From: Azospira oryzae
GTDB taxonomy: Bacteria > Pseudomonadota > Gammaproteobacteria > Burkholderiales > Rhodocyclaceae
Assembly (NCBI RefSeq): GCF_004217225.1
Contig: NZ_SHKM01000003.1
Location: 186,001-250,000, forward strand
Direction: 5' to 3'
Length of the DNA: 64,000 bases
The position numbers and the translations under genes are program-made. Below the pieces are notes generated by a model. It was not told the origin of the DNA. It searched no databases and saw nothing but the letters and a program-made list of their open reading frames with translations. This document shows positions 1-64,000 of the stretch, piece after piece (positions within the stretch are counted from its first letter, which is position 1; each line of letters starts with the position of its first letter).

Positions 1-2192
1 TACACCAGGCCCCGGTAGGCGGAAAAGGCCAGCTGCGAAAGGCGGTCGAGCACGGCGTGGTAGGGCCTGGCCGGCTCCACCCGGTTTTCGTGGTCGGTGA
101 GGGTGGCTTCCAGGGTGGCGGCGGCGAGAATCTCCAGGTTGCGCCGGCCCACTTCCGGGTTGGCGTACTTGGAGGCGATGACCTCGCCCTGCTCGGTGAT
201 GCGGATCTGGCCGGAGACAGCGCCGGCGGGCTGGGCCAGGATGGCCTGATAGCTGGGGCCGCCGCCCCGGCCGACGGAACCGCCGCGGCCGTGGAAGAGG
301 CGCAGGCGCACGCCTGCTGCGGCAAAAACCCGGGTCAGGTCGATCTCGGCCTTGTACAGCTCCCAGCCGGAAGTGAGGAAGCCGCCGTCCTTGTTGCTGT
401 CCGAATAGCCCAGCATCACCTCCTGCTCCTCGCCCCGGGCGGCCACCAGGGCCCGGTAGGCCGGCAGGGCAAAGAGGCTGGCCATGACCGGGGCGGAGCG
501 GCGCAGGTCGTCGATGGTCTCGAACAGGGGAATGATGTTTACCGCCAGCTTCGGTTGGGCACCCGGAATCAGCAGCCCGGCCTCCTTGGCCAGCAGGGCC
601 ACTTCCAGCAGGTCGGAAGCGCCGTCGGTCTTGGAGATGATGCAGTTGGGCAGGGCGGCGTCGCCGTAGCGGGCCTTCAGTTCCCGGGCGGCGAAGAAGA
701 TGGCCAGTTCGCCGGCCGTTTCTTCCGAGTACGCCAGGTAGGGCGAGTAGAGGGGCCGGGGGCTGGCGATTTCCTCCGCCAGCAGGGCGATGCGTGCGGC
801 TTCGTCGAGGGCGGAATAGGCTGCGACGGAAGGCAGGCGGCCGGCCAAGGCCAGCAGTTCGGCGACGCTGCGTTCGTGCACGTCCGAGTTCTGGCGCAGG
901 TCGATGGGGGCCAGGTGGAAGCCGAACACCTGCACCGCCCGGATCAGGCGGCGCAGGCGGCCCCGGGCCAGCAGGCCGGCGCCGTGGGCGGCGAGGGAGG
1001 CGGCCAGCACCTGGAGATCGGCCACCAGGGCGGCGGACGAGTCATAGGGCGCGCTCTCGGCCACGGCGTGGCGCAGCGGCGGGTGCCGGTCCAGGGATTC
1101 GGAGGTGGCGGCCAGGCGGGCGTAGATGCCGGTGAGGGCGCGCCGGTAGGCTTCGTCCGCCCGGTGGGGGGAACGGTCCGGGGAGCGGTCGGCCAGGGCC
1201 GCCAGTTCCGCCGACACGGGCAGCAGCATCTGGGACAGGGGCAGGTCGGCGCCGAGGGCGTGGATTTCGTCGAGATAGAAATCCAGGGCGGCGGACGACT
1301 GCAGGCGCAGGGCCTCCTTGAGGATGTCGGCGGTGACGAAGGGGTTGCCGTCCCGGTCGCCGCCGATCCAGCTGCCGATGCGGAAGAAATTGGGCAGGTC
1401 CCAGGACTGCTCCGGGAAGCGGGATTTCAGCTGATCCTCGAACTGGCAGTAGAGCCGGGGCAGTTCGGCGAAGAAGGTGTCGTCGTAGTAGCTGATGCCG
1501 TTCTTCACCTCGTCCACCACCGCCAGCCGGTTGGGCCGCAGCATGCGGGTGCGCCACAGGGTGAGCACGGCGGCGCGCAGGGCGGCGTCGTTGTCGGCTG
1601 CCTCTTCCGGGGTCATGGCCACCCGGTCCCGGGTATCCAGCAGGCGGGCCACCTCCCGCTGGCAGTGCAGGATGCTCTTGCGGCTGACTTCGGTGGGATG
1701 GGCCGTCAGCACCGGGGAGACCAGGGCATGACCCAGAGCCTCGGCCAGGGCCTCGCCGCCGACGCCGGCTTCGGCCAGGCGCTCCAGGGCGTAGGCCAGA
1801 CTGCCTTCCCGCGCCTCGGAGCCGGCGATTTCATGGGTGCGGCGGCGGCGGATGTGGTGCTGGTCCTCGGCGATGTTGGCGAAGTGCAGGAAATAGGTGA
1901 AGGCCCGCACCACGGAGAGCATGGTGTCCCGGGGCAGGCCGTTGAGGATGGCGGCCAGCTCGTCCCGGGCCGCCGGCTCCTGGTCCCGGGCGAAACGCAC
2001 GGCGATCTGGCGGATGGTCTCGACGGCGGTGAAGGCCTCGCCGCCCTCCTGTTCGCGCACGGTGTCGCCGAGGAGACGGCCCAGGAGGCGGATGTCCTCC
2101 CGCAGGGGCTGGTCCTTGTCGGCGGCGGCAGAGAGGTCGGCAGAAGGGGCGGGAGCGTGCAGGGACACGGTTTTTCCTTGGATGCGAGTCAT
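1..2192 (-). CDS. ppc: Phosphoenolpyruvate carboxylase, C-terminus cut by window edge
   Basis: Carboxylates PEP with bicarbonate to oxaloacetate, the anaplerotic entry to the TCA cycle; cytoplasmic. The visible 730 codons begin MTRIQGKTVSLHAP and carry the PEPC hallmarks: LTAHPTEVSRKS with the catalytic His, FRIGSWIGGDRDGNP, GYSDSNKDGG, and the glycine-rich FHGRGGSVGRGGGP. The family is usually about 880-960 residues, so roughly the last 150-230 residues lie beyond position 1. The frame is open to the edge. I chose the ATG at 2192; an in-frame GTG nine codons in is the alternative. It is divergent from hemC, sharing a 174-bp spacer that holds an inverted repeat. Identification is firm; the truncation is only a window effect. 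Confidence 0.97.
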   Translation of the reverse strand, partial: MTRIQGKTVSLHAPAPSADLSAAADKDQPLREDIRLLGRLLGDTVREQEGGEAFTAVETIRQIAVRFARDQEPAARDELAAILNGLPRDTMLSVVRAFTYFLHFANIAEDQHHIRRRRTHEIAGSEAREGSLAYALERLAEAGVGGEALAEALGHALVSPVLTAHPTEVSRKSILHCQREVARLLDTRDRVAMTPEEAADNDAALRAAVLTLWRTRMLRPNRLAVVDEVKNGISYYDDTFFAELPRLYCQFEDQLKSRFPEQSWDLPNFFRIGSWIGGDRDGNPFVTADILKEALRLQSSAALDFYLDEIHALGADLPLSQMLLPVSAELAALADRSPDRSPHRADEAYRRALTGIYARLAATSESLDRHPPLRHAVAESAPYDSSAALVADLQVLAASLAAHGAGLLARGRLRRLIRAVQVFGFHLAPIDLRQNSDVHERSVAELLALAGRLPSVAAYSALDEAARIALLAEEIASPRPLYSPYLAYSEETAGELAIFFAARELKARYGDAALPNCIISKTDGASDLLEVALLAKEAGLLIPGAQPKLAVNIIPLFETIDDLRRSAPVMASLFALPAYRALVAARGEEQEVMLGYSDSNKDGGFLTSGWELYKAEIDLTRVFAAAGVRLRLFHGRGGSVGRGGGPSYQAILAQPAGAVSGQIRITEQGEVIASKYANPEVGRRNLEILAAATLEATLTDHENRVEPARPYHAVLDRLSQLAFSAYRGLV

Positions 2193-2280
2193 GACCCGGC
2201 CAGATTACTGCGCTGCAACAGAGGCGCCTATGGGGGTTTTCACCGATGCCGCGCCGGGGACGGCGCTTTTGTGCCGCATC

Positions 2281-2321
2281 AAAGTGGCGCCCCGCCCCCA
2301 TGCTAGAATGGGCGCCACTTT
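2281..2321. repeat. Inverted repeat enclosing the hemC -10 element
   Basis: AAAGTGGCGCCC (2281-2292) pairs perfectly with GGGCGCCACTTT (2310-2321) across a 17-base loop that ends in the putative hemC -10 hexamer. It could form a cruciform or serve as an operator. The T-rich tail after the right arm resembles a terminator, but the expected start point falls inside that arm, so a terminator role for hemC is unlikely. Confidence 0.6.
2304..2309 (+). promoter_or_regulatory. Putative hemC -10 element (TAGAAT)
   Basis: TAGAAT differs from the sigma-70 -10 consensus at one base and lies 57 bases before the hemC start codon. No convincing -35 hexamer is seen 16-18 bases upstream. The same TAGAAT form recurs before other genes in this window (6599, 12448 on the minus strand, 53488, 62068). 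Confidence 0.5.
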
Positions 2322-2366
2322 TTTCCACCCGCCGCACGGCATTTTCACGCTTTTCCGGGGACCGCT

Positions 2367-3326
2367 TTGACCACTACGCCCGCTACTGTCACCACTCCTT
2401 CCCGCATCGTCATCGCCTCCCGGGAATCCCGCCTGGCCATGTGGCAGGCCGAGCATGTGCGCGACCGCCTGGCCGAGATTCACGCCGGCGCCGAAGTCTC
2501 CATCCTGGGCATGACCACCCAGGGCGACCAGATCCTCGACCGGCCCCTGTCCACCATCGGCGGCAAGGGCCTCTTCATCAAGGAGCTGGAAGTGGCCATG
2601 GAAGAAGGCCGGGCCGACCTGGCGGTGCACTCCCTGAAGGACGTGCCCATGGACATGCCCGAAGGCTTCGCCCTGGTGGCCATCTCCGCCCGGGAGAATC
2701 CCCGGGACGCCTTCGTCTCTAACAAATTCCGCGGCCTGGAAGACCTGCCGGAAGGCGCCGTGGTGGGCACCTCCAGCCTGCGCCGGGAAGCCATCCTGCG
2801 GGCCAAGTACCCCAAGCTGCAGATCCGCAGCCTGCGCGGCAACCTGGACACCCGCCTGCGCAAGCTCGACGAGGGCCAGTACGACGCCATCATCCTGGCC
2901 GCCGCCGGCCTCATTCGCCTGGGCCTCTCAGACCGCATCCGCTCCGTGCTCACCCCCGAGCAGTCCCTGCCGGCCCCCGGCCAGGGCGCCCTGGGCATCG
3001 AGGTGCGGGCCGACCGCCTGGATGCCGCCGCCTGGGTGGCGCCCCTCAACGACGCCACCACCGCCGCCTGCGTCATCGCCGAGCGGGCCTTCTCCCGGGC
3101 CCTGGGCGGCAGTTGCCAGATTCCCCTGGGCGGTTACGCCGAAATGAAAAACGGCCAGGTCTGGCTGCGGGGCTTCGTCGCCAGCGTGGACGGCCAGCAG
3201 ATGGTGGAAGGCGAAGCCTGGGGCACCCCGGTGGAAGCCGCCGCCCTGGGCCGCCAGCTGGCCGAGGACCTGAAGGCCAAGGGCGCCGGCGAAATCCTCG
3301 CCGCCCTGGCTTGTGCCAAGCACTGA
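2367..3326 (+). CDS. hemC: Hydroxymethylbilane synthase (porphobilinogen deaminase)
   Basis: Polymerises four porphobilinogens to hydroxymethylbilane in tetrapyrrole synthesis. The 319-residue protein matches the family's usual length (about 310). The substrate-binding LKDVP with catalytic Asp92, the GTSSLRR motif (134-140), [14 protein letters not shown], and Cys250 in [13 protein letters not shown], which anchors the dipyrromethane cofactor, are all visible. The start is a TTG at 2367; it is preferred because the conserved [14 protein letters not shown] begins only 13 residues later and no ATG lies between. It is the first gene of hemCDXY and is divergent from ppc. A 142-bp gap containing an inverted repeat separates it from hemD. 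Confidence 0.97.
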
Positions 3327-3339
3327 TTGAAAACCCTTA

Positions 3340-3459
3340 GCCACAGAGGGCACAGAGAACGCAGAGAAAAACGAGGGCAAAGCAAAGGCACAGAGTTGCC
3401 GCTGACGTGGATTCCCTCCTCTCGGTTTTCCCCTCTGTGTTCTCTGTGCCCTCTGTGGC
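3340..3459. repeat. CACAGAG-type inverted repeat between hemC and hemD
   Basis: The left arm (3340-3375) and right arm (3421-3459) are near-perfect complements: the first 21 bases from each outer end pair exactly. Each arm is built of 8-11 bp units containing CACAGAG or GCAGAG, and another CACAGAG copy sits in the loop at 3389-3395. It has the form of a small non-coding mobile or REP-like element rather than an ordinary terminator, since it lacks a terminal U-run. It ends only 9 bases before the hemD start codon, so it would form the hemD leader. A 20-base relative lies at 6623-6642. Confidence 0.75.
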
Positions 3460-3468
3460 AAAAATGAC

Positions 3469-4236
3469 ATGCCCCTGACCGGCCGCACCATCGTCGTCAC
3501 CCGGCCCCGGGCCCAGGCGGACAGCCTGGCCCAAGCCATTGCCGCTGCCGGCGGCACTCCCCTGCTCTACCCCCTGCTGGAAATCGAGGCCGCCGACCCG
3601 GCAGCGCTGCAGGCCGTGGCCCCCCGGCTGGCGGACTACGCCATCGTCTTCTGCGTCAGTCCCAATGCGGTGGAACACGCCCTGCCCACTCTCCTGGCGG
3701 CCGGCCCCTGGCCGGCCGGCACCCGCCCGGCCGGCGTCGGCACCGGCACGGAAAAGGCCTGGGCCCGCTTCGGCCTGGACCGGGTCATCGCCCCCAGGGA
3801 ACGTTTCGACTCCGAGGCATTGCTGGAACTGCCGGAATTCCAGGCTGAGGCCGTGGCCGGCAAGAAGGTGCTGATCCTGCGCGGCGATGGCGGCCGGGAG
3901 CTGCTGCGGGAAACCCTGGAAGCCCGGGGCGCCACGGTGGACGTGCTCACCTGCTACCACCGCCGCCCGCCGAGCCAGGGCACGGCAGCCCTGGAGCAGG
4001 CCTGGACCGCCGGCCGCCTTGATGCCATCATCATCTCCTCCAGCGAAGCCCTGCGCTACCTGTGGCAGTTGCTGGACGAAGACGGCCGCCGCCGCCTGGC
4101 CCAAACGCCCCTGTTCGTCCCCCACGAGCGCATCGCCCAGGGGGCAAAGGACCTGGGACTGCAACGGGTCATCCTCACGCCCCCTGCCGACCAGGGCCTA
4201 TTGGCCGGCTTATGCGCCTATAATTGGGCTCAATAA
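3469..4236 (+). CDS. hemD: Uroporphyrinogen-III synthase
   Basis: Cyclises hydroxymethylbilane with inversion of ring D to give uroporphyrinogen III. This family is poorly conserved; the assignment rests on length (255 residues), the two-lobed pattern beginning LTGRTIVVTRPRAQADSLAQ, the mid-protein LILRGDGGRELLRETLEARG, and the C-terminal IIISSSEALRYLW with FVPHERIAQGAKDLG, plus position between hemC and hemX. The start ATG is immediately after the right arm of the 3340-3459 repeat, so no ordinary Shine-Dalgarno is present, and translation may depend on how that repeat folds. The end of the gene contains the TATAAT that probably serves hemX. Confidence 0.92.
   Translation: MPLTGRTIVVTRPRAQADSLAQAIAAAGGTPLLYPLLEIEAADPAALQAVAPRLADYAIVFCVSPNAVEHALPTLLAAGPWPAGTRPAGVGTGTEKAWARFGLDRVIAPRERFDSEALLELPEFQAEAVAGKKVLILRGDGGRELLRETLEARGATVDVLTCYHRRPPSQGTAALEQAWTAGRLDAIIISSSEALRYLWQLLDEDGRRRLAQTPLFVPHERIAQGAKDLGLQRVILTPPADQGLLAGLCAYNWAQ
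4219..4224 (+). promoter_or_regulatory. Putative internal -10 element for hemX-hemY (TATAAT)
   Basis: A perfect TATAAT inside the last codons of hemD, 40 bases before the hemX start. A -35 hexamer is not obvious at the expected spacing. It would allow hemX-hemY transcription independent of hemC. Confidence 0.4.
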
Positions 4237-4263
4237 TTCGCTTCAGACAACACGGCCCCAGCC

Positions 4264-5349
4264 ATGAACGACTCCCTGCCCCCCAACGAGAGCCCTGCCC
4301 CTGCCGAGACGACGCCTGCGGCGTCCCCCACCCCGCCCCTGGCCAAGCCGCGTCAGGAAGCCTGGCGCAATCCCTGGATCGGCGTCGCCGTGGTGGCCCT
4401 GGGCCTGGCAGGCTGGCAGTGGGTGGAAACCCGCATCAAGCTCTCCGACACCCAGCAGGAACTGGCCAAGCGCTTGGCCGACGCAGACAGCCTGTCCAAG
4501 GAAACCCGAGGCGTGGCCAAGCAGTCCCAGGAGGAAGTGGGCCGTCTGCAGGCCAAGCTGGGGGCCCTGGAAGCCAAGCTGGCCGAATCCCAGAACCAGC
4601 AGGCGGCCCTGGAAAACCTCTACCAGGACCTGGCCCGCAACCGGGACGAAGCGGCCCTGGCCGAAATCGAGCAGAGCGTCACCCTGGCCGCCCAGCAGCT
4701 GCAGCTGGCCGGCAACGTGCAGGGCGCCATCCTGGCCCTGCAGGCCGCCGACGCCCGCCTCTCCCGCAGCGAACGGCCCCAGTTCACCGCCCTGCGCAAG
4801 ACCATCAACCGGGATCTGGAAAAGCTGCGTGCCGCGCCCTATGTGGATGTTTCCGGCATGAACCTGCGCCTGGAAAACATCATCGTCGCCACCGACACCC
4901 TGGCCCTGGCCTTCGACGAGCGTCCCAAGCCCGAGAAGGAGGCCAAGGAAGCCGCCGCTGACGGTACGCCCGCTAGCGGCTTCTGGCAGCGCCTGGGCCT
5001 GGACCTGTGGAGCGAGGTGAAGGGTCTGGTGCGCATCCAGCGCTTCGACCGCCCCGAACCGGCCCTGCTCTCCCCCTCCCAGAGCTTCTTCCTGCGGGAG
5101 AACCTCAAGCTGCGCCTGCTCAATGCCCGCCTGGCCCTGCTTTCCCGGGACCAGTGGACCTTCCGCAGCGAGCTGAAGATGTCCCAGGCCTGGCTGGAGC
5201 GCTACTTCAACACCAACGACAAGTCGGTGCAGACCGCCATCGCCAGCGTCAAGCAGCTGGCCGGCACCGAAATCGTCATCGAGCTGCCCCTGCTCAACGA
5301 CAGCCTCAACGCCCTGAAGACCCTGAAGCTGGCCAAGGAGCGCAAATGA
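4264..5349 (+). CDS. hemX: HemX family membrane-anchored protein of the heme operon
   Basis: Family usually annotated as putative uroporphyrinogen-III C-methyltransferase, but this type has no methyltransferase fold and its role is unproved. The 361-residue protein has a Pro/Ala-rich cytoplasmic head (1-35), one transmembrane segment (about 39-54, WIGVAVVALGLAGWQW), then a long coiled coil rich in Lys/Glu/Gln (about 58-125), and a C-terminal domain ending in LNDSLNALKTLKLAKERK. It is a bitopic inner-membrane protein with its bulk in the periplasm. Its stop overlaps the hemY start (ATGA), indicating translational coupling. Confidence 0.88.
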   Translation: MNDSLPPNESPAPAETTPAASPTPPLAKPRQEAWRNPWIGVAVVALGLAGWQWVETRIKLSDTQQELAKRLADADSLSKETRGVAKQSQEEVGRLQAKLGALEAKLAESQNQQAALENLYQDLARNRDEAALAEIEQSVTLAAQQLQLAGNVQGAILALQAADARLSRSERPQFTALRKTINRDLEKLRAAPYVDVSGMNLRLENIIVATDTLALAFDERPKPEKEAKEAAADGTPASGFWQRLGLDLWSEVKGLVRIQRFDRPEPALLSPSQSFFLRENLKLRLLNARLALLSRDQWTFRSELKMSQAWLERYFNTNDKSVQTAIASVKQLAGTEIVIELPLLNDSLNALKTLKLAKERK

Positions 5350-6548
5350 GAGGCCTGTTCTGGATTCTCGCCCTGTTCGCCGCCGCCGTCGGCCTGGCCC
5401 TGGCGGCCCGGGTCAATGACGGCTACGTGCTGGTGGTGTTCCCGCCCTGGCGTCTGGAAGTCTCCCTCAACCTGCTGATCATCGGCCTCATCGCCGCCTT
5501 CGCCGTGCTGCACGGCCTGCTGCGCCTGGTCTCCCTGACCCTGGGCCTGCCCGCCCGGGTCAGCGAGTTCCGCGAACGGCGCAGCAAGGACAAGGCCGCC
5601 GCCGCCCTGCAGGACGCCCTGCGCCACTTCTTCGAGGGCCGCTACGGCCAGTCCATGAAGCGGGCCGAGGAATCCTTCAGCGCCGGTTACGTGCCCGGTC
5701 TCTCCGCCCTGGTGGCGGCCCGGGCCGCCCACGCCCTGCGCGAAAACGCCAAGGAAGGCCAGTGGCTGAAGGATGCTGAAGGGGACAACAACCTGAAGGT
5801 GGCCCGCCTCATGCTGACCGCCGAGATGCGCCTGGACTCCCGGGACTTCAGCGGCGCCCTCGATGCCCTGCGCCAGCTGCAGGAAACCGCCGGCCGCCAC
5901 ATCGCTGCCATGCGCCTGGAGCTGAAGGCCCAGCAGGGCCGCAAGGACTGGGAACAGGTGCTGCGCCTGGCCCGCCAGCTGCAGAAACGGGAGGCCATGG
6001 CGCCGGAACAGGCCCGGGAAATCATCCTCAAGGCCCACCGGGAAAACATCCGCCAGCGCCAGGAAGACGCCCCTTCCCTGCTCGCCTACCTGCGCACCAT
6101 CCCCAGCCGGGAAGGCTCGCCCCGCCTGGCCGCCACCGTGGCCCGGGCCCTGCTCAGCCTGGATGCCAAGGCCGAGGCCCTGAAGGTGGTGGAAAGCACC
6201 CTGGAAAAGTGCAACGAGGACGACTGGAATTCGGACCTGGTGGAAATCTACGGCCAGGTGGCCGTGGCCGACGCCGACGGCGGCGAACTCACCGCCCGCA
6301 TCGCCCGGGCCGAGGGCTGGCTCAAGCAGCGCCCCCGGGATGCCGGCCTGCTCCTGGCCCTGGGCCGGCTGTGCCTGCAGCAGAAGCTGTGGGGCAAGGC
6401 CCAGAACTACCTGGAAGCCTCCCTCTCGGTGGAGGAAAGCCGCGATGCCCACCTGGAACTGGCCCGGCTGCTGGACCAGCTGGAGCGCCCCGGCGAGGCC
6501 GACCGCCACTACCGCCAGGGCTCGCGCCCGGACCTCTACCGCAACTGA
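5346..6548 (+). CDS. hemY: HemY family TPR membrane protein
   Basis: HemY of the hemCDXY operon is an inner-membrane protein linked to late heme synthesis, distinct from the protoporphyrinogen oxidase of the same name. This 400-residue copy starts MRGLFWILALFAAAVG with two hydrophobic segments (about 1-19 and 37-60), followed by the HemY_N region (LGLPARVSEFRERRSKDKAA) and helical TPR-like repeats to the C-terminus (for example LLALGRLCLQQKLWGKAQNYLE and HLELARLLDQLERPGEADRHY). The ATG at 5346 overlaps the hemX stop. A hairpin without a U-run follows the stop (6558-6574). Confidence 0.93.
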   Translation: MRGLFWILALFAAAVGLALAARVNDGYVLVVFPPWRLEVSLNLLIIGLIAAFAVLHGLLRLVSLTLGLPARVSEFRERRSKDKAAAALQDALRHFFEGRYGQSMKRAEESFSAGYVPGLSALVAARAAHALRENAKEGQWLKDAEGDNNLKVARLMLTAEMRLDSRDFSGALDALRQLQETAGRHIAAMRLELKAQQGRKDWEQVLRLARQLQKREAMAPEQAREIILKAHRENIRQRQEDAPSLLAYLRTIPSREGSPRLAATVARALLSLDAKAEALKVVESTLEKCNEDDWNSDLVEIYGQVAVADADGGELTARIARAEGWLKQRPRDAGLLLALGRLCLQQKLWGKAQNYLEASLSVEESRDAHLELARLLDQLERPGEADRHYRQGSRPDLYRN

Positions 6549-6557
6549 CGGCCCGAC

Positions 6558-6574
6558 GGCCCCTTACGGGGGCC
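6558..6574 (+). terminator. Weak hairpin after hemY
   Basis: GGCCCC and GGGGCC form a 6-bp stem around TTACG, ten bases past the hemY stop. No U-run follows, so termination here would be weak or Rho-assisted. Confidence 0.3.
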
Positions 6575-6598
6575 TGTTGCGGCAGCCGGGAAGCGCGC

Positions 6599-6604
6599 TA
6601 GAAT
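6599..6604 (+). promoter_or_regulatory. Putative -10 element for the small CxxC gene
   Basis: TAGAAT in the context GCTAGAATGG, nearly identical to the hemC -10 context. It lies 55 bases before the start codon at 6659. The CACAGAG relic at 6623-6642 would fall within the leader. Confidence 0.45.
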
Positions 6605-6622
6605 GGTCATCCCAACGAGGGA

Positions 6623-6642
6623 AACACAGACAACACAGAGGG
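6623..6642 (+). repeat. Partial copy of the CACAGAG repeat
   Basis: AACACAGACAACACAGAGGG matches 17 of 20 bases of the complement of the right arm of the hemC-hemD repeat (3421-3459). It lacks a partner arm. It appears to be a decayed or single-arm copy, so the hemDXY block is flanked by two relatives of one repeat. Confidence 0.45.
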
Positions 6643-6658
6643 TATACGGGGACTAGTC

Positions 6659-6898
6659 ATGCTCAACATCGATCTGCGCAAAATCTACAACTTCTACCCG
6701 GTGGAGCCGGCCCCCGATGCGGCCAACCTGCCCACCGGCGGCGACATCTACTACGAGTGCCTGGACTGCACCACCGTCATCAACTCGGTGCCCCACATCA
6801 AGAGCGCCTGCCCCTGCGGCAACCTGACCGGCGGCGGCGGCAACCTGACGGTGAAGCACCCGGACCGGGTGAAGGTGGTCAAGGGCAAGCTGAAGTAA
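6659..6898 (+). CDS. Small conserved-looking protein with CxxC and CxC motifs, function unknown
   Basis: 79 residues, no signal peptide or membrane segment. The sequence has ECLDCTTVINSVPH followed by KSACPCGNLTGGGGN: four cysteines in a CxxC...CxC pattern typical of a small zinc-ribbon or redox site. It looks genuine because it has its own -10 element, a GGGGA motif before the ATG, and a strong terminator just after the stop. It sits alone between hemY and the leftward hemF. I do not recognise a named family; zinc binding is inferred from the cysteine spacing only. Confidence 0.75.
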   Translation: MLNIDLRKIYNFYPVEPAPDAANLPTGGDIYYECLDCTTVINSVPHIKSACPCGNLTGGGGNLTVKHPDRVKVVKGKLK

Positions 6899-6912
6899 GC
6901 CAAGCCGCAACG

Positions 6913-6942
6913 AAAAAAAGGGAGCCCATGGCTCCCTTTTTT
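6913..6942. terminator. Bidirectional intrinsic terminator
   Basis: An A-run, GGGAGCC, loop CAT, GGCTCCC and a T-run form a perfect two-way terminator just past the small CxxC gene; it can also stop transcripts arriving from hemF on the minus strand. Confidence 0.9.
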
Positions 6943-7030
6943 AATGGCCGCTGCCGGCGCCGGCGGACGGCTGCGGACGATTCACAACCTGCGCCAGCAG
7001 CCAGTATCCACGCCGTTCTCCGCAGACATG

Positions 7031-7063
7031 CCCGGGAGAATGGCTTCCCTCCTGCCTCCCGGG
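7031..7063 (-). terminator. Inverted repeat after hemF
   Basis: CCCGGGAG (7031-7038) pairs with CTCCCGGG (7056-7063), ten bases past the hemF stop. There is no U-run, so its role as a terminator is uncertain; the stronger terminator at 6913-6942 lies further along. Confidence 0.3.
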
Positions 7064-7072
7064 CCGGGTGCC

Positions 7073-7981
7073 CTAGACCCAGTCCCGCGGCGGCAGGAAG
7101 TCGGTATACAGGGCGGCCTCGGCGCTGCCCGCTTCCGGCTGCCAGTCGTAGCGCCACTTGACCACCGGCGGCATGGACATGAGGATGGATTCGCTGCGGC
7201 CGCCGGACTGCAGGCCGAACAGGGTACCCCGGTCCCACACCAGGTTGAATTCCACGTAGCGGCCCCGGCGGTAGGCCTGGAAGTCCCGCTCCCGCTCGCC
7301 GTAGGCCAGGTGGCGGCGCTGTTCCAGGATGGGCAGGTAGGCCGGCACGAAGGCGTCGCCGACGCTGCGAGTGAGATCGAAGCAGCGTTCGAAGCCGCCC
7401 TCGTTGACGTCGTCGTAGAAGATGCCGCCGACACCCCGGGGCTCGTTGCGGTGCTTGAGGAAGAAGTATTCGTCGCACCACTTCTTGTAGCGCGGGTGCA
7501 CCGTCTCGCCGAAGGGCGCCAGGGCGTCCTTGCAGGTCTGGTGGAAGTGGCGGGCGTCCTCGGCGAAGCCGTAGTAGGGGGTCAGGTCCATGCCGCCGCC
7601 GAACCACCACACCGGCTCCTGGCCCTCTGCCGTGGCGATGAAGAAGCGCACGTTCATGTGGGCCGTGGGGCAGTAGGGATTGCGCGGATGCAGCACCAGG
7701 GAGACGCCCATGGCCTCGAAGCTGCGGCCGGCCAGTTCGGGCCGGTTGGCGGTGGCCGACGGCGGCAGGTTGCCGCCGGTGACATGGGAGAAATTGACGC
7801 CACCCCGTTCGAACAGGTGGCTCTCCTCGATCACCCGGGATTCGCCGCTGCCACCCTGGGGCCGCTGCCAGGCATCGCGGCGGAAGGTGCCGCCGTCCAG
7901 GGCCTCGAGGGCGGCGATGATGCGGTTCTGCAGGTCGGTGAGGTAGGCGCGGACGGGGGCGCTGCTGGGAAGCTGGCTCAT
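7073..7981 (-). CDS. hemF: Oxygen-dependent coproporphyrinogen-III oxidase
   Basis: Oxidatively decarboxylates coproporphyrinogen III to protoporphyrinogen IX using O2. The 302-residue protein matches the family length (about 300). Characteristic stretches include [48 protein letters not shown] and FLPPRDWV at the C-terminus. The start ATG at 7981 gives [18 protein letters not shown]; the frame is open further upstream but homology begins here. It is the last gene of the leftward dusB-fis-purH-purD-hemF run, separated from purD by a terminator-like hairpin, so it may be read by readthrough or from its own promoter. It converges on the rightward heme operon. Confidence 0.97.
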
Positions 7982-8007
7982 GGGGAATTCTCGCAGGGGA
8001 AAAGAAA

Positions 8008-8029
8008 CGGGGCGGTCATGGCCGCCCCG
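8008..8029 (-). terminator. Hairpin between purD and hemF
   Basis: CGGGGCGG and CCGCCCCG form an 8-bp stem around six bases, followed on the minus strand by a pyrimidine-rich TTTCTTTT. It probably attenuates or terminates purD transcription before hemF. Confidence 0.65.
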
Positions 8030-8058
8030 CTGTTTAGTGTGGTGTTGCGCGCAAAGGT

Positions 8059-9342
8059 TCAGCGGCTGACGGCCCGGTAGCCGATGTCCTTGCGGTACTG
8101 GACGCCGTCGAAGCGCACCTGGGCGGCCACCTCGTAGGCCCGCTTCTGGGCCAGCTTGACGTTGTCGCCCAAGGCGGTGACGCACAGCACACGGCCGCCG
8201 GAGGTCAGCACTTCGCCGTTGGGCCCGCTGCTGGTACCGGCGTGGAAGACCTGGGCATCGTCGCCGAAGGCGTTGCCGTGGGCCGGCAGGCCGGTGATGA
8301 CGTCGCCCTTCTTCGGCGTGTCGGGATAGTTGGCGGCGGCCAGCACCACGCCGAGGGCGACGCGACGGTCCCACTCGGCTTCCACCTGGTCCAGGGTGCC
8401 GGCGATGGCGTGCTCCAGGACCTTGGTCAGGTCGGACTTGAGCCGCATCATGATGGGCTGGGTTTCCGGGTCGCCCATGCGGCAGTTGAATTCCAGGGTC
8501 TTCACGGAGCCGTCCTTGCCGATCATCAGACCGGCGTAGAGGAAGCCGGTGAAGGGGATGCCGTCGGCTTCCATGCCGCGCACCGTGGGCATGATGATTT
8601 CGCGCATGACCTTGGCGTGCACTTCCGGAGTCACCACGGGCGCCGGGGAATAGGCCCCCATGCCGCCGGTGTTGGGGCCGGTGTCGCCGTCGCCGATGCG
8701 CTTGTGGTCCTGGCTGGAGGCCAGGGGCAGCACGTTCTTGCCGTCCACCATGACGATGAAGCTGGCTTCCTCGCCGTCGAGGAAGTCCTCGATCACCACC
8801 CGGGCGCCGGCGTCGCCCAGGGCGTTGCCGGAGAGCATGTGGTCGATGGCGGCGTGGGCTTCCGCCAGATCCATGGCCACCACCACGCCCTTGCCGGCAG
8901 CCAGGCCGTCGGCCTTGATGACGATGGGGGCGCCCTGGCGATCCACGTAGGCGTGGGCCGCGGCGGCGTCGGAGAAGGTCTCGAAGCCGGCGGTGGGAAT
9001 CTTGTGGCGGGCCATGAAGCGCTTGGCGAAATCCTTGGAGGATTCCAGCTGGGCCGCTTCCTTGGTGGGGCCGAAAATCTTCAGGCCCCGGGCGCGGAAG
9101 ATGTTGACCACGCCGGCCGCCAGGGGCGCCTCGGGACCCACTAGGGTGAGGTGGATCTTTTCCTTCTCGGCGAAGTCGGCCAGGGCCACCGGATCGGTGA
9201 TGTTGAGGTTTTCCAGTTCCGCTTCCCGGGCGGTGCCGGCGTTGCCGGGCGCCACGTAGACCTTCTGCAGGCTGGGGGACTGGGACAGCTTCCAGGCCAG
9301 GGCGTGCTCGCGGCCGCCGGAACCGATGACGAGGAGTTTCAT
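8059..9342 (-). CDS. purD: Phosphoribosylamine-glycine ligase (GAR synthetase)
   Basis: ATP-dependent joining of glycine to phosphoribosylamine, step 2 of purine synthesis. The 427-residue protein has the N-terminal [18 protein letters not shown], the ATP-grasp segments [17 protein letters not shown] and [30 protein letters not shown], and [11 protein letters not shown]. The start at 9342 is fixed by AAAGGACAAACA directly upstream, an excellent Shine-Dalgarno; the frame extends further upstream without such a site. It follows purH by 85 bp, with a G+C-rich hairpin between. Confidence 0.98.
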
Positions 9343-9399
9343 TGTTTGTCCTTTGCGCTTCTCAGATATTGCACTGGGTACTGTACCAATGCGCTCGGC

Positions 9400-9418
9400 G
9401 GGGCAGCCCGGCTGCCCC
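9400..9418 (-). terminator. Hairpin between purH and purD
   Basis: GGGGCAGC and GCTGCCCC form a perfect 8-bp stem with a 3-base loop, ten bases after the purH stop. No U-run follows, so it may instead stabilise the purH transcript 3' end or cause partial termination. Confidence 0.4.
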
Positions 9419-9427
9419 GTCACGCAA

Positions 9428-10993
<1,566 letters not shown>

Positions 10994-11052
10994 GGTGGAT
11001 GCGGTGAAAGATTGAAAACGGTGAATGGCGATGAAACGGGAACGGGTGGGGC

Positions 11053-11292
11053 TCAGATGAGCTTGTAGTCCACCAGTTTCTTGCGCAGGGTATTGCGGTT
11101 GATGCCCAGCATCTCGGCGGCCAGGGTCTGGTTGCCGCCGGCCTGCTGCAGGACGATCTGCAGCATGGGTTTTTCCACATTACGCATGACCATGTCGTAG
11201 ATGGCTGCCGGACGCTCCCCGTCCAGGTCCCGGAAGTACTGCTCCAGTGCCCCGAACACGCAGGCGGAAATATCATTGTTATTGCGGCTCAT
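11053..11292 (-). CDS. fis: DNA-binding protein Fis
   Basis: Nucleoid-associated protein that bends DNA and modulates stable-RNA and growth-phase promoters. The 79-residue protein ends in the Fis-type helix-turn-helix ([20 protein letters not shown] followed by [11 protein letters not shown]). It is shorter at the N-terminus than E. coli Fis (98 residues), as is common in Betaproteobacteria. GGAGAGG precedes the ATG at a suitable distance. It follows dusB by 84 bp; that spacer has a hairpin (GACGCC/GGCGTC). dusB-fis is a conserved operon, and a CRP-like site lies upstream of dusB. Confidence 0.95.
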
Positions 11293-11376
11293 GGCCGAGG
11301 TACCTCTCCAAAAGTGTGTTGCTGACGCCCTCTGTGAGGCGGCGTCCGGCCTGCCCGGGAAGCGCGCGGCTCCCGC

Positions 11377-12408
11377 TCAGGCGGCCAGATCGTGATCCTG
11401 CTCTTGTTGTGGTGCTTCGTACTTCAGGTGTTCGCCGGCCTGGGCCAGGCTGGCAAAGAATTCGTTGACGGCGGCCTGCTGGGCATCCAGTTCCATGAGC
11501 TGGTTCATGGTCTTGCGGAAGGCGGCGGAACCCACCAGGCCCTTGGTGTACCAGGAGATGTGCTTGCGGGCGATCTTCACCCCGGTCTCGATGCCGTAGA
11601 AGGCATAGAGGTCCTGCAGGTGCTCCTGCAGGATGCGGTGGATTTCCTCCACCCGAGGCGGGGGCAGGTGCTCGCCGGTCTTCAGGAAGTGTTCGATCTC
11701 GCGGAAAATCCAGGGCCGGCCCTGGGCGGCGCGACCGATCATGACGCCGTCGGCGCCGGTCACTTCCAGCACATGCCTGGCCTTTTCCGGGGTGGTGATG
11801 TCGCCGTTGGCGATCACCGGAATGCCGATCTGGCTTTTCACCAGGGCGATGGTCTCGTACTCGGCCTCGCCGGTGTACTGGTCGGCCCGGGTGCGGCCGT
11901 GGATGGCCACGGCGCGGATGCCGGATGCCTCGGCGATGCGGGCAATGGTGGGGGCGTTCTTGTTGAGGCGGTTCCAGCCGGTGCGGAACTTGAGGGTCAC
12001 CGGGGTATCGGGCACGGCGCCGACCACCGCCTCCAGGATGCGACCCACCAGCACCTCGTCCTGCATCAGGGCCGAGCCGGCCATGACGTTGCACACCTTC
12101 TTGGCCGGGCAGCCCATGTTGATGTCGATGATCTGGGCGCCGTTGTCCACGTTGTACTTGGCCGCCTCGGCCATCATGGCCGGATCGGCGCCGGCGATCT
12201 GCACGGAAATGGGCGCCACTTCCCCTTCGTGGTTGGCCCGGCGCTGGGTTTTCTTGCTGCCGTAGAGCAGGGAATTGGAGGTGACCATCTCGGACACCGC
12301 CAGGCCCGCGCCCAGGGTCTTGCACAATTGCCGGAACGGCCGGTCCGTGACCCCCGCCATGGGAGCGACGAACAGATTGTTGCGCAAGGTAAAACCGCAA
12401 AATTCCAT
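11377..12408 (-). CDS. dusB: tRNA-dihydrouridine synthase B
   Basis: FMN-dependent reduction of uridine in the tRNA D-loop. The 343-residue protein has the TIM-barrel Dus signature: VAPMAGVTDRPFRQLC near the N-terminus, DINMGCPAKKV with the catalytic Cys100, FRTGWN, AIHGRTRADQYTG, VIANGDI and VMIGRAAQGRPW. It is first in the dusB-fis operon; a TAGAAT -10 element is 40 bases upstream. The C-terminal tail is Gln/Asp-rich and probably disordered. Confidence 0.97.
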   Translation of the reverse strand: MEFCGFTLRNNLFVAPMAGVTDRPFRQLCKTLGAGLAVSEMVTSNSLLYGSKKTQRRANHEGEVAPISVQIAGADPAMMAEAAKYNVDNGAQIIDINMGCPAKKVCNVMAGSALMQDEVLVGRILEAVVGAVPDTPVTLKFRTGWNRLNKNAPTIARIAEASGIRAVAIHGRTRADQYTGEAEYETIALVKSQIGIPVIANGDITTPEKARHVLEVTGADGVMIGRAAQGRPWIFREIEHFLKTGEHLPPPRVEEIHRILQEHLQDLYAFYGIETGVKIARKHISWYTKGLVGSAAFRKTMNQLMELDAQQAAVNEFFASLAQAGEHLKYEAPQQEQDHDLAA

Positions 12409-12447
12409 AGGTATTGCCGGGCAAGAAAGGGGTGAGGAAGGGGGCGG

Positions 12448-12453
12448 ATTCTA
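12448..12453 (-). promoter_or_regulatory. Putative dusB-fis -10 element
   Basis: TAGAAT on the minus strand in the context GGGTAGAATCCG, placing the start point near 12441, 33 bases before the dusB start codon. The -35 region is AT-rich but not a clear hexamer. Confidence 0.55.
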
Positions 12454-12531
12454 CCCCAAGCGCTGCCTAAAAAATAGTCACCAGACGGGGCGCGGCTTTG
12501 CGGGGCACAGGCGGAACCCGAAAAACCAATT

Positions 12532-12547
12532 TGTGAAATAAGTCACA
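12532..12547. promoter_or_regulatory. CRP/FNR-family-like operator upstream of dusB-fis
   Basis: TGTGA-N6-TCACA, an exact match to the core of the CRP consensus (spacer AATAAG), centred about 98 bases upstream of the predicted dusB start point. Both half-sites are complete. In E. coli, CRP acts on the fis promoter; whether this organism has a CRP/Vfr-type regulator cannot be seen here. Confidence 0.5.
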
Positions 12548-12670
12548 GATAGCAAAGACTACCCCAACCCGGGTAAGCAACTGGCTTTTTCGCTGCCGGA
12601 AGTCGCCCGGGCCAGACAGAAACACGCCTCCATTCCACGGAAAGGGGCAGTGGCGCCGTCAGGGCAAGGC

Positions 12671-12712
12671 GCGCCGGCCCGCCGTTGGCTCACTGCCAAC
12701 AAGGGCCGGCGC
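12671..12712 (-). terminator. Compound hairpin after the pepP-ubiH pair
   Basis: GCGCCGGCCC (12671-12680) pairs with GGGCCGGCGC (12703-12712), enclosing a second perfect stem GTTGGC/GCCAAC around TCACT. It lies 29 bases past the ubiH-type stop on the minus strand. No U-run follows, so it would be a stability element or Rho-assisted terminator. Confidence 0.5.
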
Positions 12713-12741
12713 AACGCCGCCCTGGCGGTGTCAATGCCCCT

Positions 12742-13896
12742 TTACGGCCAGGCGCGGGCGCCCCAGATCATGCGCTTGGCAACGAAGTGGCGGGCCGGCG
12801 GGAACAGGTCCAGGGCCAGCAGGCCCAGGCCCCGGGCCAGGCGCAGGGGGGCGATGTCGTTGGAGAAGAGACGCACGATGCCATCGGTGAACAGGGCGCT
12901 GCCCTGCCGGTCCGTCCGCCGCCCCCGGGCGTAGGCCTGGAGCGTTGCCGCAACCCCGGGGTCCGGGCTGGAAGCCAGGAGGGACGCCAGTTCCCAGGCA
13001 TCGCGCAGGCCCAGGTTGAAGCCCTGGCCGGAGACCGGATGCAGGGTCTGGGCGGTGTTGCCGACCCACACTTCCCGCTGGGCCACGGTCTCCTGGCGCA
13101 GGCGCAGGGCCAGGGGGAAGCGGGCCCGGGGGCCGGCGCCGGTGAAGGTGAGGCGGTTGCCGAACTGGGCCTGCAGGGCGGCGACGAAGGCCTCGTCGTC
13201 CAGCCCCATGAGCCAGTCGGCCTTGGCCGGCGGCACGGTGAAGACGATGGCGTAGCCGTCCTCCAGGGGCAGCAGGGCCAGGGGACCGTCGGCGGTGAAA
13301 CGCTCCCAGGCCTGGCGGCCGTGGGGTTCCCGGGTGCGCACTTCGGCCAGCACCGCATGCTGGCGGTAATCCCGCACCGACACGGCCGGGTCGTCGTAGG
13401 GCGTGCCTTCGGCATGGACCAGCAGACGGGCGCCCAGGCGCAACACCTCGCCCTGCTGCTGCAGGGTGACGCCGACGCCGGCCCCATCGGCACGCCAATC
13501 CACGGCCCTACTCTGGCGCAGGACGCTGATGGCCGGCATCCGGGCCACCCGTTCGGCCAAGGCCGCGGCCAGGTCGCCGTAGCGCATGACGTAGCCGAGG
13601 GAGGGCAGCTGGTAGTCGGCCGCGGTCATGACGGCGCGGCCGAAGCCGTCCCGCTGGGAGATATGGATGTGGTCGATGGCGGTGGCGGCCCGGGCGTTCC
13701 AGGCCTCCAGGGTTTCCAGCAGCTGGCGGGCGCCGTGGGACAGGGCCAGGGCCCGGGGATCGCCGGCTGCGGCGTCGGCCGGGGCGGCATCCACCAGGGT
13801 CACCCGGTGCCGGCTGGCGGCCAGGGCCAGCGCCAGGGTCATGCCCACCGGGCCGGCGCCCAGGACCAGAATGTCGGTATCGGGGGCGGCGCTCAC
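12742..13896 (-). CDS. UbiH/UbiF-family FAD-dependent hydroxylase
   Basis: Aromatic-ring monooxygenase of ubiquinone synthesis. The 384-residue protein has the N-terminal dinucleotide fold (ILVLGAGPVGMTLALALA), the mid-protein segment RLLVHAEG, where family members usually have ADG, and the C-terminal FAD/ribityl site GNTAQTLHPVSGQGFNLGLRD. It overlaps the pepP stop by four bases, the pepP-ubiH arrangement known from enterobacteria. UbiH is the likeliest member, but UbiF/UbiL-type regiospecificity cannot be told from sequence alone, so no symbol is given. Peripheral membrane association is expected. Confidence 0.85.
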   Translation of the reverse strand: MSAAPDTDILVLGAGPVGMTLALALAASRHRVTLVDAAPADAAAGDPRALALSHGARQLLETLEAWNARAATAIDHIHISQRDGFGRAVMTAADYQLPSLGYVMRYGDLAAALAERVARMPAISVLRQSRAVDWRADGAGVGVTLQQQGEVLRLGARLLVHAEGTPYDDPAVSVRDYRQHAVLAEVRTREPHGRQAWERFTADGPLALLPLEDGYAIVFTVPPAKADWLMGLDDEAFVAALQAQFGNRLTFTGAGPRARFPLALRLRQETVAQREVWVGNTAQTLHPVSGQGFNLGLRDAWELASLLASSPDPGVAATLQAYARGRRTDRQGSALFTDGIVRLFSNDIAPLRLARGLGLLALDLFPPARHFVAKRMIWGARAWP

Positions 13897-15194
13897 GACA
13901 GATGCTCCATGACCGCCTCGATCTCCGCCACGGTGCGGGGCGCCGTGGTGTAGACGCGGCAGCCGTCGGCAGTGACCACCACGTCGTCCTCGATGCGGAT
14001 GCCGATGCCGTGCAGGTGGGCCGGCACGTCGTCGCCGGGGCGGATGTAGAGGCCGGGTTCGACGGTGAGGGTCATGCCCGGCTGCAGGGTCACCCAGTTG
14101 TCCCCTTCCTTGTATTCGCCGGCATCGTGCACGTCCAGCCCCAGCCAGTGGCCGGTGCGGTGCATGTAGAAACGGGTGTAGGCCTTGCCTTCGACGAGGG
14201 TGTCCACGTCGCCCTTGAGCAGGCCCAGATCCACCATGCCACGGGTCAGGACCCGCACCGCCGCATCGTGGGGGGCCATGAAGGCGACGCCGGGACGGGT
14301 GGCGTCGATGGCTGCCGCCTGGGCCGCCAGGACGATTTCGTAGACATCCCGCTGGGCCGCGGAAAAGCGGCCATTGACGGGGAAGGTGCGGGTGATGTCG
14401 GAGGCGTAGCCCTCCACCTCGCAGCCGGCGTCGATCAGCACCAGGGCTCCGTCGGCCAGCAGCTTGTCGTTTTCCACATAGTGCAGGACGCAGGCATTGG
14501 CACCGCCGGCGACGATGGGCGGATAGGCGTGGGAGGAGGCGCCGCGGCGGCGGAATTCATAGGTCAGCTCGGCCTCCAGCTCGTACTCGGCGAGGCCGGG
14601 ACGGCAGCGGGCCATGGCCCGGGCATGGCCGGCGGCGGCGATGTCGGCGGCGCGCTGCATGCAGTCCAGCTCGTGGGAATCCTTCACCAGGCGCTGCCGG
14701 TCCAGGGCGGCGCGCAGGTCGCGGATTTCCGCCGGGACCCGCTTGCCGGCCCGGCTCTGGGCCCGCACCGCATTGAGGGCGCCGGCGATGCGGGCATCCC
14801 AGTCGCTGTCATGGCCGAGGGAATGCCAAAGGGAGTCCCGGTCCGCCAGCAGTTCGGCCAGGCGGCCGTCCAGTTCGCCGATGGGATAGGCGGCGTCGAC
14901 ACCGAAGGCTTCCCGGGCGGCCTCGGGACCATAGCGGAAGCCGTCCCAGATTTCCCGCTCCTCGTTTTTCTCGCGGCAGAAGAGCAGGGACTGGGGCTCG
15001 GCCCCGCCCACCAGCACCAGCACCGCATCGGGCTCGGGAAAACCGGTGAGATACCAGAAGTAGGAATCGAAGCGGTAGGGATGGTGGGTATCCCGGTTGC
15101 GCACCCGCTCGGGCGCGGTGGGGACGACGGCGACGCCGTTGCCGAGGGCCTGCAGCAGGCGTTGGCGACGGGCGCGGAAAGGATCTTGGGTCAT
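13893..15194 (-). CDS. pepP: Xaa-Pro aminopeptidase (aminopeptidase P)
   Basis: Dimetal peptidase removing N-terminal residues before proline. The 433-residue protein has the AMP_N domain (FRARRQRLLQALGNGVAVVP, YWYLTGFPEPDAVLVL variant) and the pita-bread domain with the metal ligands in LIDAGCEVEGYASDITRTFP (two Asp), HRTGHWLGLDVHDAG (His), LTVEPGLYI (Glu) and GIRIEDDVVV (Glu). The length is typical. Its stop overlaps the start of the ubiH-type gene (ATGA), so the two are co-translated. Confidence 0.96.
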   Translation of the reverse strand: MTQDPFRARRQRLLQALGNGVAVVPTAPERVRNRDTHHPYRFDSYFWYLTGFPEPDAVLVLVGGAEPQSLLFCREKNEEREIWDGFRYGPEAAREAFGVDAAYPIGELDGRLAELLADRDSLWHSLGHDSDWDARIAGALNAVRAQSRAGKRVPAEIRDLRAALDRQRLVKDSHELDCMQRAADIAAAGHARAMARCRPGLAEYELEAELTYEFRRRGASSHAYPPIVAGGANACVLHYVENDKLLADGALVLIDAGCEVEGYASDITRTFPVNGRFSAAQRDVYEIVLAAQAAAIDATRPGVAFMAPHDAAVRVLTRGMVDLGLLKGDVDTLVEGKAYTRFYMHRTGHWLGLDVHDAGEYKEGDNWVTLQPGMTLTVEPGLYIRPGDDVPAHLHGIGIRIEDDVVVTADGCRVYTTAPRTVAEIEAVMEHLS

Positions 15195-15305
15195 GGCGGA
15201 GAGCCTCGTATTACCTTGTTTCTAGGACGTTCGACGTAATGCTTTTGCGGACGGGTTTGGCTATAGTGCGCACGTCTTTGTCATGCCCCGCCGTCGGATA
15301 TCAAC

Positions 15306-15578
15306 ATGATCAACACCTTGAAGCAGCTCGAAAGCCATCGGGAGCAGATCATCGCTCGCCTGCCCAGTTATTGCCAGAGCCGCATCAACGACCGCTTCGG
15401 CCGTTACCAGAACGAGTGCCAGGAATGCCGCCGTCTGCTGCGCAATTTCGCCAGCGACCACAACGAACACCCGGACCAGGCGGCGGGCCGCCTGCGTCAG
15501 CACATCATCAACTGCGACTGCCTCGGCGGCGCCCATCTGCGGCGCAGCGCCGACCGGCAGCCGGCCACGGCGCGCTGA
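15306..15578 (+). CDS. Small cysteine-containing protein, function unknown
   Basis: 90 residues, MINTLKQLESHREQIIARLP..., predicted helical and charged, with ECQECRRLL and NCDCLGG forming a CxxC...CxC set that could bind metal. No signal peptide. A TATAGT -10-like hexamer lies at 15262-15267. It is divergent from pepP and convergent with murU, 13 bases apart at the ends. The spacing of Cys pairs resembles that of the small protein at 6659, but the proteins are otherwise unlike. The family is not recognised; the reading frame is judged real from codon character and its isolated, promoter-equipped position. Confidence 0.6.
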   Translation: MINTLKQLESHREQIIARLPSYCQSRINDRFGRYQNECQECRRLLRNFASDHNEHPDQAAGRLRQHIINCDCLGGAHLRRSADRQPATAR

Positions 15579-15591
15579 GGCCGCCGCCGGG

Positions 15592-16275
15592 CTAGACCCG
15601 GGCGGCACCGCCCAGTTCCGCATCCAGGGCCTGCAGGCGGGCCGGCGTGCCCACATCCTCCCAGCGACCCCGGTACAACTCGCCCCCCACCTGGCCCCGG
15701 GCCATGGCCTGGCGCAGCAGGGGCGCCAGCTTGGCCGGCTGGCCGGCCACGAGTCCGGCAAAGAGGGCGGGGCGATAGAGGCCGATGCCGGCGAAGGTGT
15801 GGCGCGGTGTGCCGGCATCCGTCACCCGCCCATCCGCCAGCGCAAAATCCCCTTCCGGGTGCTGGGGCGGATTGGGCACCAGCACCAGATGGGCCTGGTC
15901 CTCGCCCAGGGCCAATGCCGGCGCCCGGCCCACATCCCAGTCGCAATAAACGTCACCGTTGATCACCAGGAAAGGCTCCTCTCCCAGCAGGGACAGGGCC
16001 TGGACGATGCCGCCGGCGGTTTCCAGGGCCCCCGGCGGCTCGGGCGAATAGGCGAGATGCAGGCCCCAGGCGGAACCATTGCCGAGGGCGGCCTCGATCT
16101 GCGCCCCCAGGTGGGCATGGTTGATCACCACCTCGCGGAAGCCCGCGGCGGCCAGGCGCTCCAGGTGCCAGACGATGAGGGGCTTGCCGCCCACCGGCAG
16201 CAGGGGCTTGGGGCAGGTGTCGGTGAGGGGGCGCATGCGTTCGCCGCGCCCCGCCGCCAGGATCATGGCCCGCAT
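15592..16275 (-). CDS. murU: N-acetylmuramate alpha-1-phosphate uridylyltransferase
   Basis: Converts MurNAc-1-phosphate to UDP-MurNAc in the recycling route that bypasses de novo, fosfomycin-sensitive UDP-MurNAc synthesis. The 227-residue protein is a single nucleotidyltransferase domain: MRAMILAAGRGERMRPLTD, KPLLPVGGKPLIVWHLERL, FLVINGDVYCDWD, FAGIGLYRP and RGRWEDVGTPARL. The start ATG overlaps the amgK stop (TGATG), so the two are translationally coupled. The pairing with amgK separates it from glucose-1-phosphate nucleotidyltransferases. Confidence 0.92.
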   Translation of the reverse strand: MRAMILAAGRGERMRPLTDTCPKPLLPVGGKPLIVWHLERLAAAGFREVVINHAHLGAQIEAALGNGSAWGLHLAYSPEPPGALETAGGIVQALSLLGEEPFLVINGDVYCDWDVGRAPALALGEDQAHLVLVPNPPQHPEGDFALADGRVTDAGTPRHTFAGIGLYRPALFAGLVAGQPAKLAPLLRQAMARGQVGGELYRGRWEDVGTPARLQALDAELGGAARV

Positions 16276-17276
16276 CAGAAGGTGTAGCCCACCTGGACTT
16301 CGCCCTGGGGCTCCAGCTCGTCGAGGAGCCGGGCCAGGGCCCGCAGGTCGCCGTAGCGCTCGCAGGTGCGGCGCAGGTAGGACATGACCCGGGGCATGTC
16401 CTTCAGGTAGCCGTCCTTGCCGTCCCGATGGCAGAGGCGGGCAAAGATGCCCAGGACCTTGAGCTGGCGCTGGGCCCCCATCCACTCGTAGTCCTTGTAG
16501 AAATCGTCGAAATTGGCATGGACCGGCAGGCCGGCCTTGCGCGCCTTTTCCCAGTAGCGGATGACCCAGTCCAGTTCCTGGTCCTCTTCCCACTGGATGT
16601 AGGCATCGCGGAAGAGGGACACCAGGTCGTAGGTGATGGGGCCGTACACCGCGTCCTGGAAATCGATGATGCCCGGATTGGGAATGGTCACCATGAGGTT
16701 GCGGGAGTGGTAATCCCGGTGCACATACACCGAGGGCTGGGCCAGGTTGTTGGCCAGCAGCTTGGCAAAGACGTCGTCCAGCACATGCTGCTGCTTGTCG
16801 CTGAGGCTCTTGCCCAGGTGCTTGCCCACATACCATTCGGGGAACAGGTCCAGCTCCCGCTGCAGCAGGGCCGCATCGTAGGGAGGCAGTTCCCCGGGCC
16901 GGCTGGCCTGCTGGATGCGGACCAGGGCATCCACCGCCTCGCCGTAGAGGGCCCCGGCATTTTCCCCGTCCAGCACCGACAGGTAGGTAGTGCTGCCCAG
17001 GTCGGAAAGGAGCAGGAACCCCTGGGCCAGGTCGGCAGCGAAAACCTCCGGCACATGCACCCCGGCGCCCCGCAGCAGCTGCTCCACATGCAGCCAGGGG
17101 GCGCAGTCTTCGTGGCTCGGCGGCGCATCCATGACGATGCGGGAAGGGCTGCCGTCGGCAAAGCTGACGCGGAAATAGCGCCGGAAGCTGGCATCGGCGG
17201 AAGCCGGGGTCAGGCTGAAGGTTGCACCGGAAAACTGACTCTCTAGCCAGGCCTGAAGCTGGGCGGTACGCGGCAT
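16275..17276 (-). CDS. amgK: Anomeric MurNAc/GlcNAc kinase
   Basis: Phosphorylates MurNAc (and GlcNAc) at the anomeric carbon, giving the substrate for MurU in cell-wall recycling. The 333-residue protein has the aminoglycoside-phosphotransferase fold: FRRYFRVSF near the N-terminus, LLLSDLGSTTYL, the catalytic loop VYVHRDYHSRNLMV with its Asp, and IDFQDAVYGPITYDLVSLF with the metal-binding Asp. It is first in the amgK-murU operon and divergent from lptD; the 112-bp spacer holds a symmetric promoter-like palindrome. Confidence 0.93.
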   Translation of the reverse strand: MPRTAQLQAWLESQFSGATFSLTPASADASFRRYFRVSFADGSPSRIVMDAPPSHEDCAPWLHVEQLLRGAGVHVPEVFAADLAQGFLLLSDLGSTTYLSVLDGENAGALYGEAVDALVRIQQASRPGELPPYDAALLQRELDLFPEWYVGKHLGKSLSDKQQHVLDDVFAKLLANNLAQPSVYVHRDYHSRNLMVTIPNPGIIDFQDAVYGPITYDLVSLFRDAYIQWEEDQELDWVIRYWEKARKAGLPVHANFDDFYKDYEWMGAQRQLKVLGIFARLCHRDGKDGYLKDMPRVMSYLRRTCERYGDLRALARLLDELEPQGEVQVGYTF

Positions 17277-17296
17277 GCCGCTTCTCCTCGTTCGAA

Positions 17297-17324
17297 GATG
17301 CTAAAATGCGGCGATTTTAGCATC
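17297..17324. promoter_or_regulatory. Two-fold symmetric divergent promoter for amgK and lptD
   Basis: GATGCTAAAAT (17297-17307) and ATTTTAGCATC (17314-17324) are perfect inverted repeats around GCGGCG. Each arm supplies a TAAAAT -10 hexamer: 17302-17307 for lptD (start near 17314) and 17314-17319 on the minus strand for amgK (start near 17307). The two promoters would use overlapping DNA and exclude each other. An operator role is the alternative. Confidence 0.55.
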
Positions 17325-17388
17325 CACGCTGCACGCCTCACGGGGCTTCGCCGCGGCATGCCCACCGATTTCCCTGAATTCCCTGTCC

Positions 17389-20300
17389 ATGCCATTTGCC
17401 CGTCGCCCTCTGGCGCTCCTTCTCTGCTGCGGCTTTGCCGGTGCCGTTCTCGGCTCCCTACCCGAGGAAGCGCTCGCCCAGGGAATGACGCCGCTGAGTG
17501 TGGATCCGACCCTGCTCGGCCTGCCGCCGGCCCAACCCAAACCCAAGCCTGCCCCCCGTCCCGCCGACGCGGAAAGCGCCCCCCGGGCCACGGCCACCCC
17601 GGTGACCGCTCCGGAGCCGATCCCGAGCAAGGAACTGAACAACGACGGCCCCGCGCCGGCAGCTGCCAAGCCGGCACCGGCCACCAAAGCCGTGGCGGCT
17701 CCCGCTCCCCAGCCCGCGCCGGCACCGGCCGCCCCCGCCCGCAAGGCAGCAGCACCTGCCGCACCGATCGTCGCCGCCCCACCCGTGACCCAGCCGGCCC
17801 CGGTGGTGCCCGTGACGACTCCGGCGGCGGAATCCTCCCGCCCGGCCGCCGTCGCCCCGGCGGCCGTGACCTATCCCACCCCTGCCCGTCCGGCCCCCCA
17901 GGCCGCCCAGGCCAGCGGCGGTCTGGCACCGCTGCGGGTGGACCCGGCCCTGCTCGGCCTGCCACCGGCTCCGGCGACCACCCAGGTGGCCCGTCCCGCG
18001 GCGCCTGCAGCCACGCCCATCACCAGCACCGGCGCGGCTCCGGTGGCAACCCAGGCAACAACGACTGCCGCGACCGCCACCAGCCCGGCTGGCGCCACGA
18101 CAACCAGTGCCATCGCTCCGGGCCGGCGCGCTGTCCGGGCACCCCTGGTGGCCCCGGCGGAAGTCCTGGCCCGGGAACCGGCAGCAACGCCAGCTCCGGC
18201 CCGCACCGTGGCAGCGGCGGCAGCGCCCGCTCCCATCGCCCACAAGGGTGAGGCGGCGGGTGGCACGGCCCTCGGTCCCCTCAAAGTGGATCCGGCCCTG
18301 CTGGGTCTGCCCCCCCTGCCGGCGCCGGCGGCACCGCCCCAGATTGTGAACGCAGTCTCCGATCCCCAGGCCGAAGCCGAAGCCATGGCCCCGGCCCTAC
18401 CGCCCCGCCGCCGTCGCGGCGAGGAGACCGAGAACGCCGTCCCCCTGCCCTACGCCGAGCGGGATCCGGGACCGGCCCTGGCACTGCGTCGTTCCCGCAA
18501 CATGACGCCGCTGCCGAAGAACGACGACGCCCGCCCCACCTTCCTCACCGCCCGCCGCCTGTACGGCGTCGCCGACCGGGAAGCCGTGCTGGAAGGCGAT
18601 GCCGAAATGCGCCGCTCCGACACCGTTCTCACCTCGGACCGGCTGGTCTACTGGCAGAACGAAGACGAAGTGGAGGCTACCGGCAACGTGGTCTATGAAC
18701 AGGAAGGCACCAAGGTATCCGGTCCCAGCCTGTTGATGCGTCTTTCCGACAGCACCGGCGTCTTCGACCAGGCCGCCTACTCCATCCGCCAGGAGCGCAA
18801 GGTGCCGGTGTGGGGCGTGCGGGAAAACAGCCAGGCCATGGGCACCACCCTGACCACCGGCCGCGGCCAGTCGGAAAAGATGGAATTCCTCGGTGAAAAC
18901 CATATTCGCCTAGCCAATGCCACCTACACCACCTGCGCCCCGGGCAACAACGACTGGTACGCCAAGGCCGACTCCCTCGACCTCAATTACGACAGCGAGG
19001 AAGGCGAAGGCAAGAACGGCACCCTGTACTTCAAGGATGTGCCCATCTTCTACATGCCGAGCATGAGCTTCGCCCTCAACAACCGGCGCAAGTCAGGCTT
19101 CCTCGCTCCCACCTTCGGCACCAACAGCCTCAGCGGCGCCACGCTGACCACGCCCTACTACTGGAACATCGCGCCCAACATGGACGCCACCATCGCCCCC
19201 CGGGTGATGACCAAGCGGGGCCTGCAGCTGGGCGGCGAGTTGCGCTACCTGAATTACGACTACAGCGGCTACGCCCGGGGCGAGTATGTGCCGACCGACA
19301 ACGTGCGTAACCTGGACAACCGCTACGCCGTCAATATCTGGCACAACCACAATTTCGGCAACGGCTTCACCGGCCTGCTGAACCTGAACAAGGTTTCGGA
19401 CGACTACTTCTACACCGACCTTTCCAGCCGCATCGGTGTCAGTGCCCAGACCCTGCTGCCCCGCCAGGGCAAGCTCTCCTACAGTTCCACCTGGTGGGGA
19501 GCCACGGTCAACGTAAACCGCTACCAGACCCTGCAGCCGGACGCCGCCAACCCCATCATTGCACCGTACGACACGGTGCCCCAGGTGACCGTCAGCGCCC
19601 GCCGTCCGGACTACTTCGGCACCGATGTCTCGGTGCTGGGCCAGTTCACCTCCTTCAGCCACCAAACCAAGGTCGAAGGCGACCGTACCGTGGTCTATCC
19701 CCAGGTGTCCCTGCCCCTGATCTTCCCGGCGTTCTATGTGACGCCGAAGGTCGGCATGCACGTCACCAGCTACAGCCTGTCCCGCCAGGCAGCGACGGTA
19801 CCGGATCGCATCAGCCGCAGCCTGCCCATCTTCAGCGTGGACAGCGGCCTCACCTTCGAGCGCGACACCACCCTGCTGGGCACGGCCTTCACCCAGACCC
19901 TGGAGCCCCGGCTGTACTACGTCTATGTGCCGAACAAGGACCAGAGCAACATTCCGATTTTCGACACGGGCATCGCCGACTTCAATTTCGGCCAGATCTT
20001 CTCGGAAAACCGCTACGTCGGCCAGGACCGCATCGGCGACGCCAACCAGCTCACCGCTGCCGTCACCACCCGCTTCATCGGCCCCAATACCGGTCGGGAA
20101 TACTTCCGCGCCCTGGTGGGCCAGCGTTACTACTTCGACGACCAGATGGTCACCGTGCCCGGCGAGAAGCCCCGCCAGCACAAGAACACCAACTGGCTGG
20201 CCGCCGTCTCCGGCCAGATCATGCCCAAGACCTATCTCGACGGCGCCGTCGAATACAACCCCTTCGATGCCCGTACCGACCGTCTGACGGTGGCCGGCCG

Positions 20301-20685
20301 CTACCAGCCGGAACTGGGCAAGGTGCTCAACGCCGGCTACCGTTACACCCGGGACGTGCTGGGCAACCTGGACGTTTCCGGCCAATGGCCCCTGGGCCGC
20401 GGCTGGTACGGCGTGGGCCGCTACAACTACTCCCTGAAGGAAAAGCGGGTGGTGGAAAACATTGCCGGCCTGGAATACAACGGCGGCTGCTGGGTCGTGC
20501 GCGGGGTCATCCAGCGCTACGCCCTGACGGCCAATACGTCGTCCACCGCCTTCTTCGTGCAGCTCGAACTCAACGACTTCTCCCGCATCGGTTCCAATCC
20601 GCTGGACCTGCTGCGCCGGACCATCCCCGGTTACGGCCGCATCAACCAGCCCATGGCCGACCCGGTGTTCGGAGGTGAGGAATAA
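17389..20685 (+). CDS. lptD: LPS-assembly outer-membrane protein LptD with extended Pro/Ala-rich N-terminus
   Basis: Outer-membrane beta-barrel that, with LptE, inserts LPS into the outer leaflet. The protein is 1098 residues, about 300 longer than E. coli LptD. It has a signal peptide (1-31, ending ALAQG), then a Pro/Ala-rich low-complexity region (about 48-370) carrying three copies of PLxVDPxLLGLPP (residues 35-47, 181-193, 297-309), then the LptA-like jellyroll (about 380-480: LTARRLYGVADREAVLEGDA) and the barrel domain to the C-terminus. Only two cysteines remain in the mature protein (516 and 1034), so at most one interdomain disulfide can form. It is first of lptD-surA-pdxA and divergent from amgK. 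Confidence 0.95.
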   Translation: MPFARRPLALLLCCGFAGAVLGSLPEEALAQGMTPLSVDPTLLGLPPAQPKPKPAPRPADAESAPRATATPVTAPEPIPSKELNNDGPAPAAAKPAPATKAVAAPAPQPAPAPAAPARKAAAPAAPIVAAPPVTQPAPVVPVTTPAAESSRPAAVAPAAVTYPTPARPAPQAAQASGGLAPLRVDPALLGLPPAPATTQVARPAAPAATPITSTGAAPVATQATTTAATATSPAGATTTSAIAPGRRAVRAPLVAPAEVLAREPAATPAPARTVAAAAAPAPIAHKGEAAGGTALGPLKVDPALLGLPPLPAPAAPPQIVNAVSDPQAEAEAMAPALPPRRRRGEETENAVPLPYAERDPGPALALRRSRNMTPLPKNDDARPTFLTARRLYGVADREAVLEGDAEMRRSDTVLTSDRLVYWQNEDEVEATGNVVYEQEGTKVSGPSLLMRLSDSTGVFDQAAYSIRQERKVPVWGVRENSQAMGTTLTTGRGQSEKMEFLGENHIRLANATYTTCAPGNNDWYAKADSLDLNYDSEEGEGKNGTLYFKDVPIFYMPSMSFALNNRRKSGFLAPTFGTNSLSGATLTTPYYWNIAPNMDATIAPRVMTKRGLQLGGELRYLNYDYSGYARGEYVPTDNVRNLDNRYAVNIWHNHNFGNGFTGLLNLNKVSDDYFYTDLSSRIGVSAQTLLPRQGKLSYSSTWWGATVNVNRYQTLQPDAANPIIAPYDTVPQVTVSARRPDYFGTDVSVLGQFTSFSHQTKVEGDRTVVYPQVSLPLIFPAFYVTPKVGMHVTSYSLSRQAATVPDRISRSLPIFSVDSGLTFERDTTLLGTAFTQTLEPRLYYVYVPNKDQSNIPIFDTGIADFNFGQIFSENRYVGQDRIGDANQLTAAVTTRFIGPNTGREYFRALVGQRYYFDDQMVTVPGEKPRQHKNTNWLAAVSGQIMPKTYLDGAVEYNPFDARTDRLTVAGRYQPELGKVLNAGYRYTRDVLGNLDVSGQWPLGRGWYGVGRYNYSLKEKRVVENIAGLEYNGGCWVVRGVIQRYALTANTSSTAFFVQLELNDFSRIGSNPLDLLRRTIPGYGRINQPMADPVFGGEE

Positions 20686-21998
20686 TGCAGACCATGATGA
20701 AATACTGGCTCTCCCTGCTGCTCTGCCTGGCGGCCTGCCAGGCCAACGCCCAGACCTACCGCGGCCAGCGTACCGACCCGGTGGAGGCGGACCGCATCAT
20801 CGCCGTAGTCAACAGCGAGGTCATCACCCTCAACGAACTGCGCCAGCGCCTCGACTCCGTGGTCAGCCAGCTGCGCCGCCAGGGCACGCCCCTGCCCCCG
20901 GCCGACGTGCTGGAGAAGCAGATGCTGGAGCGCATGGTGGTGGACAAGGTGCAGGTCCAGTTCGCCAAGGAGAACGGTATCCGCATCGAGGACGCCCAGC
21001 TGGACATGGCCCTCAACCGTATCGCCGCCAACAACAAGATGACCCTGGCCCAGTTCCGCCAGGCCCTGGAAAAGGACGGCATCGCCTTCGCCAAGTTCCG
21101 CGAGGAAATCCGCCAGGAAATCACCGTGTCCCGCCTGCGGGAGCGGGAAGTGGATGCCAAGCTGCTCGTCTCCGAAGGCGAAATCGACAACTACCTGGCC
21201 GGCGCCAGTGCCGGCGGCAGTGCCGAGGAATACCAGGTGGCCCACATCCTGGTGCGCTCCCCCGAGTCTGCCAGCCCCGAGCAGTTGCAGAAGCTCAAGG
21301 CCAAGGCCGAGCAGATTCTCGACCGCCTCAAGCGGGGCGAGGATTTCGCCCAGGTGGCCGCCGCCTACTCCGACGCCCCCGACGCCCTGCAGGGCGGCAA
21401 CCTGGGTTTCCGCCCCCTGGACCGCATGCCCAACATCTTCGCTGAGACCGTGCAGAAGATGCAGCCCAGCCAGCTGTCCCCCGTGATCCGCAGCCCCAAC
21501 GGCTTCCACATCGTCAAGCTGGTGGCCAAGAAGGGCGGCGCCTCCATTCCCGCCGTGCAGCAGACCCACGCCCGCCACATCCTGATCAAGGTGAACGAGG
21601 TGGTGTCCGAGGCCGAAGCCAAGCGCAAGCTGCAGGCCGTGAAGGAACGCCTGGACCACGGCGGCGACTTTGCCGAGCTGGCCCGCCTCTACTCCCAGGA
21701 CGGCTCCGCCCCCAAGGGCGGCGACCTGGACTGGCTCTATCCCGGCGACACCGTGCCCGAATTCGAGCGGGCCATGGATGCCCTGAAGGTGGGCGAAGTC
21801 AGTCAGCCGGTGCAGTCCATGTTCGGCTGGCACCTGATCCAGGTGCTGGAGCGCCGCGTCCAGGACGTTTCCCAGGACCGGCAGCGGGCCATCGCCCGCA
21901 ACGCCCTGCGCGAACGCAAGTCCGACGAGGCCTACCAGGACTGGCTGCGCCAGTTGCGCGACCGGGCCTACGTGGAGTATCGCTGGGAAGAGCAGTAA
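20685..21998 (+). CDS. surA: Periplasmic chaperone and peptidyl-prolyl isomerase SurA
   Basis: Escorts outer-membrane proteins, including LptD, through the periplasm. The 437-residue protein has a signal peptide (1-23), the N-terminal chaperone domain (RIIAVVNSEVITLNEL), and two parvulin domains starting at YQVAHILVRSP (about 178) and THARHILIKV (about 290), with a C-terminal helix. The start overlaps the lptD stop by one base (TAATG) and GGAGG at 20671-20675 fixes it. A terminator-like hairpin follows the stop. Confidence 0.97.
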   Translation: MQTMMKYWLSLLLCLAACQANAQTYRGQRTDPVEADRIIAVVNSEVITLNELRQRLDSVVSQLRRQGTPLPPADVLEKQMLERMVVDKVQVQFAKENGIRIEDAQLDMALNRIAANNKMTLAQFRQALEKDGIAFAKFREEIRQEITVSRLREREVDAKLLVSEGEIDNYLAGASAGGSAEEYQVAHILVRSPESASPEQLQKLKAKAEQILDRLKRGEDFAQVAAAYSDAPDALQGGNLGFRPLDRMPNIFAETVQKMQPSQLSPVIRSPNGFHIVKLVAKKGGASIPAVQQTHARHILIKVNEVVSEAEAKRKLQAVKERLDHGGDFAELARLYSQDGSAPKGGDLDWLYPGDTVPEFERAMDALKVGEVSQPVQSMFGWHLIQVLERRVQDVSQDRQRAIARNALRERKSDEAYQDWLRQLRDRAYVEYRWEEQ

Positions 21999-22016
21999 GC
22001 ACCCGGCAATCACCAG

Positions 22017-22036
22017 GGGGCCTGCGGGCCCCTTTT
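22017..22036 (+). terminator. Intrinsic terminator between surA and pdxA
   Basis: GGGGCC, loop TGCG, GGCCCC, then TTTT, 18 bases after the surA stop. It probably reduces readthrough into pdxA, which may then rely on partial readthrough. Confidence 0.7.
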
Positions 22037-22063
22037 GCATTTCAGTCCAGCGGAGTCTGCCCC

Positions 22064-23086
22064 ATGCGCCCCACCCTAGCCGTCACTTCCGGCGAACCGG
22101 CCGGCATCGGTCCCGAACTGTGCCTGGCCCTATCCCGCTACCCGGCACAAGCCCGTCTGGTGGTGCTGGCGGACAAGGAACTGCTGCGCCAGCGCGCCGC
22201 CCAGCTGGGAATGGACGTTCCCCTGCACGACTACGCCCCGGCCCGCCCGGCCCCGGCCGGCAGCCTGGAAGTGCTGCACCTGCCCCTGGCCGCTCCCTCC
22301 GCCCCGGGCCGCCTGGATGCCGCCAACGGCCCCTACGTCCTCCAACTGCTGGACCGGGCCCTGGCCGGCTGCCTCCAGGGTGAGTTCGCCGCCATGGTCA
22401 CCGCCCCCCTGCACAAGGGCGTCATCAACGACGCCGGCATCCGCGGCTTCACCGGCCACACCGAGTACCTGGCGGAAAAGACCGGCACCCCCCTGGTGGT
22501 GATGATGCTGGCCGGCACCTCGCCCATTGGCGGCCACGGCCCCCTGGGCCAGCCCGGCCCCTTGAGGGTGGCCCTGGCCACCACCCACCTGCCCCTGAAG
22601 GAAGTGCCGACAGCCATCACCCCGGCGGTGCTGGAGGACGTGCTGCGCATCCTGCACGCCGACATGGCGCGCAAATACGGCATCTCCCGGCCCCGCATCC
22701 TGGTGGCCGGCCTCAACCCCCATGCCGGCGAAGGAGGCTACCTGGGCCGGGAAGAGATCGAGATCATCACCCCGGTGCTGGAAAAATTGCGGAGCGAAGG
22801 CATGGAACTGCTCGGCCCCCTGCCCGCCGACACCCTGTTCACCCCGCCCCAGCTGGCCCGGGGCGACTGCGTCCTGGCCATGTACCACGACCAGGGCCTG
22901 GCGCCCCTGAAGTTCGCCACCTTCGGCCAGGGCATCAACGTCACCCTGGGCCTGCCCATCATCCGCACCTCGGTGGATCACGGCACCGCCCTGGATCTGG
23001 CCGGCACCGGCCAGGCCGATCCGGGCAGCCTGTTCACCGCCGTGGAGCAGGCCGTCGAGATGGCCCGGCGCTCCCGGCCGGCTTGA
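22064..23086 (+). CDS. pdxA: 4-hydroxythreonine-4-phosphate dehydrogenase
   Basis: NAD-dependent oxidation of 4-phosphohydroxy-threonine in the deoxyxylulose-phosphate route to pyridoxal phosphate. The 340-residue protein begins RPTLAVTSGEPAGIGPELCL and has MVTAPLHKGVI with a metal-binding His, GFTGHTEYLAE, MYHDQGLAPLK and RTSVDHGTALDLAGTG. It follows surA as in E. coli, but the usual next gene rsmA is absent; a strong terminator closes the operon. Epd, an earlier enzyme of the same pathway, is encoded at 59683. Confidence 0.97.
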   Translation: MRPTLAVTSGEPAGIGPELCLALSRYPAQARLVVLADKELLRQRAAQLGMDVPLHDYAPARPAPAGSLEVLHLPLAAPSAPGRLDAANGPYVLQLLDRALAGCLQGEFAAMVTAPLHKGVINDAGIRGFTGHTEYLAEKTGTPLVVMMLAGTSPIGGHGPLGQPGPLRVALATTHLPLKEVPTAITPAVLEDVLRILHADMARKYGISRPRILVAGLNPHAGEGGYLGREEIEIITPVLEKLRSEGMELLGPLPADTLFTPPQLARGDCVLAMYHDQGLAPLKFATFGQGINVTLGLPIIRTSVDHGTALDLAGTGQADPGSLFTAVEQAVEMARRSRPA

Positions 23087-23141
23087 GCGGCGACCGATCG
23101 GAGGCCCGTATCTGCCAACATGGGCCAACATCGGCCGACGC

Positions 23142-23180
23142 AAAAAAGCCCGGCGCCGAAAAGGCGGCCGGGCTTTTTTT
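23142..23180. terminator. Bidirectional terminator between pdxA and lutC
   Basis: AAAAAAGCCCGGC and GCCGGGCTTTTTTT form a long stem-loop between the convergent pdxA and lutC; both strands read into a U-run. Confidence 0.9.
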
Positions 23181-23207
23181 ATCCCCAGGATGACGGGAGC
23201 GGCGGAC

Positions 23208-23861
23208 TCAGCCCACCAGGATCAGATGCACCCGGTAAGGCCCGTGGGCGCCGAGGGTCACGGTCTGCTCGATGTCGGCGGTGCGGGAGGGGCCGGAGAC
23301 GAAATTGACGGCCCGGGGCGCCTCGCCCTTTTCCGCCCGCAGCAGGGCGAAACCGTCTTCCATGAGGGGCACCACCCGTTCCACCGGCACCACGGCGATG
23401 TGGGTTTCCGGCAGCAGACTGGTGGCCGCATGGGTGTCGGCACCGGAGAGCAGCATCAGGGTGCCGGTGTCGGCCACGGCGCAGAAGGTGGAAGTGATGC
23501 CCACCAGATCGTCGCCCCGGGAGGGACGGGCCTCCACCTGCAGGCCGGCGCCGGCCCAGGCCTGGTCGGCCAGGGAGGGCCAGCACACGGCCCGGGTCGG
23601 CAGTTCCCGGGCAATAAGATAGGCAGCGGCCGCCGCCGGCACTTCGGCCCAGGACGGCACCCGTTCCACCGTGGAGGCTAGGGCCGTGGCCCGTTCGGTG
23701 AAGCGCTGCAGCAGGCCTTCCCGGCTGTCGCGCCAGGCGCCGCCGGGGGCGGGGCCCCGGGTGCGGGCCGCCAGATGGGGCGCCAGCACGGCACCGTCGG
23801 CCGGGGCACCGCGGCCGATGGAGGCGCGGATGCGGGAGAGGATCAGGTCGCGGGAACTCAT
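23208..23861 (-). CDS. lutC: Lactate utilisation protein C (LUD domain)
   Basis: Third subunit of the LutABC L-lactate oxidation complex. The 217-residue protein begins MSSRDLILSRIRASIGRG and carries the LUD (DUF162) domain; IAVVPVERVVPLMEDGFALL, VSGPSRTADIEQTVTLGAHGP and HLILVG at the C-terminus are typical. It has no Fe-S motif. It follows lutB by 14 bases. The start is the ATG at 23861, where homology begins, though the frame is open upstream. Confidence 0.92.
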   Translation of the reverse strand: MSSRDLILSRIRASIGRGAPADGAVLAPHLAARTRGPAPGGAWRDSREGLLQRFTERATALASTVERVPSWAEVPAAAAAYLIARELPTRAVCWPSLADQAWAGAGLQVEARPSRGDDLVGITSTFCAVADTGTLMLLSGADTHAATSLLPETHIAVVPVERVVPLMEDGFALLRAEKGEAPRAVNFVSGPSRTADIEQTVTLGAHGPYRVHLILVG

Positions 23862-23875
23862 CGGTGCGGCTCCTA

Positions 23876-25288
23876 TCAGTGCAGGTTTTTGCGGGCGCGG
23901 TAGAGCTCGCGGAAGGTCTTGCCCGCCGGCGCCGGGAAGTCCCGGCCGTCGGTCCAGCCACCGCCCAAGGGCAGGCGGTGGATCAGCTTGTCGGCGCCGC
24001 CCAGGCGCTTGAGGAAGCGGGCGGCGATGGCCGTGCCGATGCCGTAGAGCCAGGACTGGCTGGCGCTCCAGCCCCACAGCTTGAGGGAGAGGCGCTCCTG
24101 CCAGGGCCGCAGGCCGGCCTCCACCTGCATTTCCCGCTCCTTGCGCATCAGCTCGGGCAGGGGAATGCGCACCGGGCAGACGGCGCTGCACTGGCCGCAG
24201 CCGGTGGCGGTGTGGGGCAGCTCGTGGGCGTGCTCCATGCCGGCGTAGGAGGGGGTCAGCACCGAGCCCATGGGGCCGGGATAGACCCAGCCGTAGGCGT
24301 GGCCGCCGACGGCCTGGTACACCGGGCAGTGGTTCATGCAGGCGCCGCAGCGGATGCAGCGCAGCATCTCCTTCAGCTCGGAGCCCAGGACCCGGGAGCG
24401 GCCGTTGTCGAGCAGGACGATGTGGAACTGCTCCGGGCCGTCGCTATCGCCGCTGCCGGCGACGCCGGTGTTCATGGAAACGTAGTTGGTGATGGGCTGG
24501 CCGGTGGCGGAACGGGGCAGCAGGCGCAGCAGTACCGACAGGTCCTCCAGGGTCGGCACCACTTTTTCGATGCCGGTGAGGGCCACGTGGATGCGGGGTA
24601 CGGTGGTGCACAGGCGGCCGTTGCCCTCGTTGGTAACGATCACCGTGGAGCCGGTTTCGGCCACCAGGAAGTTGGCGCCGGAAATGCCCATGTCGGCGGA
24701 AAGGAAGTGGGGCCGCAGGATTTCCCGGGCCTCCCGGCACAGGGCGCCGATGTCCTCGGTACGGGGCTTGCCGTGCTTGGCGTGGAACAGGTCGGAGACC
24801 TCGTCCCGGGTCTTGTGGATCACCGGGGCGACGATGTGGGAGGGCGGCTCGTGGTCGTTGATCTGCAGGATGTACTCGCCCAGGTCGGTTTCGACGGGCG
24901 TCACGCCGGCCGCCTCCAGGGCGTCGTTGAGGCCGCACTCCTCGCTCACCATGGACTTGGACTTGACCACCTTCTTCACGCCGTTGGCCTGGGCGATGCC
25001 GACGATGATGGCATTGGCCTCGGCCGCGTCCCTGGCCCAGTGCACCCGGGCGCCGCGGCGGATGGCCTCCTGCTCGAAGCGTTCCAGCCACAGGTCCAGG
25101 TTTTCCAAGGCCCGGTTACGGATGTCGCGGCCGGCATCGCGCAGGGCCTCGAAGTCGCCGAACTCGGCGGCAGCGGCGGCCCGGCCGGGGACGAACTTCA
25201 CCTGCACCAGCTTGAGGGCCTTCTGCAGGTTGGGATTGGCCAGGGCCTCCCGGGCCCGGGCCTTGAAGTCGTTGGAATGGATTTCCAT
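23876..25288 (-). CDS. lutB: Lactate utilisation iron-sulfur protein B
   Basis: Electron-transfer subunit of LutABC. The 470-residue protein has an N-terminal LUD domain (about 60-295; VKSKSMVSEECGLNDALEAAG, ETDLGEYILQINDHEPPSHI) and a C-terminal ferredoxin-like part with two 4Fe-4S motifs: CIRCGACMNHCPVY (Cys311, 314, 317, 321) and CGQCSAVCPV (Cys364, 367, 371). The length is typical. The ATG at 25288 gives MEIHSNDFKARAREAL, the conserved start; 65 bases separate it from lutA. Confidence 0.95.
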   Translation of the reverse strand: MEIHSNDFKARAREALANPNLQKALKLVQVKFVPGRAAAAAEFGDFEALRDAGRDIRNRALENLDLWLERFEQEAIRRGARVHWARDAAEANAIIVGIAQANGVKKVVKSKSMVSEECGLNDALEAAGVTPVETDLGEYILQINDHEPPSHIVAPVIHKTRDEVSDLFHAKHGKPRTEDIGALCREAREILRPHFLSADMGISGANFLVAETGSTVIVTNEGNGRLCTTVPRIHVALTGIEKVVPTLEDLSVLLRLLPRSATGQPITNYVSMNTGVAGSGDSDGPEQFHIVLLDNGRSRVLGSELKEMLRCIRCGACMNHCPVYQAVGGHAYGWVYPGPMGSVLTPSYAGMEHAHELPHTATGCGQCSAVCPVRIPLPELMRKEREMQVEAGLRPWQERLSLKLWGWSASQSWLYGIGTAIAARFLKRLGGADKLIHRLPLGGGWTDGRDFPAPAGKTFRELYRARKNLH

Positions 25289-25353
25289 GGCGGATCCTGA
25301 TGAAGGCGGAAGAAGGGCGCCCGGCGGCAGCCGGGGCCAGGGTGAAACGGAAT

Positions 25354-26082
25354 CTAGTCGAGCTTGCCGGCCAGCACTTCGGCCACGTGCAGCACCTGGG
25401 TCTTGCGGTCGCCCTTGCGGCGCAGGCGGCCTTCGATATTGAGCAGGCAGCCCAGGTCGCCGCCGACGATGGCGTCGGCTCCGGTGGCGCAGGCGTTCTC
25501 GCACTTGTTGTCGGCCAGCTTGGTGGAGATGTCGCCGAACTTGAGGGAGAAGGTGCCACCGAAACCGCAGCAGGTCTCGGCCTCGCTCATTTCCTTGATT
25601 TCCACCTGGCCCATCTTGCCCAGGAGCTGGCGGGGCTGCTGCTTGATGCCCAGTTCCCGCAGGCCGGAACAGGAGTCGTGGTAGGTGATGCTGCCGGCGA
25701 AATCGCCGGGCACGCTTTCCAGCTTGGCCACGTTCACCAGGAAGTCGGTCAGTTCATAGGTGCAGGCCGCCAGCTTCTTGGCCCGGGCCAGCAGGGCTGG
25801 ATCGTCCTTGCACAGTTCTTCGTAGTGGGCGCGGATCATGCCGGCGCAGGAGCCGGAGGGCAGCACCACGTATTCGTAGCCTTCGAACTCGTCGATGACC
25901 TTGCGCGCCAGGGTCAGGGCGGTGGCCCGGTCGCCGGAGTTGTAGGCGGGCTGGCCGCAGCAGGTCTGGGTCTCGGGGACTTCGACGGTGCAGCCGGCGA
26001 GCTTGAGCAGTTTCAGGGCGGCAAAAGCCACATTGGGCCGCATCAGGTCGGCCAGACAGGTGACGAAGAGGGCAACGCGCAT
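25354..26082 (-). CDS. lutA: Lactate utilisation protein A (cysteine-rich CCG domains)
   Basis: Fe-S subunit of LutABC, similar to the GlpC/GlcF C-terminal domain. The 242-residue protein starts MRVALFVTCLADLMRP and has two CCG-type domains with QTCCGQPAYNSGD and ETCCGFGGTFSLKF; further cysteines in LPSGSCAGM and YHDSCSGLREL complete the set. It is first of the lutABC operon. The spacer upstream (26083-26268) holds a GGGGAAATCCCC palindrome that could be an operator. Confidence 0.95.
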   Translation of the reverse strand: MRVALFVTCLADLMRPNVAFAALKLLKLAGCTVEVPETQTCCGQPAYNSGDRATALTLARKVIDEFEGYEYVVLPSGSCAGMIRAHYEELCKDDPALLARAKKLAACTYELTDFLVNVAKLESVPGDFAGSITYHDSCSGLRELGIKQQPRQLLGKMGQVEIKEMSEAETCCGFGGTFSLKFGDISTKLADNKCENACATGADAIVGGDLGCLLNIEGRLRRKGDRKTQVLHVAEVLAGKLD

Positions 26083-26143
26083 GACGGTTCTTTCCCGGGC
26101 AGTGTTGGCGCCACGATAGCGCGCCGGCCCGCAAGATGAAATT

Positions 26144-26155
26144 GGGGAAATCCCC
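26144..26155. promoter_or_regulatory. Palindrome upstream of lutABC
   Basis: GGGGAAATCCCC, 62 bases upstream of the lutA start, and directly followed by a CCCC/GGGG mini-repeat. Candidate operator only; no regulator is identified. Confidence 0.3.
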
Positions 26156-26204
26156 GTTTCCGGGGCAGGGGGCGATTGGACTCCCAAGCCAGGGCCCAGT
26201 CAAC

Positions 26205-26241
26205 ACGGCCCTGTCGGGGCAGGCACCGCCGGCAGGGCCGT
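26205..26241 (-). terminator. Hairpin after the response-regulator gene
   Basis: ACGGCCCTG (26205-26213) pairs with CAGGGCCGT (26233-26241), 28 bases past the response-regulator stop. It lacks a U-run but separates this operon from lutABC. Confidence 0.45.
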
Positions 26242-26268
26242 CCCGCCTGCCTCCCCGGCCATGCCCCG

Positions 26269-26919
26269 TCAGCGTTCGGCCTGGCTCGACTCCAGGGCGC
26301 ACTGCACCAGTTCGGCCAGGGAGCGCACTCCCATCTTTTCCATGACCCGGGCCCGGTGGGCCTCCACGGTCTTCATGCTGATGCTGAGCTCGTCGGCGAT
26401 CTGCTTGTTGAGCTTGCCTTCCACCACCCGGTCCATCACCTCCCGCTCCCGGGCGGTGAGCTGGGCCAGGCGGCTGGCCACGGAATTTTCCCGGGCCCGG
26501 CGGGCGCGGCGTTCCGTATCCAGGTCCATGCACTGGCGGATCAGGCGCAGCATGTCCGTATCGTTGAAGGGCTTCTCGATGAAGTCGGCGGCCCCCTTCT
26601 TCAGGGCCGCCACGGCCATGGGCACGTCGCCGTGGCCGGTGATGAAAATCACCGGCAGGGTGGAACGCTGGGCCGCCAGCCGCTCGTACAGCTCCAGGCC
26701 GCTCATGCCGGGCATGCGCACGTCCAGCACCAGGCAGCCGGCCAGGCCGTCGGTGTAGGCGGCAAGGAAGTCCTCGGCACTGGGAAAGGCGCGTACCGGA
26801 TAGCCTTCGGACTCGATCAGCCAGACCATGGAGTCGCGCATGGCCTCGTCGTCGTCCACCACGTAGACACACTGGGTTGAGGCGACGGCAGCGCTCTCCT
26901 GGCTGTTGTGTTGCGTCAT
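26269..26919 (-). CDS. FixJ/NarL-type response regulator
   Basis: Transcription regulator of the two-component pair with the upstream kinase. The 216-residue protein has a receiver domain (about 16-130) with the acidic pocket VVDDD and the phospho-acceptor Asp66 in LVLDVRMPG, a switch Thr in FITGHGDVPMAV and Lys in FIEKPF, then a LuxR-type helix-turn-helix (LTAREREVMDRVVEGKLNKQ, then IADELSISMKTVEAHR). The kinase stop lies four bases before its start, so the pair is co-transcribed. The target is unknown; lutABC is the next operon downstream, but a link is only inferred from position. Confidence 0.9.
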   Translation of the reverse strand: MTQHNSQESAAVASTQCVYVVDDDEAMRDSMVWLIESEGYPVRAFPSAEDFLAAYTDGLAGCLVLDVRMPGMSGLELYERLAAQRSTLPVIFITGHGDVPMAVAALKKGAADFIEKPFNDTDMLRLIRQCMDLDTERRARRARENSVASRLAQLTAREREVMDRVVEGKLNKQIADELSISMKTVEAHRARVMEKMGVRSLAELVQCALESSQAER

Positions 26920-26923
26920 GGCC

Positions 26924-29686
26924 TCATTCCTCCAAAGGCAGGGTGAATCGGAAAACGGTGCCGCCGCCCGGATTGGCGTCGGCCCACAGGCGGCCCTTGT
27001 GGTACTCGATGATGGAACGGCAGATGGGCAGGCCCATGCCCATGCCCTCGGGCTTGGTGGTGTAGAAGGGGGCGAACAGTTCCTCGGCGGTGGTGCTGCC
27101 GAGGCCGTGACCCCGGTCGGCCACCGCCACCTCCAGGCTGTGATTGTCCGGGAGGGTCGCGGACACCGTCAATCGGCGTTCCGCCGGCAGGGTGTCGCGC
27201 ATGGCCTCGATGCCGTTCTTCACTAGGTTGAGCAGCACCTGCTCGATCATGATGCGGTCGGCAAACAGGGGCGGCAGTTCCGGCGGCAGGTCCACGCAGA
27301 TGTTCACCCCCTGCTTGCGCGCCTCGATCTCGGCGAAGCCCAGGGCTTCCTCGACGATGTCGCCGAGCAGCACCTGGCCCCGGTTGGGCTCGCTCTTTTT
27401 CACGAACTCCCGCATGCGGCGGATGATCTTGCCGGCCCGCTCCGCCTGGAAGCTGGCCTTTTCCATGGCCCCCAGCAGCTCCTCCGGCTTGGCGGCGCCG
27501 CCCTTCATGCGCTTGACGCAGCCCATGCAGTAGTTGGCGATGGCGGCCAGGGGCTGGTTCAGCTCGTGAGCCAGGGAGGAGGCCATTTCGCCCATGGTGA
27601 TGAGGCGGGAGGTCTGCTCCAGGCGCTTCTGCTGCTGCAGGTTCACTTCCTCGATCTGCTTGCGCTCGGTGATGTCGGTGCCGATCTGCACCCGCACCAC
27701 CCGGCCGTCCACCCAGCGGATGGCCCGGTCGTGCAGGTGGTACCAGCGGCCGGAGAGGCTGTTCTGCACCTCGCCGTCGAACAGCTGGCGCGGCAGCACT
27801 TCCGGCGAGAGCAGGCGCAGGTCGCAGTCGAAGGCGCCCACCGGCGGCCGGCAGGCTTCGGTCACTTCCCAGCAGTTGCGGCCGACGGCGTCGAAACCGA
27901 AGATACTCTTGAAGGCCCGGTTGCCGAAGAGGATTTCGTCGCTCTTGGCGTCGGCCACGTACACCGCCGAATCCAGGCCGTCCAGCACCGCCATGAAGCG
28001 CTCCTGGGAGCGTTCCAGTTCGCCCCGCACCCGCTTCGGCTCGGTGATGTCGGTCATGGCCCCCATCCAGCCCGTCTGCTTGCCGTTGGCGTCGATCAGG
28101 GGGGAAATGTAGAAGCGCACGTCCATGCGCTCGCCGTTCTTGCGCATCACCCGCTGCTCGAAGCCCTTGGCGGGAGCCTGGCCGGCCAGGGTCAGCTCGA
28201 TGTTGGTGGCCAGCTGGCGGGCGTGTTCCGGCGGCCAGTAGGGGAAGGGGGGCTTGAGACCCAGCAGTTCCGCCTCGCTCCAGCCCAGCATGCGGCAGAA
28301 GGCCGGGTTCACGTAGATGATGCGGCCTTCCATGTCGATGGCCCGCAGACCGGTGGACACGGATTCCTCCATGGCTTTGCGGAAGGCGTATTCGTCGGTG
28401 AGGGCCTGCTCGGCGGTCTTGCGGTCGGTGATGTCGTGGGCCACGGCGTAGAGCAGCTTTTCCTCCGGCACCGGGTTGATGCTCCACAGCAGCCACTTGT
28501 CCTGGCCATTGGCGCTGTGGAAGCGGCATTCGAATTCCTGGGCCGCCCCTTCCGCCAGATGGCGCAGCATGTCCACCACCAGGGCCATGTCGTCCGGGTG
28601 CACGAAGTCCAGCAGGGACTTGTCCTGCAGTTCCCCCAGGGGATAGCCCAGCACCCGCTCGAAGGCCGGATTGACCCGGCGCAGCTTGCCTTCCAGGGTG
28701 GCGATGCACTGCAGGCCGAGGGACAGGGAAAACAGCCGGTCCCGCTCCTTCTCCGCCTGCAGGCGGCGCTGCACGTCGCGCCGCAGCAGGGCCAGGCTCC
28801 AGATCAGGGCCAGGGTCAGGGCGCCGATCACCAGGGGCGGCAGGGTGCGGGACCAGGCGTCGTCGGTGGCGTAGGCAATGGCCCGCAGGGAAAGGCCGTT
28901 GGCCGGCGGTTCCAGGGAGAGGCGGTAGGCCAGTTCCTTGCTGGTGGGGCGCACCGCCGTATTGGCCGCCACTTCCTTGCCCTCCCCGTCCTCCAGGGTG
29001 AGGCGGTATTTTTCGGTGAACCAGGTGGGCACCGGATGGCGCAGCAGGCCGTCGGTGCTGTAGATGCCGACGATGGCGCCCATGTCCTCGCGCCAGCGCT
29101 GCACCGGGATGGTCAGATCGAAGTAGGCGGCGCCCTGGCGGTTGCGGTAGGTGCTGCCGTAGAGGGGCCGGCCGCCGCGCAGGGCTTCGGCCAGACGGTC
29201 CTGCTGGGTCGGGTCCAGGCTTTCCCCGGCCACCCATTCGGTGGCCTCGAAGGGCGCCACCCACTGCACCTTGCCCTTGGGGTCCACCCACAGCACCACC
29301 GACAGTTCCGGATTGTTGGCCAGGTGCTGGGCGGCGCGGATCTGGAAATCCTCGTAGTCGAGCACGCCGTCGGCCAGGTTGCGGCCCAATTGGACGAGGA
29401 AATCCTGATTGGCGGTGAGGTGCAGGCGCAGGGTCTGGTCGGCCCACTGCATGTCCCGCTCCACCATGGCGCGGCGCTCGTCCGCATCCCGCTTGTCGAT
29501 GTAGCCCACCAGGGCAAACATGGTGAGGGCGAAAAGAACGATGGCCAGATAGGGGACGAGCCAGTACCACCCGCCCCGGGCAACGGCGGCTTTATACGGC
29601 AGGGAGGCAGGTTCGGCGCGGTCCGGCATGGCGCTGGGAGGCAATTCGGGTCTCAATCTTCGCTGCCCGTACAAGCGCCGGGCCAT
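26924..29686 (-). CDS. Multi-PAS membrane sensor histidine kinase
   Basis: 920 residues: transmembrane helix (41-62), periplasmic sensor region (about 63-282), second helix (283-302), three PAS domains (about 315-430, 435-555, 560-680), a HisKA domain with SSLAHELNQPLAAIANYC (phospho-His707) and an ATPase domain (NLVKNGIEAM, VADRGHGLG, LFAPFYTTKPEGMGMGLPI). The H-box type is that of FixL/TodS-like kinases. It is divergent from a periplasmic binding protein gene. The ATG at 29686 has no clear ribosome site; ATG at 29629 (MPDRAEPASLPY) is a likely alternative start. The signal sensed is unknown. Confidence 0.9.
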   Translation of the reverse strand: MARRLYGQRRLRPELPPSAMPDRAEPASLPYKAAVARGGWYWLVPYLAIVLFALTMFALVGYIDKRDADERRAMVERDMQWADQTLRLHLTANQDFLVQLGRNLADGVLDYEDFQIRAAQHLANNPELSVVLWVDPKGKVQWVAPFEATEWVAGESLDPTQQDRLAEALRGGRPLYGSTYRNRQGAAYFDLTIPVQRWREDMGAIVGIYSTDGLLRHPVPTWFTEKYRLTLEDGEGKEVAANTAVRPTSKELAYRLSLEPPANGLSLRAIAYATDDAWSRTLPPLVIGALTLALIWSLALLRRDVQRRLQAEKERDRLFSLSLGLQCIATLEGKLRRVNPAFERVLGYPLGELQDKSLLDFVHPDDMALVVDMLRHLAEGAAQEFECRFHSANGQDKWLLWSINPVPEEKLLYAVAHDITDRKTAEQALTDEYAFRKAMEESVSTGLRAIDMEGRIIYVNPAFCRMLGWSEAELLGLKPPFPYWPPEHARQLATNIELTLAGQAPAKGFEQRVMRKNGERMDVRFYISPLIDANGKQTGWMGAMTDITEPKRVRGELERSQERFMAVLDGLDSAVYVADAKSDEILFGNRAFKSIFGFDAVGRNCWEVTEACRPPVGAFDCDLRLLSPEVLPRQLFDGEVQNSLSGRWYHLHDRAIRWVDGRVVRVQIGTDITERKQIEEVNLQQQKRLEQTSRLITMGEMASSLAHELNQPLAAIANYCMGCVKRMKGGAAKPEELLGAMEKASFQAERAGKIIRRMREFVKKSEPNRGQVLLGDIVEEALGFAEIEARKQGVNICVDLPPELPPLFADRIMIEQVLLNLVKNGIEAMRDTLPAERRLTVSATLPDNHSLEVAVADRGHGLGSTTAEELFAPFYTTKPEGMGMGLPICRSIIEYHKGRLWADANPGGGTVFRFTLPLEE

Positions 29687-29738
29687 TGGTGTTTACCCTG
29701 AGTATCGCATGGGCAGTGGCTCGGCGGCCCGGCGAGGG

Positions 29739-29744
29739 GATAAT
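29739..29744 (+). promoter_or_regulatory. Putative -10 element for the binding-protein gene
   Basis: GATAAT in the context GGGATAATGGCGG, 60 bases before the start at 29804. The same context occurs before the GGDEF-EAL gene at 49645. No clear -35. Confidence 0.4.
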
Positions 29745-29803
29745 GGCGGCTTGCGGGATAACCCGAATTGGCGCCCTCCCGACCCATCCCGTAGGCTCGA
29801 CCC

Positions 29804-31012
29804 ATGCTGCCCGCCCTCCCCTCTCGACTGTCGCTCTTCCTCGCCGCGGCCATCGCGCTGCTGGCCCCCGCCTGGGCCCAGGCCGCCCCCCAGGCGCCCC
29901 TGCCGATCCGCATCGGCGTGTACGGCCCCTTCACCGGCGGCTCCAGCCCCATGGGCCTGTCCATGCGCGACGGCATCCGCCTGGCGACGGCGGAGATCAA
30001 CGCCGGCGGCGGCCTCCTGGGGCGCCCCCTGCAACTGGTGGAGCGGGACGACGAGGCCAACAACCAGCGGGGCAGCCGGATCGCCCAGGAGCTGGTGCAG
30101 ATGAAGGTGACCGCCGCCGTGGGCATCGTCAATACCGGAGTGGCCCTGGCCAGCCAGCATTACTTCCAGGATGCCCGCATTCCGGTACTCACCGCCGTGG
30201 CCACCGGCTCCATCATCACCAAGCAGTTCCTGCAGCCCCACTACGCCGAGAACTATGTCTTCCGCGTCTCCAACAGCGACGCCATCCAGGCGGCCATGAT
30301 CGTCGAGGAGGCGGTGGAGCGGCGCCGCTTCAAGCGCCTGGCCATCATCCACGACACCACCAACTACGGCCAGCTGGGCCGGGAGGACCTGGAGAAGGCC
30401 CTTACCGCCAAGGGCCTGAAGCCGGTCAGCATCGAGCATTTCAACCTGGGCGAGATCGATCTGACCCGCCAGCTGCAGCGGGCCCGGGACGCGGGCGCCG
30501 AAGCCATCCTGGCCTACGGCATCGGTCCGGAACTGGCGGCCCTGGCCAACGGCCGCGCCAAGCTGCACTGGGAGGCGCCCCTCATCGGCGGCTGGACCCT
30601 TTCCATGTCCTCCTTCATCGACAACGCCGGCCCCAATGCGGAAGGGGCGCGCATGCCCCTCACCTTCATCGACGAGGGCACCTCCCTGAAGCGACGCCAG
30701 TTCCTCGACGCCTACCTGAAAGCCAGCGGCGCCCCCCGCATCCCGGTGCCTTCGGCCGCGGCCCAGGGCTACGACGCCATGCTGCTGCTGGCTGCCGCCA
30801 TCCGCCAGGCCGGCAGCACCGACGGCCCGCGCCTGAAGGCGGCCCTGGAGAATCTGCGGGACAAGGTGGAAGGGGTGGTACAGATCTACGAGCGCCCTTT
30901 CAGTCCCAACGACCACGAAGCCATCGACCGGCTCGACACCCCGGTCATGGGCGAGGTCCGCGGCGGCCGGGTGGTCCATGCCTACGGCGTACGCCTGCGC
31001 CACGTGCCCTGA
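29804..31012 (+). CDS. Orphan periplasmic ligand-binding protein (branched-chain amino acid type)
   Basis: 402 residues with a signal peptide (1-28, ending AQAAP) and the type-I periplasmic-binding (LivJ/Leu-Ile-Val) fold: IRIGVYGPFTGGSSPMGLSM, LATAEINAGGGLLGRPLQLV, VGIVNTGVALASQHYFQDA, and LAIIHDTTNYGQLGREDLEK. No permease or ATPase gene is nearby; instead it is divergent from a histidine kinase/response regulator pair. It may therefore serve as a periplasmic sensor partner of the kinase rather than as a transport component (inference). The ligand cannot be deduced. Confidence 0.88.
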   Translation: MLPALPSRLSLFLAAAIALLAPAWAQAAPQAPLPIRIGVYGPFTGGSSPMGLSMRDGIRLATAEINAGGGLLGRPLQLVERDDEANNQRGSRIAQELVQMKVTAAVGIVNTGVALASQHYFQDARIPVLTAVATGSIITKQFLQPHYAENYVFRVSNSDAIQAAMIVEEAVERRRFKRLAIIHDTTNYGQLGREDLEKALTAKGLKPVSIEHFNLGEIDLTRQLQRARDAGAEAILAYGIGPELAALANGRAKLHWEAPLIGGWTLSMSSFIDNAGPNAEGARMPLTFIDEGTSLKRRQFLDAYLKASGAPRIPVPSAAAQGYDAMLLLAAAIRQAGSTDGPRLKAALENLRDKVEGVVQIYERPFSPNDHEAIDRLDTPVMGEVRGGRVVHAYGVRLRHVP

Positions 31013-31082
31013 GCCGCCCTCACCGGGGCCACCGGCCCGCCGAGGAGACTGCCAGGCACCCCGGGCCCAGTCCTGCTCTATG

Positions 31083-31093
31083 TTGCAGTGCAA
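31083..31093. promoter_or_regulatory. TTGCA-G-TGCAA palindrome upstream of the aceE promoter
   Basis: A perfect 5+1+5 palindrome that ends two bases before the proposed -35 region; TGTTGCA is repeated directly at 31081 and 31094. Candidate operator for the pyruvate dehydrogenase operon. It does not resemble the E. coli PdhR box. Confidence 0.35.
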
Positions 31094-31095
31094 TG

Positions 31096-31124
31096 TTGCA
31101 CAATACGAACTGTGTTTTTACAAT
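31096..31124 (+). promoter_or_regulatory. Putative aceE promoter
   Basis: TTGCAC (31096-31101), 17-base spacer, TACAAT (31119-31124), start near 31131. The -10 is a 5/6 match; the -35 has only the TTG. The leader begins with a small hairpin, TTCGC-TAG-GCGAA (31132-31144), and ends with AGGAGA before the aceE ATG. Confidence 0.6.
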
Positions 31125-31226
31125 GTGGAAATTCGCTAGGCGAAGCTATCGTTTCGGTCTAAGCTAGGTGTTGCCGCCCCACCCGGTGCGCAACAAAAAA
31201 ACGTCCTTCCAAATAGGAGACAAACC

Positions 31227-33899
31227 ATGGCAGCACTGCCCGAAGTTCCCCAATCGGTTGATGCCGATCCCCAGGAAACCAAGGAATGGGTCGACGCCCT
31301 CGAAGGCGTGATCGAGAAGGAAGGCCCGGACCGGGCCCACTACCTGATCGAGAAGCTCATCGGACAGGCCCGTGAGGAAGGCGTGGACATTCCCTACAGC
31401 GCCACCACCGAATACATCAACACCATCCCCGCCGAGAAGCAGCCCAACTACCCGGGCAACCCGGACCTGGAAGAGCGCATCCGCTCCTACATCCGCTGGA
31501 ACGCCATGGCCATGGTGGTGCGGGCCAACAAGCACACCAACGTGGGCGGCCACATCGCCTCCTTCGCTTCCTCCGCCGTGCTCTACGACGTGGGCTTCAA
31601 CTGGTTCTGGAACGCCGCCTCCGACAACCACGGCGGCGACCTGATCTTCTTCCAGGGCCACTCCGTGCCCGGCGTCTACGCCCGCGCCTTCATGCTCGGC
31701 CGCCTGACCGAGGACCAGATGGACAACTTCCGCCAGGAAGTGGACGGCAAGGGCATCTCCTCCTACCCCCACCCCTGGCTGATGCCGGATTTCTGGCAGT
31801 TCCCCACCGTCTCCATGGGCCTGGGCCCCCTGCAGGCCATCTACCAGGCCCGCTTCATGAAGTACCTGCAGTGCCGCAACCTGGTGCAGACCGAAGGCCG
31901 CAAGGTGTGGGCCTTCCTCGGCGACGGCGAGGTGGACGAGGTGGAATCCCTCGGCGCCATCGGCATGGCCGCCCGGGAAAAGCTGGACAACCTGATTTTC
32001 GTCATCAACTGCAACCTGCAGCGCCTGGACGGCCCGGTGCGCGGCAACGGCAAGATCATCCAGGAACTGGAAGGCGACTTCCGCGGCGCCGGCTGGAACG
32101 TCATCAAGCTGATCTGGGGCACCCACTGGGACGCCCTCTTCGCCCGCGACAAGAAGGGCATCCTGAAGAAGCGCATGATGGAATGCGTGGACGGCGAGTA
32201 CCAGACCTTCAAGGCCAAGGACGGCGCCTACGTGCGCGAGTACTTCTTCAACACGCCGGAACTGAAGGAACTGGTGGCCGACTGGACCGACGACGAAGTG
32301 TGGGCCCTGAACCGTGGTGGCCACGACATGTTCAAGATCTTCACCGCCTTCAAGGCCGCCACCGAACACAAGGGCAAGCCCACCCTGATCCTGGCCAAGA
32401 CCATCAAGGGTTTCGGCATGGGCGAGGCCGGCGAGGCCCAGAACACCACCCACCAGACCAAGAAGATGGGCCACGAGGCCCTGCGTCGCATGCGCGACCG
32501 CTTCAACCTGCCGGTGCCGGACGACAAGATCGACGAGGTGCCCTACCTGAAGTTCGAGGAAGGCTCTCCCGAACTGACCTACATGCGGGAACGCCGCCTG
32601 GCCCTGGGTGGCTACCTGCCCCAGCGCCGCGAAAAGGCCGCCCCCCTGGCGGTGCCCGAGCTGGCCGCCTTCGAGGGCCTGCTCAAGGCCACCGGCGAAG
32701 GTCGGGAAATATCCACCACCATGGCCATCGTGCGGGTCCTGTCCACCCTGCTCAAGGACAAGAACATCGGCCGCCACATCGTGCCCATCGTGCCGGACGA
32801 GTCCCGCACCTTCGGCATGGAAGGCATGTTCCGCCAGGTCGGCATCTGGAACCAGGAGGGCCAGAAGTACGTACCCCAGGACCACGACCAGCTGATGTTC
32901 TACAAGGAATCCCAGGACGGCCAGATCCTGCAGGAAGGCATCAACGAGGCCGGCGCCATGGCCGACTGGATCGCCGCCGCCACCGCCTACAGCACCCACG
33001 GCGTACAGATGGTGCCCTTCTACATCTGCTACTCCATGTTCGGTCTGCAGCGCACCATGGATCTGTGCTGGGCTGCCGGCGACCAGCGCGCCCGGGGCTT
33101 CCTGGTGGGCGGCACCGCCGGCCGCACCACCCTGAACGGCGAAGGCCTGCAGCACGAGGACGGCCATTCCCTGATCCTCTCCGGCCTGATCCCCAACTGC
33201 GTCTCCTACGACCCCACCTTCGCCTACGAAGTGGCCGTGATCATGCAGGATGGCCTGCGCCGCATGTTCAAGGAGCAGGAGGACGTCTATTACTACCTGA
33301 CGGTGATGAACGAGAACTACGAGCACCCCGAAATGCCGGCCGGTGCCGAAGCCAACATCGTCAAGGGCATGTACCAGTTCAAGAAGGGCGCCGCTTCCGA
33401 CGCTCCCCGCGTGCAGCTGCTGGGCTCCGGCACCATCTTCCGCGAAGTGATGGCCGCCGCCGAGCTGCTGAAGAACGACTGGGGCGTGGAAGCCGACCTG
33501 TGGTCCTGCCCCAGCTTCAACGAACTGGCCCGCAACGGCCAGGACACGGCCCGCTGGAACCTGCTGCACCCCCTGGAAAAGCCGAAGAAGAGCCACGTGG
33601 AAGAATGCCTGGACGATACCCGCGGTCCGGTCATCGCCTCTACCGACTACGTGCGTCTCTACTCCGAGCAGATCCGTCCCTTCATCAACCGCCGCTACGT
33701 CACCCTGGGCACCGACGGCTTCGGCCGCTCCGACACCCGGGAGAAGCTGCGCCACTTCTTCGAGGTGGATCGCCACTGGGTCGTCCTGGCCTCCCTCAAG
33801 GCCCTGGCCGACGATGGCCAGATCGAGCGCGAGAAGGTGGCTGCGGCCCTGGTCAAGTACGGCCTGGACCCCGAAAAGCTGAATCCCCAGACCTGCTAA
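31227..33899 (+). CDS. aceE: Pyruvate dehydrogenase E1 component (homodimeric)
   Basis: Thiamine-diphosphate-dependent decarboxylation of pyruvate and reductive acetylation of E2. The 890-residue single-chain E1 matches E. coli AceE in length. The ThDP motif runs from GDGEVDE to NCNLQRLDGPV; other landmarks are FFQGHSVPGVYARAFMLGRL, KTIKGFGMGEAGEAQNTTH, PDESRTFGMEGMFRQVGIW and AGRTTLNGEGLQHEDGHS. AATAGGAGACAAACC precedes the ATG. It is first of aceE-aceF-lpd, 20 bases before aceF. Confidence 0.98.
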   Translation: MAALPEVPQSVDADPQETKEWVDALEGVIEKEGPDRAHYLIEKLIGQAREEGVDIPYSATTEYINTIPAEKQPNYPGNPDLEERIRSYIRWNAMAMVVRANKHTNVGGHIASFASSAVLYDVGFNWFWNAASDNHGGDLIFFQGHSVPGVYARAFMLGRLTEDQMDNFRQEVDGKGISSYPHPWLMPDFWQFPTVSMGLGPLQAIYQARFMKYLQCRNLVQTEGRKVWAFLGDGEVDEVESLGAIGMAAREKLDNLIFVINCNLQRLDGPVRGNGKIIQELEGDFRGAGWNVIKLIWGTHWDALFARDKKGILKKRMMECVDGEYQTFKAKDGAYVREYFFNTPELKELVADWTDDEVWALNRGGHDMFKIFTAFKAATEHKGKPTLILAKTIKGFGMGEAGEAQNTTHQTKKMGHEALRRMRDRFNLPVPDDKIDEVPYLKFEEGSPELTYMRERRLALGGYLPQRREKAAPLAVPELAAFEGLLKATGEGREISTTMAIVRVLSTLLKDKNIGRHIVPIVPDESRTFGMEGMFRQVGIWNQEGQKYVPQDHDQLMFYKESQDGQILQEGINEAGAMADWIAAATAYSTHGVQMVPFYICYSMFGLQRTMDLCWAAGDQRARGFLVGGTAGRTTLNGEGLQHEDGHSLILSGLIPNCVSYDPTFAYEVAVIMQDGLRRMFKEQEDVYYYLTVMNENYEHPEMPAGAEANIVKGMYQFKKGAASDAPRVQLLGSGTIFREVMAAAELLKNDWGVEADLWSCPSFNELARNGQDTARWNLLHPLEKPKKSHVEECLDDTRGPVIASTDYVRLYSEQIRPFINRRYVTLGTDGFGRSDTREKLRHFFEVDRHWVVLASLKALADDGQIEREKVAAALVKYGLDPEKLNPQTC

Positions 33900-33919
33900 T
33901 CGCCTGACGGAGAAGAACA

Positions 33920-35587
33920 ATGAGCCAAACCATTGAAGTGAAGGTCCCGGACATCGGCGATTTCAAAGATGTGCCGGTCATCGAAATTTTCGTCAAGCCG
34001 GGCGACACCGTGAAGGTGGAAGATCCCCTGTGCTCCCTGGAGTCCGACAAGGCCACCATGGACGTGCCCTCTTCCGCCGCCGGCGTGGTCAAGGAAGTGA
34101 AGATCAAGGTCGGTGACAAGGTTGCCGAAGGCAGCGTGGTGGTGATCCTGGAAAGTGCCGCAAGCGGCGCCGCTGCGGCGGTCCCCGCGCCCCAGGCCGC
34201 TGCGCCGGCTCCGGTGGCAGCAGCCCCCGCGACCCCTGCGCCTGTTGCTGCCGCCCCGGCCCCGGCCGCCTCCGGCCCGGTGGAAGTGAAGGTGCCGGAC
34301 ATCGGCGACTTCAAGGACGTGCCGGTCATCGAAGTGTTCGTCAAGGTCGGCGACACGGTGAAACAGGAAGATGCCCTGTGCTCCCTGGAGTCCGACAAGG
34401 CCACCATGGACGTACCCTCTTCCGCCGCCGGCGTGGTCAAGGAAGTTAGGGTCAAGGTCGGCGACAAGGTTTCCGAAGGCAGTGTGGTGGTGGTGCTGGA
34501 AGGCGCCTCCGGTGCCGTGGCCGCCGTGGCTGCAGCCCCTGCGGCTGCCGCACCGGCACCGGCCGCCCCCGCGGTCATCCCGCCGGAACTGGACGGCCCC
34601 GCGCCCACCAAGCCCTTCACCCCGGCCCCCGCTGCCGCGCCCTACGGCCTGGCCCTGGGCGGCAAGGTGCACGCCTCCCCCTCGGTGCGCGCCTTTGCCC
34701 GGGAACTGGGCGTGGATCTCTCCAAGGTCACCGCCACCGGCCCCAAGAGCCGCATCCAGGCCGAAGACGTGAAGGCCTACATCAAAGGCGTCATGTCCGG
34801 CCAGACCGTGGCCCCCACCCAGGTGGGCGGCGGCGGCATCACCGGCGGCGGCTCCCTGGACCTGCTGCCCTGGCCCAAGGTGGACTTCGCCAAGTTCGGC
34901 CCCATCGAAGCCAAGCCCCTCTCCCGCATCAAGAAGATTTCCGGCGCCAACCTGGCGCGCAACTGGGTGATGATCCCCGCCGTGACCTACCACGAGGACG
35001 CGGACATCACCGACCTGGAAGCCTTCCGGGTGCAGTTGAACAAGGAAAACGAAAAGAGCGGCCAGAAGCTGACCATGCTGGCCTTCATCATCAAGGCCTG
35101 CGTCAAGGTGCTGCAGCAGTTCCCCGAACTGAACACCTCCCTGGATGGCGACAACCTGGTGTACAAGAAGTACTACCACATCGGTTTCGCCGCCGACACG
35201 CCCAACGGCCTGGTGGTGCCGGTACTGAAGGACGCCGACAAGAAGGGCGTGCTGGAGATCGCCAAGGAAACCGGCGAACTGGCCAAGCTGGCCCGGGACG
35301 GCAAGCTGAAGCCCGCCGACATGCAGGGCGCCACCTTCACCATTTCTTCCGTCGGCGGCATCGGCGGCACGGCTTTCAGCCCCATCGTCAATGCGCCGGA
35401 AGTGGCCATCCTGGGCGTTTCCAAGTCCAGCATGAAGCCGGTGTGGAACGGCAAGGAATTCGTGCCGCGCCTGATCGTGCCCCTGTCCCTCTCCGCCGAC
35501 CACCGCGTCATCGACGGCGCCCTGGCGACCCGCTTCAACGCCGAACTGGCCAAGCTGCTGGCGGATTTCCGCCGGGTCATGCTGTAA
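33920..35587 (+). CDS. aceF: Pyruvate dehydrogenase E2, dihydrolipoyl acetyltransferase
   Basis: Core of the complex; transfers acetyl groups from lipoamide to CoA. The 555-residue protein has two lipoyl domains (about 2-78 and 120-195, lipoylated Lys44 and Lys160 in ESDKATMD), Ala/Pro-rich linkers, a peripheral-subunit binding domain (about 249-288, KVHASPSVRAFARELGVDL) and the catalytic domain ending in SADHRVIDGALATRF with His528 and Asp532. E. coli has three lipoyl domains; two plus one on Lpd is a betaproteobacterial pattern. It starts 20 bases after aceE and ends 12 bases before lpd. Confidence 0.98.
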   Translation: MSQTIEVKVPDIGDFKDVPVIEIFVKPGDTVKVEDPLCSLESDKATMDVPSSAAGVVKEVKIKVGDKVAEGSVVVILESAASGAAAAVPAPQAAAPAPVAAAPATPAPVAAAPAPAASGPVEVKVPDIGDFKDVPVIEVFVKVGDTVKQEDALCSLESDKATMDVPSSAAGVVKEVRVKVGDKVSEGSVVVVLEGASGAVAAVAAAPAAAAPAPAAPAVIPPELDGPAPTKPFTPAPAAAPYGLALGGKVHASPSVRAFARELGVDLSKVTATGPKSRIQAEDVKAYIKGVMSGQTVAPTQVGGGGITGGGSLDLLPWPKVDFAKFGPIEAKPLSRIKKISGANLARNWVMIPAVTYHEDADITDLEAFRVQLNKENEKSGQKLTMLAFIIKACVKVLQQFPELNTSLDGDNLVYKKYYHIGFAADTPNGLVVPVLKDADKKGVLEIAKETGELAKLARDGKLKPADMQGATFTISSVGGIGGTAFSPIVNAPEVAILGVSKSSMKPVWNGKEFVPRLIVPLSLSADHRVIDGALATRFNAELAKLLADFRRVML

Positions 35588-35599
35588 GGGAGAGAGAAC

Positions 35600-37345
35600 A
35601 TGAGCCAACTGGTTGAAGTGAAAGTCCCGGATATCGGCGACTTCAAGGACGTGCCCGTCATTGAAGTGTTCGTCAAGGTCGGCGACACGGTGAAGGTGGA
35701 AGACCCCCTGGTCTCCCTGGAGTCGGACAAGGCCACCATGGACGTACCCTCGTCGGCCGCCGGCGTGGTCAAGGAAATCAAGGTCAAGCTGGGCGACAAG
35801 GTGGCCGAAGGCACGGTGATCGTGGTGGTGGAAGCAGGTGCCAGCGCCGCTGCCCCGGCGCCCCAGCCCGCCGCCCCGGCGGCAAAGCCCGCTCCTGCAG
35901 CAGCTCCGGCCCCCGTGGCTGGAAGCCACAGCGGCGGTGCTGACGTCGAATGCGACATGCTGGTGCTGGGCGCCGGCCCCGGCGGCTATTCCGCCGCCTT
36001 CCGCTCCGCCGACCTGGGTCTCAAGACCGTGCTGGTGGAACGCTACCCGACCCTGGGCGGCGTCTGCCTCAACGTCGGCTGCATTCCCTCCAAGGCCCTG
36101 CTGCATGTAGCCGCGGTACTGGAAGAAGCCCAGCACCTGGCCGACTGCGGCGTCACCTTCGCCGCCCCCCAGGTGGATGTGGACAAGCTGCGGGCCCACA
36201 AGGAAAAGGTGGTCGGCAAGCTCACCGGCGGTCTCGCCGGCATGGCCAAGGGCCGCAAGGTGCAGCACGTGCAGGGCGTGGGCCAGTTCATCGACCCGCA
36301 CCACATCGAAGTCACAGCGGCCGACGGCAAGAAGCAGGTGGTGAAGTTCAAGAACGCCATCATCGCCGCCGGCTCCCAGCCCGTGGCCCTGCCCTTCATG
36401 CCCGAGGACGATCCCCGGGTCATCGACTCCACCGGCGCCCTGGAACTGCGCTCGGTGCCGAAGAAGATGCTGGTCATCGGCGGCGGCATCATCGGCCTGG
36501 AAATGGCCACGGTGTACAGCGCCCTGGGCGCCCGCATCACCGTGGTGGAACTGGGCCCGGGCCTGATGCCCGGCGCCGACCGGGATCTGGTCAAGGTCTG
36601 GGAGAAGAAGAACGCCCAGCGCTTCGACCGCATCCTGCTGGCCACCGGCGTCACCGCCGCCGAAGCCAAGGCCGAAGGTATCGAGGTCACCTACTCCACC
36701 GGCGAGAAGGAGGCCTTCGACCTGGTGCTGGTGGCTGTCGGCCGTACTCCCAACGGCAAGAAGATCGCCGCCGACAAGGCCGGCGTCGCCGTCACCGACC
36801 GGGGCTTCATCAATGTGGATGCCCAGATGCGCACCAACGTGCCCCACATCTTTGCCATCGGCGACATCGTCGGCCAGCCCATGCTGGCCCACAAGGCGGT
36901 GCATGAAGCCCACGTCGCCGCCGAAGTCGCCGCCGGCGAGAAGGCTGCCTTCGACGCCCTGCAGATTCCCAGCGTGGCCTACACCCATCCGGAAATCGCC
37001 TGGGCCGGCAAGACCGAAGACCAGCTCAAGAACGATGGCATAAAGTTTGAAAAAGCCGTGTTCCCCTGGGCGGCCAGCGGCCGGGCCATCGCCAACGGCG
37101 CCGAGGAAGGCTTCACCAAGCTCTTGTTCGACGCCGAAAGCCATCGCCTGCTGGGCGGCGGCATCGTCGGCATGAACGCCGGCGACCTCATCGGCGAAGT
37201 CTGCCTGGCCGTGGAAATGGGCTGCGATGCAGTGGATATCGGCAAGACCATCCACCCCCATCCGACCCTCTGCGAATCCATCGGCATGGCGGCGGAAGTG
37301 GCCCACGGCAGCTGCACCGACCTGCCGCCGATTAAAAAGAAATAA
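35600..37345 (+). CDS. lpdA: Dihydrolipoamide dehydrogenase with N-terminal lipoyl domain
   Basis: Reoxidises dihydrolipoamide in the pyruvate dehydrogenase complex with NAD. The 581-residue protein is longer than the usual 475 because of a fused lipoyl domain (1-78, Lys44 in ESDKATMD) and Ala/Pro linker (80-112). The flavoprotein part has FAD-binding LVLGAGPGGYSAA, the redox disulfide GGVCLNVGCIPSK (Cys156, Cys161), a second Rossmann motif VIGGGIIGLEMATVYSALG, and HPHPTLCESIGMAAE at the C-terminus with the catalytic His-Glu. The lipoyl segment is almost identical to those of aceF. A terminator follows the stop. Confidence 0.98.
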   Translation: MSQLVEVKVPDIGDFKDVPVIEVFVKVGDTVKVEDPLVSLESDKATMDVPSSAAGVVKEIKVKLGDKVAEGTVIVVVEAGASAAAPAPQPAAPAAKPAPAAAPAPVAGSHSGGADVECDMLVLGAGPGGYSAAFRSADLGLKTVLVERYPTLGGVCLNVGCIPSKALLHVAAVLEEAQHLADCGVTFAAPQVDVDKLRAHKEKVVGKLTGGLAGMAKGRKVQHVQGVGQFIDPHHIEVTAADGKKQVVKFKNAIIAAGSQPVALPFMPEDDPRVIDSTGALELRSVPKKMLVIGGGIIGLEMATVYSALGARITVVELGPGLMPGADRDLVKVWEKKNAQRFDRILLATGVTAAEAKAEGIEVTYSTGEKEAFDLVLVAVGRTPNGKKIAADKAGVAVTDRGFINVDAQMRTNVPHIFAIGDIVGQPMLAHKAVHEAHVAAEVAAGEKAAFDALQIPSVAYTHPEIAWAGKTEDQLKNDGIKFEKAVFPWAASGRAIANGAEEGFTKLLFDAESHRLLGGGIVGMNAGDLIGEVCLAVEMGCDAVDIGKTIHPHPTLCESIGMAAEVAHGSCTDLPPIKKK

Positions 37346-37381
37346 GCCGGCCGCCACCTGCCGGCAAGCACCACCCCGCAA

Positions 37382-37406
37382 GGCCGCCCACCCCGGGCGG
37401 CCTTTT
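37382..37406 (+). terminator. Terminator of the aceE-aceF-lpd operon
   Basis: GGCCGCCC, loop ACCCC, GGGCGGCC, then TTTT, 36 bases after the lpd stop. A 12-bp palindrome TTTTGCGCAAAA follows at 37410-37421. Confidence 0.85.
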
Positions 37407-37505
37407 ACTTTTTGCGCAAAACCGGGGGGAACCCCGAGACTCCTTAATTTTCAAAGAAAAAAGGAATAGACTCCTCCCCTTATTGCACCTGCGTGACAGA
37501 CCATC

Positions 37506-39194
37506 ATGCTTAACTGGATCACTTCCCGCCTGAAGAATTCTGGCAGCGATCACCCCCTGGGCAGCGACAAGGGGATTGACGCCTATCTGGCCCAGATTCC
37601 GCGGGTCAATCCGCAAACCACCCTGCAGGATGTGGATCAGTGGCTGGAACACCCGGAACAGCTTTCCGCCGACATGCCGCCGGAAAGTGTCGCCCGGGCA
37701 GTGGAACGCCTGGACGAGAACATCCAGCCGGCCCTGGCTGAAGCCTGGATCAATTATTTCAACGACAACCGCCAGGACTACCTGGCCGATCGCCTGCTGA
37801 AAACCCTGGAGCACCACTACCGGAGCGCCTACCAGGCCTATCGCCACGTGCTCGAAGCTCTGGCCCAGCAGGCAATCCAGTCGGGCAAGGAGCCCGATCG
37901 CACCCGTCTCACCAAGTTGGCGGTACGCACCATGCAGGCCCTGGTGTGGGGCAAGAAGATCGCCCAGTTCAACTATGTGGGACCGGATGCCCTGTGGTGG
38001 AGGACCTGCCACGAAGTCCTGTTCCTGGCCCGTAACCTGGGGCTGTTGCACGGCAAGGTCAGTGCCTACCCGGACCTGCCGGAAACCACCAGCGTCTGGC
38101 GTGAATACCTGGTCGGAGTCCTGTTCGAGTCCGTGCCCCTGTCCAACCTGACACCGCCCCAGATGGAAGCGCTGGACCGCACCATCCGCAAGGTGGAATC
38201 CCACTGCCTGTTCATCGACAGCTTTACCTCCCAGACGCCTTTCCGCATCAATCTGGAAGCCACCGACGGCCCCAGCCGTTGCAGCCCCGGCCAAGAAATG
38301 GGTCCTTCCTGGCGCTATTTCGGCCCCGGCCCGGCCCAGGCACAACTCATCAAGCTGCGCGCCACTCTGCAAACCAGCGGCAAGCTGCCGGATTGGCTGG
38401 ACAACTGCCAGTGCGACACCCGCACGGCCATGGATCTCCTCCATCTGCTGATCCAGCATTGGTCCCTCACCCCACCGACGCGCCAGCAGGAACGTACGCC
38501 CCTGGCGGCCAATCTGCTGGTGGTGGCCGGCCTCTCCATGGCCCGGCGCGCCATCGCCGCCGCCGAATTCGCCCGCTCCGGCCGCACCCTGGACTACAAG
38601 GGCCACGTCCGCATCCTGGACCTGCATCGGGTCGAGGGTGGTGCCCGTCCCGAGGAAGAAAAGCAGGCGCCGCCCAAGACCCCCCTGGAAGTGCTCCAGG
38701 CCCTGGAAAGCACGGGCATCCAGCAGATCACCGACACCTGGGAAGGCCTGGACCTGAGCGCCGCCGGCCTGGGCGCGCGCCTGCCCTTCCGCCGCCCCTG
38801 GCACAGCATCGGCGCCCTGGTGGGGTACCGCCTCGAACATGAGATCGACTGGCGGGTCGGCATCATCCGCCGCCTCGGCCGCAGCCACGGCAAGCCCAAT
38901 GCCGGCCTGACCGTCTTCCCCGGCATCCCGGCCTGCGCCCAGGTGCAGCTGGCAGACAAGAATGCCGATTGCCCCTGGAACGAGCAGATTCCCGAAGCCA
39001 TGGGCCTGGGCCTGCTCGATGCCATCCTCATCTCCCGGGAGGAACGCCTGCTGGCCGTACCGCCGGACACCTACACCCCGGACCGCCGGGCCGACCTCAT
39101 CATCGGCGGCAAGCGCCAGCCCATCCGCCTGGCCGGCATCCAGGAGAGCGGCCCCGACTACCAGCTCATCCTCTACCGGGAAAATGAGGCCTGA
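37506..39194 (+). CDS. Unknown protein with a PilZ-like C-terminal segment
   Basis: 562 residues, no signal peptide or membrane helix. The N-terminal two-thirds is helical with many charged residues and no motif I recognise. Around 415-480 there is [13 protein letters not shown], then a spacer and [12 protein letters not shown], then AGLTVF; the D-x-S-x-x-G core and following W/VG...GLTVF strands resemble a PilZ barrel, but the Arg motif that binds c-di-GMP is not clear. Two copies of AGACTCCT (37437 and 37468) lie upstream. It is followed after 62 bases by rpiA, which has its own -10 element. PilZ-type c-di-GMP binding is a guess, and two c-di-GMP enzymes are encoded nearby. Confidence 0.8.
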
Positions 39195-39219
39195 GTCCGC
39201 CGGCGGCCAATCCCTCCGG

Positions 39220-39225
39220 TAAAAT
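39220..39225 (+). promoter_or_regulatory. Putative rpiA -10 element
   Basis: TAAAAT in GGTAAAATAGGG, 31 bases before the rpiA start codon. No clear -35 hexamer. Confidence 0.45.
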
Positions 39226-39256
39226 AGGGCTTTTCCAGCCCCCACCGGATTCCCCC

Positions 39257-39928
39257 ATGACCCAGGACGAACTCAAGCAGGCAGTGGCCCGTGCCGCTGC
39301 CGATTACGTGGCCAGCCGCGTCGCCGAAGATGCCATCATCGGCGTCGGCACCGGCTCCACCGCCAACTGTTTCATCGACGCCCTGGCCGCCATGAAGGGC
39401 CGCTTCCGCGGCGCCGTGGCCAGCTCCGAAGCCACGGCCGCCCGCCTCAAGGGCCACGGCATCCCGGTGCTGGACCTCAACGACGTCAGTACCATGCCCG
39501 TGTATGTGGATGGTGCCGACGAGGTGACGCCCAAGCTGCACATGATCAAGGGCGGCGGCGGCGCCCTGACCCGGGAGAAGATCGTGGCCGCCGTGGCCGA
39601 GACCTTCATCTGCATCGCCGACGGCTCCAAGCTGGTCCAGGCCCTGGGCAAGTTCCCCCTGCCGGTGGAAGTGATCCCCATGGCCCGGGCCCAGGTGGCG
39701 CGGGAGCTGGCCAAGCTGGGAGGCACGCCGAAGCTGCGCGAGGGCTTCCTTACCGACAACGGCAACATCATTCTCGATGTACACGGCCTCTCCATCGCCG
39801 ATCCGGTGGATCTGGAAAGCCGCATCAACCAGGTCGTCGGCGTTGTGACCAACGGCCTCTTCGCCCGCCGCGGTGCCGACATCCTGCTGCTGGGCACCCC
39901 GGAAGGGGTCAAGACACTTAGCGCTTGA
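39257..39928 (+). CDS. rpiA: Ribose-5-phosphate isomerase A
   Basis: Interconverts ribose-5-phosphate and ribulose-5-phosphate, linking the pentose-phosphate pathway with phosphoribulokinase. The 223-residue protein has [53 protein letters not shown] (catalytic Asp and Lys region) and [15 protein letters not shown], all standard for RpiA. The length is typical. It stands alone between the unknown 37506 gene and phoU. Confidence 0.98.
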
Positions 39929-40010
39929 CCGGAACGGCGGGGGCGCTGAAACTTCCCTGTCACATTAGCCTGCTAACGTTGCCGGTTCTGACCCCAACAG
40001 GACCGCGACC

Positions 40011-40721
40011 ATGGAAGCCATGAGCGAACATACCTACAAGCAATTCGATATCGAGCTGGAAAGCCTGCGCACCCGTGTGCTGCAGATGGGCGGACTGGTC
40101 GAGCAACAGGTGAAGAAGGCCATGCAGGGCCTCTACGCTGCAGATACCAGCCTGCTCGAAGCGGTGGTCCGGGAGGATGCCCGGGTGAACCAGCTGGAAA
40201 TCGAACTGGACGAAGCCTGCAACCAGGTCATCGCCAAGCGCCAGCCCACCGCCATCGACCTGCGCATGATCACCACCGTGATCAAGGCCATTTCCGATCT
40301 GGAGCGCATCGGCGACAAGGCCCACAAGATCGGCCGCCTGGGCCTGGCCCTTAACGCTCAGCACACCTCCTTCACCCCGGACGTGGAACTGCGGCACATG
40401 GCCGACCTGTCCCTGGAGATGCTGCACACGGCCCTGGACGCCTTTGCCCGCCTCAACGTCACGGCCGCCGCCGAAGTGGTGCACCAGGACGAGGCGGTGA
40501 ACGTGGAATACAGCTCCGTGGTGCGCCAGCTCATCACCTACATGATGGAAGACCCCCGCACCATCTCCCGCTCCCTGGACATCATGTCCATCGCCAAGGC
40601 CATCGAGCGGGTCGGCGACCACGCCAAGAACATCGCCGAATACGTGATCTACATGGTCAAGGGCCTCAACGTGCGCCACGCCACCCTGGAAGAAATCGAC
40701 CGGGAAATCGCCAACAGCTGA
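40011..40721 (+). CDS. phoU: Phosphate-transport/PhoR-control protein PhoU
   Basis: Negative regulator of the Pho regulon that couples the Pst transporter to PhoR. The 236-residue all-helical protein has two PhoU repeats with the metal-binding signatures ISDLERIGDKAHKIGRLGL and IAKAIERVGDHAKNIAEYVI. The ATG at 40011 is preferred over 40020 because CAGGA lies eight bases upstream of it. No pst or phoBR genes are adjacent in this window, so the gene is separated from its usual operon. A terminator follows. Confidence 0.97.
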   Translation: MEAMSEHTYKQFDIELESLRTRVLQMGGLVEQQVKKAMQGLYAADTSLLEAVVREDARVNQLEIELDEACNQVIAKRQPTAIDLRMITTVIKAISDLERIGDKAHKIGRLGLALNAQHTSFTPDVELRHMADLSLEMLHTALDAFARLNVTAAAEVVHQDEAVNVEYSSVVRQLITYMMEDPRTISRSLDIMSIAKAIERVGDHAKNIAEYVIYMVKGLNVRHATLEEIDREIANS

Positions 40722-40761
40722 ACCGCCCCCCTGCTGGATTCAGTCTCCAGCTGACTGGCAC

Positions 40762-40784
40762 AAGCCGCCTGCGGGCGGCTTTTT
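40762..40784 (+). terminator. Terminator after phoU
   Basis: AAGCCGCC, loop TGCG, GGCGGCTT followed by a T-run, 41 bases after the phoU stop. Confidence 0.85.
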
Positions 40785-40838
40785 CTTTGCCGAACCAAAC
40801 TGGGTTATGCTCTTGTAATAAACAAACAGGGAGCGACG

Positions 40839-41270
40839 ATGAAGCGGAAAGGACGATGGGCGACGGGACTGATACTGGCGGCTGTGCAACTGGCGGCCCA
40901 GGCAGGCGGTATGTACCGCTGCGGCAACACCTTCAGCGACAAGCCCTGCCCGGATGGGCGGGAACTGAAACACTACGCCAGCGGCACCATCCATCAGGAT
41001 GGCGGCGGCCCCAAGGAACTGGGCGCCCAGCTTTGCCGCGACCGCTTCGTCGAACACTTCCGCATTGAAAACCCGGAAAGTGTACGCATCCACCAAGTCA
41101 GCGGCGGCCAGTCCGACATCATCGCCTACGGGGCAAGCCGGCAGACCACAGCCCGTACCTTCCAGGTGGAGGTGATGGTGCGCAATGCCTATGGCGTCTT
41201 CTTGGGCCCTGAAATCTACCGCTGCCATACCACTGACGATGGGCGGCGCCTGCTGCGCTACGCCCGCTAA
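40839..41270 (+). CDS. Small secreted protein with an N-terminal DUF4124-like motif
   Basis: 143 residues with a likely signal peptide (1-23, KRKGRWATGLILAAVQLAAQAGG), followed by MYRCGNTFSDKPCPDG, a Y-x-C...D-x-P-C-P pattern seen in DUF4124-type periplasmic proteins. Four cysteines in the mature part (in YRCGN, KPCPD, LCRD, YRCHT) could form two disulfides. GGGAGCG precedes the start and TATGCT at 40806 may be its -10. Terminators bracket it on both sides, so it is a single-gene unit. Function unknown. Confidence 0.75.
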   Translation: MKRKGRWATGLILAAVQLAAQAGGMYRCGNTFSDKPCPDGRELKHYASGTIHQDGGGPKELGAQLCRDRFVEHFRIENPESVRIHQVSGGQSDIIAYGASRQTTARTFQVEVMVRNAYGVFLGPEIYRCHTTDDGRRLLRYAR

Positions 41271-41309
41271 AGCTCGGCCTCGGCAGATCGCAACCGATCA
41301 GAGACAAAA

Positions 41310-41332
41310 AAACCGCGGGGATTCCGCGGTTT
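41310..41332. terminator. Bidirectional terminator between convergent genes
   Basis: AAACCGCGG, loop GGATT, CCGCGGTTT, with A/T-rich flanks, between the secreted-protein gene and yggX. Confidence 0.85.
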
Positions 41333-41353
41333 ATTTTCCTGCAGCCCTTGGTT

Positions 41354-41626
41354 TCAGGACTGGGGCGGCACAAAGCCCTGCACCTGTTCGGCGCCTTCGC
41401 CGAAGAAGTGCTTTTCCAGCTGCTCGGCCAGGTATTGGCGATGGCGCTGGTCGGCCAGGTTGAGACGGTTCTCGTTGATGATCATGGTCTGCAGGCGAAT
41501 CCACTGCTGCCAGGCTTCCTTGGAGACGTTCTCGAAAATGCGTTTGCCCAGTTCGCCCGGGTAGGGGGCGAAATCCAGGCCTTCGGCCTCCCGGCCCAGC
41601 TTGATGCAGTTGACGGTTCTTGCCAT
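41354..41626 (-). CDS. yggX: Fe(II)-trafficking protein YggX
   Basis: Small protein that protects iron-sulfur proteins from oxidative damage. The 90-residue sequence [19 protein letters not shown] with conserved Cys7, then [36 protein letters not shown] and EKHFFGEG is typical and full length. TTCTGGAGGAAG directly before the ATG fixes the start. It has its own TATAAT and lies 99 bases downstream of argA. Confidence 0.97.
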
Positions 41627-41656
41627 GGTGCTTCCTCCAGAAATTGGTTGGGGATG

Positions 41657-41662
41657 ATTATA
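41657..41662 (-). promoter_or_regulatory. Putative yggX -10 element (TATAAT)
   Basis: A perfect TATAAT on the minus strand in GATATAATCATC, start point near 41650, about 24 bases before the yggX start codon. Confidence 0.5.
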
Positions 41663-41725
41663 TCGCGAGGCCGCCGCCGTACCGCCAAAGCCCCCAGTCA
41701 CTGTGGGGCCATGGGGCGCGAGGCC

Positions 41726-43072
41726 CTACTTGCCCAGACTCTTCATCAGCACCTTGGAGCGGCGCTGCAGGTTGTACATGTGGCGCTTTTCTTCCGGCAG
41801 CTCGTCCACCGAGGCCAGGGCAAAGCCCCGTTCGATGAACCAGTGGGTGGTGCGGGTGGTGAGCACGAACAGCCGCTTCACCCCGGCCGCCTTGGCCTTG
41901 ACCTCGATGTGCTGCATCAGGCGTTCGCCGTAGCCCCAGCGGCGATGTTCCGGCGAGACTGCCAGGCAGGCCAGCTCCGCCGTCTTTGCCTTCTGCCCGT
42001 CTTCCGCGTAGGGGTAGAGGGCGGCGCAGCCGACGATGACGCCATCGTGCTCCACCACCGAGAAGCGGCCGATTTCCCGCTCCAGCAGCTCCCGGGGCCG
42101 GTGCACCAGGGTGCCGTCCTCTTCCAGGGGGGCGATCAGGCCCACCAGGCCGCCGATGTCGTCGGGCTTGGCGTCCCGCAGGGTATCCAGCGGGTCCCGG
42201 GTGACCACGGTACCGACGCCGTCGTGGGTGAACAGCTCGTGCAGGACGGCGCCGTCCAGTTCGTAACCGATGATATGCACCCGACCCACGCCCCGCCGGC
42301 TGGCGCGCACGGCACAGGGCAGATAGCGCTTCAGGTCCGGCGACAGCCATTCGCCGACTCGGGCCAGCTGTTCCGCCGCATCGGCGGTCAGCTCGTCCAG
42401 CAGGTTGCCCTCCGCATCGGTGGCGCCCTGGCTGTCGGTGAGGAAAATCAGCTTGTCCGCCCCCAGGGCCTTGGCCGCCTCCTCCGCCACTTCCTCCATG
42501 GAAAGGTTGAAGATCTCGCCGGTGGGACTGGCCCCCAGGTTGGAAAGCAGGACGATGTTGCCCAGGCCCAACTGGGCCTTCAGGCCTTCCGCGTCGATCT
42601 TGCGCACGGCGCCGGTGTATTGCAGGTCCACCCCGTCCAGCACCCCCATGGGGCGGGCGGTGATGAAGTTGCCGCCCACCACCCGGATGGTGTTGCCGGC
42701 CATGGGCGTGTTGGGTAGTCCCTGGGAAAGGAGGGCCTCCACTTCCAGGTACACGCTGCCGACGGCATCGATGACGCAGTCCAGGGTATCCGCATCGGTG
42801 ATGCGCTGGCCGGCGTGGAAGCGGCTTTCCAGGCCTTTCTCCCGCAGCTCTTCCTCGATCTGGGGGCGGGAGCCATGCACTAGCACCAGACGCACCCCCA
42901 GGTTGGCCAGCAGGCTGACGTCGTAGGCGAAGGTGCGGGCCAGGGGGCCGGAGATGGACTTGCCGCCGAAGGCGACGACGAAGGTCTTGCCGCGGAAGGC
43001 ATTGACGTAGGGCGCGACGGAACGGAACCAGGCGACGAACTGGGCGGCGTTGGGCAGGGCGTTATCGGTCAT
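41726..43072 (-). CDS. argA: N-acetylglutamate synthase (classical ArgA)
   Basis: First step of arginine synthesis: acetyl-CoA plus glutamate. The 448-residue protein has an amino-acid-kinase-like regulatory domain (about 1-290: VVAFGGKSISG, LVLVHGSRPQIEEEL, TGAVRKID) that usually binds arginine for feedback control, and a C-terminal GNAT domain (about 300-448: LACLAVSPEHRRWGYGERLM, TTHWFIERGFALAS). The length and fold order match classical ArgA, not the short GNAT form. It is third in the leftward rsmE-pap-argA run. Confidence 0.97.
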   Translation of the reverse strand: MTDNALPNAAQFVAWFRSVAPYVNAFRGKTFVVAFGGKSISGPLARTFAYDVSLLANLGVRLVLVHGSRPQIEEELREKGLESRFHAGQRITDADTLDCVIDAVGSVYLEVEALLSQGLPNTPMAGNTIRVVGGNFITARPMGVLDGVDLQYTGAVRKIDAEGLKAQLGLGNIVLLSNLGASPTGEIFNLSMEEVAEEAAKALGADKLIFLTDSQGATDAEGNLLDELTADAAEQLARVGEWLSPDLKRYLPCAVRASRRGVGRVHIIGYELDGAVLHELFTHDGVGTVVTRDPLDTLRDAKPDDIGGLVGLIAPLEEDGTLVHRPRELLEREIGRFSVVEHDGVIVGCAALYPYAEDGQKAKTAELACLAVSPEHRRWGYGERLMQHIEVKAKAAGVKRLFVLTTRTTHWFIERGFALASVDELPEEKRHMYNLQRRSKVLMKSLGK

Positions 43073-43129
43073 GGGCGGGCTGTTCTGAGGGCAAGCGCAC
43101 GATGGGCAAGGGGAGACTTTACGACAGTC

Positions 43130-44638
43130 TCATTTCTTTTTCCCGCTCTTGGCAGGGTCTTTTTTCAACGACCTTTCCAGATGCTCGCACAGCGTACGCA
43201 AGAGATGGATGCGGGCGTAGTTCTTGTCGTTGGCCGGCACCAGGGTCCAGGGGGCGATTTCGGTGCTGGTGCGGTCCACCATGTCGCACACCGCCTGCTC
43301 GTAGTCGTCCCACTTTTCCCGGTTGCGCCAGTCTTCGTCGGTGATCTTGAAGCGCTTGAAGCGGGTGTCCTCCCGCTCCTTGAAGCGGCGGTACTGCTCG
43401 TCCTTGCTGATGGCCAGCCAGAACTTGGCGACCACGGCGCCGTCCCGCACCAGCTGGTCCTCGAAGTCGTTGATCTCGGCGTAGGCCCGCATCCAGTCGG
43501 CCTCGCCGCAAAAGCCCTCGACCCGCTCCACCAGCACCCGGCCGTACCAGGAACGGTCGAAGATGGTGACCCGGCCGTGGCGCGGCACCTGGCGCCAGAA
43601 GCGCCACAGGTAGGGCTGGGCCCGCTCTTCCTCGGTGGGGGCGGCGATGGGCACGATGCGGTACTGGCGGGCATCCAGGGCACTGGTGATGCGGCGGATG
43701 GTGCCGCCCTTGCCGGCGGCGTCGTTGCCCTCGAAGACGGCGATGAGGGAACGGCCCTGGAAGCGCTCGTCCCGGCACAGGGCGTTGAGCCGGCCCTGCC
43801 ACTCGGCCAGCTCGCTTTCGTACTTCTTCTTGGCCAGGGCCTTGGACATGTCCAGGGCGGTGAGCAGGTTCTCCCCGGGCACCGGCCGCTGGAAGGGGGC
43901 GGCGGCGATGCGCAGGTTGCTGTCCGGCCGGGCCAGGCGGCGGCGCATGGCATCCAGCACGATGCGGCCCACGGCCAGGGAACGGTAGCGCTCGTCGAAG
44001 CCGTCCACCACCACCCAGGGGGCATTGCCGGTGCTGCTGTGGCGCAGGGCGTGTTCGGAGACTTCCCGGTATTCGTCGTAATGCTCGTAGCGCCACCAGT
44101 CCTGCTCGCTCACCCGCCAGCTCTGCTTGGGGTCCTTGGAGAGGGCCTTGAGACGCTTTTTCTGGTCGTTCTTGGAAAGGTGGAACCAGAACTTGATGAG
44201 CAGGGCACCTTCGTCGGTGAGCATCTTCTCGAAGCGGACGATCTCCTCCAGGCGCTGGTCCAGCTCGGAAGTCTTGAAAGTGCCGTTCACCCGGCCCTGG
44301 ATGGGATCGGTGTACCAGTTGCCGAACATGATGCCGACCCGGCCCTTGGGCGGCAGGGAACGCCAGAAGCGCCACATGGGCGGCCGCTCCCGCTCCTCGT
44401 CGGAGGGAGGCGGGAAGGCGTGGGTGTCGATGTGGCGCGGGTCCATCCAGGAGTTGAGCAGATTCACCGTCTCGCCCTTGCCGGCCCCGTCCACGCCGTT
44501 CACCAGGATGATCACCGGGAAGCGCTTGGCCTGCAGCACGTCGTACTGGGCATCCAGCAGGTCTGCCCGCAGCTGGGGCACCTGGGCGTCGAAATCCTTC
44601 TTGTCGACCCGGTGTTCCAGTTCCGCCGATTCAAACAT
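43130..44638 (-). CDS. pap: Polyphosphate:AMP phosphotransferase (two-domain PPK2 class II)
   Basis: Uses polyphosphate to phosphorylate AMP to ADP. The 502-residue protein consists of two tandem PPK2 domains. Walker A motifs are GVDGAGKGE (48-56) and GNDAAGKGG (304-312). The second domain keeps FDRSWYGRVLVERVEGF; the first has FGNWYTDPIQGRVNG, so its Asp and Arg are lost and it looks less likely to be catalytic. Substrate specificity is inferred from the two-domain architecture. It follows rsmE by three bases and precedes argA by 57; the stop overlaps a GAGACT/AGTCTC hairpin. Confidence 0.92.
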   Translation of the reverse strand: MFESAELEHRVDKKDFDAQVPQLRADLLDAQYDVLQAKRFPVIILVNGVDGAGKGETVNLLNSWMDPRHIDTHAFPPPSDEERERPPMWRFWRSLPPKGRVGIMFGNWYTDPIQGRVNGTFKTSELDQRLEEIVRFEKMLTDEGALLIKFWFHLSKNDQKKRLKALSKDPKQSWRVSEQDWWRYEHYDEYREVSEHALRHSSTGNAPWVVVDGFDERYRSLAVGRIVLDAMRRRLARPDSNLRIAAAPFQRPVPGENLLTALDMSKALAKKKYESELAEWQGRLNALCRDERFQGRSLIAVFEGNDAAGKGGTIRRITSALDARQYRIVPIAAPTEEERAQPYLWRFWRQVPRHGRVTIFDRSWYGRVLVERVEGFCGEADWMRAYAEINDFEDQLVRDGAVVAKFWLAISKDEQYRRFKEREDTRFKRFKITDEDWRNREKWDDYEQAVCDMVDRTSTEIAPWTLVPANDKNYARIHLLRTLCEHLERSLKKDPAKSGKKK

Positions 44639-44641
44639 GAC

Positions 44642-45391
44642 TCAACCTCCCCTGAAATCGCCCCACAGGGCCTGAATCGCTGCCAAGGCCGCCAGGCCCG
44701 CCGTTTCGGTGCGCAACACCCGGGGGCCCAGGCTCACCGGGGTGAAGCCGGCGGCCACCGCCGCCTCCGCCTCCTCCGGCGCCAGGCCGCCTTCGGCCCC
44801 CACCAGCAGGGACACGGGACCATCCGGCGGCGCCATGGCCGCCAGGGACACGGCAGCACCGGGCAGCAGCACCAAGCGCCGGGAAGCGCTCTCCGCCTGG
44901 CCAAGAGCCCGCTCCAAAGGCAATAGGGGCGCCACTTCCGGCAGCCGGTTGCGGCCGCACTGCTCGCAGGCGGAGACAGCGACGCCGCGCCAGTGCTCCA
45001 GGCGCTTGGCCGCCCGCTCGCCGTCCAGGCGCACCACGCTGCGCCGGCTGGAGACCGGCTGGAAGCGGCTGACGCCCAGTTCCACCGCCTTCTGCAGGGT
45101 GAAGTCCATCTTGTCCCCGCCCTGCAGGGCCTGGATCAGGGTCAGGGCCAGGGGCGACTCGCATTCCCGGGGCTGGTGCTCGCCCAGGCGCACCCGCACC
45201 CGGTCCTTGGCCACGGCCTCGATGCAGGCGCCGTACTCGCCGCCCCGGCCGTCGAAGAGGATGAGGCCGTCGCCGGCCTGCAGGCGCAATACCCGGGCGG
45301 CATGACGGGCCGGGCCTTCGGGCAGGTCCACGGAGGTCCCGGGACTCAGGCTGAGGGCCTCGGGGGAGCAGAAAAAGCGGGGATCGGTCAT
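44642..45391 (-). CDS. rsmE: 16S rRNA m3U1498 methyltransferase
   Basis: SPOUT methyltransferase that modifies U1498 of 16S rRNA. The 249-residue protein begins MTDPRFFC, the expected RsmE start, with PUA-like HAARVLRLQAGDGLILFDG, then LIQALQGGDKMDFTLQKAVE, the conserved QCGRNRLPEV, and the knot loop LVGAEGGLAPEEAEA plus LGPRVLRTETAGLAAL. The frame is open upstream but homology is not. A perfect TATAAT ends seven bases before the A of the ATG, suggesting a leaderless transcript. It is first of rsmE-pap-argA. Confidence 0.95.
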   Translation of the reverse strand: MTDPRFFCSPEALSLSPGTSVDLPEGPARHAARVLRLQAGDGLILFDGRGGEYGACIEAVAKDRVRVRLGEHQPRECESPLALTLIQALQGGDKMDFTLQKAVELGVSRFQPVSSRRSVVRLDGERAAKRLEHWRGVAVSACEQCGRNRLPEVAPLLPLERALGQAESASRRLVLLPGAAVSLAAMAPPDGPVSLLVGAEGGLAPEEAEAAVAAGFTPVSLGPRVLRTETAGLAALAAIQALWGDFRGG

Positions 45392-45397
45392 CGTGCT

Positions 45398-45403
45398 ATT
45401 ATA
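45398..45403 (-). promoter_or_regulatory. rsmE -10 element placing the start point at the start codon
   Basis: TATAAT on the minus strand followed by AGCACG and then ATG; with standard spacing the transcript starts at the A of the ATG. It is preceded by the 12-bp palindrome GGCGCGCGCGCC (45404-45415). The -35 is weak. Confidence 0.55.
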
Positions 45404-45430
45404 GGCGCGCGCGCCCTTACGTCGCCCATT

Positions 45431-45446
45431 CCCGTGCATCCACGGG
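45431..45446. repeat. Hairpin in the rsmE/45513 divergent spacer
   Basis: CCCGTG-CATC-CACGGG, a perfect 6-bp stem with a 4-base loop, upstream of both divergent genes. Role unknown. Confidence 0.4.
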
Positions 45447-45512
45447 GCTTGCGGGCCAGTTCCAGAGAATCGGGGCCGCTCTGCCATACCCTGACAGAAA
45501 GCGAGTTTCCCC

Positions 45513-46073
45513 ATGGTCAGCCTCACCACGCCGCTCTGCGACTTCGGTTGGCAAGCGCCGGACTTCCTCCTCCCCGGCACCGACGGCCGCCAGCACGGCC
45601 CGGCCAGCGCCCGGGGTCCCCGGGGCCTGCTGGTGATTTTCATCTGCAACCACTGCCCCTACGTCAAAGCCATTCTCGAGCGCCTGGTGCGGGACTGCCG
45701 GGAACTGCGCGACCACCACGGCATCGGCAGCATTGCCGTCATGAGCAACGACACGGCGGCCTACCCGGAAGACGGCTTTGCCCAGATGCAGGCCCTGGCC
45801 AGCCAGTGGGACCTGCCCTTCCCCTATGTGCTGGACGACAGTCAGGCCGTGGCCCGGGCCTACGGCGCCGTGTGCACCCCGGATTTCTTCGGCTTCAACG
45901 CCGACCTGCAACTGCAGTACCGGGGCCGCCTGGACGACACGGGCCGCAATGCCCCCCGCCCCGATGCCCGCCGGGAGCTGTTCGAGGCCATGACCCTGGT
46001 GGCCGCCGGCGGCCGCGGCCCGGCGGAGCAGACGCCGAGCATCGGCTGTTCCCTGAAATGGCGTGACACCTGA
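45513..46073 (+). CDS. Thioredoxin-fold protein (AhpC/TSA-type)
   Basis: 186 residues, no signal peptide. The fold is indicated by APDFLLPGTDGRQHG near the N-terminus and LVIFICNHCPYVKAI, where CNHC is the redox CxxC, followed by SIAVMSNDTAAYPEDGFAQM, YVLDDSQAVARAYGAVCTPDF and a C-terminal CSLKW. The CxxC at an AhpC-type position and the CNHCPYVK wording match a widespread thioredoxin-like family whose substrates are unknown. It is 14 bases upstream of the phosphatase gene, so the two probably form an operon. Confidence 0.85.
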   Translation: MVSLTTPLCDFGWQAPDFLLPGTDGRQHGPASARGPRGLLVIFICNHCPYVKAILERLVRDCRELRDHHGIGSIAVMSNDTAAYPEDGFAQMQALASQWDLPFPYVLDDSQAVARAYGAVCTPDFFGFNADLQLQYRGRLDDTGRNAPRPDARRELFEAMTLVAAGGRGPAEQTPSIGCSLKWRDT

Positions 46074-46087
46074 GCCGGAGCCGTTCC

Positions 46088-46900
46088 ATGCGCTACGCCG
46101 ACAACGCCAACCGGCACACGGTTGAAACGGTCATCGCAGCCGTACACCAGGTGGCCCGGGAAGCCATCGTGCCCCGTTTCATGAAGGCCATCCACCACCG
46201 CAAGGATGACGGCACCCTGCTCTCGGAAGCGGACCTGGCGTGCCAGAGCTTTCTCCTGCAGCGCCTGCCGGAAATCGTCCCCTGCCCGGTGATCGGCGAG
46301 GAAATGAGCCGGGCCGAACAGGAAGCCGCCCTGGAGGCAGGCAACGGGGACGTGTGGTGCATCGATCCCATCGACGGCACCACCAACTTCGTCAATGGCC
46401 TGCCCGTCTTCGCCGTCTCCATCGCCCTGCTGCGGGAGCGCAAGCCCCGCCTGGGCATCACCTACAACCCCATCACCAACGAACTGTTCTATGCCTGGGA
46501 GGGCGGTGGCGCCTACGTGAACGGCAAGCGCCTGCCCCTGCGCCGGGTGGCCGGCAGCCTGGACCAGGCGGTGGCCAATGTGGACCTGAAACGCCTGCCC
46601 CGGGAACTGGCCGTCCGCATCGCCACGGCACCGCCCTTCTTCTCCCAGCGCAACTTCGGCAGCAGCGCCCTGGAGTGGTGCCAGGTGGCCGCGGGCCGCA
46701 TCGACGTGGCGGTGCACGGCGGCCAGATGCTGTGGGATTACGCCGCCGGCTGCCTAATCCTGAAGGAAGCGGGCGGCCACATGTGCACCCTGGAGCAGGA
46801 CGACTTCCACGCCGACGACCTGTGGCGCCGGCGCATCGTCGCCGCCCTGGACCCCGGCGTCTTCGCCGCCTGGCGGGACTGGCTGCGGGCCGGCCTCTAG
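46088..46900 (+). CDS. Inositol-monophosphatase-family phosphatase
   Basis: 270 residues of the Li-sensitive, Mg-dependent phosphatase fold: LSEADLACQ, IGEEMSR (metal ligand Glu), CIDPIDGTTNFVNGLPVFAV (the DPIDGTTNF signature) and GGQMLWDYAAGCLILKEAGG. It could act on inositol-1-phosphate, histidinol phosphate, or as a SuhB-like factor; sequence alone does not decide. It is convergent with the heme GGDEF-EAL gene, 20 bases apart, and follows the thioredoxin-fold gene closely. Confidence 0.88.
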   Translation: MRYADNANRHTVETVIAAVHQVAREAIVPRFMKAIHHRKDDGTLLSEADLACQSFLLQRLPEIVPCPVIGEEMSRAEQEAALEAGNGDVWCIDPIDGTTNFVNGLPVFAVSIALLRERKPRLGITYNPITNELFYAWEGGGAYVNGKRLPLRRVAGSLDQAVANVDLKRLPRELAVRIATAPPFFSQRNFGSSALEWCQVAAGRIDVAVHGGQMLWDYAAGCLILKEAGGHMCTLEQDDFHADDLWRRRIVAALDPGVFAAWRDWLRAGL

Positions 46901-46920
46901 GCCGCCGGCCCGCCCCGTGC

Positions 46921-49464
46921 TCAGGCGGGCTTGCGGATTTCCCGGTCGGGACGGCCGATGTAATAGCCCTGGGCCATGTCCATGCCCATGCGCTTCAACT
47001 CGTCCAGCACCTCGCCGGTCTCGACGAATTCGGCAATGACCTGGATGCCCAGTTCGTGGGCCAGGGACTGCATGCTCTGGACGAAGGCCCGATCCTTGGT
47101 GCTGTGCAGGATATTGACCACGAAGTCCCCCTCCACCTTGAGGAAATCCACCGGGAAGCGGCGCAGGTAGTGGAAGGAGGAGAAGCCTGAACCGAAGTCG
47201 TCGATGGCCAGCTTGAAGCCGTCGAACTTCAGGTCGTTGAGGAAGCGCTCCATCAGGGCCAGGTTCTTCACCGTATCCCGCTCGGTGATCTCGAAGACGA
47301 TGCGCTCCGGCGGAATACCGGAATCGGCCACGATCTGGCGCAGGGAGCGGGCGAACTCGTTGAGCACCATGGCCCGGGGCGAGAGGTTGAGGAAGATGTA
47401 GCCCTCGTGCCCTTCCGCGGCCAGCTTCTGCAGGGCCAGTTCGATCACCAGGCAGTCGAGGCGGTGGATGACACCGATTTTCTCGGCGATCTCGACGAAC
47501 TCGTCGGCCCGCATGATTTCCCCGTCCACCTCGATGCGGGACAGCACTTCGTAGCCCACCACCACGCCGGCCTGGACATCCAGGATGGGCTGGAAGAAGG
47601 GGATCAACCGCCGTTCGTCGATGGCCTTGAGGATGGTGACGCTCTTCTGGGAGATGTCGCGGAACACTTCCATGACGTCGTCCGCCGTGGGAATGGCGAC
47701 CCGCTCCTTACCCTCCGCCTTGGCCTTGTACATCATGTTGTCGGCGAAGAGGAAGAGGTCCTTGGGCTCGGTGGCGTGGTCCGGATACACGGCCAGGCCG
47801 ATGGAAGCCGTACCGTGCACCACGTCGCCGTTGAAGGCGGTGACGCTGCTCTGCCGGGAGGCCTCGAGAATGCGCTGGGCGATGACGGAGGTCTGCTCCA
47901 GGTCGGCCTCGGGCAGGATCACCACGAACTCGTCGCCGCCGTAGCGGGCGAAGATGTCGCCGCTGCGCAGCACCTGCCGCACCTCCCGGGCGAAGGCCTG
48001 GAGGAACTTGTCGCCCACCGCATGGCCGTAGTTGTCGTTGACCAGCTTGAAGTTGTCCAGGTCGATCAGCAGCAGGCCGAAATGCTCGTCGTGGCGGGAG
48101 GAACGGTCGATCTCGTAGCCGATCATTTCCCAGAACACCCGCTGGTTGAAGAGGTCCGTCAGGGGGTCCCGGGTGGCGTAGTACTCCAGGTCCTTGGTGT
48201 ACTTGTAGATGGCCTTCACCGACCCCACCACGTTGAGCAGGGTGGACAGCACGGAATCGAGCACCAGGTGGCGGGTGTCGTCCTCCAGCTCGTCGGCCTG
48301 GACGCCGATGCCGACGATGCCGCCGATCTTCGGCGTATCGACGAAGAAGGACTTGACCCGCAGCTGCACCTCCTCCTCCGCCAGCTCCACCTTCTCGCCA
48401 CCGGGCTTGGCCACGTGGTGGTTGATGGTGAAGGAGGTGATGACGGAGAAGCGGGGATTCTGCTTCAGCACTTCCCGGATGTGGCTCTCCACCCGCTGCT
48501 TGGTGGCGGCGGAGGGCTCCCGGTACCAGAAAATCTCCAGGTCGAAGAGCTCGTCGTCGATCTGGAAGATGGAGAAAAGCACGTGGGCGTTCATCACCTT
48601 GTTGATGTCCACCACCAGGTGATTCACGTATTCGGTCCAGTCGCGGATGATGTCCGAGGTGATGACGAACTTCTCCAGCAGGCCGATCTCGAACTTGAGC
48701 ATGTCCTTGTCCACCGCCACGGCCCGCAGCTTGGCCACCAGCTCCTCGACGGCGCAGACGATGCGGGTCAGCTCGGCGAAGCCGGGACGGCTACCGCGCA
48801 GTTCCAGCTTGCGCAGGTCCGATACCGCATTGACGCCGGCCACGCCCTCCTCCACATGGCGCAGGGCGCCTTCCAGCCGGTGGTTCACCCACCACACGGC
48901 CAGCAGCGCCAGCAGCAGGCCCAGAGGCATGAGAATGGCCAGGGACCAGGAGAATTCGGCCCGGGCCTGGTCTACCAGGCCGCCCACGTTCTGCCGCACT
49001 TCGATCAGGCCCAGCACGTCGCCCACGGCGGCGTTGTCGTGACAGCGCAGGCAGCGGTTTTCCGCCTGCAGGGGATAGATGAAGCGGATGAAGGAGCCCT
49101 GCATGGACTCCTGGGGCTTGCCGGCGGAAAAACCCTGGCGCAGCAGTTCATCCAGGGGCGGCTGCTCGATGGCGCCGAAGAGGGCCTCGACCTTGGGACC
49201 CCGATAGATTTCCACGGTGGCATTGGAACCCCGGGTGGCGTCGCGCATGCCCTGGAGGAATTTTTCCACCTGGTCCCGGCGCCAGCCGGTGCTCATCAAC
49301 TCGTACATGGAGACGAAAGCCATGCGCGCCATGGTGTTGGCGCCTTCCCGGGCATGATCCCGTACGGTGCTGTCGAAGGAGCGGCTGACGGCCCAATAGC
49401 TGCCGCCAAAAAAGAGCAACCCAACCAGGATGGAGGTCGCCAGGACGAACGTTCGGATTTTCAT
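46921..49464 (-). CDS. Membrane GGDEF-EAL protein with periplasmic c-type heme motif
   Basis: 847 residues. Transmembrane helix (about 6-24), periplasmic domain (27-172) with RCLRCH (Cys138, Cys141, His142), a covalent heme site in the style of DUF3365/Tll0287 domains, second helix (173-193), a cytoplasmic linker domain (about 200-425), then GGDEF (about 430-590) with intact YGGDEF and the inhibitory RSGD site five residues before it, and EAL (about 605-845) with EVLSR, EITERD, DDFGSGF and QGYYIGRP. Both catalytic halves look intact. AGGGA precedes the ATG at 49464. It is divergent from a second GGDEF-EAL gene. Sensing of oxygen, redox state or NO through the heme is inferred. Confidence 0.9.
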   Translation of the reverse strand: MKIRTFVLATSILVGLLFFGGSYWAVSRSFDSTVRDHAREGANTMARMAFVSMYELMSTGWRRDQVEKFLQGMRDATRGSNATVEIYRGPKVEALFGAIEQPPLDELLRQGFSAGKPQESMQGSFIRFIYPLQAENRCLRCHDNAAVGDVLGLIEVRQNVGGLVDQARAEFSWSLAILMPLGLLLALLAVWWVNHRLEGALRHVEEGVAGVNAVSDLRKLELRGSRPGFAELTRIVCAVEELVAKLRAVAVDKDMLKFEIGLLEKFVITSDIIRDWTEYVNHLVVDINKVMNAHVLFSIFQIDDELFDLEIFWYREPSAATKQRVESHIREVLKQNPRFSVITSFTINHHVAKPGGEKVELAEEEVQLRVKSFFVDTPKIGGIVGIGVQADELEDDTRHLVLDSVLSTLLNVVGSVKAIYKYTKDLEYYATRDPLTDLFNQRVFWEMIGYEIDRSSRHDEHFGLLLIDLDNFKLVNDNYGHAVGDKFLQAFAREVRQVLRSGDIFARYGGDEFVVILPEADLEQTSVIAQRILEASRQSSVTAFNGDVVHGTASIGLAVYPDHATEPKDLFLFADNMMYKAKAEGKERVAIPTADDVMEVFRDISQKSVTILKAIDERRLIPFFQPILDVQAGVVVGYEVLSRIEVDGEIMRADEFVEIAEKIGVIHRLDCLVIELALQKLAAEGHEGYIFLNLSPRAMVLNEFARSLRQIVADSGIPPERIVFEITERDTVKNLALMERFLNDLKFDGFKLAIDDFGSGFSSFHYLRRFPVDFLKVEGDFVVNILHSTKDRAFVQSMQSLAHELGIQVIAEFVETGEVLDELKRMGMDMAQGYYIGRPDREIRKPA

Positions 49465-49602
49465 GGGGTTCCCTGAGCCAAGCTTTATATTTGTATGACA
49501 TCGAAGGAGGCACCCCCGTACCTCCCTATGCTGTCGGCAAATTACTATACCCCCCCGCCAGGAGCAAGCCGGAAAGCGCAAATCCGGCCCATGGAATCTG
49601 GG

Positions 49603-49608
49603 ATAATG
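49603..49608 (+). promoter_or_regulatory. Putative -10 element for the four-PAS GGDEF-EAL gene
   Basis: GATAAT in GGGATAATGGCG; the start point would be near 49615. It rules out upstream start codons and supports the ATG at 49645. Confidence 0.45.
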
Positions 49609-49644
49609 GCGCCTGTCCCCCCTGCCAGCACCCCGGCCCCAGCC

Positions 49645-52600
49645 ATGTCCCTGCGCCGCGAAACCCACCTTCAGGCGACCGTTGTCGTCGTCTTCTTTTC
49701 CCTGGCCGTCAGCCTGGGGCTGGCCAACGTCTATCTATCCCACAGCGAGGAGGCGGCGGTACGCGTCCGCACCTTCCAGGAACTGCGGGCCGTGGCCGAC
49801 CTCAAGGCCCAGCAGGTGGCCGCCTGGCGCAGCGAACGACAGGCCCAGGCAAAATCGTGGCAGGACAGCCTGCACCTGGAGCGCCTGCTCGAGGCCCCGG
49901 GCAAGGCGGCAGAACTCCAGGCCAACCTGCAGAAGAGCTTGGGCCCCCTGGCCGAATTGCCGGAGAACCGGGCCTACCTGCTGCTCGACGACGACGGACG
50001 GGTGCGCTTCAGCACCGCTGCCCCACCCCAGGACAGCAGCGTCAGCGAAGCCACCCGGGACCTGCTCAAGGTCGCCGAATACAGCGACCAGCCCCAGCTA
50101 AGCGACCTGCAGCTGGACCCCCAGGGCCATGCCTTCATCGACCTGGCCGCCGTCATCCGCAGCCCCCGCAGCGGCCAGCGTCTGGCCTTCCTGGTGCAGC
50201 GGATCGACCCCGGCGCCGTTCTCTTTCCCCTCATCCAGGCCCGTCCGGTGCCCAGCACCACCGCCGAGACCCTTCTGCTGCGCCAGGACGAAAGCGACTT
50301 TCTGGTGCTCAACGAACTGCGCCACCGCCAGGACACGGCCCTCAAGCTGCACCTGCGGCGGGAGGAAAGCATGCTCGGCGCCCCGGCCACGGCCGCGCCC
50401 CAGCAGGAGGGTGTCGACTACCGCCGCCAGCTGACCCTGGCCACCAGGCAGCAGGTGGCGGACACCCCCTGGATCCTGGTGACCAAGGTGGATGCGGAGG
50501 AAATCCTCTCCCCGGTGCGCCAGCGCAATTTCCTCACCTACGGCGTCTCCCTGCTGTTGCTGGCCGGGGGTGGCGCCTTCACCCTCTACCTGCTGCGCCA
50601 GCAGCGCAAGTTCTTCGCCGAGCGCCACGAACGGGAACAACTGGCGGCGGAGGAACTGCAGCGCACCCAGGACCGCCTGCTGGAAGCCCAGCGCATCGGC
50701 CACATCGGCAGCTGGGAGCGGGACCTGCGCAGTGGCCGCCTCTGGTGTTCCGAGGAAGCCTACCGCCTGGTGGGCCTGGACCCGCGCGAGCCCCTGACCT
50801 ACGCCCACTTCCTGGAGCTGGTGCACCCGGAGGACCGGGACAAGGTGCAACAGGCCACCGACCACAACGCGGCCAAGGAGGAAACCTTCGCCGTCGAATA
50901 CCGGGTGCTGCTGCAGGACGGTCGCCTGCGCCACTTCATCAACCGGGGCCGACTCTTCTGGGATGCCCGGGGCCAGCCCCTGCGGGCCAGCGGCACCACC
51001 CAGGACATCACCGAACGCAAGCTGGCGGAAGAAGAGTACCGGCGCCAGTCCACCCAGCTGCGGGCGGTGCTGCAGAACATGCCCCAGGGCATCAGCGTCT
51101 TCGACGAGCATCTGCGCCTGCAATTGTGGAACGAAGGCATGCGGGAAGTCCTGGGTCTGCCCGCCGAAGCCCTCTACCGCGGGGTGCCCTTCGAGGACCT
51201 GGTGCGCTATCCGGCCCAGCGGGGCGAGTACGGCCCCGGCGATCCGGAACAGCACGTGCAGGAACGCAAGGCCCTGGCCATGCAGTTCAAGCCCCACCGC
51301 TTCGAGCGCACCCGCCTGGATGGGCGCACCACCCTGGTCCAGGGCGAACCCCTCTTCGACGACGGCCAGCTCACCGGCTTCATCACCACCTACACCGACA
51401 TCAGCGAAAGCAAGCGCAACGAACAGGCCCTGCGCAACCAGAACGCCATCCTGCAGAACATCCTGGAGAACCTGCCGGACGGCGTCAGCCTGTACGACCC
51501 GGAGCAGCGCATGATCGCCTGCAACGAGCGCTTCCGCACCCTGCTGGACCTGCCCGACACCCTCTTCGCCCAGGGCTACCCGACCCTGGAGGACATGGTC
51601 CGCTTCAACGCCCGCCGCGGCGAATACGGCCCGGGGGACGAGGAACGGCGCACCCGGGGCGTGCTGCGGGCCCTGCAGCGGCCCAACAACACCGCCGTCC
51701 TGCGGGAGCGGCCCGACGGCACGGTGCTGGAGATCCGCCAGGTCAACCTGGGGGACGGCAGCACCATCATCATCTACACTGACATCACCGCCCGCCACCG
51801 GGCCGAGGCCGAGCTGAAGCTGGCGGAAAAGGTCTTCGCCAACAGCCCGGAAGCCATCATGATCTGCGACCAGGGCAACCGCATCATCTCGGTGAACCGG
51901 GCCTTCTGCGACATCACCGGCTACGCCCAGGAGGAAGTGCTGGGCCAGGATCCGCGCATGCTGGCCTCGGGCCGCCACGACAAGGACTTCTACCGGCAGA
52001 TGTGGGAAATCCTGCGGGACACCGGCGCCTGGGCCGGGGAAATCTGGGACCGGCGCAAGAACGGCGAGATCTACCCCAAGTGGATGACCATCAACGCCGT
52101 GCACGACACCCAGAGCGGCGCCCTCACCCACTACATCACCCTCTTCTCCGACATCACCGAGCGCAAGGAGACCGAGGCCCGCATCCACCACCTGGCCCAC
52201 CACGACCCCCTCACCGGCCTGCCCAACCGCTTCACCCTGGAAGCCCGCCTGGAGCAGTCCCTGGCCGATGCCCGGCGCCATGGCCACAAGGTGGCGGTGA
52301 TGTTCATGGACCTGGACCGTTTCAAGACCATCAACGACTCCCTCGGCCACGCCGTGGGCGATTCCCTGCTCATGGAAATCGCCCACCGCCTGCGCTCCGC
52401 CGTGCGGGAATCGGACACGGTGGCCCGCCTCGGCGGCGACGAGTTCGTGGTGGTGCTGCCCGACGTGGAAGGAGCCAACGATGCAGCCCACGTGGCCGGC
52501 AAGATCATCGAGGACGTGGCCCGCAGCCTGCGGGTCGGCGCCCACGAGCTGCACACCTCCGCCTCCATCGGCATCAGCCTCTATCCGGACGACGGCGAAA

Positions 52601-53490
52601 CGGTGCCGACGGTGATGCAGAACGCCGACACCGCCATGTACCACGCCAAGGCCATCGGCCGGAACAACTTCCAGTTCTTCGCCTCGGCCATGAACCGGGC
52701 CGCCACCGAGCGCTTGGAGCTGGAACGCAAGCTGCGCCAGGCCATGGTCAATGACGAACTGGAACTGCACTTCCAGCCCCAGTTCGCCCTCGCCGCCGAC
52801 CGGGTCACCGGGGTGGAGGCCCTGCTGCGCTGGCGCCATCCGGAGGACGGCCTGATCCCGCCGGACCGCTTCATCCCCATCGCCGAGGAAACCGGCCTCA
52901 TCGTCGGCATCGGCGACTGGGTGCTGCAGGCCGCCTGCCGCCAGCTCAAGGCCTGGCTCGACCAGGGCCTGCCGCCCCTGCGCATGGCGGTGAACCTGTC
53001 CACCCGGCAGCTGAAGGAAAAGGACTTCCCCAGCCGGGTGGCCGCCATCCTCCAGGAAACGGGCCTGCCCGCCGTGCTGCTGGAGCTGGAGATCACCGAG
53101 AGCGGCGTCATGGAACGGCCGGAGGAGGCCATCACCACCCTGCAGGCCCTCAACGACATGGGCGTCACCCTGGCCATCGACGACTTCGGCACCGGCTACT
53201 CGTCCCTGTCCTACCTCAAGCTGTTCCCCATCGACCGGCTGAAGATCGACCGCTCCTTCGTGCGCGACATCGAGCGGGACCCGGATGACGCCGCCATCGC
53301 CCGCGGTACCATTGCCCTGGCCCACAGCCTGGGCCTGGAAGTGGTGGCCGAAGGAGTGGAAACCTCGGCCCAGCTCGACATGCTGGCGGCCGACGGCTGC
53401 GACGAGGTGCAGGGCTACTTCTTCAGCCGCCCCCTGCCGCTGGCGGCCGCCACCGCCTTCCTCGCCCAGCAGGCCGGTAGGGCGGGGTAG
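49645..53490 (+). CDS. Membrane GGDEF-EAL protein with four PAS domains
   Basis: 1281 residues. Transmembrane helix (about 11-31), periplasmic sensor (32-290), second helix (295-317), PAS domains at about 350-455, 470-590, 598-715 and 725-845, GGDEF (850-1020; RLGGDEF with the RESD inhibitory site), and EAL (1030-1275; [32 protein letters not shown]). PAS 2 and 3 are close relatives sharing RGEYGPGD, pointing to an internal duplication. The ATG at 49645 has no strong ribosome site, and the frame is open to 49495, but the promoter argues for 49645. The stop lies in the fbp -10 element. Signal unknown. Confidence 0.9.
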
Positions 53491-53498
53491 AATACCCC
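53484..53498. promoter_or_regulatory. fbp -10 element inside a palindrome
   Basis: GGGGTA-GAA-TACCCC is a perfect palindrome that contains TAGAAT (53488-53493), the likely fbp -10, and also the stop codon of the preceding GGDEF-EAL gene. A second hairpin, GTCCCC-GCC-GGGGAC, follows at 53507-53521 in the leader. Confidence 0.5.
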
Positions 53499-53559
53499 TC
53501 CGTATCGTCCCCGCCGGGGACCTCACCCATTTTCGCTGCAACCTGCTGCAAGGAATTCC

Positions 53560-54558
53560 ATGTCCCGTACCACCCTTTCCCGCTACCTGATCGAAGCCCA
53601 GCGCGACAACCACATCAACGCCGACCTGCGCTTCCTCATCGAAGTCGTCGCCCGGGCCTGCAAGGCCATCTCCATCTCCATCGGCAAGGGCGCCCTCTCC
53701 GGCGTGCTGGGGGAGGCCGGCAGCGACAACGTGCAGGGCGAGGCCCAGAAGAAGCTGGACGTCATCTCCAATGAAATCCTGCTGGAAGCCAACGAATGGG
53801 GCGGCCACCTGGCGGCCATGGCCTCCGAGGAAATGGACCATCCCCATCCCATTCCCCACCGCTACCCCAAGGGCGAATACCTGCTGATGTTCGACCCCCT
53901 GGACGGCTCCTCCAACATCGACATCAACGTCTCCGTCGGCACCATCTTCTCCGTGCTGCGCTGCCCCGAAGGCATGGAGCCCACCGAACAGGCCTTCCTG
54001 CAGCCCGGCACCCAGCAGCTGGCCGCCGGCTACGCCCTCTACGGCCCCAACACCCTCCTGGTGCTGACCATCGGCCAGGGTGTGCATTGCTTCACCCTGG
54101 ACCGGGAAGTGGGCTCCTTCGTCCTGACCCAGGAGAACCTCCGCATCCCCGAGGACACCAAGGAATTCGCCATCAACATGTCCAACCAGCGCTTCTGGGA
54201 AGCCCCGGTGCAGCGCTACGTGGGCGAACTGCTGCAGGGCAAGGAAGGCGTGCGCGGCAAGGACTTCAACATGCGCTGGGTCGCCTCCATGGTGGCCGAC
54301 GTGCACCGCATCCTCACCCGCGGCGGCCTCTTCATGTATCCCCTGGACAGCAAGACCGCGGAGAAGGGCGGCAAGCTGCGCCTGCTCTACGAAGCCAATC
54401 CCATGAGCCTCATCGTCGAACAGGCCGGCGGCGCCGCCACCACCGGCCGCCAGCGCATCCTGGACCTGCAGCCCACCCAGCTGCACCAGCGGGTGCCGGT
54501 GGTCCTGGGTTCGAAGAACGAGGTGGAACGGGTCACCGCCTACCACCTGGAATCCTGA
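53560..54558 (+). CDS. fbp: Fructose-1,6-bisphosphatase class I
   Basis: Hydrolyses fructose-1,6-bisphosphate in gluconeogenesis and the Calvin cycle. The 332-residue protein has the SEEMD and [20 protein letters not shown] metal/active-site signatures, [14 protein letters not shown], and the C-terminal [20 protein letters not shown]. The length is typical. CAAGGA precedes the ATG. It is followed by prkB after 20 bases, an arrangement of Calvin-cycle (cbb) operons. Confidence 0.97.
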
Positions 54559-54578
54559 GATATCAGGAGAGGAGGAGC

Positions 54579-55454
54579 ATGTCGGCCAAACACCCCATCA
54601 TCGCCGTCACCGGCTCCTCCGGCGCCGGCACCACCACGGTCCGGAAAACCTTCGAATCCATTTTCCGCCGGGAAAAGATCAACGGCGCCATTGTCGAAGG
54701 CGACGCCTTCCACCGCTACACCCGGACGGAAATGGGCCAGAACATCGAGGCCGCCGAGCGTGAGGGACGCAAGCCGCCCTCCCACTTCGGCCCCGAGGCC
54801 AATCTGCTGGCCGAGCTGGAAACCCTCTTCCGCGAATACGGCGAACACGGCACCGGCAAGATCCGCCAGTACATCCACGGTGCCGCCGAGGCCCGCCGCT
54901 GGGGCCTGCCCGAGGGCTATTTCACCCCCTGGGAAGCCATCGCCCCGGGCACCGACCTGCTCTTCTACGAAGGCCTGCACGGCGCCTACCAGGACAAGCA
55001 GATCGACGTGGGCCGCCATGCGGACCTGCTCATCGGCGTGGTGCCCATCATCAACCTGGAATGGATCCAGAAAATCCACCGGGACACCCGCAGCCGGGGC
55101 TATTCCCTGGAAGCGGTGACCCACACCATCCTGCGGCGCATGCCCGATTACGTGCATCACATCACGCCCCAGTTCTCCCGCACCCACATCAATTTCCAGC
55201 GGGTGCCGGTGGTGGACACCTCCAACCCCTTCATCGCCCGGGACATCCCGAGCAACGACGAATCCTTCGTCGTCATCCGCTTCCGCGACCCCCGGGGAGT
55301 GGATTTCCCCTACCTGCTCAACATGATCGGCGACGCCTTCATGTCCCGCCCCAACACCATCGTGGTCCCCGGCGGCAAGCAGGACCTGGCCATGCAGCTG
55401 ATCCTGACGCCCCTCATCTGGCAACTGGTGGAAGACCGCAGCCGGGGCGCCTGA
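54579..55454 (+). CDS. prkB: Phosphoribulokinase (proteobacterial type)
   Basis: ATP-dependent formation of ribulose-1,5-bisphosphate, the CO2 acceptor of the Calvin cycle; the enzyme has essentially no other role. The 291-residue protein has the P-loop GSSGAGTTTVRKTF (12-25), VEGDAFHRYTRTEM, FYEGLHGAYQ, and RMPDYVHHITPQFSRTHINF. GGAGGAGC just before the ATG fixes the start, 20 bases after fbp. It is the clearest sign of autotrophic potential here. RuBisCO is not in the window. Confidence 0.96.
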   Translation: MSAKHPIIAVTGSSGAGTTTVRKTFESIFRREKINGAIVEGDAFHRYTRTEMGQNIEAAEREGRKPPSHFGPEANLLAELETLFREYGEHGTGKIRQYIHGAAEARRWGLPEGYFTPWEAIAPGTDLLFYEGLHGAYQDKQIDVGRHADLLIGVVPIINLEWIQKIHRDTRSRGYSLEAVTHTILRRMPDYVHHITPQFSRTHINFQRVPVVDTSNPFIARDIPSNDESFVVIRFRDPRGVDFPYLLNMIGDAFMSRPNTIVVPGGKQDLAMQLILTPLIWQLVEDRSRGA

Positions 55455-55575
55455 GCCCGGCAGCTTTCCCGTGAAAAAGGCCGCCGCAACCCCGGACGGA
55501 CCGGGACCGGCTGCCGCCATTGCCCTATCCCAGCGGAATTACCCCACCGCGGCAGCCCTTGTGCTGCGGTGAATC

Positions 55576-55604
55576 TGGAAAAACCCCAGCATTTGGCGGA
55601 TAAT
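55576..55604 (+). promoter_or_regulatory. Putative tkt promoter with the -10 in an inverted repeat
   Basis: TGGAAA (55576-55581), 17-base spacer, GATAAT (55599-55604). The -10 lies within GGCGGA-TAAT-TCCGCC (55595-55610), a perfect 6+4+6 inverted repeat. The start codon is 36 bases downstream. Confidence 0.55.
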
Positions 55605-55639
55605 TCCGCCTCTTTCCCGCCTCCCCCCTTCCGGTGACC

Positions 55640-57625
55640 ATGCAATTCAATCCCCTCACCAGCGCCATCCGTGCCCTCGCCATGGATGCGGTCCAGAAAG
55701 CCAATTCCGGTCACCCCGGCATGCCCATGGGCATGGCCGAAATCGCCGAAGTCCTGTGGCGGCGCCACATGAAACACAATCCGGCCAACCCCCGGTGGGC
55801 CGACCGGGATCGCTTCGTGCTCTCCAACGGCCACGGTTCCATGCTGCTCTACAGCCTGCTGCACCTGACCGGCTACGACGTCTCCATCGACGATCTGAAG
55901 AACTTCCGCCAGCTGCACAGCAAGACCCCGGGCCACCCGGAAGTGGGCTACACCCCCGGCATCGAGACCACCACCGGCCCCCTGGGCCAGGGCATCACCA
56001 ACGCCGTGGGCCTGGCCCTGGCGGAAAAGATCCTGGCGGCTGAATTCAACCAGCCCGGCCACGACATCGTGGACCACCACACCTACGTCTTCCTCGGCGA
56101 CGGCTGTCTCATGGAAGGCGTCTCCCACGAAGCCTGTTCCCTGGCCGGCACCCTGGGCCTGGGCAAGCTGATCGCCTTCTACGACGACAACGGCATCTCC
56201 ATCGACGGCCACGTCGAAGGCTGGTTCACCGACGACACCCCGAAGCGCTTCGAAGCCTACGGCTGGCAGGTCATCCCCAATGTGGACGGCCACAACGCCA
56301 CCGCCATCGAGGCCGCCCTGCTGCAGGCCAAGGCCGAAGGCAACAAGCCCACCCTGATCTGCTGCAAGACCAAGATCGGCATGGGCTCCCCCAACAAGGC
56401 CGACAGTCACGACGTGCACGGCGCCCCCCTGGGCGATGCGGAAATCGCCGCCACCCGGGCTGCCATCGGCTGGAACCACGCCCCCTTCGAAATCCCCGCC
56501 GACGTGTACGCCGCCTGGGACGGCAAGGCCAAGGGCCAGACCGTCGAAGGCCAGTGGAACGAACGCTTCGCCGCCTACGCTGCCGCTTTCCCGGCCCAGG
56601 CCGCCGAATTCCAGCGCCGCATGGCCGGCAAGCTGCCCGCCAACTGGCAGCAGGTGGTGGATGCCTACATCGCCGACACCGCAGCCAAGGCCGAGAACAT
56701 CGCCACCCGCAAGGCCAGCCAGAACGCCATCGCCGCCCTGGTGCCGAACCTGCCGGAAGTAGTGGGCGGCTCCGCCGACCTGGCCGGTTCCAACCTGACC
56801 CTGTGGAAGGCCGCCAAGGGCGTCACCCGCAAGGACGGCGGCAACTACGTCTATTACGGCGTGCGCGAATTCGGCATGACCGCCATCGCCAACGGCCTGG
56901 CCCTGCACGGCGGCCTGATCCCCTACACCGCCACCTTCCTGGTGTTCTCCGACTACGCCCGCAACGCCATCCGCATGGCGGCGCTGATGAAGCAGCGCCA
57001 GATCATGGTCTACACCCATGACTCCATCGGCCTGGGCGAGGACGGCCCGACCCACCAGCCGGTGGAACACGTGCCTTCCCTGCGCCTGATCCCCAACCTG
57101 GACGTGTGGCGTCCCGCCGACTCCACCGAGACCGCCGTGGCCTGGGCCAATGCCGTGGAACGCCATGACGGTCCTTCCGTCCTGGCCCTGTCCCGCCAGA
57201 ACCTGCCCAATGTCACCGCCGGCATCAGCGCCGAGACCATCCGCCGCGGCGGCTACGTGCTGTCCGAGGCCAAGGACGAAGCCCAGGTGGTGCTGATCGC
57301 CACCGGCTCCGAGATCAAGCTGGCCCTGGACGCCCAGAAGGCCCTGGGCGACGAGGGCATCGCCGCCCGTGTCGTCTCCATGCCCTGCGTCGAAGCCTTC
57401 GAACGCCAGGACGCCGCCTACCGGGAACAGGTACTGGGCACCTGCCGCAAGCGCGTCGCCATCGAAGCCGCCCACTCCGGCCTGTGGCACAAGTACGTGG
57501 GCCGTCACGGCGCCGTGGTCAGCATCGACCGCTTCGGCGAGTCCGCCCCCGCCGGCAAGCTGTTCGAGATGTTCGGTTTCACCGTGGCCAACGTGGTGAA
57601 GACCGTCAAGGAAGTGCTGGAATAA
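55640..57625 (+). CDS. tkt: Transketolase
   Basis: Thiamine-diphosphate enzyme moving two-carbon units in the pentose-phosphate and Calvin cycles. The 661-residue protein has [54 protein letters not shown], the ThDP motif [13 protein letters not shown] to DDNGISIDG, and [17 protein letters not shown]-type region ([20 protein letters not shown]). The ATG at 55640 is chosen over a GTG two codons earlier. It has its own promoter after prkB and is followed by gap after a weak hairpin. Confidence 0.98.
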
Positions 57626-57636
57626 AAGGAAGGGGT

Positions 57637-57666
57637 GCCCCGGCCACGGGGCGCGTCAGGTTTTTT
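57637..57666 (+). terminator. Weak terminator or attenuator between tkt and gap
   Basis: GCCCCG-GCCA-CGGGGC stem, eight bases, then TTTTTT. The distance between stem and U-run is longer than usual, so partial termination or an RNA stability role is as likely. Confidence 0.4.
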
Positions 57667-57686
57667 AGATAGAGGAGAGAAGTGCC

Positions 57687-58715
57687 ATGGCTATCAAGGT
57701 TGCCATCAACGGTTTCGGTCGTATCGGTCGCTGCACCCTGCGGGCGATCTACGAGCAGGGTCTGCAGAATGAGTTCGACGTGGTTGCCATCAACGCCTCC
57801 GGCGACCTGGCCACCAACGCCCACCTGCTGAAGTACGACACCACCCACGGCCGCTTCGGCACCTCCGTGGAGACCGAGGGCGAGAACTGCATCATCATCG
57901 ATGGCAAGAAGATCCCCTTCTACTCCACCAAGAACCCCAAGGACATCGACTGGTCCAAGCACGGCGTGGAAGTGCTGCTGGAATGCACCGGCGCCTACAC
58001 CACCAAGGAAAAGGCCCAGGCCCTGCTGCAGCAGGGTGCCAAGCGGGTGCTGATCTCCGCCCCCGGCGGCGACGACGTGGACACCACCATCGTCATGGGT
58101 GTTAACGAAGGCGTGCTCAAGGCCGACATGACCGTGGTCTCCAACGCCTCCTGCACCACCAACTGCCTGGCCCCCGTGGCCAAGGTGCTAGCCGAGAGCG
58201 TCGGCATCAAGCAGGCCCTGATGACCACCGTGCACGCCTACACCAACGACCAAGTAACCGTGGACGTGCGCCACAAGGACCTGCGCCGCGCCCGTGCCGC
58301 CGCCGCCAACATCATCCCCACCAAGACCGGCGCCGCCAAGGCCGTCGGCCTGGTGCTGCCCCAGCTGGCCGGCAAGTTCGACGGCTTCTCCCTGCGCGTG
58401 CCCACCATCAATGTCTCCCTGGTGGACCTGACCTTCACCGCCGAGCGCGCCACCACCAAGGAAGAAATCAACGAGCTGATGACCGCCGCTGCCAAGGGCC
58501 CCCTGAAGGGCATCATGGCGGTGAACAACGAGCCCCTGGTTTCCTCCGACTTCAACCACACCACCGTCTCCTCCACCTTCGATGCCACCCAGACCCGGGT
58601 CATCAAGGGTGCCGACGGCTCCGTGCTGGTGAAGGTGCTGGCCTGGTACGACAACGAGTGGGGCTACTCCTGCCGCATGCTGGACGCCGCCCGCGCCTGG
58701 ATGGCCGCCAAGTAA
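57687..58715 (+). CDS. gap: Glyceraldehyde-3-phosphate dehydrogenase
   Basis: Interconverts glyceraldehyde-3-phosphate and 1,3-bisphosphoglycerate. The 342-residue protein has the Rossmann start INGFGRIGR, catalytic SNASCTTNC (Cys156) and His183. The cofactor loop reads VVAINASGD (32-40): the Asp that confers NAD preference in glycolytic GAPDH is Ala, as in the NADP-preferring gluconeogenic GapB type, so a reductive, Calvin/gluconeogenic role is inferred. GAGGAGAGAAG precedes the ATG. A very strong terminator follows. Confidence 0.96.
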
Positions 58716-58732
58716 GCAACACCGCCGACGGC

Positions 58733-58773
58733 AAAAAGCCGCCTGGGAGCATCTGCTCCCAGGCGGCTTTTTT
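58733..58773 (+). terminator. Strong bidirectional terminator after gap
   Basis: An 18-bp perfect stem (58733-58750 with 58755-58772) with loop ATCT, ending in a T-run. It serves gap and, on the other strand, the convergent unknown gene. Confidence 0.95.
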
Positions 58774-58866
58774 ATTGCTGCAGCGACTATCGGGACCAGG
58801 GGGTGAAAGGCAGCGCGGCAGGCCCAACCATGGGTGGCCCGACGGCACCGCCCTCGCCGCCCAGGC

Positions 58867-59436
58867 TCAGGAAGAACTGCCCGACTTGCCGTTCACGGCC
58901 GCCTGCAGCAAGGCGTAGGCGGCAATGCCGGCAGGAGACTGGCCATTGCCCAGACCATCGCCCTGGCCGCCGGCGGCCGCACCGTCCTGGCTCTGGCTGA
59001 GCCTGGCCATGGTGGCATCCTGCAGGGTGGTGGCATCGGGATGGGCCTCATCCTTGGCTAGCAGGCGCTCCCGCATCTTGCGGGCGATATCCGACTCGAT
59101 CGCCTCCCGCTTTTCCGGCGGCAGAGCGGCCAGGTCTTCCTCGCTCATGCCCATTTCCTTGAGGATGGCGTCACGCATGTGCTCGGCCGGACTCTTGTCC
59201 AGGTATTCCTGCAGCTGGGCCCGCAATTCCTCGCGGCGGGCCTGGGCAGCGGCATCGGCCTTGTCCTCGGCCGTTTCCACCCGGCTGGAAGTGTTGGCGC
59301 CGGCTGACGGATTGGCACCTTCCGTCAGGCCGGCTTGAGGCGATGCCTGCAATGCGGCCGCTTCGGCCTCCTGGCCGCGCTTTTTCGCCGTCAGGCTCTG
59401 TAGGCTGAGTTGGTTATAGAGGGAATCGATACGCAT
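58867..59436 (-). CDS. Unknown Ala/Glu-rich protein with a sigma-54-type promoter
   Basis: 189 residues, no signal peptide or membrane helix. N-terminal MRIDSLYNQLSLQSLTAKKR, then an Ala/Ser/Thr-rich low-complexity stretch, then a charged helical core, DKSPAEHMRDAILKEMGMSE (about 95-114), followed by EDLAALPPEKREAIESDIAR, and a Gly/Ala-rich tail ending GKSGSSS. GGAG at 59446-59449 fits the ATG at 59436; in-frame ATGs at 59442 and 59451 are alternatives. The core resembles an uncharacterised proteobacterial family; I give no function. It is inserted between gap and epd on the opposite strand, so it is unlikely to belong to the carbon operon. Confidence 0.8.
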   Translation of the reverse strand: MRIDSLYNQLSLQSLTAKKRGQEAEAAALQASPQAGLTEGANPSAGANTSSRVETAEDKADAAAQARREELRAQLQEYLDKSPAEHMRDAILKEMGMSEEDLAALPPEKREAIESDIARKMRERLLAKDEAHPDATTLQDATMARLSQSQDGAAAGGQGDGLGNGQSPAGIAAYALLQAAVNGKSGSSS

Positions 59437-59472
59437 GGTCATACGCTCCATAGGTGCTATGGCCACCCTTAA

Positions 59473-59488
59473 TGCAAACGGCGTACCA
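59473..59488 (-). promoter_or_regulatory. Sigma-54 (RpoN) -24/-12 promoter
   Basis: TGGTACGCCGTTTGCA on the minus strand fits the consensus TGGYACR-N4-TTGCW at every defined base, with the GG and GC twelve bases apart. The start point would be near 59462, 26 bases before the ATG at 59436. An upstream activator site is not identified. Confidence 0.7.
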
Positions 59489-59566
59489 GAATGTAAATTC
59501 CCTTTGAGAACAAAGGACTTTGCCGACCTGGTGAATATTTGCCGCCTGCCCGGGGCAAAAAAATGA

Positions 59567-59600
59567 CGGCAAGGTTGGCCGCCAGCGGCCATCCTTGCCG
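59567..59600. repeat. Long hairpin in the divergent spacer
   Basis: CGGCAAGGTTGGCCGC pairs with GCGGCCATCCTTGCCG over 16 bp with one mismatch and a 2-base loop. It lies upstream of both epd and the sigma-54-linked gene. Candidate operator or RNA element. Confidence 0.5.
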
Positions 59601-59643
59601 GGCAAAACCCTGTCCGCCTCTCGGATTTAGGGCCGCAACCCTG

Positions 59644-59649
59644 TAAAAT
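59644..59649 (+). promoter_or_regulatory. Putative epd-pgk -10 element
   Basis: TAAAAT in CTGTAAAATCACGG, 34 bases before the epd GTG. It is enclosed by a short GGCCG/CGGCC repeat. Confidence 0.45.
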
Positions 59650-59682
59650 CACGGCCTTCATCCATTTCCTCCCTGGCCCCCC

Positions 59683-60729
59683 GTGTCCGGCTCCCTCCCC
59701 CCCCTTCGTCTCGCCATCAACGGCTACGGCCGCATTGGTCGCTGCTTTCTGCGGGCCCTGCATGAACGGGGACTGGCGGAGCGTTTCCAGGTGGTGGCCA
59801 TCAACGAGCCGGCCAACAGCGAGAGCATCGCCTACCTGACCCGCTTCGACTCCACCCACGGCCGCTTCCCCGCCCCGGTGGAACTGCAGGACGGCACTCT
59901 GGTCATCGACGGCCGCAGCATCCAGCTGACCCACGCCGACACCCCCGAGGGAGTGGACTGGCGCAGCCTGAAGGTGGATCTGCTGGTGGAATGCTCCGGC
60001 CAGTACAGCAACCGGGCCGGCCTGCGCCGCTTCCTCGAGGCCGGCTGCCCCCGGGTGCTGCTGTCCCACCCGGCCAACAGCGCCGCCGACGTGGATGCGA
60101 CGGTGGTCTACGGCCTCAACCACGGCCGCCTCAACGGCGACGAGCGCATCGTCTCCAACGCCTCCTGCACCACCAACGCGGTGGTGCCGGTGCTGGAGCT
60201 GCTGGACCGGGAGCTGGGCCTGGAACAGGTGCTGCTGACCACCCTGCATTCGGTGATGAACGACCAGCCCCTGGTGGACGGCTACCACCACAGCGACCTG
60301 CGCCGCACCCGCTCCGCCATGCAGTCCATGATCCCGGTCTCCACCGGCCTGGCCCGGGGCGTGGAGCGCCTGCTGCCGGGCCTCAAGGGCAAGGTGCTGG
60401 CCAAGGCCATCCGGGTGCCCACCCTCAACGTCTCGGCCATCGACCTCACCGTGACCCTGGCCCAGGATGCAGACGTGGCGGGCCTCAACGCCCTGCTGCA
60501 AATCGCTTCCAACGGCCCCTGGAAGGGCGTGCTGACCACCTCCGCCGCCCCCCACGCCTCCATCGACTTCAACCACGACCCCCATTCCGCCATCGTGGAC
60601 CTGAGCCAGACCCGGGCCGGCGGCGCCCGCCTGTTCAACCTCTTCATCTGGTTCGACAACGAATGGGGCTTCGTCAATCGCATGGTGGACGTGGCCCAGC
60701 GCTGGCATGCCGGCTGGTCCCAGTCCTGA
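59683..60729 (+). CDS. epd: Erythrose-4-phosphate dehydrogenase
   Basis: Oxidises erythrose-4-phosphate to 4-phosphoerythronate, the first step toward pyridoxal phosphate. The 348-residue GAPDH relative differs from the gap gene in the Epd-type cofactor loop [22 protein letters not shown] in place of the GAPDH sequence, [11 protein letters not shown] (catalytic Cys162), TLHSVMNDQ and [15 protein letters not shown]. The start is a GTG; no ATG fits. It is immediately upstream of pgk (55 bases), as in E. coli epd-pgk. PdxA of the same pathway is at 22064. Confidence 0.88.
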
Positions 60730-60784
60730 ACATCCCATTCACCGCACCGCGCCTCATCACCAAATTCAACGCAAGGAGACTTCC

Positions 60785-61969
60785 ATGAACGTTCTCAAAC
60801 TCGCCGACCTGGATGTGAAGGGCAAGCGCGTCTTCATCCGCGCCGACCTCAACGTACCCCAGGACGAGACCGGCCGCATCACCGACGACACCCGCATCCG
60901 CGCTTCCGTGCCGGCCATCCAGATGGCCCTGGAAAAGGGCGCCGCGGTCATGGTCACCTCCCACCTGGGCCGTCCCACCGAAGGCGAGATGAAGCCCGAG
61001 GACAGCCTGGCCCCCATCGCCCACCGCCTGGCCGAGCTGCTGGGCCGCAAGGTGCCGGTGATCGACAACTGGGTGGACGGCGGCTTCGAGGTGAAGCCCG
61101 GCGACGTGGTGCTGCTGGAAAACTGCCGCGTGAACAAGGGCGAGAAGAAGAACAACGACGAACTGGCCCAGAAGCTGGCCAAGCTGTGCGACGTCTATGT
61201 GAACGACGCCTTCGGCACCGCCCACCGGGCCGAGGCCACCACCCACGGCATCGCCAAGTACGCCCCCGTGGCCTGTGCCGGCCCCCTGCTGGGCGCCGAG
61301 CTGGACGCCCTGGGCCGGGCCCTGGAAAACCCCAAGCGCCCCCTGGTGGCCATCGTCGCCGGCTCCAAGGTCTCCACCAAGCTGACCATCCTCAAGTCCC
61401 TCGCCGGCAAGGTGGACCAGCTCATCGTCGGCGGCGGCATCGCCAACACCTTCATGGTGGCCGACGACCTGCCCATCGGCGAATCCCTGGCCGAGCTGGA
61501 CCTGGTGGAAGAAGCCCGCAACATCATGGACATGATGGACGAGCGCGGCGCCTCCGTGCCCATCCCCGAAGACGTGGTGGTGGCCAACGAACTGTCCGTC
61601 CATGCCCGCGCCAACCGGGTGGACGCCAACGACGTGCAGCCCGACGACATGATCCTGGACATCGGCCCCAAGACCTCCGCCAAGCTGGCCAGCATCATCG
61701 CCCACGCCGGCACCATCGTCTGGAACGGCCCGGTCGGCGTCTTCGAATTCGACCAGTTCGGCGGCGGCACCAAGATGCTGGCGGCCGCCATCGCCCACTC
61801 CCCGGCCTTCTCCATCGCCGGCGGCGGCGACACCCTGGCCGCCATCGCCAAGTACGGCATCGAGAAGCAGATCGACTACATCTCCACCGGCGGCGGCGCC
61901 TTCCTGGAATTCCTCGAAGGCAAGAAGCTGCCCGCCGTGGAAGTGCTGGAGCAGCGCGCCAACGGCTGA
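60785..61969 (+). CDS. pgk: Phosphoglycerate kinase
   Basis: Interconverts 1,3-bisphosphoglycerate and 3-phosphoglycerate with ATP/ADP. The 394-residue protein has [74 protein letters not shown] and the nucleotide-binding [21 protein letters not shown] precedes the ATG at 60785. The usual downstream pyk/fba genes are absent; a strong terminator follows. Confidence 0.98.
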
Positions 61970-61994
61970 TCCTGCAGCCCGGCACCTGCCATGG

Positions 61995-62020
61995 AAAGGC
62001 GGCCTGCGGGCCGCCTTTTT
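61995..62020 (+). terminator. Terminator after pgk
   Basis: AAAGGCGGCC, loop TGCG, GGCCGCCTTT plus T-run, 26 bases past the pgk stop. Confidence 0.9.
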
Positions 62021-62067
62021 ACATTTTGCAACGTTTGCCCCGGCCGGGGCCCGGGGTGGCGATGGAG

Positions 62068-62073
62068 TAGAAT
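62068..62073 (+). promoter_or_regulatory. Putative -10 element for the RND efflux operon
   Basis: TAGAAT in GGAGTAGAATTGCC, 96 bases before the adaptor start. No clear -35 or regulator site. Confidence 0.4.
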
Positions 62074-62168
62074 TGCCCGCTGCCAAATCGTCGCCGCCCT
62101 TTCGCCTGCGGCCCTGTCGCCCGCCGCCGCGCCACGCCGGCGGCAGGCCGGAACCACGAGACTCCGCC

Positions 62169-63365
62169 ATGCCCCACCGCAAACACCGCTACGCCGTCAT
62201 CGCCCTTGCCGCCGCCGGAATCGTCGGCCTGGGCTGGGTCGCCTACAACGCCAACCGGGCTCCCGGCGGACCCCAGGCCCCGGCTGCGGCCGGCGCCAAG
62301 GCGGGCGGCGCCGGCGCCCCGGCAGCGCCCCTGCCGGTGGAAACGGCGCTGGCGGCGCCCCAGAGCATCACCGACGAGGCGGCGGCGGTGGGCACCCTGC
62401 GCTCCAACGAATCCGTGGTGCTGCGGCCGGAAACGGCGGGACGCATCGCCAGCATCGGCTTCAAGGACGGCGTGCCGGTGGCCAGGGGCACGGTGCTGGT
62501 GGCCCTGGATGCAGCCACCCAGGAGGCGGAACTGCAACAGGCCAAGGCCAACCACGCCCTGGCCGTGACCAATTTCAAACGCACCGAGGAACTGCTGGCG
62601 AAGAAGTTCATCAGCCAGCAATCCCTGGACACCACCGCCGCCAACCTCAAGGTGCAGGAGGCGGCGGTCGCCCTGGCCGAGGCCAAGCTGGCCAAGACCC
62701 GCATCCGGGCGCCCTTTGCCGGCGTCGTCGGCATCCGGGAAGTGAGCGTCGGCGACTACGTCAAGGAAGGGGCGGACCTCATCAACCTGGAGGACATCCG
62801 CACCCTGAAGCTGGATTTCCGCCTGCCCGAGCTGTACCTGAGCCGCCTGCAAAAAGGCCAGGCCGTGGAAGTGAGCGTGGACGCCCTGCCCAACCAGGCC
62901 TTCAAGGCGGTGCTGGACGCGGTGGATCCCCTGGTGGATGCCAACGGCCGCGCCATATCCCTGCGCGCCCGCCTGGACAACCCGGAGCTCAAGCTGCGCC
63001 CCGGCATGTTCGCCCGGGTGCGCCTACTCTTCGGCAACCGGGACGGGGTGCTGATGATCCCCGAGCAGGCCATCGTCTCCGGCGGCGGCAAGCAGACCGT
63101 GTTCCGCATCGAGGAGGGCAAGGCGAAGAAGGTGGAAGTGAAGACCGGCCTGCGCCGCAACGCCCAGGTGGAAATCCTCTCCGGCCTGGCGGCGGGGGAC
63201 CGCATCATCACCGCCGGCCAGCTCAAGGTGCAGGACGGCAGCCCGGTGAAGGCCGTCGATACTGCCCCCCAGCCGGCCCAGGAGGCAGAAGGGACGGGCG
63301 TCTCCAAACCCCCTGCCGCCACCGCCGCGCCCCAGGCCGCCCCCGGGCCGGCCAAGCAGGGATAA
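62169..63365 (+). CDS. RND efflux periplasmic adaptor (membrane fusion protein)
   Basis: Links the inner-membrane pump to an outer-membrane channel. The 398-residue protein has an N-terminal membrane anchor or signal (about 6-26, RYAVIALAAAGIVGLGWVAY), a Pro/Ala linker, the split lipoyl/hairpin region (VLRPETAGRIASIGFKDG, EAELQQAKANHALAVTNFKR, AKTRIRAPFAGVVGIREVSV), a beta-barrel (LKLDFRLPELYLSRLQKGQA) and a Pro/Ala-rich tail. No lipobox Cys is seen. It starts six bases before... the pump gene follows by six bases. Substrate unknown. Confidence 0.93.
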   Translation: MPHRKHRYAVIALAAAGIVGLGWVAYNANRAPGGPQAPAAAGAKAGGAGAPAAPLPVETALAAPQSITDEAAAVGTLRSNESVVLRPETAGRIASIGFKDGVPVARGTVLVALDAATQEAELQQAKANHALAVTNFKRTEELLAKKFISQQSLDTTAANLKVQEAAVALAEAKLAKTRIRAPFAGVVGIREVSVGDYVKEGADLINLEDIRTLKLDFRLPELYLSRLQKGQAVEVSVDALPNQAFKAVLDAVDPLVDANGRAISLRARLDNPELKLRPGMFARVRLLFGNRDGVLMIPEQAIVSGGGKQTVFRIEEGKAKKVEVKTGLRRNAQVEILSGLAAGDRIITAGQLKVQDGSPVKAVDTAPQPAQEAEGTGVSKPPAATAAPQAAPGPAKQG

Positions 63366-63371
63366 GCCGCC

Positions 63372-64000
63372 ATGCTGCTGTCCGACATCTGCATCCGCCG
63401 CCCGGTGTTCGCCACCGTGCTCTCCCTGGCGGTGATGCTCATCGGCCTGGTCTCCTACCAGCGCCTCTCGGTGCGCGAATACCCGAAGATCGACGAACCG
63501 GTGATGACCGTCACCACCACCTACCGGGGCGCCTCGGCGGAAATCGTCGAATCCCAGATCTCCAAGCCCCTGGAGGATTCCCTGGCCGGCATCGAGGGGG
63601 TGGATGTGCTGACCTCCATCTCGCGCCAGGAAAGCAGCCAGATTTCCGTGCGCTTCCGCCTGGAGCGCAATCCGGATTCCGCCGCCTCGGACGTGCGCGA
63701 CCGGGTCTCCCGGGTGCGCAACCGGCTCCCCGACGACATCGACGAGCCGGTCATCGCCAAGGTGGAGGCCGACGCCAGCCCGGTCATCTGGCTCGCCTTC
63801 TCCTCCGAAAAGCATTCGCCCCTGGTGGTCACCGACATCGCCAACCGGGTGGTCAAGCCGCGCCTGCAGACCCTGCCCGGGGCCGCCGACGTGCGGGTCT
63901 TCGGCGAGCGCAAGTTCGCCATGCGCATCTGGCTCGACAAGGACCGCCTGGCGGCCCACCAGATCACCGCCCAGGAGGTGGAGGACGCCCTGCGCACCCA
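63372..64000 (+). CDS. RND efflux pump (HAE1 type), N-terminal part
   Basis: Inner-membrane proton/drug antiporter; the window contains only the first 209 codons of about 1030. The N-terminus LLSDICIRRPVFATVLSLAV with the first transmembrane helix, SVREYPKIDEPVMTVTTTYR, and the porter-domain motif YRGASAEIVESQISKPLEDS are typical of hydrophobe/amphiphile efflux pumps. The gene follows the adaptor by six bases. It is cut by the window end, not by mutation. Confidence 0.95.
   Translation, partial: MLLSDICIRRPVFATVLSLAVMLIGLVSYQRLSVREYPKIDEPVMTVTTTYRGASAEIVESQISKPLEDSLAGIEGVDVLTSISRQESSQISVRFRLERNPDSAASDVRDRVSRVRNRLPDDIDEPVIAKVEADASPVIWLAFSSEKHSPLVVTDIANRVVKPRLQTLPGAADVRVFGERKFAMRIWLDKDRLAAHQITAQEVEDALRT

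Follow-up and report, generated by a model that had tools for sequence, protein, structure and literature searches.

We propose that a solitary gene of Azospira oryzae, which encodes a protein of 189 residues and is set between two genes of central carbon metabolism, belongs to the flagellar σ54 regulon through a FleR-type activator; we put the probability of this reading at about 80%. The gene lies on the minus strand at 58867–59436 of the 64-kb stretch of DNA analyzed here (the window). It is preceded by a –24/–12 promoter at 59473–59488 and, further upstream, by a pair of near-palindromes resembling CGGCAA-N3-TTGCCG. Flagellum genes carry matching DNA signals, and the orphan gene is therefore a probable accessory member of the flagellar program that has been overlooked. 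An earlier note on this DNA had assigned it, as probable, to a regulon different from that of its central-carbon neighbors, a view that stands; the note named no regulon, and the present evidence points to the flagellar one. A single promoter match is thereby turned into a testable claim, namely that a promoter and a probable activator site travelling with the gene place an orphan family in the flagellar program.

The reading frame comprises 189 codons plus stop, with a G+C content of 0.70/0.50/0.78 at the three codon positions, and is flanked by two plus-strand frames, a gap-type glyceraldehyde-3-phosphate dehydrogenase (57687–58715) and an epd-type dehydrogenase (59683–60729), both named by eye as well as in the earlier note. 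The promoter sequence TGGTACGCCGTTTGCA (minus strand, 59488 to 59473) agrees exactly with TGGYACR-N4-TTGCW, including the GG-N10-GC core. This 16-base pattern was taken from the earlier note, whose promoter was confirmed in sequence, strand and position. If GC is taken as –13/–12, transcription is predicted to start near 59462, leaving a 26-nt leader to the ATG at 59436, again in agreement with the note, as is the likely ribosome-binding site GGAG at 59446–59449, 9 nt ahead of this start codon. An alternative in-frame ATG at 59442 is possible; the start at 59436 is favored because the starts chosen for the orthologues have M-K/R-I/V in 19 of 27 cases. A σ70 promoter scan of positions 58650–59750 gave no match.

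Throughout the window, the exact σ54 pattern occurs once, counting both strands, compared with a mean of 0.05 in shuffled sequences. With up to two mismatches, 26 matches were found where 22.5 are expected, so only the exact match is distinctive in the window. The A. oryzae genome, which encodes RpoN (PF04552, at C2:656953), contains seven exact matches and none to the pattern read backwards. Besides TGGTACGCCGTTTGCA and one site within a reading frame, they are located before genes for flagellin, FliK, a nifB-like protein, a nitrate-transporter-like protein and a small glycine-rich protein (flagellin and FliK identified by Pfam, the others by eye).

We searched for the same site before orthologues, as the earlier note had suggested. 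Of 297 Rhodocyclaceae genomes, 28 contain the gene according to a core profile built from 25 sequences; they represent 15 of 68 genera. When the 500 nt preceding the core are searched with one mismatch allowed, 25 of these 28 loci carry the site, 10 of them exactly; control windows from the same loci gave 10 and 0 of 1248, respectively, and the antisense reading of the same upstream regions showed a site at the one-mismatch limit in 2 of 28. The limits on mismatches, the lengths of the regions and the palindrome itself were set after the first loci had been viewed. Because 11 of the 28 loci had already been seen, some as near-identical copies of loci in the first set, the other 17 were counted separately: 15 keep the site within the one-mismatch limit, four of them exactly. 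Grouped by genus, at least one member has such a one-mismatch site in 14 of 15 genera, and all members do in 12 of 15. Loss of the GG/GC elements in relatives keeping the gene was also looked for. At up to two mismatches, 27 of the 28 Rhodocyclaceae loci retain the GG-N10-GC site; the remaining one, L118, contains a GG-N10-GC sequence with three mismatches that was spotted by eye afterwards. In the nearest relative, Azospira sp. I13 (L016), GG and GC are kept, with two mismatches. The distance between the site and the chosen start is 31–38 nt in 26 of 27 Rhodocyclaceae loci, the chosen start being the last ATG within 26–44 nt of the site, which biases towards narrow spacing. At two loci (L007 and L008) the σ54 site is kept without gap or epd frames seen alongside.

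Conservation extends beyond the family. From a set of 30 loci, nine that belong to Rhodocyclaceae or lie close to this family were excluded, leaving 21 from Pseudomonas, Thalassolituus, Gallionellaceae, Sulfuricella, Novimethylophilus, Alphaproteobacteria and others. With two mismatches allowed, 17 of these carry the site no further than 150 nt from the start, and eight do with one allowed, close relatives such as the six Pseudomonas being counted singly; the corresponding control values are 41 and 3 of 3924 windows. A functionless chance match to the consensus could be argued from the shuffled windows, 5 of 100 of which contained at least one exact match. Such an origin does not account for a site that 25 of 28 loci hold at a constant distance, compared with 10 of 1248 control windows, nor for its retention at 15 of 17 unseen and 17 of 21 distant loci, and we regard it as extremely improbable. 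The earlier note had likewise judged so complete a match unlikely by chance. The element at 59473–59488 is almost certainly a real σ54 promoter, from which we infer RpoN-dependent transcription of the 189-codon gene. Of 28 genomes with the gene that were searched for rpoN, 27 contain it; the search of the one other genome (that of L037) yielded no match, which counts against the flagellar reading.

Upstream of the promoter lie the only two sequences of the window that match the palindrome CGGCAA-N3-TTGCCG with at most one mismatch, CGGCAAGGTTGGCCG at 59567–59581 and CGGCCATCCTTGCCG at 59586–59600, each with a single mismatch; both are probable activator sites. Among the 27 Rhodocyclaceae loci with a σ54 site, the 150 nt upstream contain the palindrome with at most two mismatches in 23 and at most one in 17 cases, compared with 31 and 7 of 1353 control windows. 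When half-site gaps of 0 to 10 were compared, a gap of 3 was found in 23 of 27 loci, followed by gaps of 9 and 10 with eight each. The 17 unseen loci gave 13 and 12 palindromes at the two limits, and 12 of the 15 gene-bearing Rhodocyclaceae genera possess one. Its absence at up to two mismatches from 4 of the 27 loci counts against the flagellar reading, as does its absence from most of the alphaproteobacterial and Thalassolituus loci. In the 21 distant loci, half-sites occur with a gap of 4 in 10 (including all six Pseudomonas), a gap of 3 in four and a gap of 7 in five, these being raw counts without window control, taken within 350 nt and at two mismatches.

In the window itself, the two palindromes also make up a single long inverted repeat with a T run behind it, which scores as terminator-like, a further point against the flagellar reading. 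The palindromes could accordingly be arms of an intrinsic terminator shielding the gene from epd-side transcription instead of activator sites: a minus-strand hairpin with T run at 59584–59564 overlaps a palindrome, and seven such sites were found compared with 1.1 in shuffled sequences. However, many orthologues carry only a single 15-base palindrome, and the same palindrome is located within fliK and other flagellar reading frames, where terminators are not expected. We therefore consider a terminator quite unlikely and keep to probable activator sites.

The distribution of the palindrome over the A. oryzae genome links it to flagellar genes, which were named by eye save those with Pfam support. 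With at most one mismatch, it occurs eight times in the flagellar/chemotaxis cluster (C3, 19–76 kb), three times in the flagellin stretch of C4 and twice in the 64-kb window. Exact copies of CGGCAANNNTTGCCG number seven, with those at C3:28423, 44665, 54342 and 70919 and at C4:20564 in flagellar/chemotaxis stretches and those at C1:43158 and C2:517702 outside them. The flgB promoter bears both signals, TGGCACGAAAAGTGCA and CGGCAAAAGTTGCCG. Three observations in this genome count against the flagellar reading: the looser palindrome pattern, CGGCARNNNYTGCCG, is found genome-wide in 20 places, whereas its reversed control is found in 10; near the flhB palindrome there is no σ54 site at up to two mismatches; and a repeat-rich gene at C3:1–19 kb contains four one-mismatch palindromes, copies of one sequence, so that the density there exceeds that of the flagellar cluster. 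Highly repetitive frames with ALTTAQIAALTT-type repeats are located at contig ends adjoining flagellar genes (C3:3–4769 and C4:25744–28155); they repeat CGGCAACCGCTGCCG and are possibly one split gene.

Three further genomes were searched for the palindrome with N3 or N4, counted per strand. Dechloromonas denitrificans (genome of L020) contains 50 compared with 18 for the reversed control, Uliginosibacterium sp. 31-16 (L034) 29 compared with 4, and Pseudomonas sp. PDM16 (L024) 35 compared with 12. Both Dechloromonas and Uliginosibacterium have the palindrome within fliK and before flgB. It is also found within flgJ, upstream of flgK, in the former, and before flgK, flhB and flagellin as well as within fleR, upstream of fliE, in the latter. 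As the regions from these two organisms were mostly picked from matches, this demonstrates recurrence at like places and not a rate. Some palindrome matches, such as those of L146 and L154, lie away from flagellar genes.

A candidate for the protein binding these sites is encoded in the A. oryzae genome. A FleR-like regulator contains Response_reg and Sigma54_activat domains, the scanned fragment ending before the DNA-binding part, and next to it lies a kinase (by eye); both adjoin fliE/fliF. This arrangement resembles the systems of FleR/FlrC in Pseudomonas and Vibrio and of FlbD in Caulobacter, the last of which acts on ftr elements. Flagellar promoters in these systems likewise combine a –24/–12 site with an upstream or intragenic activator site, whereas our orphan gene sits outside the flagellar clusters. 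FlrC, FleR and FlbD are described in the part of PMC7064773 consulted as acting at rod and hook genes. A limited literature search for a binding consensus of FleR, FlrC or FlbD, or for a flagellar σ54 regulon of Rhodocyclaceae, yielded nothing direct to which the palindrome could be matched.

All 27 gene-bearing genomes tested encode flagellin domains, compared with 200 of 369 in a class-wide sample, a comparison that ignores kinship; the test covered the genomes of 27 of the 30 loci, with L016, L017 and L019 left out. Among 121 relatives, all eight gene-bearing genomes encode flagellin compared with 100 overall, which proves little alone and again ignores kinship. The σ54 promoter could instead be real and respond to another activator such as NtrC, PilR or a stress regulator, putting the gene under nitrogen, pilus or stress control. 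Two of the seven exact sites of the genome do precede nifB-like and nitrate-transporter-like genes (by eye), and that FleR binds the palindrome is something we infer. But the palindrome conserved together with the promoter is found again at flagellar genes of three genera (Azospira, Dechloromonas and Uliginosibacterium), and flagellin accompanies the gene in every genome tested, which makes control by another activator unlikely. According to the flagellar reading, a FleS-type kinase would control an activator of the FleR/FlrC/FlbD type, which would bind the CGGCAA-N3-TTGCCG palindromes 79–112 bases upstream of the promoter and drive RNA polymerase with σ54 at 59473–59488. The promoter would then serve the orphan gene within the rod-hook-filament class of the flagellar regulon, and the 189-residue protein would be produced during flagellum construction. 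For Rhodocyclaceae, the palindrome itself suggests a specific sequence to which FleR-type activators may bind, and with it a means of finding further orphan flagellar genes.

The family is sparse: in the class-wide sample the core profile matches its own genome only (1 of 369 at E 1e-5). An order sample gave 10 of 399 at E 1e-3, from which we set aside the four weakest, those with E 1.9e-5 and above. Only eight of the 121 relatives carry the gene; many flagellated relatives thus lack it, which counts against the flagellar reading and shows that the gene is dispensable for the basic flagellum. The neighborhoods of the orthologues vary, with no flagellar cluster beside them by eye. We tentatively suggest, with some doubt, that this family, for which neither Pfam nor NCBIfam has a model, is part of the flagellar σ54 regulon across Alpha-, Beta- and Gammaproteobacteria. 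In each setting the solitary gene would bring along its own promoter and, in Beta- and Gammaproteobacteria, often the activator site as well. If true, the gene would form, with other palindrome-bearing orphans, a set of flagellum-timed and possibly flagellum-exported accessory proteins that were overlooked because they are located outside flagellar clusters.

In agreement with the earlier description of the product as a protein of unknown family, searches of Pfam, NCBIfam and PDB sequences yielded no family above cut-off. AlphaFold2 predicts helices at residues 56–80, 83–94, 99–104 and 107–131, with mean pLDDT values of 78–91 for ten-residue blocks over 61–130, low confidence for residues 1–55 and a weak C-terminal part. 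The whole model has a mean pLDDT of 65 and a pTM of 0.34, the latter rendering the helix packing unreliable. Helices and conserved columns together define a core of residues 56–131 (59044–59271, minus strand), and R88, L92, G96 and E99 are invariant across 31 sequences. Our guess is a mostly disordered N-terminal part followed by this helical core. A Foldseek search of the model against the PDB returned eight matches, the best with E 4.2, and no notable fold. Two sequence matches were dismissed. A designed protein in the PDB (E 0.00034 over 23 residues) was taken as chance. The C-terminal domain of CSTF-64 (PF14304) matches weakly over the LPPEKR helix (E 0.002; 2j8p, E 0.11), its 18.2 bits being below the Pfam cut-off of 24.3 bits, and probably reflects a fortuitous resemblance between short helices.

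Within the flagellar reading, the product may either be exported or remain in the cytoplasm as an adaptor or chaperone. The charged helical core of the AlphaFold2 model and the lack of any family or fold match indicating export fit an adaptor or chaperone, to which we give slightly less than even odds. The layout of the protein, in which a short conserved start precedes a long and variable linker, argues against it, as do FlgM-like frames of three genomes (by eye), which start V/M-K-I-D/E like many family members, although this is a resemblance only. FlgM, the anti-σ28 factor exported through the flagellum, is likewise a small protein; in contrast to FlgM, the helical core here matches no Pfam family above cut-off, FlgM's included. 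An exported accessory protein is a possibility we hold with less confidence, flagellar export being suggested by the N-terminal likeness. Accessory proteins of the kind proposed here exist in Campylobacter jejuni as the Fed proteins, flagellar co-expressed determinants exported by the flagellum. They are likened by description only, as export is putative in our case, and unlike the promoter described here they are σ28-dependent.

Two other palindrome-associated genes were observed. An EF-hand protein gene is shared by Azospira (L058, C1:43158) and Uliginosibacterium (L153, C2:864689), with 51% identity over 152 residues. At both loci an exact CGGCAA-N3-TTGCCG lies about 330–350 nt before the gene start, and the Azospira gene has no σ54 site with at most two mismatches nearby. 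The second gene, L089 (C2:341328), encodes a 282-residue protein without Pfam match; it is preceded by TGGCATGACTTCTGCA (two mismatches), with CGGCAGACTTTGCCG located between this sequence and the gene start.
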